Assembly: GCF_025698545.1 (NCBI RefSeq)
Contig: NC_068571.1
Location: 33,761,733-33,825,732, forward strand
Length of the DNA stretch: 64,000 nt
Direction: 5' to 3'
Source of the DNA: Gossypium raimondii
Lineage: Eukaryota; Streptophyta; Magnoliopsida; Malvales; Malvaceae
Shown: one piece after another, positions 1 to 64,000 of the stretch
How the letters are laid out: every line of letters begins with the position of its first letter
Position numbering within the stretch: the stretch's first letter is position 1
The notes under the pieces: model-generated
What the model was told of the DNA's origin: nothing
The model's input: the letters and a program-made list of their open reading frames with translations, nothing else
The model's database searches: none
Program-made: the position numbers and the translations under genes

Positions 1-2958
1 CCAGGCATACAACGAGAAACAAACTTTGGACAGTGATTTTAAGTTTAGATGTATTATATCTGAATAAAAGAATCATGCCTCGTAGATAAGAGGCCGACAA
101 TATATTCTTAACAGTGGCAATCTCACATGACATTATATTATGGAATACTAGGTGAAAGTATCATTGTCTCTTACACACTTTGTGAATACCCCATAACGTT
201 ACATTTTTCCTTTTACTTCCCAGTATCCCTTCAAACATATGAATTTGCATTTTCTTCCTTGTTTCAAAGGATAAATATGAGACCTGCTTTCTTTTTATTT
301 TTAAAAAGTTTGGATGTCGCTTCACACTCACAATCCAGTCACCGGGTTTTTTTTTCCTCCTTTAATTTTATTGTTTCTGTTCGGGCTGACTGTAGACCAC
401 AGATTTGGTCTACAAAGAAATTATCAATTACGGGCCCAACAGTATTGGACTCACTTGTCGGCTTTTTAATGGACCCTGCATTACTAATGTTTCATTAGCA
501 GCACGGGCCAGAAAGAAATATTACTACAAGAGAAAAATACATGTATTTGAACCTAATATAACATGATTTTCAACATCTCAATTTTATCATTTTAATTAGA
601 GTCTCATTTGTTTTTAATATTAATATTTTATAAATATATTTGTCGCATCTTTTCTTTTACTAATGTTGCGAGTGTGTCATAATCTAATACTATATTGAAG
701 TGTTTGATTCAGTTGATGTCACGAGTTAATTTAACAAAGTAATAAGTATCACAACGTTTTTTTTATATGAAAGCAACTAAAAGGTCAATTTAACCCATAT
801 AATTAAAAAGAAAAAGAAAAACACATTTAATGGGATTTAAATAAGTTTATATCTTACCATTTTAACTAAAGCGATCTTTTATAAATATTAATATTTAAAA
901 TCACGTGTTAAATATTATATTACTTATTGAATTTTTAATTCATATAATAAATGAAAATTAACATATTGCAAAATAATAAATACATTTAAAACATATAAAT
1001 TATTTAATAATTTAAATATTGTAATAAAAAATTCAAATCATAAGTACAATATTAAAAAATTTAATGTACTCTTCTTCACTCTTTGCTTTTTATTTTTATT
1101 TTCATAATACTTAATAATTAATGTAAATCTTAAGAATGGTTGTATATATATGATATATCATATAGGATTTTTATTTTAAAAAGTTTATAATATTTTTTCC
1201 TTTTTATTTAAGGGTGATTATTTTGTTTACTATCAATATGATATCAAGGGTCCTTTCTAATCATTTAATTATTATTTTATTACACCCTAAAAATAAATGA
1301 AAACATCCTAAGCTGATTTGTGGAATTCTTTTTACTCCACTAATTGTATATAGGATTATAATCATATAAATAACTTAAAATTATAGTCTTTTAACAAAAT
1401 TTAGATTGCTTATTTACAAGTGTGATAAACTTTATTATCACAATCAATTTATTTTACCAAAATCTTACAATAAAATAAAAATATTTAAAATCAAAGAAAA
1501 TAGTAATATAAACCATCAATATATCTAATTTACTTAGTTCAAAACTTTCTCCTGAATTCAATATTTATACTTTCCATTTTTTTCTTATTTTCATAAATAA
1601 TATTCTAAAAAATTCATAAATAATATAAAATTACTATATTTTAAGAATTGTTGTATGTCTTCCAAAAAATATTGTTAGGATTATATAAGATATTTATTTT
1701 TAAAAAAGTTTACATATTAAATATTTTCTTTTATTTAATACTTAAAACTTAAAAGCCATTCAGTGGAAGTTTTAAACAAAATTAGATTTCTTATTTATAA
1801 ATTTATTTAAAATGGAAAAATTAGTAATATAAAAATGATATCAGATAATTTAGTTAATTCAAAAGTTTATTTCAAGCTTATGGTTTTATATGTACTAGTT
1901 TTTAGAGCCACAAGTTTATTTCAAGCTTATGGTTTTATATGTACTAGTTTTTAGAGCCACATTTGTGATATGTATTTAAATTTTATAATTCATTAAACAC
2001 TACATTTATATTTTATTTAATTAAAGCAAGGTAAGCGTATTTTTTTATCAAAACTAATAAGCATAATTAAAATGTATCAATTAGGGCGTTTTAAATTTTT
2101 AAAAGTTTATTTTAAAAGAATATATAAGTTTTATAACTTTTGAATTTTTATATTATAAAGTTTTAATTTTTAAATTTTTAAAATAATATTAAATTGACGA
2201 ATGTTAAAATATTAAGGGTGAAATTTATTTATATTTATTATATTAGGTCACGTCAGTATACACATTTTAACGGTAGAGTAATTAAAATGTGAAATTGAAT
2301 TAACGAAAATGATTAAATTAATAAAAAATTGATGAGTAAAATAAGAACATGCTAAAATTTGGGTGAGTAGTTTAATTTTTTTTTAATTGATAATGTAACG
2401 ATTACATAATCGTTAAAATCCAAGGAGGCAATAGGCGAATGACACATTGACCCAGACAACAGTAAAATGTGGGGCCACATCCACATAGTTGACTGTATAA
2501 TCCAAAGCCACCAACCACCAATACATCCCACAATTTTGGCCAATACAAGAAGGTGGCTGCATTTGTGGTGCAAAACGTACATCATACAATTAACCAATCA
2601 CCATCTTACAAATACATAAACAATAAATAAATATTATTGAAAAAACAAATATACATGATGTGTAGTAACTATTTTACTAGTAAAAATAATTAAAATTTAA
2701 TTAAGTATTTAATCGAAACAACAAATTTTTTGAATTATGAATTGTCGTCGATGAAATTTTTAAAATTATTTTTCTCTCTTGATAAGCCGTTAAATATTGA
2801 TGAGGCAATTGACGTGAAAAAATGAATACATAACAGTCTGACATAGAAAATGATGAAGTGGAGGGTTTAATTGATTTTTAATTATTTTGTTAGGATTCTT
2901 TCAATATTTAAACATATTTTTAAAATTATTATTTTTATAAAATTATAAATTATTAAAT
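1..2958. other. AT-rich intergenic spacer, no gene recognised
   Basis: Very AT-rich sequence without a believable coding exon. Bases 1-520 are less AT-rich than the rest and could be flanking sequence (promoter or 3' end) of a gene outside the window, but nothing identifies it. A more GC-rich patch lies at about 2430-2610 (see findings). A 49-bp tandem duplication at 1863-1960 is listed separately. Confidence 0.6.
1863..1960. repeat. 49-bp perfect tandem duplication
   Basis: The unit at 1863-1911, beginning AAGTTTATTTCAAGCTTATG, is repeated immediately and without mismatch at 1912-1960. The identity suggests a recent slippage or unequal-exchange event in otherwise decayed AT-rich DNA. No coding capacity. 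Confidence 0.9.
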
Positions 2959-3768
2959 AGGGCAAACAACCAAAATAGTCACTTTTGTTTACCTCGGGTT
3001 ACATTTTAGTCACTTATGTTTGAAATGTTACATTTTAGTCACTTACATTATCATGTTATAATATTTTAGTCATTGAGCCATTAATTGTCATTAACGGTGT
3101 AATGGTAAGTTGACGTGACACGTTAAATCATTATTTCAAACAAAAAATTTAGGTTAATTTATCGGTCTCTATATGTTTTCGTTTTGAGCAATTTAATTTT
3201 TTTTATATTTTTTCTAACTTTCCTTTTTACTTTTTTATTTTCCATTCTCTTCTGCTTCTCCCTCTATTTTCCTCCCTTCTCCATTTCTTTTAACATAGTT
3301 TTTCTATATTTTCCATTTATTAAAACTAGTCCCTATACTTTTTTTTTGAACAATTTAATTTTTTCGAGTGAGGTGAGTTTGTGGACTAGTATTAACAAAT
3401 AGAAAGCATAGAAAAACTATGTTAAAAGAAATGAAGAAGGAAGGGAAACAAAGGGAGAAGCTGAAGAGAACGGAAAATAAATGAAAAAGAAAAAAAGAAA
3501 GTTAAAAGAACATAAAAGAAAAATAAATAAATTGCTCAAAATGGAAAAATATAGGGACCAATTGTAGAATTTAACCTAAAATTTTCATTTGAAATAATGA
3601 TTTAACGTGCCACGTCAGCTTACCGTTACACCGTTAATGATAATTAACGGTTTAGTGACTAAAATGTTATAATACGACAATTTAAGTGACTAAAACGTAA
3701 CCTTTCAAACATAAGTGACTAAAATGTAACCCGAGGTAACAAAAGTGACTATTTTGATAGTTTACCCT
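2959..3768. mobile_element. Foldback (long terminal inverted repeat) transposon, Mutator-like MITE
   Basis: Nearly the whole 810-bp element is an inverted repeat. The left arm (about 2959-3327) reappears as its reverse complement in the right arm (about 3400-3768), with a loop of roughly 70 bp. Ends read AGGGCAAAC and GTTTACCCT. The heptamer ATTAAAT flanks it on both sides (2952-2958 and 3769-3775), as expected of a target-site duplication. Motifs such as ATAGTCACTTTTGTT near the ends recur in the element at 28982-30410, so the two belong to one family. No transposase is encoded. Mutator affinity is inferred from the long inverted ends and the duplication length. Confidence 0.85.
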
Positions 3769-6050
3769 ATTAAATATTATGAAAGTTTTAGAAAAATATA
3801 TAACAACATACTCAATTTTAGAATAATGATTAAAATAATTAAAAATATTATAAAAGGAAAATTATAAAAAAATTATAAAATTACTCTTCTTATTTTTTCT
3901 AACACATTGTCTGTATCATATATTAGCTCATCCTTATCAATTTCACTCGCATCATTCTTTGTTAACTACTATTAATCACTTTAAGCCACCAAACACTAAA
4001 ATCATCGTCACTCAAACTCCTTACTCAGTCCCCACACAAGTTCGATCACAATCACACTTCAATCTCTCCATTTTCTTTTTACCAAAACCAAATACTCCAT
4101 ACCTACAAAATAACAAAAATATCTATAATTTTTATAATTTTATAACTTTTAAATATTTTTCATGATTTTTATTATTATCAATTTTTAATACCTTTAGAAG
4201 TTTTTTATCATTTTTATATAATTTTTGTAACTTCTTAATAATTTATTTTAATATTCTCATTATTTTATATATTTTACAATATTTCAATATTTTTTAAAAA
4301 ATTAGGCCTAAATGTTAAAATAACTCTTTACAAAATTATTAAAAATCAATTAGGCCCTCCATGTCATCCTTTTTTTTCAAGCCGGCTTGCTATGTTATCA
4401 TTTCTTACATCAACTATCACGTCAAGTTGTTATTTTAACATTTAACGGTTTGTCAAGGATTTTGATCAAAAAATGAATTCAATGGGTTCAATTGAGAACA
4501 TTTCATAATTCAAAAGACTCAACTAGTGTTGTTTCGATAAAAAAAATAGTTATTTTTAAATTATTTTACGAGTACTTATTCAACATTTTAGCTTAATTTT
4601 TAAAAGTAGGAGGTTATAAGCCAATTAAATATTATTTCAGTTGACATGGTTGCTAATCTGGCAATTTTGAGGTTCAAAAACACTTAACCACGGTTTCAAA
4701 GGATGATGAGTACGTAATTTATAAATTGCATAAAAATAAAATATGTAAACAAATTTAATCTTATTCTATAATTGACATTTAAAAAAGAAATTATCAACCA
4801 AGATATTTAGTATATATATATTTTTTGTACATTTTAAAGAAATTTAGCAATAGCTTACAATTATAATAAAAATCTATTTACAATTCAAGCAAAGTTAAAT
4901 AGATAGGATTTTAGGTGAATATGTATAGATGGAGTAATTTTGAATTTTGAATATACACTGTAAAATAGATATGAAAAAATATAGATAAATTCAATCGTGT
5001 GTAAAAATTACAATGCTATTGTAATATCCTAATTTTATAAATTTTAAAAATCTCTCTGTGATGAGTTAATAACAGATAAAATATAACTCGACTTGTAATT
5101 TATTAGTCAAGTGTTCAACTTTCTTAAGAATAGTTTGAGTTTGGATCATAGTTGTACAAGTATTTTAAAAACGTAATAATTTAAGACAAGTATAGTTTAA
5201 TTTAGAAATTATAATAACATTTTACTCTTAATTTTTAAATATATAATATAAAATTATAATGATGTTGTTGTCTTTATTTATTTTTTTATAATTTTAAACT
5301 TTTATCAATTAAATTAGTGTCACTTAACTCGTAGCACAAAATTCGGTTAGGTGTATTATAACAAATAAATCACGGTAGTCGACATTAGGAGTACCAACAA
5401 GTATGTGCCCTTTCAATTTTAAATCAATACCAAGTGGTTTAAACATTCTCATGGTTAAAGTTTCATTGTGTTTCTGACGTTTTGATCAATATTAATGATG
5501 AGTTAGTGCAGAATTTTGATTTTAAACTAATTTTTTATCTAAGTTATTTTTTATTTTTATAATTATATTTAAAATATAATATAATAATTTAATTAAGTTA
5601 TCGAACTTAATTAATATTTTTAAAATATATAATTAAAGTATATTTACATGTATATAATATAAATAATACACCAATATGCATCCATACCAATATATATTAA
5701 TACCAAAACAAAAATATTAGTTACAATTATATTAATACTAAATTAAAAATATTAAATTCACATACCAATATATATATAGACCAACAAGCCTTGAATGTAA
5801 TTATAAAACATATTGCTCTCAAAGTTAGGATAAGAGGGATAGACCACTATTTTCAGAATCAAATTAGACCCGTTGGGGTATTGGTCCGAAATAAGAGATT
5901 GAATTGACTAACCCACGAACCAATTGGATCGGTTGAATTGGAAACTAGTGATTTGATTGGTTTGATCACTAGTTTGATTCTAAAAATTTTAGAGTAGACA
6001 TAAATTTCAAAAAGATTAGTTTTCATCAACCATAAAATGAGCATGGAAGA
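3769..6050. other. AT-rich intergenic spacer with repeat fragments
   Basis: No supportable gene. Short reading frames are AT-rich chance frames. At about 5840-6000 there is a fragment of a dispersed repeat with alternating GGTTTGAT/GGTTGAAT-like words. Related copies are seen near 30716-30990 and 41650-41890. Confidence 0.5.
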
Positions 6051-6054
6051 GAAT

Positions 6055-6497
6055 TAACAAAAAGACCCCTCCAATCTCTCTCAATTTTGATACTGAACAA
6101 ATTGGTCCCTCTCAAGAAATCGAATCAATTTAATTATTGTCAATTTTGAAAGTAAGCAACTAAGAACAATTAGTTACAACGTTAATGGTTTTCATCAATT
6201 TTACATAAATTTGATTGGATAATAACAAATTTAGCTCTCATAATTTACCCATTTTATCAATTTGGTCATAAGTTAACAAATTTAGCTCACAATAAATTTG
6301 TAAATGTTAAGGCTAAATTTGTTTTTTTTAATCAAGACCAATTTAACAAAATATGTAAATATCAAGGGCTAAATTTGTTATTATACCAATCAAAATTATT
6401 CACAAACATTAAACTCAAATTGCTTCAATTTTGAGAGGGACTAATTTGCTCAATTTGGAAACTGAGAGGGAGTGGAGAGATTTTTTTTACCAAGAAA
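6055..6497. mobile_element. MITE with terminal inverted repeats, upstream of the haem-domain gene
   Basis: The left end (AAAAGACCCCTCCAATCTCT and onward, including AAATTGGTCCCTCTCAA) is mirrored by the right end. The right end contains TTTTGAGAGGGACTAATTTG followed by GAGAGGGAGTGGAGAGATTT. Inverted similarity covers about 60 bp at each end with several mismatches. The element ends about 230 bp before the start codon at 6730, so it probably sits in or next to the promoter. Family not assigned. Confidence 0.6.
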
Positions 6498-6729
6498 ATT
6501 TATCCATTAGAAAAACAAGTATATTTAAAAGGGGGAAAATAGAAGGAAATTGGAAATTGGAATGATAAATTTGACGGAACAACTTTCTTTATAATTTTGT
6601 TACAATAAAAGGTGAAGTGCGAATTTGATTCGTAAGTCGGCTAATGAATGTGGACCGAAGCGAGCTTGTAAACCAAGCAACAACAACTCAGACACTTGCT
6701 CCCTTAACGAAATTTCCTGCTCAACGACC

Positions 6730-9700
6730 ATGCTTCGACTCAGCCTGCTAACCTTGTTGGTACTATTGGGATCCGGGCTAACCCGACGAGTCACCTCGCA
6801 CGAGGAATCTGGAGAGTGGAGTTGCGAGTCAAACTCGGAGATCCAAGTCCTGGCGGACTTCGCCCCTGGAGTCATCACCCTCGATGGTCACGCCGATGAC
6901 TGGAAAGACATTGATGGGTTCGACTTCTCTCTCCTCCCTGCTCTTGACCCACACGAGGATCATGAGTACAAAGATGGGAAAATGACGGTCAAGGTATTGC
7001 TATTGCTTGGATTTCAAAACAAATGAACAACATTTGACCATGAGTTTTGATGCAAACGCTTTTGTGGGGATTGTCTTAGGCTGTACACGATGGAAATGAT
7101 GTCTTCTTCTTGTTGCAAGTCGATGGGGACTATGCATACACCAAAGGGTAAGCTTCTTTATTATTAGAACTAGATTTAGTTTCTTTTTGGACGGGTTAGC
7201 CATTATGATTCGAACCCCTGAATATGTTGGTCTTTTAATACTGTTTAAGATGTCCAATAAAGTTGGATATCTGGTGCCTCACGCGAATAATTAGAAAAGG
7301 AAGCTTATTAAATTATCATCTTTGCTTTATGCATCAAGATATGTGGTATTAGTTTTAATTTTATTTCCTCTCTGTTGTGTAAATTGAATAGCGAGCATTT
7401 TTAGCTGAATCTGTAGCCACGCGCTGACTTTTCTATGTTAAATCCTTATGGCTAACCAGTTTTTCACTCTTCAATGCAGGGATAACGTGAAATGTCCATC
7501 TGTAGCTCTCATGTTTCAAATCGGTGACGATGCTACGTATCATGATGTCAGTTTTTAAATCTTGTGCTATTTTTATCTTACTTTATTATTCTTTGTTAGT
7601 TTCTCCTTTGTTGCAAGGATGAAAGTTGAGAAAGTTTACTGTGGTTCAAGATGGGTGGCTGTAAAGAACCAAGGGACTCTTGTACTAACAAGACTTGCAA
7701 AGGTCATGAAGTTGACATTATGCACTTTTCTATTGGAAATGCTATACCTGGAAGGCTTTACGGTGGCAACCCCATAGATAACAGAGATGGAAATGGAGGT
7801 GACAGGTAATGTAGTACAACATTGTTTGGAGTAGTACAATGAATCCTTAGCCTTCACAATAGTAAAGTGAAACAATGTACTTTTCTGGCAAAATGTTCTG
7901 GAACTTAGTATTTGATGATAACACTTTTAATTGCCGACAGGTTTGGTCATTTGGTTGATGTGTATGCTTGGAACCCGCACTGTAGATACCTTGATGGAAT
8001 GGGACCTTCTGGTAAATTATAAGATCCTCTAATCTTATTGGCCAGCTTTTGAGTATTATATTTGATTTTTTGAGATGAAAATGATGGGACTTCCTTTGAG
8101 CACGGCAAAATAAAGTGGGATGAGGCACTAAAGAAAGTGACTACAAGGGTCATCAAGTTGTCATAGAATGAGAACAACTCCCAAAAGTCAAAAAATTATC
8201 TTTTATGAGACATTAGATTGCTTTCTTAATGGATATGGCACTCACTAGAAGGAACTTTTTGAAGATCTTGAAGCATTAATAACTTATTTAATGACATTAA
8301 ATCATCAAGATGGCAATCAACAATTATTTTTAATCTGATTGACTATGCTTGTCTATCATTTTAATGCATTCTGATAGCAATCATCTTGCCCTTATACTGC
8401 TTTAAGTGTTGAAATACCTTTTTATCGCTCTCTGTACTTTTCTTTGTTGCCTTCAACTTCTTCTTTAAGTGCCTTCAACTAGGATCAAGTTACTCATTCC
8501 AATTGTTGCTTGTTTTTCCTATCTTGTGTTATTTTGAGAAGGAAAAGAATTATGGGGATAGGATAATCTAGTTGTTTTATCATTGTTTTAAGTTTCTTCC
8601 AATTTCCAACTCATAACTTCGTAGGACAAATTATGCCCCTTTTTATCTTACCTAAGATATTATTTTAATCTTATTTCGTATCACCGTCTCCACGCATTTC
8701 TGGCTTATCAGATTCTCAATTCAACGACTTTTGGTAGTAGACTGAAAATTCCTACTGTTAGATTATATTTCTTTTTCGAACCATTGCATACGAATATAAG
8801 AGTTCTTTTCTCTTCTTTATACATGAATCTCATGATCCACTCTAGCTAGAAGGAGATGGTTTGTCTTGACTTTGAAACTTGTGAATCCCTTACGCAAACT
8901 ATGCTGGTTTACGAGTCTAAATGCTGCATTTCTAAGCCTGCAATAGTTCCCTGCTTCCTGCCGTACTCTATATTAGTTTTCTATTCTAGGGGTATGCTTT
9001 ACAAGAAAGCTAGTGGATTCTTATTGGTGCTTTTAATTATTGATTGGCTTTGAGATAGGTACTAGATAAAACGAAAAATTAGTAACTTTTATTTCTCTTG
9101 TGGCTTTATTTAGTATCTTTAACTGATGATGGCTTCCTTCTCTCTTTGTCCTTTCTTCACCCCTGCCCCCTTTAAAAGCTATTGGTTTTTAATATAGTTT
9201 TTATTTCCTCATTTTTTTAAATTAATAAGATTTATCCTTCTTCACTGTTAGGAAATGATTCTAGTGCACAAAATGACTGGAAAGGGGCATGGTGGCACAG
9301 TAGCTTCACAGTTCATTCAGGTAACTTAAGTATTGTGATTATATACTAATGGAGTTGAAGATCTTGGTTTTACATCTCTGATATCATAAGTTCAAAAATC
9401 AGTTCAGATGCATTGCTTACTTTTGCTGGGTGATATTTATTAGAAAGTTAGCATATCCGGTACAAAAATGGAATGGTTAGGTAGGCTGATATGCATTTCT
9501 ACAAGCCAGTGGTCCATATGCATGTTTCAATGTCCTCAAACCTTCTGGGTTGTGATTGCTCCTTTTGCATGTTTTTAGGCATTAGATAGGAAAATTTCCA
9601 TGCATCAAGTTGAGCATTATATTCTGCAACAAAATAACAAATGAACTTGGTTTATTGTATTTTCTAAATGTAGAGGATGATTTTATTCTCAACTGTGTTT

Positions 9701-11125
9701 TTGTTAGCATCGTCACTATTGGTCAATTAGTTTCCTTTTTTTTTGGTTCTGTGTATGCTTAATCAATATTGTGCTCTAGTGTCTTAGGGAGTCGGTGTGA
9801 ATACATTTTTCTAATTCTCAATGGTAAACTTACTTTTAACAGGTTTTGTGGAGGATGACAGCCCTTTTTCCACGGGAGGTCAGAAGGGAACTTATTATTT
9901 CGAATTTTCTAGGCCTTTAAGAACCATGGATCGTCTTCAACAGGTTTGACAATAATCTTCTGCCTTTAGGCTTTTAACTACTTGCATTAAATGTTAACAA
10001 ATGTAAGCCCCATTTTTTGTGTTTATGGCTAAATTATTTTAATCATGTACATTATGATGTATTTGTGTTGTTTCTGTTGCTTGTCAAACAAACTTGATCA
10101 TGGATCATGGATTCAAAATTGTTTGTCCTTACTATAGGTTGATTTAACATGAATTATTGGAGCCCCTTCTCCCATTGACCTTGCCAGAGAATCTAAGATC
10201 CACTTTTATTGAAAAATGTTTCCATATTTTCTAATTTTCTTTTTGGGCATGTACTGGAATGGACCTTGGGCTGCTTAAGGGTTAGCTTTCTCCCATCTCA
10301 TAATCCACCTCTCTCCCCCCCCCCTCCCCCCAAACTAAATGGCTTATTGATAAGTTTTTATGGTTTAGGATTTATGATCTTCTTCTAAGTAGAATTCACT
10401 CAGATCATATTAGTGTAATTGCTTCTAGTTAATTTTTTATATGTGAATTTAAGACTATTTTTTGCTTCATTTAAGAGGTAAAGCAAATAAACATGTAAAC
10501 CCACTGCAAGGAAACCTCGGCTCTCTCATTTAATCACATAATACTGTAAGCTCCTTGTATAAGATGACCTCATGACCCCCCATGTACCCAACGTGGACCT
10601 TGCTTTCAGCTGAGTTTATTGTTTTATCTCAAAAAAGAAAACAGCATACTCACTTTACTCCTATTCTATGCTACCTTCCTTAGCAGAAGGCCGGTGTTTA
10701 AAATGAAAATAAAATATATTAGAATTCTGATGTCAAAACATAAATGGTAATGCTTCGGTTCATTTCTGTTAAAGCTATTTACCTTATCATAACAGCCAGA
10801 CATGAGTAACTTCTATATTGCATTGCAGGATGTTCAGTTCACAATAGGTGGATCAAGCAAGATGTCGGTTGCACTCTGGTATCCGGTTGACGGGAATCCA
10901 TGGAGTGGATCTGGACACTATACTATTAACTGCGATTGGGTGTCGTTTGATATTGCTTCAGGTGGTTCTAAGCTAACCAAGTCTGTGAAATCAAGCAGCT
11001 CCTGGGATGCTGCCTCTGCCTTTTCTCTTTTATTCTCAGTAGCAGCTCTTTGTGTGGCTATATTTGTGGCGTATCAGGTTTCAAGACCAAAGAATATCCC
11101 ATTCACACCAATGGAAAATCTTTAG
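6730..11125 (+). CDS. Membrane-anchored protein with ethylbenzene-dehydrogenase-type haem-binding domain
   Basis: Eight coding exons: 6730-6993, 7080-7147, 7480-7546, 7651-7805, 7941-8011, 9252-9320, 9843-9943 and 10829-11125. They give 1092 nt (363 aa) with every GT-AG junction in frame. An N-terminal hydrophobic stretch (about residues 3-17) looks like a signal peptide. The central domain resembles the cytochrome c-552/DMSO-reductase-like haem-binding fold (EB_dh family). Features are an early D-W-x-D-I-D-G segment, a Cys-rich MGGCKEPRDSCTNKTCKGHE stretch and a WKGAWWHSSF stretch. A single hydrophobic helix (about 328-348) ends the protein with a short polar tail, which suggests an anchored, lumen- or apoplast-facing haem protein. 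In bacteria the fold is the gamma subunit of molybdoenzymes; its plant role is unknown to me. I recall Arabidopsis At3g62370, annotated only as haem binding, as the likely counterpart. Haem binding is inferred from fold similarity. Confidence 0.75.
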
Positions 11126-12516
11126 ATTACAGATGTTCAAGTCTGCCATTGTACAATTAATCGAGTTCGAGTTTAAGCTTGAGCTTCTCATACATGTTAG
11201 AGATTGTACTATTATTGCCTGTGTTTGTACTGCCTTAGCTTGAGTTTGTACTTTGAATGAATCCCTTCCCACTTTATTACTATTCTTTTAATTAAAAAAT
11301 TTTTAGTTTTAGTTTATGTTTCTGCTTTTGATGAAGCTTGTCTCTTAGTTGAAGAGTGGTCTCCTCCATGTCCTTGAGCACATCACATGTTTGACGGCTT
11401 TCTGTAAATATTATAAGGAGTAGCAGAGCATTAACTACCAATATTCTTATGGAAAGTCCTAACTTTTAACTTTCTTAGGTAAAATCCCCTAAATTTAATG
11501 GTCCTTGAAAATTACATTGTTGCTAATAACTGATTGAAGAAGGAAGTTTTAATGTAATGTGTTGTAAAAACATTATTAACGTTTCAATGGAGTTCAGGCT
11601 GCAACATTAATATGCGTAAGAAAGTATTAGTTAAAATTCGAGAAAGTAATTTTATACATTTGTTTCGGTAAACGCTTTACTAAAATTGTGGTATATCCTG
11701 AAAACAATTATGTTAACATTCAAATTAAATATGTAATAACTAAGTTGACTTCTGTTCAAATCCACTCATATTGATATATTTTTTTAGATTTTAGCTCTTA
11801 TAAAAATATGCAACTTAATTTCGACTCCCAGATAAATTTTATGCTTTCACCCCTAAATTAATGCCTCAATGACAAAAAAAAATCAATTAGGTCCATCTGT
11901 TATCAGAAATTGTCATTGACCAGTTTAACTGTTAACAGACATTGATAAACTAACAAAAGCATTGAGAAGCTGACACATGACATGCCATGTAGACAAGTGT
12001 GTTGACCTAGCATGCCACACTAGCATGTATTTTAAAAAGTAAAAAAAAAATCCTAAAAAAAAAAATAAAAAGTTACTATAAATGCATGTCTAGAATGAAC
12101 CTAAATAAATGGATATCCAAAATCATCTAATTGTGAACATTAATTTGTTCAAGTTCATTTCAAATATAGTTCCAAATATTATAAAATTTATTAGTAATTA
12201 TTAAAATTTTATAATTTTTTTTAAAAATATTATAAAAATTCTAAAAATTCAAATTAATCTATTACATCAAAATATCACACGGTATTGAAAATAAAACAAA
12301 ATTTGACACAAATACATGTTTATATATATATATATTCAAATTTGTGTTGAAATTTTGTGCCACAATTTTTCTTAAAAACACCTATTATATTTTGATATAC
12401 ATATATGTCATATATTCAAAACCCAAAAATATTAACACTAATATGAGTACATAAATCTATACTATTAATATAAAAGGTAGGTCATAAGTACTTCTTTCTT
12501 TGACACTTCGCTTGCG

Positions 12517-12567
<51 letters not shown>

Positions 12568-13636
12568 AATATTTCATTTTCAAATTTAGTTCTTCTATTT
12601 TTTTTATATTTTTTTTAGAAAGGTAAGTTCTTTAATTTATTCAATAAATGAAACTATACAATTCAGAAAAGAAAAAAAAACAAATACTCATCCTAGATGG
12701 TAAAGGACAAGCTCCACCAACACAACAAAGGTTTTAGCCTCAATATCAATAGAACATTATGACATGTTGACAATTGGTTTTGTCACAACTTAAGCACGAC
12801 ATATCTGAAGCGATTGCAAACACTTAATACGATAAGAAAATTAACCTCGGATGGCCCAAAGCAGCGAGTAAAAATTGACAAAAGAATCGAGTATTCACCA
12901 AACTAGAGAGGACGATAACAAAATCATCCCTAAAATTACTCGTAAAACTAAGATTACATGCATAAGCAATACCAAAAAACATACTACAAGAGCAAACAAA
13001 AACTTCTAACACTGAAGACTTATTAAACAATGAAAAAAATAAAAAAAATAAATAACTTAAGACAACACGGATCTAAATTGACACGTGAAATAATTTATTA
13101 TTCTGAAATACTCTCAAAACAAAAACAAATTAAGAAGTTGACAAAGAGCCATCCACTTTCCAAGAAAAACTACTGGTGACCAGTGGAGTTTTAGCGGGAG
13201 ACAGACATCGCCATTTATCCATCACAACTTGTGAAACAACATAGATACTATAAAATAGATCTGCAAACTGAAAAGAGAGGAAGCATGTGTAATGAATGAG
13301 AATAATAAAGAAATAAAACGTTGATGAGAGAGGAAAAAGGCGGGCGATAGCCATCTCGGAGACTGGCACCACCGCTAAGTAAAACAAAAGAATAGAAGTA
13401 AACAGTTTGGAGAAAAAAAGAGAAAAGTTTTCAGGGTTTTTCTCAACACATCACAATTCTTTAACTAGTTCTTCGACTTTTTAATTATATAAAAATAATT
13501 AAAATTTAATTTTAGTCTATATTTTATTAAAATTTGAGATTTAATCTTTACACTTGAATTTTTTATACAATTGAATACATTCAACATCTATAATATCATT
13601 ATTTATGATCAACAAATAAAATTGATTAGAAATTAA
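11126..13636. other. Intergenic spacer, no gene recognised
   Basis: The start is the 3' untranslated region of the haem-domain gene. The rest is AT-rich spacer with an (ATT)n microsatellite. A less AT-rich stretch at about 12650-13440 has only short reading frames on the minus strand, which I could not assign. Confidence 0.5.
12520..12563. repeat. (ATT)n microsatellite, about 14-15 units
   Basis: An uninterrupted trinucleotide run follows the word GCGTTT, then leaves the repeat at CCATAATATT. It is a likely length-polymorphic marker. Confidence 0.95.
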
Positions 13637-13781
13637 AGGGTGTTTGGTGGGAGCAAACACCGTAACATACAAAGCATCAAAACACCTAAAGAAGCAGTCC
13701 ATAACCAAATGGACAGTAACACTAACAAACCATAAACAAGACACCCACCATTACAATAATACAAAATGCCAAACCACTCCC
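13637..13781. mobile_element. Candidate Tourist-like (PIF/Harbinger) MITE
   Basis: A 145-bp segment begins AGGGTGTTTGGTGGG and ends CCAAACCACTCCC. The ends form imperfect inverted repeats of the GGG-TGTTTGGT kind, and TAA lies on both sides (13634-13636 and 13782-13784), the duplication typical of PIF/Harbinger elements. A short internal hairpin (GGTGTTTG/CAAACACC) lies at the left end. The imperfect ends keep confidence moderate. Confidence 0.5.
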
Positions 13782-15632
13782 TAAGCTTGTCGCCTTCTCA
13801 ATATGCCATTCCTATTTAGCATTCAAACTAATACACTCCTTAATTTCTGCCATGCCTTCAATATTTTATTTTAATTAAAATGCTGAGAGAAATTTAAATT
13901 TAAATAATTATTAACATTATTTTTTAAAAAAATTTAGAATATCACACCAATAAATTTAATGAAGAATTTTAATAGGGTTAGCAATTGGATCTAAATTTTA
14001 ATTTTAAAAAGGGACTAAATTCTTAAGAATAAAAAAATGAGAGATTAAATTCTAAATATATTGAGAATAAAGAAACTTGGAGTATATTGTAACATTTAAA
14101 CTTTAACTATTTAGCCCAAAATAATTAACCCAACGGGAAGCGTGGGTCAAAAACCATACTACTATGTATATTTGAGAAAAATGGTGGCATGAAGTATCAA
14201 TACTAATACTAATGTGTTGTTTGATAAATTCACAAGTGTTAAAAATAAATAAATGTTATAAAATTAAGTACTAAAATTTGAATTATTGAATGTAAGTAAT
14301 AAAACTTGGTTGATATATTACTTAAAATTTAAGTACTAAAATTTAATTATTGAAGATAAGTTATAAGTACGAAATATGATCATATGGCTTGATGAATATA
14401 ACTTTTAAATTATGAAAAATGTTATTCTATATTTTATCTTTAATTATTAACCATTCCATCTTATTCTAAATAAAATAAAATTTTAAATATAAATTCTTTA
14501 TAGAATAATATAATGTTTAAATAAATAAAATAGAATAGAATTAATTGAAATTATTCTCTATAAAGATTTTACATTAAAATTTTGATTTAATTTTTAAAAA
14601 TATTTTGTAACCTCCTAAACCTGGCTTAAAAGCTACGGCCGAATTCGGAAGATTACATTGGCCACCGAAATGGTCTAGTAAACGATCAGAGTTTTATTTA
14701 AACAAATTTTTTTTAAATATTTGCTTACTTTAGTAGAAAAACTTAGTGTGTTTCCAAAAGGTACAATTTAATTTCAAAAACCGGTTGATCCTAATGATTG
14801 TTTTGCAAAAGTTGAATTCCAGTTTTATATAAATTTATTTTTCAAAATTCATTCACATAATCATGCAGCGGAAAAGTGATGTTTTAACATAGTTTTAATG
14901 AAAACCAAATTCCATGCAAAATTAAATCAAGTTTTATGTTTCAACAACCTAAAATCAAATTAAATGTCATGCATACTAAATAAACCCAAAGTCTAAGTCT
15001 CATGCCACAGTTCAAATAAAACAATACAGTTCCAAATAACATGAATTATAATATTAAGTTTAAAATACTTTTAATGAAAAAAATATTAATCTGAGTCGAG
15101 ACCTTCCAGATGCCAAGTTCGTGCATTAACCTTGTGGGTTATCTGTAAATATGGAAATTAAGGGGGGTGAGCTTTACGAGCTCAGTGTGTCCAATCACGA
15201 GAAAATCAGTAGAAAACAGTAGATAAAGCGTACAAAATAACAATTCTCAAAACAATCACAGTCATATAGCAAAGTAGAATTCCAGAGTTCATTTGGGCAT
15301 GCTTATGAATGTCAATGCAATACAATAATAATATGAAAGATCCTACCTATACTCCGCTACATACCACAGTAAGAGTTTCCCATAAATCATCCATCCGATA
15401 ACATTCCATTTTGAGGATGAACCACCAGTAATTTGTAGATAAACTACCAGTAAAAATTTGGGGATGAACCACTATTATTTTTAAATAAAAAGATTGTAGA
15501 TAATTGTCGATAAGTTGTGGATGAACCACCAGTGTTTGCAGATTATTAAACTGTTAGTACTTCCTCCTTTCAATTGCCCCACCCCATGCAATGCAATATG
15601 GCATGCTAGTAACAATATAATACAGAAATAAT

Positions 15633-15746
15633 AGACATGCTTAACATGTATTTAATTTAATAGTAGCCGTAGACATGCTTAACATGTATTCTGTTTAATA
15701 GTAGTAGTACACATGCTTAACATGCACTCAGTAGGGTAGAAGCAGT
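15633..15746. repeat. 38-bp tandem repeat, three imperfect copies, inside LTR-derived DNA
   Basis: The word ACATGCTTAACATG recurs with a 38-bp period, with units starting at 15633, 15671 and 15709. Upstream, at about 15415-15535, a looser repeat of GATGAACCACCAGT-like words is also present. Both are internal repeats of LTR-type sequence. Confidence 0.7.
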
Positions 15747-16077
15747 AATAACAATATCAATTAATTAAATTTACAGTGACAGTAGACATGCAACATTCAC
15801 ATATCATATATTATAACATTAGCTATTTAGTCATTAAATCATGAATTCCAACATATTCAATATGTCAAGGACTCAATTGAGTTTAAAAATAATTTAGGGC
15901 TTATGTAGGGACTAAACTGAATAATTCATAAAATTTTGGGCAAAACCATAAAATAAGGGTCACATTGTCGTGTGGCAAACCGTGTGAGAGGATTAAGGCC
16001 TTGTGGAAGGGTTACATGGCCATGTAGAAAATTGAGGCCTGTGAAAAATGCTAAAGTTACCCTACAGGAGGGATACG

Positions 16078-18979
16078 TGTAACACCACTTACCCGAGACC
16101 GTTGCCGGAGTCGAGCATGAGGCGTTACTTGACTTAACTTAAAAGTTCGGGGCATAAAAAATTACTTTTAAAATTTATTTCACTGTTCATAATAAGACTA
16201 TCCACCTGCACAGCAGTCATTAAATTAATTATAACTCAAGCTACAAAACTCGAAATTTAGATCCATAAATTTTCCATGAAACTAGACTCATATATATTTT
16301 TACCATAAATTTTTCAGAATTTTTGGTTCAGTCGATTAGTACATTTTATTAGTTAAAGTCTCCCATGTTTCACTAATCGACTATCCTGACCACTCATCAC
16401 TAAAATTCAATTATCTCATTTTACAGACTTCATATGGTGCTTCCACTTATTTCTGCTTAAAATATACTCATTAAGGAATCTAGACATATAAATTATAAAT
16501 CATAATTCCTTCTGTACAATGAATTTCTAAAGTCAGAACAAGGGACTTCAAAAACCATTCTTACTCTATCTCACTAAAATTCAAATATCTAAACATATAT
16601 AACTCTTTTGCTTACTCTATTTCTTTCATGTGAAGGTATACTAATTCAGCTTTAATTTCATATCTCACTCAGCTTCTAATTCAATTTACACTATTTTTGG
16701 TGATTTTTCAAAGTTACATCAATCTGCTGTCCAAAAATTGTTCCATTGCAATTTTATTTTATTTTTTTAAAAATTCAATATAACCCTTTTATAATTATCT
16801 AACCTTCCTACAAATTTCAATTCACAACCAATTTTAGTATTTCAACTACTTCATTTAAATACTAATAGAGTTCAACCAATCAACCATTTCAAGCTAAAAA
16901 CATGTATATTTCAATGTCTAACACAACCATCACATTCATATTTACCTTGCCTACTTAGTCATTCATTTTATTACTTTTTACTTCAATTCCCTATACATGC
17001 CATATAAATCAAAAAGTTGTTTAACAAAATCTACCGGAGTAAATCTGGATAGTGTGATCGTTGATGTAGATCTGATCCTCCGAACATATATATATCAATC
17101 TACAAGAAATAATAAACACACACAAGTAAGCTTGCAGAAAGCTTAGTAAGTTCATAGGCTCATAATAAAATCTTACCAAAATTTCACTAACAACATTAAT
17201 AAACAAATAAAAATTCAACATTTCCTGCCAACCACAATCTCAAACAATGAATCTATCCAATCGAGCTCAATATCAGATGTCAAATTCAATTCTGACATTT
17301 AGCTTCAATTGCACTTACAAATACTTGTCAAATTAAGGATCGTCTTACGGATTTGAGTACATCGTTTGCCCGGTGCCACGATTTGCTTGAATATTTCACA
17401 TTGCTATAACTCAGTATGGTTTTCTTCACAGAAATACCATACCTACTTTTCACAACTCAGTATGGTTTTCTTCACTGAAACACTATACCTACTTTTCACA
17501 ACTCAATATGGTTTTCTTCACTGAAACACCATACTTACTTTTCACAACCCAGTATGGTTTTCTTCATTGAAATACCATACCTACGTTTCACACTTTCCCA
17601 TGGATCCACCATGGACTTATCCGTCAATTCATCACTGGTTACCGAACGTATGTACTCAATCCTGCGTATCCCTTAATTTGAACTAATAATCTCATCTTAT
17701 TCTCATTTTTACCATAATCATAATTTAACAACAATATACGAATTGATGCATTATATCATTCCCACATTAACAATTAATCAAAAAATTTCAGCCATATGAA
17801 CTTACCTGGGCCAATTCGTAGAAGTTGTAAAAGTTCAGAAACTAGTTCAATACTTTCTCTTTTCCGCGTTTATCTTCGAATTCCCGATCTATAATATTAA
17901 TTTTTCCATTTATTAGCATCTAATTCAATACTAATTTACTTCACAATTTATGCCTTTCAATTTTTGAAATTACACTTTTACCCCCAAAATTAACAACTTT
18001 TACAATTTGGTCCCTACTCAATTAACCCTTCAATTGATCTAATTTTTCTCAATTAACACCTTATCCAACCATTTTAGACTACTAAATAGCCATTTATATT
18101 CATAATTTCAGTACAAAACCCCAATTCCTAACTTTTTCACAATTAGGTCCTAAAAATCATTTTCTACTAAAATCACTTAATAAGATCATAATATAATGAA
18201 ATTAAAACTTAAAATCTATAATAATTCATCATAAAATTCCAGGACTTATTCATGATAACTTACAAAATCACCCATGGAATCAAAAACTAATGAATTCAAT
18301 AGTTGGACCTAGTTGTAAAAGTCACAAAACATAAAAATTTCAAGGAAAAAGCAAGAATTGAACTCACATGGTATAAAAATATGAGAAACCTGCTTGTTCC
18401 AGACCTCCTATGGCATTTTTGCTGATAAATTATGAAGATATCTCTAGATTTTTCACTTTTATCTTTGTTTTATATATTTAATTTGTAAAATTTCCAATTT
18501 TGCCCTTGTTTCTCCTTACTTTCTTGCTGGATTTTTCTTGCCCAACCGTCCAGCCCATATAATTTGGGCCTAATTTCCTTTTAAATCCCTCCTTATTAGT
18601 CACTTAAGCTATTTAATCACAATTTAACAAATTTTGCACTATTTTCAATTTACTCCTTTTTAATTAATTGACTATCCAAACGTTAAAATTTTCTAACTAA
18701 ACTTTTATACTAACTCAATGACACTCCATAAATATTTATAAAAATATTTATGGCTTGGTTTATGAACTCGAGGTCTCGATACCTCATTTTAGACCCAATT
18801 TACCTATTAAATTCTTTTTAAATCACAAAATTCAACAAATCACAAAATTCACTAATTCAAAAATTCTTCTAAATTCACACTTGACCCATAACTAATAGTT
18901 TATTAAATTTTAACTCATTGGTCGGATTTAGTGATCTCGAATCACTGTTTCCGACACCACTAAAAATTTGGCTGTTATA
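16078..18979. mobile_element. Solo LTR (Gypsy-type), inserted in an older element
   Basis: It starts TGTAACACCACTTACCCGAG and ends CACTAAAAATTTGGCTGTTATA, a decayed form of a TG...CA LTR. The left flank is ATACG (16073-16077) and the right flank ATACA (18980-18984), a 4-of-5 match for a target-site duplication. Removing the segment rejoins older repeat sequence (GGGATAC with AGCCGTGTGG) smoothly. The length is about 2.9 kb. It holds the 46-bp tandem array at 17411-17595. With no internal region or partner LTR, it is most simply a solo LTR left by recombination. Confidence 0.55.
17411..17595. repeat. 46-bp tandem repeat, four copies, each with a small palindrome
   Basis: Units begin at 17411, 17457, 17503 and 17549 with the core AGTATGGTTTTCTTCACTG, followed by ACCATACCTACTTTTCACAA. 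Within each unit GTATGGT and ACCATAC can pair, so each copy can form a small stem-loop. Copies differ by only a few bases. Confidence 0.9.
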
Positions 18980-19429
18980 ATACAGCCGTGTGGACGGGTT
19001 GTGGCCATGTGGTTTATGAACTAGCCTAGGATTTACAAGGCACATATTTGTGTGGTCCACATGCCCATGCGAGAGACCGTGTAGCTCTAAACTTCACATA
19101 ATTTTCTACCGAGCAATCTACCAAATATGTCGTGACACTAGGGGTGTTGTGTCACGACACCAAGCTCAAGGCCGCGACTCCAAGCCTTTGAGGTTTCAAT
19201 ACCATTGTTTGATGGTTGAGGTGAAGGATCCAAGGCTACTACTGAGGGTGTTGCGACTCCATCTAGTCTGTTTGGCGACATCGAGAACCCCCAAGCCAAG
19301 GTTGTACCTACTGCCGAAGATGTCGCGATACCAAAGCTTGGTTGTCGTGACACCGAAGCTTGACGGGTGAAAAATTGCAGAGGCAATTTTGAGTCCAAAT
19401 AAGCTTAAGTCACTTTTCATTTAAGGGCA

Positions 19430-21723
19430 TGTAACATCCTAGTTCTGATGAGTACAAGGTTTAGCGTGTAGTCCTAAAATAGTTTGATTGACGAGGTAGT
19501 ATTCGTCCAAGTACATCTTTTGGCGTATAAAGTGGGCGTCTTCCATTATGCGCGTAAGTTAATGGTGGTTTGACATCAAATTTTCGTGTTTGTTGGAGTA
19601 TGATGTCAGACAAGTGAAAAGGTATTGTGGAATGAGTTCATGCTTGAAGGGTAGTGCGCCTTTTATCTATAGCACTGTGCAAGTTAAGTTGTAAGGTAAG
19701 CTGGTTAGGAACCAACTGGATGCAAATTAGGGTAACTAAAATAAGGGGGTACTTACTTAGGTTTCTCGAAAGTTGCAAACCTTTGGAAAAGACAATTCAG
19801 TAAGGATGTGACGCATGTCAGGTTCCACTATGAGAACATGGATCATAAATATATATTATGATATGGACTTGAGAAAAATGAGAGTTTCTTTTCTTTCTTC
19901 CATTTAAAAATATTGTTGTGATTTCCTTGGAGATAAGTATAATTCTCTCTTGTTAAGTTGAAACTAAGGATCCGAGTTCATTCAGAAAGTTGTTTCATAT
20001 CTTGGGTAAGTATTATAGTCTTGCATGTCAACTTCTAAAAGAGTAAGCCTGTTTTATGTGATTGGATAGTAAAATGAAGAAATAAAGCTTTGTATGGGGG
20101 GTCATCAGTGCTTGAGGTGATGATATATAGTATTTGAATGAGTTTTAATGGTGTTCCTATATTTTTAAATAGTGGTGGCTGCAGTTAATTATTAGAGGTT
20201 GAATTTGGAGTTCAAGCTTTTGTCCGTGATGGTCAGGTGAGTTTTATACTGATTCATGCATGTGTACTGTTCATATTGTGAATCATCTATAGAAAATTGA
20301 TTGAACTATGGATCCGAAGTCATGCAGAGTATAGTATGTGAAGATTGGTGTACGGGTATTGAATTATTAAAGTATGGTTGAGTATGTATATGTCTAAAAT
20401 GTATGCTATAAGAAGTGTGTTCTAATTGGGTGAATGTTAGTGAACTAAAGGGTTGAATTTAGATTGTGTCAATGCATGAAGAGTTTGTGTCTGTTCTCCA
20501 CGGAGTTGTCTAAAAGGGGTCCATCGAGACTTTAAAATCGAACTCTGAAAAAAAAGTTCATGACCATGACACCCTCGGGAAGAAACTAAAGGATTATGAT
20601 TACCCAATGAGGTTCTCTATGTGTCCTAAGACAATAATGGACAAACCTCACGTATTGTGAGTTTAGGCAAATCCATGTTGTAAACATGTCAGGAAATAAT
20701 AAGCCTTTGTGGCGAACTATGAAAAAATAAGCCTTTGTGGCAAACTATGAAAGATTAACATTTGTGACGGGCTTCGTATGAAGCGATATGGCATATCCTA
20801 CATGTCTTTTAATCATGATCAGAAATACTAGAATAAGCTAAATTGTTTGATGATTTCAAGGTAAGGACCTAGTAAATTTAAGAAATGATTGAAGATGATA
20901 GTTTGAAGAAATAATGAGATGAATAAGCTTTCATTGAAAGAAAAAAATCTGAATAAAAGCTGCCTTCGATAATTCGAATAAGGGTATATGCCTGTATACA
21001 ATAATAGAAAAGAGTAGTAGAAGTTAAGATTAGGTATGAAAAGTAAATTTTGAACAATAGTTTGCAAAGAATACGAGTAACGATCCATGATCAAGATCAG
21101 TTGAAAGAGATTACTGAGAGAATGAAGTTATTGACATATGATGATAATGGATTCAGACTATGATATAGTAGATAAATGGAATGAAAATGTTTTGCAATTT
21201 GTGTGACACTCATTGTGTATAGTGGATGATGAAAGAAGAGAAGCTGATGGTGATGAACTACTTGGCACTTTACGAAAACGACGACTAAGGTATAAGAGAT
21301 TATTTTTCACTGAGCTCTTATGAACTTACATGAGTTACACTTTATGTTTCAAGTTGGTTGTGAGTATGCGCCAAGTGGGACGATGCCAGGACTACACTGA
21401 ACAAAGTGACGTATCGGGTTATTATGCATACAGAGCAAGTTTGGTGGCGTGTTCAAAGTATGAAATGTTACTTAGGAAACCATATTTTGGGGTAATTGTA
21501 ATATATTAAGGCTTCAATTTAGATATCCTTGTAATTAGATTATCATGTGCCATAGTTGTATCTACCCATTGTATATATATTTATGTAATTTAGTTTGAAT
21601 TTGTATGAAGCTAATGTGTAAAAAAAAATTTAATTTGTATAAGTAGATTAAGCCTTGTTTGTATTCGTGTGGTAATACCCGAGATCTGGATCCGAAAAAT
21701 TGGATCAGGTTGAGAGTGTTACA
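19430..21723. mobile_element. Second candidate solo LTR
   Basis: It begins TGTAACATCCTAGTTCTGAT and ends TTGAGAGTGTTACA, the TG...CA form of a Gypsy LTR, about 2.3 kb long. The five-base flanks (GGGCA left, TATTA right) do not match. Either one end has decayed or it is part of a larger rearranged element. No open frame of retroelement type was seen. Confidence 0.4.
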
Positions 21724-23121
21724 TATTAGGTTAAAATTTTAAAAATTTTGAAGGACCTAAATGGAAAGTTTTCCATTTTAGGGGGGCCCTGCCAGCCCTT
21801 CTAGTTTCACCCCTGTGTCATTGGTTCCACATTTAAATGAGCATTTCTTACTCTTACCTTTATGTTGTGTATATCAATTGTTCGATGAAATGTCTATTTA
21901 GGTAGTAAGCTTTATTATGTGCTAATATTGCTTATTGGTTAATTGATGAATTAATTAGTGGATTAAGTTCATGTCTATACTTGATTGTTTGGTTGTTCTT
22001 TTATATCAAAATACTTCATTAGCTAGAATTGACGCCTCTAGTGGAAAATTTAGATAAACGAGATTGAAAGGAGAGTTTATCATTAGATTGTTCGATATAA
22101 TTGTGCCGAATAGTGAGACCGAGAGGATAGCTTAGGTTGTATCTTTTAGTCTAGGATGAGGCTGAGAGGAGATTCCTAACTAAGAGAGTGTCGAACAATA
22201 TAATTGGTATAGGTTCATTAGTTTAAATTGCAATCGACTAATCGACCATTTAGTACGTAATATAAGCCATCTTTTCGTATTACAATTCAACTACGTAATA
22301 TCGTTTAGTATTAGTTAAACGTTAAATAACCAATGAGCCAATATTTGCTTCCATTTTACTTTGCGTGCAAAAATTGTTGATGACAATATACAAGAAATAT
22401 TAATGTAATCAATGAATATTTTATTAAATTATTTGTTCAAAAAACAAAAGTGTATAAAGGCAAATATACTACACTTAAAAAACTAAATCGAACAGTTTCC
22501 CACTTACATTAATAAAGTAGATAAGTCAAACTTCGCATCATATTTCTTACTTCATGTTTTTCCTTTATATTGTTATTTTTATACCATCTTGTTATTTTTT
22601 TATCCATGTCTTTTTGGTGTTGTTTCTTTTCTTTTATAGTTATTTTTTGTTTTGGGAGAAGAAAATGGGGTGTTGAAACTGCCCACAGAAAGTTATATTT
22701 TGGTGGTAATGGTTGGATTTTGATATTTCTGCAAGTAATTTTCCAATTTATCTGGCACTGAAATTCAATTTGGAATCTGGGATTTACTCTAACTTGTAAC
22801 TTTTCTTTCTTTTTCTTTTTTTGTATAATATAGTCCAGTGGAGTTGATTTTAGGGTAATTTTTCTTTCCATGGAAGCCTTCTTATTTGACTTGTTGAAGG
22901 AATTGTCTGTAGTTTTGGTTTGGTGTTAGTGTGATTTGCATTAACCATAATACTTCAATTTGACAAAATATTATATATATATATTTTATAATTTTTATAT
23001 ATAATTAAGGTCAAAGTGAGAAAGTATAAAAGTATGGGCTAAATTTGTGAAATATTTAAAATTGATTAGAAATTTAAGGTCAAAGTCACTTAAACAGATG
23101 ACCAAAAAAAGACAATTTAAA
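21724..23121. other. Intergenic spacer, unassigned
   Basis: No gene recognised. Bases 22560-22900 have more balanced composition and a pyrimidine-rich strand with small frames on both strands. None matches a family I know. Confidence 0.4.
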
Positions 23122-24215
23122 AAAGGCTTAATTAAAAAATACCCCTAAACTATACATGTGTTCTCAAAATGGTATTTAAAATTTTTTTTTATCGGTACTC
23201 AACCTTCACGTTTGTTATTCATTTTACTCCAAAAGTTAACACCGTCAGGAAAAAATTAACCAATCAGGTGCTGCCACATCAACCTTATTGGACTTTACCC
23301 CTTCTTTTCTAGAATTTGAGAAAAGAAAAAGTAGAAAATATTAAATGTAATAAAAAAAACAGAGAAAAAGAAAATTACCTAACTCAAGAAACAACATTTG
23401 TATCTGACTTCTGACTAAACTGAAATAAAAATTTTAAAAATATATAAAAAGTTTATAAATAAATATATAATTAAAAATATTATGTTAATATTAATTAAAA
23501 ATAATTATATAAATATTTAAGAAAAACATTTTCCTTTCTCCCACCGTCTCTTCTCCCTCCCATCATCATCATCCATCAAAGAAAAAAAGAAAAGATCGGT
23601 AGAATGAATGTTTGTTACATAGTGTAATGTTTTTGGGTTTTTTATCGTGTTCTTGGTTTTTTTTTTTTTTGTTTTCATGGGCCTGTTTTCAGATTTCCAG
23701 AGGGAGACGGTGGGGGAGAGGGAGAGGGAGAGGGAGAGGGAGAAGGCCGGTGGGAGGAAAGTTTTTTTTTTTATATATTAATTTTAATTTAATGTTTTTA
23801 ATTATATATTGATTATTTGTTTATAATATTTTTAAGTTTTAGTTATAATTTTTTCTTTTTTTTGAATTATTTGATATAAATAATTATGTAAAATTACTTA
23901 CTTGGCATGCCAGTGATTGGATCACGTCGTTTTTCTTTCTTTTTTTTTTTTTAATGAGAGAGTAATAATACAGTTAAAAGAGTAGGTAAAGAAAATTTCA
24001 CCTTTTACTTTTTTTTATTACATTTATTTTTTTTTTTACTTTTTCCCTTTCAAATTCCAGAAAAAAGGATAAAGTCAAATACCATTGATGTGGCAGCCCC
24101 TGATTGGTTAAATTTTTTTTCGGAAAGTTACGTTTGTGTATGACAAAAAAAAGGTTTAAGTACCGTTTTGAGAACACGGGTATGGTTTAGGGGGTATTTT
24201 TTGAATTAAGCCTTT
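23122..24215. mobile_element. Foldback transposon with long inverted arms
   Basis: The left end AAAGGCTTAATTAAAAAATA is mirrored by the right end TATTTTTTGAATTAAGCCTTT. The similarity continues inward: TGTGTTCTCAAAATGGTA on the left and TACCGTTTTGAGAACACGGG on the right. Further in, CTCCCACCGTCTCTTCTCCC is mirrored by GGGAGACGGTGGGGGAGAGG near the centre. The arms therefore span most of the 1.1 kb (about 23122-23580 and 23695-24215). No transposase. The right end lies about 310 bp before the first uORF of the kinase gene. Confidence 0.75.
23713..23744. repeat. (GGGAGA)n microsatellite in the foldback core
   Basis: About five hexamer units of GGGAGA lie in the right arm of the foldback element next to its central loop. 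The left arm carries a shorter complementary pyrimidine tract, so the repeat has expanded on one arm. Confidence 0.8.
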
Positions 24216-24525
24216 CGAAAAAGCTAGTGATAAAATTATCACTTTTTTATTCAAGTGACTAAAACGAAAATTTATGCATAGTTGGATGACTATTGTTGTA
24301 GTTTTACGAAAAAAACTAAAACCCCAATAACATACTCAGTAACTCGAAAGTCGAAAATTAGTACCAAAAAGATGGAGTGAAAAAAGGCCACAACTGCTTT
24401 CAGTTTTCACCAACAGTCAAAGCTACTTCTCTGTTTCATTTTATTTCTCTCATTTTCAAACTCGAGGGGTTTTATTTCTTTCTTTCTCTCTTTTAGCTGA
24501 AGTTCTTCGACTCGGAAACTCAGTA

Positions 24526-24633
24526 ATGGCTATTCTGACTCTGAGTCATTTCGTACGAGTTCCGATTCTTGTGATGTTGTCTCCACGGTTGAATCCTCCC
24601 TTGCTGCCTGTTGCAAATAAGTTGTTCTCCTAG
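24526..24633 (+). promoter_or_regulatory. 35-codon uORF in the leader of the receptor-like kinase gene
   Basis: An ATG at 24526 opens a frame ending in TAG at 24631-24633, upstream of and separate from the proposed main start at 24751. A second, nine-codon uORF follows shortly after (ATGTCTTTGGAGG onward). If the transcript begins upstream of 24526, both would lower initiation at the main ATG. There is no transcript evidence here. Confidence 0.45.
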
Positions 24634-24750
24634 TGTTGCTTTTATGTCTTTGGAGGTGTTAATGCTCATTTGAAACTGTGATCTCGGCGTTGGTTTGTTG
24701 GAAGTTCCCCAGATCTGAGTTGTCCCCGGTTAAAATCAACGGCGTTGGTG

Positions 24751-27700
24751 ATGTCGGTTCTTGCTCTCTTAAATCCCAGGGGTAATTTACTGAATATAAC
24801 TTGCCATTTTTGTTTTGAAATTTAACTATTCATGGTTTCCAATTTGGTTTGCTTGAAAAAAAATCGAGGACTAAGACTAAAGTTATATCTTCATTTTCCT
24901 TCTCATCGTCGATTAAAGATAACCTAGACAAAGAGATGGATTCAGCTCTGTCAACAAGTTCCTGTATTCTTTTATTTTCAATTTTGCTTGTTGCACTTAG
25001 AGATATAAGAAAGGAAAGCTTTCATTGATTCATGCAGTTATTTTGGTTTAGCTGGAAACTTAGTTTTGGGACTGTGAATTGCCTACTAGTTTTTTTTTTT
25101 ATGCTATTATGCTCACTATGTTTTGGGCAAAGAATGAGGAGAAGAAGAAGAAGAACCCTTAAGAGTGAGAGAAGAGAGAAAGAGTTCTAAAGGTAAAAAG
25201 GATTTTTTCAGTAGATAGATTATTTTCACGAAATAGTTGTCGACATTAGCTATATAGGTCCTTGAAAGAAAGAAGGTCGATTATTTTGCAAATAAAGAAG
25301 TATACTTGCATTTCAGTGCATTAGGTTTACATTTTTTTTTGTGGCCAGTCACGTTTGTGATTCACATTTAATTTTTGGAGTTATTATGCATTGTCGCGTA
25401 GACACTGGATTTTTTTATCTGTTATGTGTGTGTATGTATTTATGTACGGTTCCTTGCTTGATTGAGTGTATTCTTTGTATAACATAACAGGAGCGTTGGG
25501 AAATGTCTGTTCATTTTTGGTGAAACTTGTTGTTCTGTGTTGTGCAATTTCCATCACCAATGCTGATTTTTCCGGAAATCTTCAAGTGCCAGCACAATCT
25601 CCCACCACAGCAGCTGAGGGTGTACCAGCTGTTTCTGATCTTCCCTCACCTTCCAATCTGCCATTGGTTCATAGACCAAGCCGAAGACATTTTGCCCCTC
25701 GCAGTGCACCAACACTTGTAGCACCAGCCCAATCTCCTCTTCATGGTCCATTGATAACTGCTGGTCACCCTCCTATCAGTTCACGCCTGTCAAAACCATT
25801 GATGAAGAGGAGTGCGTTGGTGCATCCTGGTATGGGCTTGCCAAATATTGCCCCTACACAGATCAGTGCTGGTCCAATTCCAGCTGGTTTAGCTCAACCA
25901 CCATTGTCTCCTGAAGTGTCCAGTAAGATATTTTCTAAATCATTTTATTACCAACTCTATTATAGTTTCTTCTTTAGGCATTCATTATATATTGCAACTC
26001 TTACATCTTTTACAGCTCTTCTATGCAAGATGTAGTTAGAAGGCAGCATCTTGAGCATTTGTTATTTATATTTATATTCTGTATAAGATGCTTACATGAG
26101 AATTTTCTCACTTGGCCAGATTGTTGCAAACCAGACTCAATTTTGAAACCTGGGACTCATGGTTGTCATTGTGTGTATCCCATAAAGCTTGACCTTCTCC
26201 TTTTAAATGTTTCCCAAAACCCTGATCGTAATGCTTTTCTAGTGGAGTTAACTTCTCAGCTTGATTTGCTGCCTAACCAAATCGAGATTATCAATTTTTA
26301 TGTGCTCAGTTTATCAAGATTAAATATCTCTATGGATATTATTCCGCACACAGGGATCAGTTTCTCTGCCAGTGATGCATCTAAGATAAACTCTTCACTT
26401 GTGATGCATAGGGTTCATTTTGACCCAAATGTAGTTCGGGATTACCAAATCCTTAATTTTACCTGGTTTGAGCCTCCAGCGCCTTCCCCAGGTAACTTAT
26501 GATGCAACCTAAATTCTTCTAGGATCAAATAACTTCAATTTTTTTCTTGATTGGATAATGGATATAGTTCTTATATGCTATAGTTTTCCTGGCATCTCAT
26601 AGCTTACTGTAATTTTATATAGGGAATTATATCTTATTTTATTTGTCCTAACAAAGAAGCATCTTGTTCACAGCTCCCATCGTGGTTTCTAGACCTAGAG
26701 CTGCACCGGCACATCTATCCTCCAATTCTACATTACTTGGCTCTTCAAACAAGGGGAACCATTCAAATTTGATTCTTATTTTTGGTATTTCTGCTGGCAT
26801 ACTGGTTTTTGCTATAATATCAGTGCTTATAATTTGTTCGTGCACATTCCATAAGGGAAAGACAGAAGCATTTCCCAAGGAATCTGGTATGTTTATAAGC
26901 AAAAAAACTATGTCTGTTGGCCTAAGGTTTAAATGTTTTGATTATTTTAATAACATTTGGAACTGGCACTGATCTTGTCCCTAGTTATACGTTGATGAAA
27001 TATGGAATAAGAAAACTCGTTTTTCCCTATCCTTTTCAAGTAGGATGACTGTAATTGCTAACCGAATCTCGTGATTGAGCTGAAAGAAGAGAGGAAGAAA
27101 AAGGTTTCAGAAAACATTAGTGTGCCTGATTTTGCACATCTAGTCACACCTTATGAATGAGATTGCAGATTGATTTTGTGGTATTGTTTTATGTTCAGAT
27201 TCTTGCTGACACTATAAATGGTCTAATCCCCTTGCATTGTTTTTTCAGTAAAGTCAAGGACAACAGATGTAGTTGAGCGAGCAGGATCTTTTCCCCACCC
27301 AAGCAGTACAAGGTTTCTACAGTATGAAGAACTCAAAGAAGCGACAAACAACTTTGCTTCCGCGAGCATACTGGGGGAAGGGGGGTTCGGCAGGGTTTTC
27401 AAGGGTGTTTTAAGTGATGGTACTTCTGTAGCAATTAAAAGGCTTACCAATGGAGGACCACAAGGAGATAAAGAGTTTTTGGTTGAAGTTGAAATGCTTA
27501 GCAGGTTGCATCATCGTAATCTTGTGAAACTTGTAGGTTACTATAGTAGTCGCGACTCTTCACAAAACCTACTTTGTTATGAGCTTGTTCCAAATGGAAG
27601 CTTAGAATCATGGCTCCATGGTATTTTGGCCCTCTAAATTCGACCCCGTGTGCAGCTCATTTGTTGATGTTTTCCTTTTAGCTGCGGTCCATTGTGATAC

Positions 27701-28717
27701 TTTAAGCTGACTTTACTCTGTTTTGCCTCAGGCCCCTTGGGAGTAAATTGTCCTTTGGACTGGGACACCAGAATGAAGATTGCACTTGATGCGGCAAGAG
27801 GGCTTGCATACCTGCATGAGGACTCACAACCATGTGTTATCCACAGAGATTTCAAAGCATCCAATATATTACTTGAGAATAACTTTCATGCTAAAGTAGC
27901 TGATTTTGGACTTGCAAAACAAGCACCTGAAGGCAGAACAAATTACCTGTCTACTCGTGTAATGGGCACATTTGGGTTGGTTTTCATGCACTACACTTGT
28001 AAATCTTGCTTTCTCTTGTTTAAATTGACACTAAGGTAGAGTGGGATTGGTTTTTAGGTATGTAGCTCCTGAATATGCAATGACTGGACATCTACTCGTA
28101 AAAAGTGATGTTTACAGCTATGGAGTTGTACTGCTTGAGTTACTCACAGGAAGGAAACCTGTAGATATGTCACAACCATCAGGACAGGAAAACCTTGTCA
28201 CTTGGGTGAGTAGTAACGTAGAGTTAGCCTCACTGTTGCTTGCTTCTATATACGGATTTTATGCGATTAGGAATCGGTGGACGTGAACCTTTATTAATCA
28301 CTTGATCTGCTAGATAACTCAAGTTGGCTGTTCTGGTTTCAGGCGAGGCCAATCCTAAGAGACAAGGATCGGCTGGAAGAGCTTTCCGATCCAGGGCTCG
28401 GAGGGAAGTACCCGAAAGAAGATTTCATACGAGTTTGCACAATTGCTGCTGCTTGTGTTGCTCCTGAGGCGAGTCAAAGGCCCACAATGGGTGAAGTAGT
28501 ACAGTCGTTAAAAATGGTGCAGCATATTGCAGAATATCAGGATTCCATGTTGACTGTTTCCAATAACCGGCCCAACCAGAGGCAATCTTCAACTACCTTT
28601 GAGTCTGATGAGATGTCTTCAATGTTCTCTTCTGGTCCTTGCTCTGGTCTAAGTGCTTTTGACAAGGACATTTCACAGACAGCGGTTTCCTCAGAAGATC
28701 TGCATGAAGGACGATAA
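24751..28717 (+). CDS. Receptor-like serine/threonine protein kinase (At4g02010/ALE2 type)
   Basis: Eight coding exons: 24751-24781, 25491-25922, 26120-26491, 26674-26886, 27249-27620, 27732-27975, 28058-28205 and 28343-28717. They give 2187 nt (728 aa), all in phase. The 31-nt first exon is the least certain; it joins exon 2 in frame to complete a signal peptide. The ectodomain (about 35-310) has a Pro/Ser-rich part and a Cys-containing part (CCKPDS, HGCHC) with N-glycosylation sequons. A transmembrane helix covers about 311-333. The kinase (about 388-660) has the Gly loop GEGGFGRV at 392-399, Lys413, HRD 511-513, DFG 531-533 and the APE motif at 558-560, so it should be an active RD kinase. 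A Ser-rich tail follows. Length and layout match plant kinases related to At4g02010 and ABNORMAL LEAF SHAPE 2. Ligand and pathway are unknown. It acts at the plasma membrane. Confidence 0.88.
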
Positions 28718-28981
28718 ACGATTCTCAAGGTTGAGCAAGCGAAGCGGAATCAATCCTTCGTACCGAAGCTTGGAACTGAATACAACAATGTGAAATTTAC
28801 TTAGTAGGAAATGATAAAATTGGAAATAGGATTTTTAGAAATGTAATTTGCATGGGATGGAGAATGGGTAAATTCTTCCTAATTGTGCCACTTTTTAAGT
28901 TTTCCCCAAGCATGCAGTGCTCGATGAAATTTTGTACATATGTTTCTTAGCTTTCTTTCTTATTTTTATATTGAACTTTTT

Positions 28982-30410
28982 GTTTAAACTTCAAAATAGT
29001 CACTTTTGTTTACTTTGGGTTACATTTTAGTTATTTATGTTTTAATTACTTATGTTATCGTTTTGTTATGAAATGACTACTGAGTTGTTAATGATTGTTA
29101 ATGGTATAACGGCAATCTAATATGCCTGTTATTTCATCATATCGACTAAAATTTTAGATCAAATCACACAATTAATCCCTACTTTTATTTTTAAAACAAT
29201 TTAATTTTTTTCTTTTATTTCTTTATTCTTTTTTCCTTTATGTTTCTCTCTTCTTATACTCTTCACTACATAATATTGTGTCTAAAGGTTAAAGGTTAAA
29301 ATTAAAATTTTAATTAAATGTCAATTCATCAATTTTTATTCAATCCAAAGTAAGAAAATTTAATAAAGCTCTTTGATTTTTCTTCTTGTTTTCGTCCTCT
29401 TCCGTCTTTATTGCTTTATCCTTTTTCTTTAAATGTTTCAATTCATGTTTGTCTCACTCTCACCTCATAATCCCTCATTTTTCTTTTTAGTGTCTTAGAA
29501 ATTTCTATAGGGTTTTCCTTAGCTGGGCATGTAAAGATATTACTTACAATTTCTTCTTCTCCTTCTTTTTTTTTTTTTTTTTTTTGTAAATTTTTCTTGT
29601 TTGAATATTGTGTTATTTCATCTTTATTCATCGAATTAGCATTCAGGTTTCTCATATTTTGTTACGTAAGACCTTAATTTGACCTTACCAGACCTTTTAG
29701 TTTGTTGCATAACTTTCTTAGCGTAGATTTTAATGGTTTTTTTAGTCTTAGCATTCTGTCTAGATTCATGTTATTGCCTGTTTACTTATTTCTCTTATTT
29801 CAACTTTCAGTTTTTATTACTATTCAAGATTAAGTTTTGATTTAACTTAAGAATTTTTGTTGTGTGTAGTTATTAATTTTACTCTAAATTTTCTTTAGCT
29901 GCAAAACATGGGGAGCTAATACACCAATTGAAATTAAAAGTTGTTAAATTTTAACATGTTTAATTTAACTGCAGAAAAAGAAGAAGAAGATAGGTACATA
30001 TTTCAGCACCCCCAAAATTGAAAAATTCTCTAAAGATGGGGGAGAATGATAGGTTAAAATCTTAATTTTAATCTTTAACATTTAGGCACAATATTCTGCA
30101 GTATATTAGAAGAGAGAAAATCAAGGAGAAGAAGAAGACAAGGAGAATAAAGATATAAAAAGAAAAAATTAAATTGTTCAAAAAAATAAAAGTATATGGA
30201 CTAATTGTGTAATTTGTCTACAATTTTAGTCCGATATGATGAAATAATGGGCCCCGTAAGATTGCTGTTATACCATTAACAGCCATTGACAACTCAGTGA
30301 CCATTTCGTAACAAAATGATAACGTAAGTGGCTAAAATATAACATTTCAAACATAAGTGACTAAAATGTAACCTAAAGCAAACAAAAGTGACTATTTTGT
30401 TAGTTTACCC
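28982..30410. mobile_element. Foldback Mutator-like element, same family as 2959-3768
   Basis: Inverted arms of about 330-360 bp (28982 to about 29320, and about 30050 to 30410) surround a roughly 700-bp centre without coding capacity. The outer arms share words with the 2959-3768 element: AAAATAGTCACTTTTGTTTA, and TAAGTGACTAAAATGTAACC in the reverse arm. AACTTTTT flanks it at 28974-28981 and 30411-30418, an 8-bp target-site duplication. It inserted about 260 bp downstream of the kinase stop codon, at or near that gene's 3' end. Confidence 0.85.
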
Positions 30411-30456
30411 AACTTTTTTTTATTCAGTTCCATTATGTTTTTTAATTTATTATCGG

Positions 30457-31135
30457 GATAATATAATTTTTGACCCTTGAACTTAGTAACTAAGTTCATT
30501 TTGATACCTGTATTTTTTTATTCACTTAGGTACTTGAACTTGATAACTAGATTCATTTTTATCCCTGAACTCGAAAAATAATAGAAATATGATGATGTGA
30601 CACTCTCTCTTTGAGATTGTGCTACATCATCACTTGAAAATTAAAAAAAATTATATAAATTTTCAAGTGATGACAATGTTATAATTTTAGGGTGTCACAT
30701 ACAGTGTTTTAATAACTGAACCAATGTTAAACCGATTAAACCATTGGTCCTCAATTCAATCGGTTTGATTGGTTCAATTGCTAAACCAACATAATTTAAT
30801 AATTAATTAAAATTTCATAAAATTTTAAAAAAGTTTTTTTTTTGCTAAATCTATTTAACTATTGGTTTTTATCCTAGTTTTCGAGCATTTTCCAATCCAA
30901 TTTGGTTTGACCTCTTTATTTGGACCAATATACCAGTCAGTTCCTAATCCAATTAATTTAACTGACCAATCTAGTAGTGTTTCAAAAAACACTAGCTATA
31001 TTATCAAATTTAGATGAAATCTAAGTTCGGTGACCAAAATGGATTTAATTACCAAGTTTAGGTACCAAAGTGAAAAAAATACAGGTACAAAAGTGGAACT
31101 AATTGTCAAGTTCATGGGCCAAAAATTATATTATC
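30457..31135. mobile_element. MITE with about 60-bp terminal inverted repeats
   Basis: The left end GATAATATAATTTTTGACCC is mirrored by the right end GGGCCAAAAATTATATTATC. The similarity continues to AGGTACAAAAGTGG against its complement. The flanks are too AT-rich to call a duplication. A second repeat lies inside (30716-30990). Confidence 0.8.
30716..30990. repeat. Dispersed repeat nested inside the MITE at 30457-31135
   Basis: This segment contains ACCGATTAAACCATTGGTCC, CAATCGGTTTGATTGGTTCA and, near the other end, ACCAATATACCAGTCAGTTC. AGTGTTTT-type words lie close to both ends in opposite orientation. Similar words occur at 5840-6000 and 41650-41890, so it is a dispersed family. Boundaries are approximate. 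Confidence 0.5.
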
Positions 31136-32000
31136 ACATTATTATTTATTTTCTTCTTGGCCAAATTCTACCATTAACTCTTGTATTATGTGTACAAATT
31201 GAATTATTGTATTATAATTGATCATTTTAGTCTTTATATTTTTCAACTTTTAAAATTTAAATCTCGACATATTGTTAAATGTGTAATATTATGTTAGTTT
31301 GCTATTTTCATATAACACTTACAAAAAAATTACATTATTTTAGTTAATAGATTTACAGTTATTATTTGAGATTTGAAAAGTACGGGATTAAAAATGATAA
31401 ATTGGCAACAAAAAAACTAAATTTTCAATTTAGGAGACCAGTGGTAAATTTTGATCTCACCAATTTAACTATTATCATTTAGTTTATGATTGAAATCTCA
31501 AATTTAAAAAAATAAAATGTTAAAATTAACCAAATTAAATTATAATAACTCAATTCAAACTTACGTAATAGGGGATTTATAATAAAATATGATATTATTA
31601 ATGAAAATTTTTAAATAAATTACGTAAAATAAATATAAAAATAAGATCATAATACCTAAGCACATATATTCCCAAATCGCAACCCTATTAGTGAAGTAGA
31701 GATATCGACACCGTACAAGAATAACCATTGAACACTTCATTCATAAATTTCACAATACGGGAGGAGACGATCCCACCCAAACGGGGGAGAAGTAGACCAA
31801 ATAACTTAGAGACACGTAGCACAAAGTACGGCTAAAAATAAAAGAAGGGACTCCTACTATCATACGCCCCCCTGTGCGCAGGGCTTTAACCTACGCACGC
31901 TCTTGCAGCGTAAACCGTGTTAAAAAAAAAATTTAAATCGTTAAGACTAAGAAACGAAGAAGGACGAACGGAATGAAAGAAAAAAGAAAAGCGCGAGAAA
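31136..32000. other. Intergenic spacer and likely promoter region of the INO80B gene
   Basis: The first half is AT-rich with a small inverted repeat (about 31220-31420). From about 31660 the composition becomes more balanced, which fits a promoter for the gene whose pyrimidine-rich leader begins near 32150. I could not pick a single TATA box. Confidence 0.4.
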
Positions 32001-32149
32001 GAGAGGGGGAGGGGGCTGAGTCGGTTCGGCGAGTCGAGTGACCGAGTCAAATATCCAAAAAAATCAATCTCAAAACCCACCCTTCCAAGTTCCAGCCCAC
32101 ACCCAAACGATAAAAAGGAAAACACAGGGGTGGTGTGGCAATAGCAAAA

Positions 32150-33001
32150 TAATGGTGAACCAGCGGATAATTGTTACTATAACAACATCTGCCTATCCTT
32201 CTCTAACCCTAAAACCTCTTTTTCTTTTTAACCCTTCCATTCCCATCTCTTCCCTTTCTTTCTTTTCCCCTTCTCTACGAAAATCCTTTTATTCTTTTTC
32301 ACATTCCCACCTAATCTATTTTACCTTCCGCCTTCTCCTTCTCTCTTTCCTCTTCTTCTCTCTTCTTTTCTCTTCCCTGATTTCCTCGGTTTCTTCTGTA
32401 CGGTTAGCTCAAGAAGGTACATGGTCGAGTATTCGTGCCTATTTGCTAATTTGATCTATGGGTTTGAATGGGGGTTGAATTCTGGTTACTTTTTGATTAT
32501 TGATTTTTTCAGGGGTGTTTGATGGGTTGGTTCTTGTGATTTTGGGTGTTTTTAATCTCGGCTTTGCTTTGATTTGACCCATTTTGAATTGTGGGTTAAT
32601 TTTATAGAATTATTGGAATTTATCTTTTGGGTTTGGAGTAATCTTTGATATTTTGATCAACTGCTTATGAAATTTGAAGTCATTGATTGTTTGGCCTCTC
32701 TGTTGTTTACATTGGTGAAACTCCTTTAGCTTGATGGTCATGCTTCTACCGGTTTTCAGGGGATGTGTTTAATTTTGATCCCATTATGTGTTTTATAGGA
32801 ATTTAAGGATGTTATATGAGATTCTTGAGCCTTTTTTTTTTCTTTCCATTATCTTGTTTGATCTGATTTGACCCGTGATGAATTGTAGTTGCTTTTGTTA
32901 TGCTCTGGGATCTATGCGTTTTAAATCTCATGTTTTCATTTTCCTTCTTTTAGGATTAGCGGTCTTGCTAGATTATCCTTCTGGTAAAGTTATTTACCAC
33001 C
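32150..33001 (+). promoter_or_regulatory. 5' leader of the INO80B gene with a leader intron
   Basis: The stretch is strongly CT-rich (32200-32400), as in many plant 5' leaders. A donor at 32417 (AAGAAG|GTACAT) and an acceptor at 32951-32953 (TTTTAG|GATTAG) define a probable 537-bp leader intron. The exon then runs to the ATG at 33002. The intron call rests on sequence signals only. Confidence 0.55.
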
Positions 33002-35288
33002 ATGGAAGAGTCGGGTAGTCGGTTTAACGGTGCAAATAATGCTGTGAGGAAGAAGAGGAGTTCTCGTCGGCCTCGTCCTGATTCGCTGTCTTATACTGAA
33101 AGCCAGAATCACTCACCATTGTCATCGACACCACCTTCGGATGATGTGAGCAAAGTCTCCAGTGATGAGAATGCCGGTGTCGATGCTAGTTCAAAGCGGA
33201 AAGAATTTAATCTTAATCAACATGTTTCTAGGATTTCTCCTGACATTGGTTTTGAAGGTGACAAATCCCATAAAAGAAAGAAACAAGATGGAGGGTTCAA
33301 TGTATTTTACGACAATGAGCCCGGGCGAAGCGGGTCAAATAGTAAGCGTTCTAGCAAGGGTGTACTTGCCCCTGCTAATTGGAAAAGCAGTACCAAGGAG
33401 AAAGAGTGGTCGGAATTGGAGTCAAGAGATGCGGAGATTCAGAGTTCAACACAAGAAGCTGTTATTGATAATAATGAAAGCAAGGTTAAAAAGGTCAAGC
33501 TCAAGGTTGGTGGAGTTACTCGCACAATTCATGCAAACTCGACAGTTAATGGATTGCCGGGGACTGGGTCCTCTGCAAGGAAGAACAGTCTCCAGGTGGT
33601 GAGCATTTGGTTCAATAATAGCAAATTTATATTGAAATAAGTCTTCTCTTTTGTTATTTGATGTGGGGTTCTTATAGATTAGCATTATCTGGAAGATTCT
33701 GTGAGATAAATGATCGGTTTCAAAGTCTTAATACTCGTATGGAAGATTATGTATTAATGTGCTTTGTCTTATTATTAATTATGTTGTTAATGCAGGGAAG
33801 TAGCAATGATGGGCACTCACCTCCAGGTAGGAGTGGTTTGCAAGGTGTACCCTGGAAAGATTTCTCCCAAGGTGGTTTTAGACTTGGGAAGGAGGGTTCT
33901 TTGATGGGAAAGACATCTGGAAAGAATGCCTCTGGTAAACAAGGAGACCATGCCGGCACGGTTCGTAAAAACAAGCGGGCCCCTAAGAGACGTCTACTTG
34001 ATGGGGAATTCAGTGAAGATGACAATGATGATGAGATTCGTTACTTGGAAAAACTTAAAACTTCGAAGATTAGTCCAGCATATAAGGAAGATGATGATGA
34101 ACCAGGCAAGAAGCAGAAAAAACTCTCCAGGGTTTCCATCATAGAAAACTTTGGCACTTCAAGTTCTGCCAAAGATGAGAAAAGGAAGCATAGATCAGAT
34201 AGGGTTTCTGAGGATACCGATTATGAGGAGGAAGATGAACCAGTAACTGATAGTGAGCTTGAAGGTAAGAAGAAAAGGAAACAAAGGAAAGAATCTGTTG
34301 AGCCATCAATGGAGAGTAAGAGGGAAATAACTCTCACAACACGTCAACGGGCTCTTCAGTCTAGCAAAGATGCCTCTTCTGCGCCTGCCTCAAGCTTAAT
34401 TGAGTTTCCAAATGGTCTACCACCTGCCCCATCAAGAAGTGAGCATTTATTTCTGTCATAACCTTTTATGCAATTTATTGGTTGCTTTCCTCCCTTTTTT
34501 ACAGTGATTGTTGTTTTGATTGTAGAGCAAAAGGAGAAACTCTCGGAAGTGGAGCAGCAGCTAAAGAAGGCAGAGGCTGCTCAGAGACGAAGGATGCAAG
34601 TTGAGAAGGCCAATAGGGAATCTGAGGTTTGTTTCTGTTGCTTCGGGGTTACCATGTCTTTGCATATGATTTTAGAACTATAATGCAAAAATTGAGTGTG
34701 TTTGAATTAATTGATGTAGGCTGAGGCTATTAGAAAAATACTTGGCCAAGACTCTAGCAGGAAGAAGCGGGAAGAAAAAATCAAAAAGCGTCAGGAAGAA
34801 ATGGCACAGGTATTTCGAAGTTGGAATGAAAACAAAAGTTCGCCAAAATATAATTCTGCTTTTGGCAAGTCGTATATATTAATACCATTTTGTTCTAATC
34901 TTTTCATACATGTATGTATGTATAGGAGAAGGCTGTTAAAGCGGAGATGCTTGCATCAAATACCATCAGATTGGTCATGGGTCCTGCAGGAACAACAGTA
35001 ACATTTCCCAGGGATTTGGGTTTCCCTAGTATATTTAACTCCAAACCCTCTAGGTATTTTCCCCATTCCAATGCTTTAAGTTGATTCAATTTAACAAATG
35101 TTAGTTTTCTGATATTGGAAATGTCTTTGGTATGAATATCCAGTTACCCTGCTCCTCGAGAGAACTGTGCGGGTCCATCGTGTGGTAACCCATACAAATA
35201 TCGAGATTCGAAGTCGAAGCTACCTCTTTGTAGTCTGCAGTGCTACAAGGCAATTCAAAAACAGCAGATGGCTGAAACTACCTGCTAG
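33002..35288 (+). CDS. INO80 chromatin-remodelling complex subunit B (PAPA-1 and HIT zinc finger)
   Basis: Six coding exons: 33002-33595, 33796-34438, 34526-34626, 34720-34809, 34926-35053 and 35144-35288. They give 1701 nt (566 aa) in frame. The first two thirds are charged and low-complexity with Lys/Arg clusters (likely nuclear localisation signals) and acidic runs. Residues about 385-475 match the PAPA-1-like region: a TTRQRALQ motif, then a long Lys/Glu-rich helix probably forming a coiled coil. The C-terminus has a HIT-type zinc-finger-like cluster with Cys527, Cys532, Cys548 and Cys552 (NCAGPSCGNPYKY, LPLCSLQCYKA). This PAPA-1 plus zf-HIT layout is that of INO80B/Ies2, a nuclear subunit of the INO80 nucleosome remodeller. 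I recall Arabidopsis At2g47350 as the counterpart. The zinc cluster may be degenerate beyond the four Cys. Confidence 0.87.
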
Positions 35289-36561
35289 TGTTGCTGAAAA
35301 TCCAGCACTTCCCTCTTGTGCATGTGGTAAATTCTGCACATTTATGTTCCATTTCAACCCAGGGACGGATTAAAAAGTAGAGCCAAATGCAAATTTCTTT
35401 TTGGAGTAATATTAATGTAATTATTACAGGTACAAGAAAATCTTAGTTGTGCTTATTTTAGTATAATCCATAAATAAAAGATTTCCTCTCCATTCCAATC
35501 CAGAGAGGCTACAAATTCTTTCTTTCTTGGCTTAATAATTTTAAGCTATAAAGCAATATTCAGTACCTCCCTTTGAATTTTTTTCTCCACTTGGCTCTTA
35601 GCTGCTTCTTTTTTAATTTAATCTTTAAATATTATTCATCACCTGAAAATTTTCTAGATTTGCACTTTATCAATATGTCATGTTGATGGAATCAAGTTTA
35701 GGATAAAATTAAAAGAATTATTGATTTTAAAACTTAAGAAGTAAGTTAAAAATGTTATCAAAGGTTAAATGTTGCTTTATTCCATAAATCTCATATATCG
35801 AGAGTTACACTCAGTTGAGGTCAAATTTCAATTTAATTGTAAAATTGTTAAAAGATCATTCTTTTCACAAGTATTATTTTAATGTTTTTGTCCTTTTATA
35901 ATTAGATAATATATCTTAATTTTCTCTATTTCAACTTTTTCAGTTTAATTAAAGTTATATTTGATTTTTATATTATTTCAAGAATTTTCACTATTTCAAT
36001 TTTATCATTTCAGATTAAATTACATAATATGTAAATATTGAGGATTATATTTTTAGAATCAAGACTAAATTGATACCATGTATAAATATTGAAGGTTAAA
36101 GTTGCTATTATGTCAATGTTAGAAGTTGCTACAACTAGCCAACTAATGACCAAAAAAGACAAAATTAAATAATTAATAACCAATTAATAATTCTTTATAG
36201 TTAAATGGCTAAAAATGAAATTTATTAATAATTCAGTAACTAATTTATCCCAAGTTAGGGAGTAGTGAAATGACACAGTATTTTTGTTAAAAAAAATGAA
36301 TAGTATTCGGTTGGCTTACGGGTCGTAACCCGTCAGTAATCCAAATTCGGGTCAAACAAGAAGATTAATCTTGGGTTGGGGAAAAGATATTCGAAGGAAG
36401 TCGCTGTTTAAGTTTGTTGTTCCACTTCACCGCTACTCCTCTACAGGCATCCACACTACCCTTATCGGCCTCCCAACCCCACCGCGCCTGACAAACCCTC
36501 CTCCCATTCCTCACGCCTCTAAAGTCAACTGCTACTTCAGTTTTGGTTTCATAGATAAAGA
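35289..36561. other. Spacer between INO80B and CLPP5
   Basis: The 3' untranslated region of INO80B is followed by AT-rich spacer. From about 36300 the sequence becomes GC-richer with CT-rich tracts, consistent with the CLPP5 promoter and leader. The reading frame at 36371 ends without splicing into the gene and is out of frame with the CLPP5 start, so it is not taken as coding. Confidence 0.5.
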
Positions 36562-39027
36562 ATGGCAAGCGCGTGCTTTTCGACATCGCCCTCGTCTCTT
36601 CGATTCAGTTCTCTCCTCTTCTCTCCAAACTCAAGCACCAATGTCGATTCTAATAAGTTGTCTCTTCCTTTCCATCCCCTTCGTCCCAGGTATTTTCTTT
36701 TTTGTTCCATCTTTCTTTTACCCAAACTAGGAAATTGATGTAAACAACTTTAAGTTCAAAGTCTGTTTAATTCGACATTCTGGAACCTTGGAGGTAGTCT
36801 TTCCGTTCTTCCAGTTTCCTATCTTGAATAGAACCCGTGTTCTTTTTGTCTTAACGTTAGAGGGTCCAACATGGGTTTTCTTTTAGGGGGTCCAATTTTG
36901 AAAGTAAAATCTTTATTTTTATTCTCAGGAAATTGAAGAAGTTTCTCAGTAATCAAAAGAATGCGGTGAATTATCAGCCAAAAGCTGTTTACACAGGTGA
37001 GTTTTGGGCTCCTCCGACAACTTCTCGACAGGGAATTTGGTCAATAAGGTAAAAGTCTCGTATGGAACTACAACCCTTTTTTTCTTAATGGACAAATATG
37101 TGATAAAAGATCAAAAAATTTACTTTGTCACTATGCAGGGATGATTTGCAAGTCCCGGCATCACCTTACTTACCTGCCTATGCACAAGGGCAGGGGCCAC
37201 CTCCCATGGTGCAAGAGAGATTTCAAAGTGTTGTCAGCCAACTTTTTCAACATGTGAGGATTCGGCCTGGATGCGAATTTTGGCTTTAACAAATTTAGTT
37301 TTTTCTCCTTTCGTTTCAGCTTCTTATTTTGGTTGTTTGTTTCCATTCGTTAGAGAATAGTTCGCTGTGGTGGAGCCGTTGATGATGATATGGCAAACAT
37401 TATTGTAGCTCAGCTTCTCTATCTTGATGCCGTTGATCCTCAGAAGGTCTCTTTTGTTCTATGCTTATTGCTTACTCATTCTCACCCTTTTTCCCCTAAA
37501 AGAATTAGGAACCTTGAATGCCACCATGTATGTTATTTACTACTTGTGCATTTTAATCTTGTCAACAGGACATTGTCATGTATGTCAATTCCCCTGGAGG
37601 GTCAGTTACAGCTGGTAATGTATCTATCTAATAAGAATGATGTATTTATAATTGCTCTAGTTTGTTTTGAATAGCAAGCTAGGGATTGACTTGTCTAACT
37701 TGCGTGGTTTTGAATTTTTTATATTAGGTATGGCTATATTTGACACCATGAGGCATATCCGGCCCGATGTCTCAACTGTGTGTGTTGGACTTGCAGCTAG
37801 GTATAAGTTTTTTGATGTAACTGTTTCTGCTTACAGTGCTGTCATTATATTCTCAAATCTCAAATATGGAACATCAATAACAATAGTTTTGCAAGCTATG
37901 CCTGCTTTCTTTTTTAATCTCAGGGTCGAAACTCAAGTTATGATATTTGACTCATTCTGAAAGCTATTGTATCCTTGATGAGTATATTCTTAATATGTGT
38001 AATACATGTTTTCTTTTGGCTAAATGGGCTGTAATACTTCAATTTATTGGAGATAGAGGAGGTGTAGTGATAAGACTTGTTTTACTTCTTATGTTCCTCT
38101 CCTCAATGCCTGACCTTTGTATTTCAAAGCCGCAGTTAGTTTAATCTTTGCTTGTGTTAATTATATGAAAAATAAAGTTTCTTGGACAAGTAACATGATA
38201 TTGATTTATGGAAATCGTAGACTTTTTGTCTTTGACTTGCAATTCTAAAATAAGATGTTTATTGATGCTTCAGAGGTTAAAATTTTCTGTTTTCATGTGG
38301 ATGCAATTATTTTTTTTAGTAATGGATATATTTTTATTTTTCCATGAACAGCATGGGAGCCTTTCTGCTAAGTGGCGGAACCAAAGGTATACAATGCTTT
38401 TGATTTGTACCATTCATAGCTCTGATGTTTGTTGTTGTTTCCTCTGGTCTACTAAATGCTTGCACCCCTTTGTTTTCTTCAAAACTCTAGGAAAACGATA
38501 CAGTTTGCCCAATTCAAGGATAATGATACATCAACCCCTTGGTGGAGCTCAAGGTGGTCAAACTGATATTGATATTCAGGTATGGGTTTTTCTTGGTAAA
38601 CCTCATATGTTTTTTAAATTTTATGTTTTTGCCTTCCATGGTTCATAGCCCGTGTGATATATCGAATACATTCAATTGTATCTCGCATCTTGATGTTTAT
38701 GATACAAGACAACCAAGCGTTAGCAAACATGTCTTTTTACTAAGCTTGCTTAGCATGTAGTTTCATTTTTAGTTCAGATGTTAAACCATAATGATTGGAC
38801 CTGAATGATAATCTCAGGCAAATGAAATGCTGCATCATAAGGCAAACTTAAACGGGTATCTTGCTTACCATACCGGCCAAAGTTTGGAGAAGATTAACCA
38901 GGATACCGACCGTGATTTCTTCATGAGCGCAAAAGAAGCAAAAGAATATGGACTTATCGATGGTGTCATTATGAATCCTCTCAAAGCTCTTCAGCCACTA
39001 GCTGCTACTGCTGATAGTGATGAATAG
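36562..39027 (+). CDS. CLPP5: Plastid ATP-dependent Clp protease proteolytic subunit 5
   Basis: Nine coding exons: 36562-36689, 36929-37048, 37139-37253, 37354-37446, 37569-37614, 37728-37800, 38352-38386, 38491-38579 and 38818-39027. They give 909 nt (302 aa), all phases matching. The Ser-rich, basic N-terminus (about the first 90-100 residues) is a chloroplast transit peptide. The mature part is a full ClpP fold with triad Ser192 (LAASMGAFLL), His217 (MIHQPLGG) and Asp266 (DTDRDFF). The spacing, 25 and 49 residues, equals that of bacterial ClpP. The transit region and the stretch before the domain ([22 protein letters not shown]) fit ClpP5 rather than the other nuclear plastid ClpP proteins. 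It should join the stromal ClpPR core that degrades proteins with ClpC chaperones. The codon for the catalytic serine is split by the intron between exons 6 and 7. Confidence 0.95.
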
Positions 39028-39900
39028 GCCTCCTGCTGTTTACTGTTTGTTCCTTAGCTAACTTTGCCATCAATGACATGGCTGTCTACGTTTACTATTT
39101 TGAGATAATTGGAAATATGATTTTGCCTGCTTTGTGTCTCTTTGGGTGCCAATACTGAATGATGATATGAATTTTAATGTTAGATAACAATATTAAACCT
39201 TGAAAAGTAGGTGAAGTCTTTAGCGAATATGTATTTTGCTTTGATCAAATTGTGTGCTAAATTTCCGAAATCTTATGCTGCTATCATATTATATGCTTTT
39301 TATTCTCATATAATATTCACAAAAATGTCACATTATTTTAGTTAAATGGAGTTATGAATGAAATTTTAGAATTTAAAAAGTATAGAAAATAAAAATGATC
39401 AAATTAAATACTATTATTTGGATCAAGATTAAAAATTTAAGGGATATGGTCCTTGAACTTGGCAACTTCTTAGTCTTTGAATGTTTTTATTGGTCCGCTT
39501 TAGTCTTCGAACTTAATAAATTTTCACAAATTTGGTTACGATGACATGACTTTTTAAGTTAACTTGACATTATTTTTAAATATTTTTATTTTATTTTGTT
39601 GATATTTTTCATTTATGTTTTACGGTCATTTGTCTTTTCCAACAATGTTGTCTTTAAAATTTGCTTGAAAATGCAATGTATTTTACCGTTACATTCAATT
39701 GGTAAATATTTTGATTTTTCATTTATTTTAAAATGCAGTAAAAAAATCCACGTATGAAATAATATTTTTAGTATTTTTTAACCAATAATAATAATTGGCT
39801 ATATTTAGAGAAAGAAACGGAGATGTTGGATATATGGCCCATCCTAAACTGAGCCCACTATTTGACAAGCGTAAAATAGAGAATTTCCAAATAATGTTGT
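39028..39900. other. Spacer between CLPP5 and COX5C
   Basis: 3' end of CLPP5, then AT-rich spacer with fragments of MITE-like sequence around 39310-39550 (words such as GGTCCTTGAACTTGGCAA, similar to the ends of the 30457-31135 element). No gene recognised. Confidence 0.5.
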
Positions 39901-41009
39901 AGAAGATTATAGGTCGTTGAAGCTCCCAATCCTCTTCAATTTCGAATCCCCATCCAATTGGATCCTTTAGTCTTCATCGCAGCCTCGTTCAGGTAAACCC
40001 TAATTTCTCTCTTCCGTTATTCCTTTCGTTTTCCTCTTGACGACTTTCCTCCACTTGTAACCCTCTCCATCTTATCCCTATACTGGGAAATGATTTTTTT
40101 TATTTGTTATTGAAGATCTTGAGATCCGTTTGAGGGATCTAACAGCTTCGAACTTCATTAAATTAATATCTGTTTTTCGTTTTACGATTATTTCATTTAT
40201 GCTTTGAAATTGTGGGTGAATTATTTTTTCGAACACCCAACTGAGATTCGAAATCGCATTAGAAAGGGGATTGGCTGTGGTTGTTTGGAAAACTAAGAGA
40301 GGAAAATCTCGGGCTACACGTCTTTGATTTGAGTGCTTAGACCCAAGAGATATTATGTGATTTACACAGCATAAAACTGCTGTTGAATTTAAGTAACAAG
40401 TAAAACGTAGTAATTGGAGGCGTTGAATTGTACTATCGTTAAATAGGGAAGACACTATAGTCAGGTTTCAATGCCTTGATTGTCATCAAGCAATAATCTG
40501 AGTTGGTCTAGTCCTAGATTTTAGCTTGTAATCGCTATGGAACTAACATGGAAGTTATTTAACGAAATATGCAAGTGCAAACTATGTTGGTCCCAAAGCA
40601 AATAGATGAAATAAGCAATGTGTATAAGATTATAGATACCATCTTGGGTGAAAAGGAACAATATTTGAGAACAAATCTGCATATGCCATTCATCTTCCCT
40701 CCACTTGGTTGGAGCAATATAGTTTGAAACCATTGCTTGTAAAGCCATATGTTCTGTTATAAATTAAAATTGGATAGGTCCCTCTATGTGTTGATTTAGT
40801 GTTTGGTTAATTGCCAGTTATGTTACCTAAATTTTTGTTAATTGCATTATGTTATCACTATTAAGTTTATGAACATTTGTTACCTCTGCTGGTTGCATTT
40901 CTGGTTTTTCATATAAAATTGAGTTGTTCGTTCCCATACTTTGTACTGTTGGAAACTGAAAATGTTTGTTCTTGCTTCTTGGTTTACTAGATACAACTAG
41001 AGAAGTGAA
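39901..41009 (+). promoter_or_regulatory. 5' leader and about 1-kb leader intron of COX5C
   Basis: A first non-coding exon appears to end at 39992 (GTTCAG|GTAAAC). The intron then runs to an acceptor at 40989-40990 (TTTACTAG|ATACAA) or 40999-41000, just before the ATG. Plant COX5C genes are known to carry a leader intron that boosts expression, and this layout agrees. The transcription start is not placed. Confidence 0.65.
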
Positions 41010-41201
41010 ATGGCCGGATCTAGGATTGCTCATGCCACCTTGAAAGGACCGAGTGTCGTTAAGGAGATAGTTATCGGGATAACACTCGGTCTTTGCGCTG
41101 GTGGGCTTTGGAAGATGCATCACTGGAATGAGCAGAGGAAAGTGAGAGCATTCTATGACATGCTTGAGAAAGATGAAATCAGTGTTGTGGCAGAAGAATA
41201 A
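41010..41201 (+). CDS. COX5C: Cytochrome c oxidase subunit 5C (mitochondrial complex IV)
   Basis: An uninterrupted 63-codon frame encodes a small protein of the usual COX5C length. It begins MAGSRIAHATLKGPSVVKEI and has one hydrophobic helix at about residues 19-35 (IVIGITLGLCAGGLWK). A charged matrix or intermembrane tail follows (HHWNEQRKVRAFYDMLEKDE). The sequence is characteristic of the plant subunit Vc, a nuclear-encoded accessory subunit of inner-membrane complex IV. It has no cleavable presequence, as is usual for this subunit. The coding part has no intron; the intron lies in the leader. The neighbouring CP12 gene is in the same orientation but separate. Confidence 0.95.
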   Translation: MAGSRIAHATLKGPSVVKEIVIGITLGLCAGGLWKMHHWNEQRKVRAFYDMLEKDEISVVAEE

Positions 41202-42647
41202 ATGTTTTTATGTTTTGTGAATTTGTGGGCAGCTCTGGCTGTATTTTGATCTTTGCGATCCCTGCTTTTGGCTCTTGTATGCAAGATGAGCAAACTCGGT
41301 TTTGGTTTTTTTTTTTTTCCTTTAGGAATAAAATTGTTGTATTGAGGTCTTGATGATCACATATTTGCTTAACAAATCCAATCAGTTTCTTGATGTTGTG
41401 AGCTGTGACCCCTGGGCCGCCATATTTTTGGTTTCTGTTTAAGTATTTCTTTTAATAATAATATAAAATGTAATTAAAGTTATAATTTAGGGATAAATTT
41501 TAAAACTATTTGTCAATTTTTATTTGAGGGAAGCTAATTTTGATTTTAATTTAATTTTCATAAATCATTAACATTTTTACTATCATTTTAAGTTTACTTT
41601 TTATATTTAGTAATATTTTATAATTTTGTTTACTTATAATCAAGGTTTTTAGAATAAGATAGATGGTTGAATTGGTTTGATCATTGATTTGATTAGTTTG
41701 GAATCTTCAATTAAATAAATCATTAAAAATTTATTAAAGTAAAAATATCAGTTCAATTGTCGGTTCATTCGATTTTTAGCTATGTTCAATTGGCCCGTAC
41801 CAATTTGTGGCTCAACTAGTCTAAAGGTTTTTTGGGGACCAATATCCTAGTTGGTTCGTGGTCTGATTGGCTAGTCTAGTTCAGTTTAGATAACCATGCT
41901 TATAATTGCATATTTATTTTTTGGTTTTTTGATTGAATTGGTGCATATTTATTTTATTAAAAGTATTTGATTGAATTGTTATCACGGGTTAATTATTCTA
42001 CTAAAATTTTATGCTTATAAACCTTTTTTTTTACAAGTTAGCCCTTAAACTTAACAATTATTTTTAGATTGGAGAATGATTTTTTTTTGTCTAAGTTAAT
42101 TCTTAATATTTCCTTGAAAACCTTAAAGTTTAGGTCTGAGAACAATTCTTGAGTTTAGATCTCAATATAGGAACAATTATCAAGTTTAGAGACTAACTTG
42201 AACAAAAAAAATTTAAACCCTAATATGAAAACAACCGCCTAATTCATGCCGAACTATTACTAAATTTAGAGACTAGTTTAGACAAAAAAAATTTAGGCTT
42301 TAATATGAGAATTATTATCGAGTTGTAGCCCAAATAATGATTTCTCATTTTAATTTGTTTTAAATTAAATAATTTACTCTTACAACGTTAAAGTAAAACT
42401 CAAAATGGGTGAGCAATAAAGTTGTGAGATTAAATTTCTTTCTGGGTAATGGATAATAATTGTAATTAAATATCTCCAATTTCAAGCAACGTGTAAATAC
42501 GTTATTGGTTCCAAGGTGATAAGAAATTTGTGGACCATTGCAGTTCCCAATTAAAGATCTTCTTCCTGTTATCGTTTTATTTCCGAAAAGCATCGCATTG
42601 CACACCCTTTCACTCTTCACATCACAGACGAAACAAGAACAACTACA
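41202..42647. other. Spacer between COX5C and CP12, with the CP12 promoter at its right end
   Basis: 3' region of COX5C, then AT-rich spacer with a dispersed-repeat fragment at 41650-41890 (words like GGTTGAATTGGTTTGATC) related to sequences at 30716-30990. From 42430 on, sequence belongs to the CP12 promoter and leader. Confidence 0.5.
42485..42525 (+). promoter_or_regulatory. Possible light-response motifs upstream of CP12
   Basis: An ACGT-core word (CAACGTGT) and a GATAAG I-box (42518-42523) lie about 125-160 bp before the ATG, with ATTGG between them. Such motifs are common in promoters of photosynthesis genes. They are short and could be chance. Confidence 0.3.
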
Positions 42648-43028
42648 ATGGCGACCCTGTTCACTCTTAACTTCGTTACCCCAAGAGCCACCGCCAGCCT
42701 ACGAGACTCCACCAAGGGTAGCCCCATCAAGGTCCCATACCTTAACCAGCCATGGAAAAGGGTATTGTCCCCGTTGGAATCCAGGCGGATGCAGGTGAGA
42801 GCTGCACCTGATAGCTTATCGGAGAAGGTGGAGCAGAGCATCAAGGAAGCACAAGAGGCGTGCTCGGATGACCCGGCTAGCGGAGAGTGCGTGGCGGCTT
42901 GGGACGAGGTGGAAGAACTGAGTGCAGCAGCCAGCCACGCCAGGGATAGGCTGAAAGATAACGATCCTCTCGAGAATTACTGCAAAGACAACCCCGAGAC
43001 TGATGAATGCAAAACTTATGATAATTGA
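42648..43028 (+). CDS. CP12: CP12, chloroplast regulator of GAPDH and phosphoribulokinase
   Basis: Single-exon 126-codon frame. Residues 1 to about 50 are a Ser/Thr/Arg-rich chloroplast transit peptide; the mature part begins near VRAAPDSLSEKVEQ. Both redox-active cysteine pairs are present: Cys72/Cys81 (ACSDDPASGEC) and Cys112/Cys121 (YCKDNPETDEC). The AWDEVEELSAAASHAR helix binds phosphoribulokinase and the C-terminal ...ECKTYDN tail enters GAPDH. In the dark the oxidised protein ties glyceraldehyde-3-phosphate dehydrogenase and phosphoribulokinase into an inactive complex; thioredoxin reduction in light releases them. Length and motifs fit canonical CP12-1/CP12-2 rather than the divergent CP12-3. 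Confidence 0.96.
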   Translation: MATLFTLNFVTPRATASLRDSTKGSPIKVPYLNQPWKRVLSPLESRRMQVRAAPDSLSEKVEQSIKEAQEACSDDPASGECVAAWDEVEELSAAASHARDRLKDNDPLENYCKDNPETDECKTYDN

Positions 43029-43461
43029 AACTATGGGGTTTTTTTTTTTTTTTTTTAGTTTATGAAGATCCTTCTGTTTTAGATGATGAATATGGGTGTA
43101 AGACTAGTCTTATGTGAAACTGAAGATAATTTGAAAGTGTATTCTTTTTATTGGATTACATGAACTTTTGTGGTGTTTGCAGATGCAATCTTAACATAGC
43201 TATATTTAAATATTTGTAGTTAAGGTGATTAAATATGTAACAGTATGCAAGATGAGAAAAAGGAAGGGTTATTAGCTAAGATCGCATCTCAAGCATCACC
43301 AAAACGATGCCAATTCATGAAACAGTTTTCTTTTTCCTGTTACAAAACTTGATCCAGGGATCGTGATATCCCCAAACAAAACAATAGCATCAAGACGTTC
43401 AGCGGCAGCCAGCAGGTGCTGCAGCAAGCTTCGGTTTCGACATTGGCAGCCAACGGCGTTA
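43029..43461. other. 3' region of CP12 and short spacer
   Basis: Contains a T-run shortly after the stop codon and untranslated sequence. No further gene. Confidence 0.5.
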
Positions 43462-43930
43462 TCACTAAATTATTACACATTTTGCATTTGCGTCCCTCAA
43501 ATTTAAAAGGTTACAAAATGATCACTAGACTACTAAAAAAGTTTCATTTAAGTCACTAAATTGTTAAAATCTTTATTGTATAACCTTCTTTATTCGCACT
43601 CACATTCTCCTTCTCTTCTACAATTCAAATTTTTTTTTATGAAACAACTTCGAATGTCAAAAATTTACGAATTAAAATTTAAACAATTTTCTTTTTTAAT
43701 GTTTGACATTGATCATCAAATCGACTTGAATTTAAAGTATGTTTTACTTGTCAATAAGTATTGATCCATTGTATTGATAGTTGAATTATTGCTTAGAGCT
43801 AAGTCGTTAGAATTTTAAAAGAAAAATCAATAGCCAAGTGACTTAAATAAAGACTTTTAAATAGTTTAGTGACTGTTTTGTAACTTTTAAAATTGAAAGA
43901 TCAAAACGTAAACTTACTAATAGTTTATAT
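43462..43930. mobile_element. MITE with degenerate terminal inverted repeats
   Basis: The left part (CAAATTTAAAAGGTTACAAAATGATCACTAGACTACT) is mirrored in the right part (TAGTTTAGTGACTGTTTTGTAACTTTTAAAATTGAAAG), over about 110 bp at each end. The theme (TTTAAGTCACT, GTGACT) resembles the foldback families at 2959 and 28982. Boundaries are approximate. Confidence 0.55.
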
Positions 43931-46900
43931 CTCTACTATATCAATTAAAAATATAATCATTATTGATATATAAACTTTTTTATATAAAATAAAATTGTTA
44001 GATATATTTTTAGAAAAGTCAAGAAAAAAAACAATTTGTTAGAATTTCCGTTTTTTGTCAAGTACTATATGTTGATAAAAGGTACAATAAGGGGGTAGGA
44101 CGAGGAACAAGTGCCACAGGTTGCAGATCAAAGCCCGAGATGAATGCGCACAAAGCTTCTTATGAAGATTAATTGATTAATGGGGTGCATTTAATCCACT
44201 TGAATTGTCCAATTTGTGGAACATATGGAGAAACTCATTTACTTGAAGCCTTAATGGCCTAGTAAAATATTTCAGTAAAACTAGAGTTACTAGGGTAATT
44301 ATTGTAAATTCTAAAAGATAAGAATGTATAGAGTTTAAATCTCTTAAGACTCTCATCTTGTAGATAGACACTAATATTAATTGTTGATGTAATTCAATCT
44401 GTACCGTTGGATTTGGAGAGTTCAACTAAACTCAATTGTAGATGGACTTGGTGTGCATTGCTTTATTGTGGATTTTCAGTTCTTTCGAGCTCATTTGTCT
44501 TTTGAGTTTGCTTCCACTATATTTTAACACCTTAGAGAATTTTATTGAGAACTCTCATCTTTCGAGACTTAAGCTGACTTAGACAGATTTGATGCTAAGA
44601 AATCGCATAAAGCCACAAGGTTTGATAGACTTAAGTTTTAGCCCCGTGACACAATGAAGAGATTAAGGTAGTGTAACAGAAGTCAATTCACTTAAAGAGG
44701 TCGAGAGTCAGAACAAGGACAAGAGAATAGGTCGATCAAGAAAACAATTGCTCGTAATAACTTCAGAATATTAAAAATTAATGTTGAACGTATATCATGA
44801 GACTTTATCACTATCAAGTTATCTAAATGTACTGTTTATTATAATACATTTTCCTTTGTTTTTTTATATATTTAATAAAGTTGAATTTCTCATTTTAAAG
44901 TCAGAGAAAGAAAGAAAGCACATAAAGATTCTTAGCCAAATCATTTTCTTATCTTATGGGATTAATATTATATTTATTCCAACTTCAACGCGGCGCGTGG
45001 ACGACTGGCAACAGTGTCATCCAAATTAAGATGCATGATGATGAAAAGAAGGTTCTACAGCAAACCGTAAAATCTATCTATTTATCGGGTAATAAATATA
45101 TAAAAGTTAATTGATTATTTAATTATATTAATAGATTTTTTATTGTAAATGGACTATAAATTTTATTCATTTATTATATAAAATAAAATATTTTTTATAA
45201 AATACTAGAAATTTTATTGTATGTTTGGGACGTAAAAGTATGTTTAAATAATAAAAATGGTTTGGAACTAATTAATAATAATACATTAAATATGTACAAT
45301 ATTAAAATAAAAAATAGATTAAAATTTAAATAAAATAAAATTTAAATACAAATACATTATATTAAGAATACTAAATGAATACAATTATTTATTATAGTTT
45401 TATCATCAAACCTAAATTGATGTCGAGTTCATTTGTGACGCTAACTCATTCAACAACATTATTAACATACACAAATATACTCATTGAAGTTTCGTATAAA
45501 AATAAAAAAATGTTTCGATTTAAATAGTAAATGAAAAAACTTTACATATATGGTGTCCTTGGTTCTAATCTCATTGTGGACAAAGTTTTATTGATTTATA
45601 AAAATATAAAAAAGGTAAAGACATCCACATAATCATATAATATATAAGTTGGCCCCTCAAATTTACCATTTGCTCCCTAAACTTGTATTCGGTCAATCAG
45701 GTTTGTTTCTCCACACTAACCCCATTAGTTTGTGCAGATATAAAATTTCTAATCAATCTGGTGATGCCAAATGTATCAGGATGCTACATGGCAAGCATAA
45801 TTTGTATATTCATATTTGTCATGTGACAATCACCATCGAATTAACTAGCAATGTCACATTAGCACAATTAACAGTGTTAGTGTAAAGATATCAATAACGG
45901 ATAAGTTTAGGGGTCAGAGTATATAGTAAGATAATTTTTTGATAATTTCTTAACTGAATTGAATTAAGACTCAATCCGATCCAATAAAAGAATGTTGTTA
46001 TAGATACAGAGGTTATATGAGTATTAATTAAGGTTTGCCTTACGTTGTTTTTGCCTACGCAACAGCTATTATTATGTTTACCTAACGTGTTTATGTCGAA
46101 ATTGAGAAAATCGTATAAATAATGGAGGGTGGATCAATCAAACGTGATTAATATGCCAATTCCTCTCACCCATTTTTGATTGAATCAGTCAACAAAATAC
46201 AAAAGCCTTCTAGAAGTCGGTAGGAAACAGCAGTGGATCCATCATCTCTATCAACAAAACAATATTTCCAGCATTCACACAATTGAAGGAAGAAACTCAT
46301 ATCGTTTCAAATTTATCAACATTTAATATATTTAAATATAAAAATATTAATTAATTATATATAATAATCATCAATTTAAACAACTAAATTATTCAATCTA
46401 CAATAATATCAAGTTCATGAAACTTTTAAAAATTATTTTTAATTAATTTTTTGCTATATAAATTCTTTAATCATTAATTATTTATTAATTTATCTACTTT
46501 AAATTTTAAAATTTACTTTCCCTTAATTAGACTTCAAATTTTAAAGGTAATATAATATGAAAAATTGAAGTTAGTAACAAACATAAATTTATATATTTTT
46601 AACAGTCAATACAATCGAACAAACCAATACAACTGATAGAAATCGGAATTTTCATTTACCCAGTAAAGAGAAATGACTGTTTCAATTTATTATCGAAACG
46701 GTGCGTACGGGACGATGCAACCAAAACCTGCTACATTCGACAATTGAATATTCAATAACCCTTATCGACACTGAAGAATCATAGCAGCTTTTCAGCTAAA
46801 CACAATGTTTATGATTCCAAAATCGACACATAAATCACAAAGAAATTGACAATAAAAGTGCAAGCATTGAAATCCAAAACTAACATTCCATAGTAGAAAT

Positions 46901-47081
46901 CCACGAGTACAGAAAACGGAAACACACCAAAGGGTTTCTACAAAACCAAAAATCCCAATTCAGCAGACTCCACATAACATTACGACACCCTTACATAAAT
47001 CTAATTAACAGCACAAACTGACTCCAACAGAAGGACGGACTCACATTAGCTCCAACAAGGAAGACAGCTTTAATTATTCCA
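43931..47081. other. AT-rich spacer between CP12 and the bZIP gene
   Basis: No gene recognised. Sequence at about 44037-44780 has a more complex composition and may be an old retroelement fragment, but no termini or frames support that. At 45640-45910 a repeat-like block reads GGCCCCTCAAATTTACCATT and later TAAGTTTAGGGGTCAGAG, possibly opposite ends of a small MITE. The last 350 bp is the 3' untranslated region of the minus-strand bZIP gene. Confidence 0.45.
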
Positions 47082-47495
47082 TCAACACTCAAACATATCG
47101 GCCAAAGCCATAATTGGTTGTACTGGACAAGGGATCTGCCACGGTTTCATCAGAGGATCTGGAATCTCCGGTATATCAACGGCATACCCACTGACTTCTT
47201 CAACAATGTGCAACACCGAGTTCAGGGACCGCAATCGCTCGGTCAATTCCATTGCCTGAGCTCTCAACACGTTGTTGGCACATTCCATCTCGGCGTAGCG
47301 CTGAGTTGCGACGTTGATCTTTTCGGAGAGCTGGCTGTTATCTTTCTGCAATGCGCTCACTTCATTAACCAAATCCTCGAGCTGCTTCTGCTTCCTAATA
47401 CGCGACCGCCTCGCGGATTCACGGTTCGACAGCATTCTCTTCCTTTTCCTCTCGTCGGAATCAGAAGAACTCGCTGGCCTTTGCACAGCAGCCAT
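47082..47495 (-). CDS. BZIP53: Group S1 bZIP transcription factor, bZIP53-like
   Basis: Intronless 137-codon gene, as expected for group S1. The basic region (about 16-38) contains the invariant N-x7-R as NRESARRSR (Asn24, Arg32). A heptad leucine zipper follows from about Leu42 through residue 95. The C-terminal part ([26 protein letters not shown]...ADMFEC) matches bZIP53 rather than bZIP11, bZIP2 or bZIP44, whose tails differ. Group S1 proteins bind ACGT/ACTCAT elements as heterodimers with group C bZIPs. They reprogram amino-acid and carbon metabolism under low energy and drive seed-maturation genes. The leader carries the sucrose-control uORF described separately, so translation should fall when sucrose is high. 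The frame on the opposite strand (47118-47555) is a shadow of this gene. Confidence 0.95.
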
Positions 47496-47633
47496 AGGAG
47501 AAAAGTTTTTTTTTTTTATCCGGGAAGAGTATTTAAATTGGAATTAACAAATTGAATGACAACTAGAGATTTGAAGTTTTCAATAGTCGGGTTAGATCAA
47601 AATAAGAAGATTGATGAACAAAGAGGTGCTAAT

Positions 47634-47717
47634 TCATGAGAAAACGTAGAACCAGTAAAGGAAGACGACCGAGAACGAGTGAAGAATACGGATTCGACGC
47701 ATGAGGATAGAGTTCAT
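47634..47717 (-). CDS. Sucrose-control uORF (SC peptide) of the bZIP mRNA
   Basis: A 27-codon frame in the bZIP leader, ending 138 nt before the main ATG. Its C-terminal half reads HSFSVVFLYWFYVFS, the conserved tail of the SC peptide of group S1 bZIP leaders. In Arabidopsis this peptide stalls ribosomes when sucrose is high and represses the downstream bZIP. The N-terminal part is short, starting MNSILMRRIRIL, and a second in-frame Met is at position 6. The start overlaps the stop of a preceding 6-codon uORF in an ATGA. The exact initiation codon is inferred. Confidence 0.93.
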   Translation of the reverse strand: MNSILMRRIRILHSFSVVFLYWFYVFS

Positions 47718-47734
47718 AGAAAATCTAAAATCAT
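47714..47734 (-). promoter_or_regulatory. Six-codon uORF (MILDFL) overlapping the SC-uORF start
   Basis: ATGATTTTAGATTTTCTATGA on the minus strand, written here split as MILDFL plus stop. Its TGA shares ATGA with the ATG of the SC-uORF (47714-47717). Its own ATG shares ATGA with the stop of the uORF before it (47731-47734). A ribosome finishing it would be positioned directly at the SC-uORF start. Confidence 0.7.
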
Positions 47735-47772
47735 TGAAACGGTTTTACGAACTGCAGATCGGACATGCACAT
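47731..47772 (-). promoter_or_regulatory. Thirteen-codon uORF at the head of the uORF chain
   Basis: Starts at the ATG at 47772 (minus strand), with a second in-frame ATG two codons later. It encodes MCMSDLQFVKPFQ and ends in a TGA overlapping the next ATG. It lies inside the predicted transcript, about 200 nt after the likely cap site. The peptide resembles nothing I know, so its arrangement matters more than its sequence. Confidence 0.6.
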
Positions 47773-48003
47773 AAACAGCCGAGCAGTAACAAAGAACCAA
47801 AAGAAACCCTAGATCTAAACCAGATCTAAACGAAGAATTTTTTAATAAAAAAACGGAGACAAGCAAGCAAGGAAGGAAGGAAGAAGAAAACTGAGAATAC
47901 TTAGCTGGATGGAAAAGGGGACGCGAAGAGAGAGCGAGAGTAGAAGACACGCACGCGACCAAAAGCGAAACGAAAGAAGGTCTAAAAGGGAGGTGGGAAA
48001 GGG

Positions 48004-48011
48004 TTTTTATA
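48004..48011 (-). promoter_or_regulatory. TATA box of the bZIP gene
   Basis: TATAAAAA on the minus strand in a GC-balanced context (CCTATAAAAACCC). A start site about 30 bp downstream would give a leader of roughly 480 nt, long enough to hold the three uORFs. It also places the ATG at 48016 upstream of the transcript, so the apparent 100-codon frame there is probably not translated as a whole. Confidence 0.65.
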
Positions 48012-49239
48012 GGCAAAGGAGTGGAGTGACGGGTTGGTTGCTTTGGTTAGTTTTTCTTTCTGGTTACCATTGCTTTGGTTAGGTTAGTTGAAAAATAATT
48101 TTAAAAAATAGTACGGTATTGGAGATGGAAGGGTATTTTAGTCTTTTGACTAGTTAGCTTTTGAAACAAGGAGTGCGTTCGGTGTCACCGCCAGCTATGC
48201 ATTCAACACGTTCTTGCAGTCCTCTTTACTCAAAATTTTAAAAAGGGTATTTTACACGTTGGATCCAATGTAGTGAAAAAAATTTCAAGTTAATTGAATT
48301 GATGAGTTCTATTTTATCATATTATCTCGATTTAAAATTTTTTAAATTGAACCGAGTGAAATGAAATTCAAATCGAATCGAATCGCATCGAGTTAAACTA
48401 AAAATTAAACATGTTCAATTAAAATTTTATTACGGTATAACTAATTTTATATTAAAACACATCAATTTAAAACTATATATATTTGAAAATTTTTCCAAAG
48501 CAAAATAAGGAAAAGAATAAGATATTTTAGTAAGATAAACTTGAATCATTAATTAACTTATTTAGGTCTCAAATTTATTATTTTATAAAATTTTAAAATT
48601 TTGCTCTCTTTATATTTTTTATAATTTTTAAAATTTTTATATTTTAAAAATGTAAATTTTGAAATTTTTAAAATATTATAAATTTTAAAAATTATTTTAT
48701 AATTTTTGTTGAAAAAGAGAACAATTTGTTCATTTTCAAAATTGATAGGGGCCAAAGGGGTATTTACACCAATTTATTATTCAAATTATAAAATTCAACT
48801 TGACTCGAACTCAAAACTCGAATTACTTATTCGAGTTAACTCGAAACACTTATTTGAGATAACTCAAAAAAAGTAAACAACTCAATTTGATTAACTTGAA
48901 ATTCAATTTTTTCGAATCAAATCGAGTTTTACTCAACCTAGTGCTAAGAATCTAACCTCAACACATGTTGGAACAAAGGCGAAAGACTAGGATAAAGACT
49001 AGGATACGAAAAGCATTATCTTTCTATTAAAAATCTAACAAGGATGACTAAAATATTTAATTTTAAAAATTTAGTGATTAAATTGAAAACGTTAGGGTAA
49101 ACTGTTTAATTGGTCACTCAATTTTTAAGACGCTTTTATTTTGGTCATACAAAAAAATTTATTGCAAATTCATCACCTACCTTTTAGGAAGTTTTCAATT
49201 TAGTCACCCAAGTATTAAATCCTTAACAACAACTTATTG

Positions 49240-49500
49240 TAGAGGTGAAGTTAAGGGGCTAGTAGGGACCTTGGCCCCCTTAAAAATGAAAAATTATAGT
49301 TTAGTCCCTTTTAAATAGTAAAATTATAATTTGTTTTGTGACAAAATTACACTTTTCCCCCTAAATATGAAAATTTCTATTTAGTCCCTTCAAAAATAAT
49401 GGCATTATAAGTTAGTACATGGTAAAATTATATTTTGATCTCTTAAAATTTTATAATTCAATTCTAGCCTCCTAAAAAAAAATTGGCTTCATCCCTAGCT
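49240..49500. mobile_element. Candidate small MITE
   Basis: The left end (GAGGTGAAGTTAAGGGG...CCTTGGCCCCCTTAAAAA) and the right end (TTGGCTTCATCCCTAGCT) are weakly inverted over about 12-15 bp (GGTGAAG / CTTCATCC). TTTAGTCCC words recur inside. Similar GAAGCC-type blocks are frequent in this kind of genome, but I cannot prove the boundaries. Confidence 0.35.
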
Positions 49501-50689
49501 GATTGTACATACCAAATCATGTCCACATCATGTTTACACTTTCGTTTTGGTCACCCAACTTCTAGGTTGGTTTCATTTTGGTCATCGAAAATTTTTTAAG
49601 TCTTAATTCGGGTAAAAAATAATAAGGATTAAAGTGAAAATGTGGTAGAAATCAAAATAGTGCATTAAAATTTTGTCAAATTGTATTTGTTTATCCTTTT
49701 ATGGAAAATTCTAAAAAGAAAGTTCAATATTGAAATTTAAAATTTTAAAACATCAAAACCAATTAAATAAATTGTTGAATATTTTATCCTTTGATAATGT
49801 CAATCGTTTTGTTACTATAATATTGAAATTAATTAAATTGATCTCCTTCTAAATTTTAAAATTTTATTTTATGTTTCCAAATCATCTTTAACGAAATCAA
49901 TGCCAAATAACTCATATTTTTCATTTGTCTATGAAACATATATTTCTTTTGATTAATAATCTCGAATCTTCCATACTCAACTAAAAGTAAAGAAAAAAAA
50001 ACACTTACAATTAATTAAATTAATTTTTGTTTGGGTAAAGAAGCAATGAAAATAATTTTGTGTTTTGTTTGGCATGAAAGATAAAATTAATTAATTAAAT
50101 TAATTGTAAGGAATTTTCTTTGCTATAATTAAAAGAAATTTGAGTTTCAGAGACAATTATTAAATATGAGTTATTTGATTTGATTTTAAATTGGAAATAT
50201 AAAATTTTAATTATAATTTTAAAAAGAGATTAAATTAATTAAATTGATTAATTTTAATATTATAACAACAAATCGACTGACACTATCAAAGGATAAAAAA
50301 ATTAAAAAAATTCATTAAGCCATTCACGTTGTTAATATTTTTCAAAGAGAACTATTTATCCCCACACAAAATTGCTAGAGGGTTAAGACAAATGTCCTCC
50401 CGGGATACAACGAAGCTTTTGAATTCCCTTTCATTAACAAAACCGATAAATTCTCTAACTCTTACTTTAATTTCTGAAAAATAGTATTGATTGTAATTGT
50501 GATTTGTGAGCACCATAGAACCTCTATTTATATACACTCAATAGACACTATTTTGAAGAGTCACAATTCTTCCATTGGACATCTTTCTTAGAAAAAGTTG
50601 TCAATTAACAGTTAAAAAGTCAGCCCATAATCTATACTTTGTTGATTTTGGTTTTGATTTATGAGTTAAAAATTACAGTTATTTAATTC

Positions 50690-50966
50690 AACCCAATCCT
50701 ATTTTAATTAGTTTTCATACTAAAATAAATATTTTATTTTTAAATTAGTGAAAATTTTAAATATTATAGAATAAAGATATATTTAAAAAATTAAGAAAAG
50801 TGGAAAAAATTGTATAATAAGTTTATAAAAAATTAAATATATTTTTGGTGGAAATAGTAAAATTAAGATATTAAAATTTATGATATTTTGATTCAACTCC
50901 CATAAATCTTGTTATATGTATGTACTTTTTAGATTTATCAAAATATAAAGAGGCACAAGTAACCTG

Positions 50967-51002
<36 letters not shown>

Positions 51003-52700
51003 ATGTATGTATGTATATTACTTGTAAAAGAAATAAGCTTTTACTAATTTTACAATTGACTTGAGACCTAATTAATAGGAGACACCAACTCCATTGAATA
51101 CATTGTGATAGTAAGATGATTTGTTGATTCCATGCTAGATTTTGGTCATAAAAGAGAAAGGTGGTTCTGGGAGCAATACCAATAGCTTTTTAAGGAGAAG
51201 AAAATTTTGATAAAGTTTTCAATATGGAAATATTTTAAGGTAGGAGATATCTGTGTCAAATTATTTATAACTTTTCAGGGAGTCCCTCGTAGTATGAATG
51301 GAAAACTAAACTACCAATAACATCTAAAATGGCGTTTAATGCGTGTTTTTTGAAGTGGTTAAAAAATGTGTTGTCTTACTCTCACGTGAATTTCAATGTG
51401 ATTGATAAGAATCCACGTGTTGTACATGCAATGCTTTGTTGTTTAAAGAGATTAATCCTCGAGATTCTATGATTAGACATTTGTTTAATAAATGGATAGT
51501 GGAATAGAATTTGTAGATAATTGCTTAGTGAATCCATCCATTTAAGTTTGATGCTAATATCATTCTTACACATAATCCTTGGTGTGAAATGGTTAAACCA
51601 AAATTTTAATTAATCAAAATGGTGGTGAATGAAACCTTGATATTCTTTTGGGCGAAGTAACAGTTTTTAAGCTTTGGTGAAAATTTTCTCTGTTTTATTT
51701 TTTATTTTTCTAACGCTAGAAGAAAATGGGATTTTGTGCTTACAAACAACGCCAATTCATTCGTAATTGTGACGAAACAATGTAAGTTGATTTTGTTTGG
51801 CTCTTCAAATTTATTTTACCTTTCTTTTCTTGGATTTGGTAACAAATTACAAATCATTTAAAGTTGGACTTGGTTTCAGTTGATTCGTTAAAAATTGTGA
51901 TTATTTTAATTGGAATTAAATTTTATTTTTAATTAGTTTTATACTGATATAAATATTTTATTTTTCAAATTAGTGAAAATTTTAAAATATTATAAAATGT
52001 ATTTAAAAAACTTGATAAAACAGAAAAAAAGGTTTAGTTACATACACTGTTCGACTTGAATCTTATTTTAAATAGTAAAAATTATATATGTATTTTTAAA
52101 CTCAAATTGAACAATTATTAATTGTTTATGTACGGGTGAATAAAGTTATGTAACAAGTTTATAAATAAAATTGATATAAAAATAAAATATAGTTTTGTTA
52201 AAATATTAAAATTATGGTATTTTGGATTCAAATCTCATAATTTCCATTATATTTTTTATTTTGTAAAAGGAATAATCTTTTGGTAATTTTACAACTTAAG
52301 TTAAAACTTGATTGTGGATATTACCAACTCAATCCAACACATCATAATAATATAGATAATTTGTTGATGCCATACTAAATTTGGGTTATAAAAGAGGAAG
52401 GTAGTTCTCGTGATTCCGAGAGCGATTTTAGGAGGTGAGTCAAATTATTTACACCTTTTTGCAACTCTGTCATAGTATGAATAGGAAACTAGATTACCAA
52501 CTGTGTCATGGAGGGCGTTTAATCTGTGTTTTTTAAGTGACCGAACGATGTGTTGTCTTACTCCCACGTGGATTTCAATGTGATTGATGAGAATCCAGGT
52601 GTTGTGCATGCACATTTTTGCTGTTTGACGGGGATTAGTCCTTAAGGTTCTATAATTAAACTTCTGCTTAGTAGATTAAAAGTCGAATCGTATTTGTTGA
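50690..52700. repeat. Degenerate direct duplication, about 1.2-kb offset
   Basis: The segment at about 50690-51500 is repeated in the same orientation at about 51900-52690. Matching landmarks are TTTTAATTAGTTTTCATACT near 50701 with TTTTAATTAGTTTTATACTG near 51930, and GATTTGTTGATTCCATGCTA with AATTTGTTGATGCCATACTA. GTGATTGATAAGAATCCACG near 51400 matches GTGATTGATGAGAATCCAGG near 52580. The two units differ by point changes and small indels, so the duplication is old. Confidence 0.75.
50970..51018. repeat. (TA)n followed by (GTAT)n microsatellite
   Basis: About 13 TA units run directly into several GTAT units within the first copy of the direct duplication. The second copy lacks this expansion. 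Confidence 0.9.
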
Positions 52701-53189
52701 TAGTCATTTGGAAAAACGATCCTTTTAGAACATTCTTAATGGGAATTTGAGGTGCTAAGATTATTTTTTTGGTTAAACAAAGTATTGTAATTTGGAAATA
52801 CTATATGCTACTAAATATCTAAAAATAAATATCAACAAATCAATTTCTGATTTTTCAAAAGGCAATTTTCATTTTCCTTTTTTCCTATATGAAAAGTCTG
52901 TTGTAACCCTATCTCCTTAGAAAAGCCATTTCAGCGTGGCCGTCTTCAACACGGGGGCTGTTTTGTCTTTTGACATCAGAAAAAACTCGAAGCACCCCAA
53001 ATAGCATCTAATTTCCCCTGTTCTATTACTTTACTAGTATTATTATTTTCTTTATCTTACTAATTAATACAGCTTCAAGCTTTGTCCTAAAATTTTCTTT
53101 TTGTCAAACAATGTTTTTTGGTTTAATTTACATTTTTAATATCCCTCCATTTCCTTTCATTTAATTCTCTGAGGGGGTTCCTTTTAACT

Positions 53190-54046
53190 TTCCCAGGAGA
53201 CAAACAGCAGCAGCAGTAATTAAAACCCAGATTTTCATAATGCAACTCTTTGGCTACTTCTCGATTCTCGTTGTCTTGCCTCTCAACTCTTCACTTCTCC
53301 TTCGTATTTCAATCTCAAAATCAGTGCTGCCAAAGTAAAGGAAAGCTCTCCTTCGATGTTTGCTATCTGAACGGACTTTAATTAAGGTAATAAGATGTTT
53401 CTATTTTCAATTAGATAATGAATTCGATATTAGGTTTAGATTCTCCCTTGCTGCTTTTTGTTGCACGTGGCTTTTAGATTGGATCTTGAACCCTTAAATT
53501 TTATTTTTGATGTCCTTTCTTGTGTTAATACCTTCCATTTTGCTGCTTATTTCCTTTCTGAGGCTAGCTTTGTTTTTGCTGTTTCTTTTTTTTTTTTTTC
53601 CGACTCTTCCGTTTGTTGAATTATTTGCTCATGCAAATGGCTAAGGAAGTCTGGGCCTTTAATTTTACCAGAAGAAAGCTTTTATTTTATTTTATTTTAT
53701 TTTATTTTGTAATTATAACCTTTTAGACCTCCTAGGATTTTACTTGTCTTAGGTTTTTCTTTTTGGTTGCATATCCTTGAAAAGTTATGTATTAGTTTTA
53801 TACGTTATTAGATTCCTGCTGTGACAAAATTTACAAGAATAAATTTGGTGAGAATTAGGCTGTAATTGTCCATGAATTGAAGTACTAGCTGTCCTGTCTC
53901 TTACGTGGAACATCCTCGATATGTGAGTCTTTTAGGGTTTTCCTTTTCTGGCAATGATTTCTGATGCTATTCAACTAATATACTATCATTATGATTTCAT
54001 TTTTGCATGATTTTTTTGGATGCCTCAGGTTGGGTTGCACTGAAAC
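53190..54046 (+). promoter_or_regulatory. 5' leader and leader intron of the WD40/BRWD-like gene
   Basis: A likely non-coding exon around 53200-53385 ends TTAATTAAG|GTAATA. The intron ends at an acceptor near 54028 (GCCTCAG|GTTGGG), 19 bp before the ATG at 54047. The intron carries a (TTTTA)n run at 53680-53708. Supported by splice signals only. Confidence 0.55.

Positions 54047-64000
<9,954 letters not shown>

Follow-up and report, generated by a model that had tools for sequence, protein, structure and literature searches.

A six-codon uORF that ends on the start codon of the sucrose-control uORF is conserved among bZIP53-like genes of Gossypium raimondii and probably sets ribosome entry into the sensor

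The leader of a bZIP53-like gene on the minus strand of the window (the whole 64,000-nucleotide stretch of Gossypium raimondii DNA analyzed here) carries the known sucrose-control uORF (SC-uORF), and a uORF of six codons ends exactly on its start, the stop and start codons overlapping as ATGA. Since this six-codon uORF has been kept in the four closest copies of the gene, it probably controls the number of ribosomes that reach the sensor, most likely by diverting some of them past the SC-uORF. That it is an entry gate whose users bypass the SC-uORF and reinitiate at the bZIP ORF is the reading towards which we lean, if only slightly.

Features of the locus were read directly from the sequence, with a Pfam match for the main ORF and conservation among paralogs for the six-codon uORF:

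47082 to 47495, minus strand: main ORF, a bZIP53-like group S1 bZIP of 137 amino acids in a single open frame (Pfam bZIP_1)
47629 to 47637, minus strand: two-codon uORF (Met-Asn), its stop TAG ending at 47629
47634 to 47717, minus strand: SC-uORF, 27 codons, MNSILMRRIRILHSFSVVFLYWFYVFS, with a second in-frame ATG at 47702-47700
47714 to 47734, minus strand: six-codon uORF MILDFL, the proposed gate
47731 to 47772, minus strand: 13-codon uORF, MCMSDLQFVKPFQ, with a second in-frame ATG at 47766
48004 to 48011, minus strand: TATA-like box, TATAAAAA

Judged by its sequence, the main ORF encodes a small group S1 bZIP. It matched Pfam bZIP_1 (E 1.2e-11), and among three Arabidopsis proteins compared, AtbZIP53 fitted best (66%); the names group S1 and bZIP53-like rest on this comparison. 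In a rough tree, the window bZIP clustered with the SC-bearing genes of the genome and separately from 12 other bZIPs. Its nearest confirmed neighbor is a CP12 family ORF (window 42648-43028, plus strand; Pfam CP12, E 3.8e-26). Two further plus-strand ORFs of the window, at 26023-26502 and 54047-54463, matched Pfam ALE2_N (receptor-like kinase) and BRWD1_N, respectively, and each is probably an exon of a larger gene.

The TATA-like box suggests a transcript start near 47980, which would lie upstream of all six uATGs. Not one of these six, all below the TATA-like site, carries a purine at −3 or G at +4. Such a context is seen at a seventh ATG, 48070, which is located above that site. At the main ATG (47495), position −3 is C and position +4 is G.

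The earlier note had described a minus-strand chain of 13-, 6-, and 27-codon uORFs linked by ATGA, and direct reading confirmed both junctions: the stop of the 13-codon uORF overlaps the start of the six-codon uORF at 47731-47734, and the stop of the latter overlaps the SC start at 47714-47717. What that description had missed is a third ATGA at 47634-47637, where the SC stop overlaps the start of the two-codon uORF (47637). Overlapping stop and start codons, a feature of coupled termination-reinitiation sites, are present three times as ATGA. The 13-codon uORF stops 13 nt before the SC start. Measured from the end of the six-codon uORF, the second SC ATG lies 11 nt on, the two-codon uORF 76 nt on, and the main ATG 218 nt on. 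Starting at the second SC ATG gives a peptide of 22 residues.

We identify the 27-codon uORF as the known SC-uORF because of its tail, its critical residues, and the bZIP53-like main ORF. The earlier identification of the tail was borne out: SFSVVFLYWFYVFS directly precedes the stop, which stands at its usual place after ...YVFS. The uORF contains SFSVVFLYWFY, with two Ser, Leu, and Tyr at the places needed for sucrose repression if the AtbZIP11 peptide has 42 residues. The bZIP11 uORF2 stop codon is reportedly a site of ribosome stalling, as the title of Yamashita et al. 2017 has it. Stalling at that stop codon is also cited in PMC11120861, and sucrose repression in AtbZIP11 is described as needing Ser-29, Ser-31, Leu-35, and Tyr-39 (PMC4960570). 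From the kind of gene, translation of the main ORF in the window is predicted to be repressed by sucrose. The suggestion in the earlier note that the peptide tail carries the function is right but already known (PMC8795868, PMC1896003). Nor is the short SC N terminus a novelty, the SC peptide having been described as 28 residues long (PMC8795868) and the second-AUG form, uORF2b, as responsible in AtbZip11 (PMC1896003).

The window gene shares the SC tail with its stop, a group S1 main ORF, a long leader with multiple uORFs, and two in-frame SC ATGs with the known group S1 SC-uORF genes, i.e., AtbZIP11/ATB2, AtbZIP53, tobacco tbz17, and strawberry FvebZIPs1.1. The AtbZIP11 leader is described as carrying uORFs 1, 2 (2a and 2b), 3, and 4, with uAUG1 and uAUG2a weak (PMC3020687). 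Unlike the window gene, the known S1 leaders, in the passages covered, are not described as having a short uORF that ends exactly on the SC start.

A protein search of the genome (750.8 Mb, 281 contigs) identified 26 bZIP loci (L009 to L034), of which 14 (L009 to L022) have an SC-like motif and 12 do not, and the leaders of the 14 SC-bearing loci were read. A loose pattern for the SC tail had 53 genome matches versus 95 for the reversed control; 13 of the 53 are the tails of L009 to L021. Four loci are bZIP53-like, namely the window gene (L009) and its paralogs L010, L011, and L012, so that the comparison lies within one genome; synonymous divergence among the four spans Ks 0.60 to 1.04. All four retain the six-codon uORF and the ATGA on the SC start, the encoded peptide being MILDFL in L009, L010, and L012 and MILGVQ in L011. 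The ATGA at the SC stop is found in three genes and is missing in L011, which has lost the SC stop, its frame continuing for 11 codons, and has retained the junction at the SC start; we count this loss against the gate. The earlier note had looked to conservation of both upstream junctions, and among these paralogs it holds fully for the six-codon/SC junction and in only two of the four (L009 and L010) for the 13-codon-type junction into the six-codon uORF. An equal role for the two upstream uORFs was rejected for that reason. The sequence from the second ATG of the 13-codon uORF on, ATGTCCGATCTG, is common to L009, L010, and L011; in L011 the ATG that opens it gives just a four-codon uORF with no junction.

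Aligned four ways, the genes have in common a block that runs from the six-codon ATG to the SC stop. Over the 21 nt of the six-codon uORF, 16 to 21 positions are identical pairwise, versus 6 to 14 of the preceding 40 (ungapped). The shared block argues for the six-codon uORF and the SC-uORF being parts of one leader unit and says little for the 13-codon uORF. SC codon 2 is AAC, AGC, AGT, and AGA in L009 to L012, respectively, and AAC in L022; its residue varies and its first base, the A that completes the TGA of the six-codon uORF, is invariant. Several observations count against the gate. Conservation is wider than the six-codon uORF, L009 and L010 having other leader stretches in common and L009 to L011 also sharing part of the sequence after the SC stop, and L011 adds three nonsynonymous differences within the six codons. 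The block is not a dispersed repeat, because four of the five genome matches to its 21-nt pattern (none for the reversed control) are these leaders and the fifth (C8, L039) has no SC tail in the following 400 nt and no bZIP match above noise in 3 kb.

Conservation of the 17 bases before the SC ATG might instead serve the SC start context, ribosome placement, or a non-ATG N-terminal extension of the SC peptide, with the short frame as a by-product. The block is short and holds few informative changes, and in none of the four genes does a stop interrupt the SC frame within it. This explanation nonetheless strikes us as improbable, given that the ATG, the six-codon length, and the stop-completing A are all kept in the four genes and that both changes separating L009, L010, and L012 within the six codons are synonymous in the uORF frame and residue-changing in the SC frame (DFRFS versus DIRFF).

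The overlaps could also be accidents, functionless and simply inherited by old duplicates. A single exact ATGA junction at the SC start with A at +4 is not rare, having a chance of 13 to 16% per gene; the third junction requires merely a TCA serine codon followed by TGA; and the 13-codon junction is kept in just half of the four genes. Against this stands the survival of the frame in all four at their divergence: in a neutral star-tree Jukes-Cantor simulation (branches 0.30 to 0.40), which is post hoc, ignores indels, and starts from a composite ancestor, the frame was retained in all four in 0.1 to 0.6% of cases, and 11 of 17 columns are invariant versus 3.8 to 5.5 expected (P 0.0006 to 0.0074). 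We therefore regard mere accident as very improbable. The chain as a whole is unusual, with three links in 0 of 5,000 first-order Markov leaders and two links as the longest chain in 11 of 5,000; among 522 overlapping tiles of 488 nt taken from both strands of the window, two links were reached in 15 and three in one. However, the chain was picked post hoc as odd, and the choice of the window-wide and neutral tests likewise followed sight of the feature, so that conservation among the paralogs is the stronger evidence.

How, then, might the six-codon uORF act? Because the start codons stand in weak contexts, scanning ribosomes would be split among them. Those that miss the six-codon start may begin the SC-uORF and stall at its stop at high sucrose. 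Those that translate the six codons would terminate at the SC start with no new initiator tRNA bound and would move past the first SC ATG, which overlaps their stop, as well as the second, 11 nt farther along. The 218 nt that separate them from the main ATG could allow them to regain the tRNA and reinitiate at the bZIP ORF, and the two-codon uORF, 76 nt on, may catch some of them. The share of ribosomes avoiding the sensor would keep some bZIP made at high sucrose, and loading of the sensor would be limited. Where present, the 13-codon junction might provide another route around the sensor, with the 13-codon uORF stopping 13 nt short of the SC start.

Passage over the SC ATGs is what the published spacing would lead one to expect. 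With a simplified uORF cluster derived from bZIP11, wild-type Arabidopsis is described as reinitiating at spacers of at least 50 nt (PMC3020687); as the six-codon uORF leaves no spacer, ribosomes terminating on it should pass both SC ATGs. According to a review, ordinary reinitiation is likewise probably ruled out by a one-base overlap (PMC5972666). In the viral UL4 stalling leader, an upstream uORF is described as siphoning ribosomes off the stalling uORF, repression being slightly lower (PMC9648851). Bypass is complicated by a report that removal of uORF2b in Arabidopsis lowered reporter output in the wild type (PMC1896003).

The earlier note had given the overlaps the opposite sign, as a hand-off in which ribosomes ending the six-codon (and the 13-codon) uORF immediately begin again at the overlapping ATG and feed the sensor by a backup route. 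Here it was probably wrong, our analysis favoring bypass, and we consider such restart unlikely. It could serve a weak SC start that might otherwise be missed, and it has parallels: in coupled termination-reinitiation (caliciviruses and others) stop and start codons overlap likewise, AUGA being among the formats listed for true restart sites, which we count against bypass, and with DENR-MCT-1 a spacer might not be needed (PMC5972666). However, the well-studied cases are viral cistrons that follow other ORFs and are helped by upstream elements, and no such element was found in the window leader by folding or Rfam search: folding of 47600-47800 gave no support for a strong RNA structure at the junction (z −1.30; 15 of 200 shuffles at least as stable), and 46900-48200 had no match to a known RNA family in Rfam. 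The spacer requirement and UL4 siphoning, together with the plant precedent of this geometry, the AdoMetDC leader, make bypass the better reading.

In AdoMetDC leaders, a tiny uORF and the sensor uORF have one base in common, and translation of the former is described as keeping ribosomes off the latter (PMC7503886), an effect elsewhere called controversial (PMC2527020). The one-base overlap is present in three of the four AdoMetDC leaders of this genome, the exception being L036, where a five-codon uORF crosses the sensor start. The AdoMetDC and bZIP53-like leaders, found in the same genome, thus share a design in which a tiny uORF abuts a metabolite-sensing conserved-peptide uORF, its stop overlapping the latter's start, as seen in all four bZIP53-like leaders. 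They differ in the overlap, one base (TAATG) after two codons in AdoMetDC versus ATGA after six codons here, and in what is sensed and controlled, i.e., polyamine and an enzyme gene versus sucrose and a transcription factor. With an SC peptide and a bZIP instead of the AdoMetDC peptide and main ORF, the window gene does not belong to the AdoMetDC class proper. Without being a member, the bZIP53-like pair may work like the AdoMetDC pair, and from this likeness translation of the six-codon uORF is predicted to lower that of the SC-uORF.

Related arrangements occur in the wider S1 family. L022, sister to the bZIP53-like clade (support 0.91 in the rough tree), is nearest to AtbZIP1 by a narrow margin (87.0 bits versus 81.6 for AtbZIP53); in its leader a two-codon uORF ends in ATGA on a diverged SC start, which may be coincidence since its chance is 13%. 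L022 also has, some 235 to 194 nt upstream of the main ATG, two copies of ATGATATGAA, each a two-codon uORF ending in ATGA, the second of which opens the SC-like uORF. Among the nine bZIP11-like genes (L013 to L021), seven have a uORF that crosses the SC start and ends no more than 45 nt after it, L015 and L021 being the two without. Six of these seven have the stop of the crossing uORF 14 to 17 nt past the SC start; in the seventh, L014, it overlaps the second SC ATG as ATGA. Overall, a uORF terminates on the SC start or no more than 45 nt past it in 12 of the 14 SC-bearing genes versus 3.98 expected from randomized leaders, but the genes are paralogs and hence not 14 independent trials. It is thus a tentative suggestion, one that we would not yet call probable, that a short uORF opening upstream and ending on or just after the SC start is a guard common to group S1 (exact ATGA in all five bZIP53/bZIP1-like genes, crossing in seven of nine bZIP11-like genes), and that the sucrose and polyamine sensor uORFs, of unrelated families, share a gate design.

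The SC end itself is altered in five of the 14 S1 genes: L011 and L013 have lost the stop and continue in frame, L015 and L021 carry a modified tail, and in L022 the tail has diverged and is four residues longer. These genes seem to offer natural variation for learning which copies are still repressed by sucrose. In L016 and L017 the SC peptides end YWLYYVS instead of YWFYVFS, with the stop position retained.

The SC-uORF itself is known; the short uORF ending on its start in bZIP53-like genes appears to be new, though an earlier description is possible. Our literature search, which covered passages of the papers' text, returned no description of such a uORF. The same passages gave no account of what sets the number of ribosomes entering the SC-uORF or of how bZIP53 stays expressed at high sugar. 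A conserved gate uORF makes ribosome entry into the SC-uORF testable by a single start-codon change. If the proposal is true, the gate would be a second tuning point for S1 bZIP output, beside the SC-uORF edits described in strawberry (PMC7470447). If the shared design also holds, a tiny gate uORF would set the share of ribosomes immune to the metabolite in both families, suggesting a shared rule for plant metabolite-sensing uORFs.
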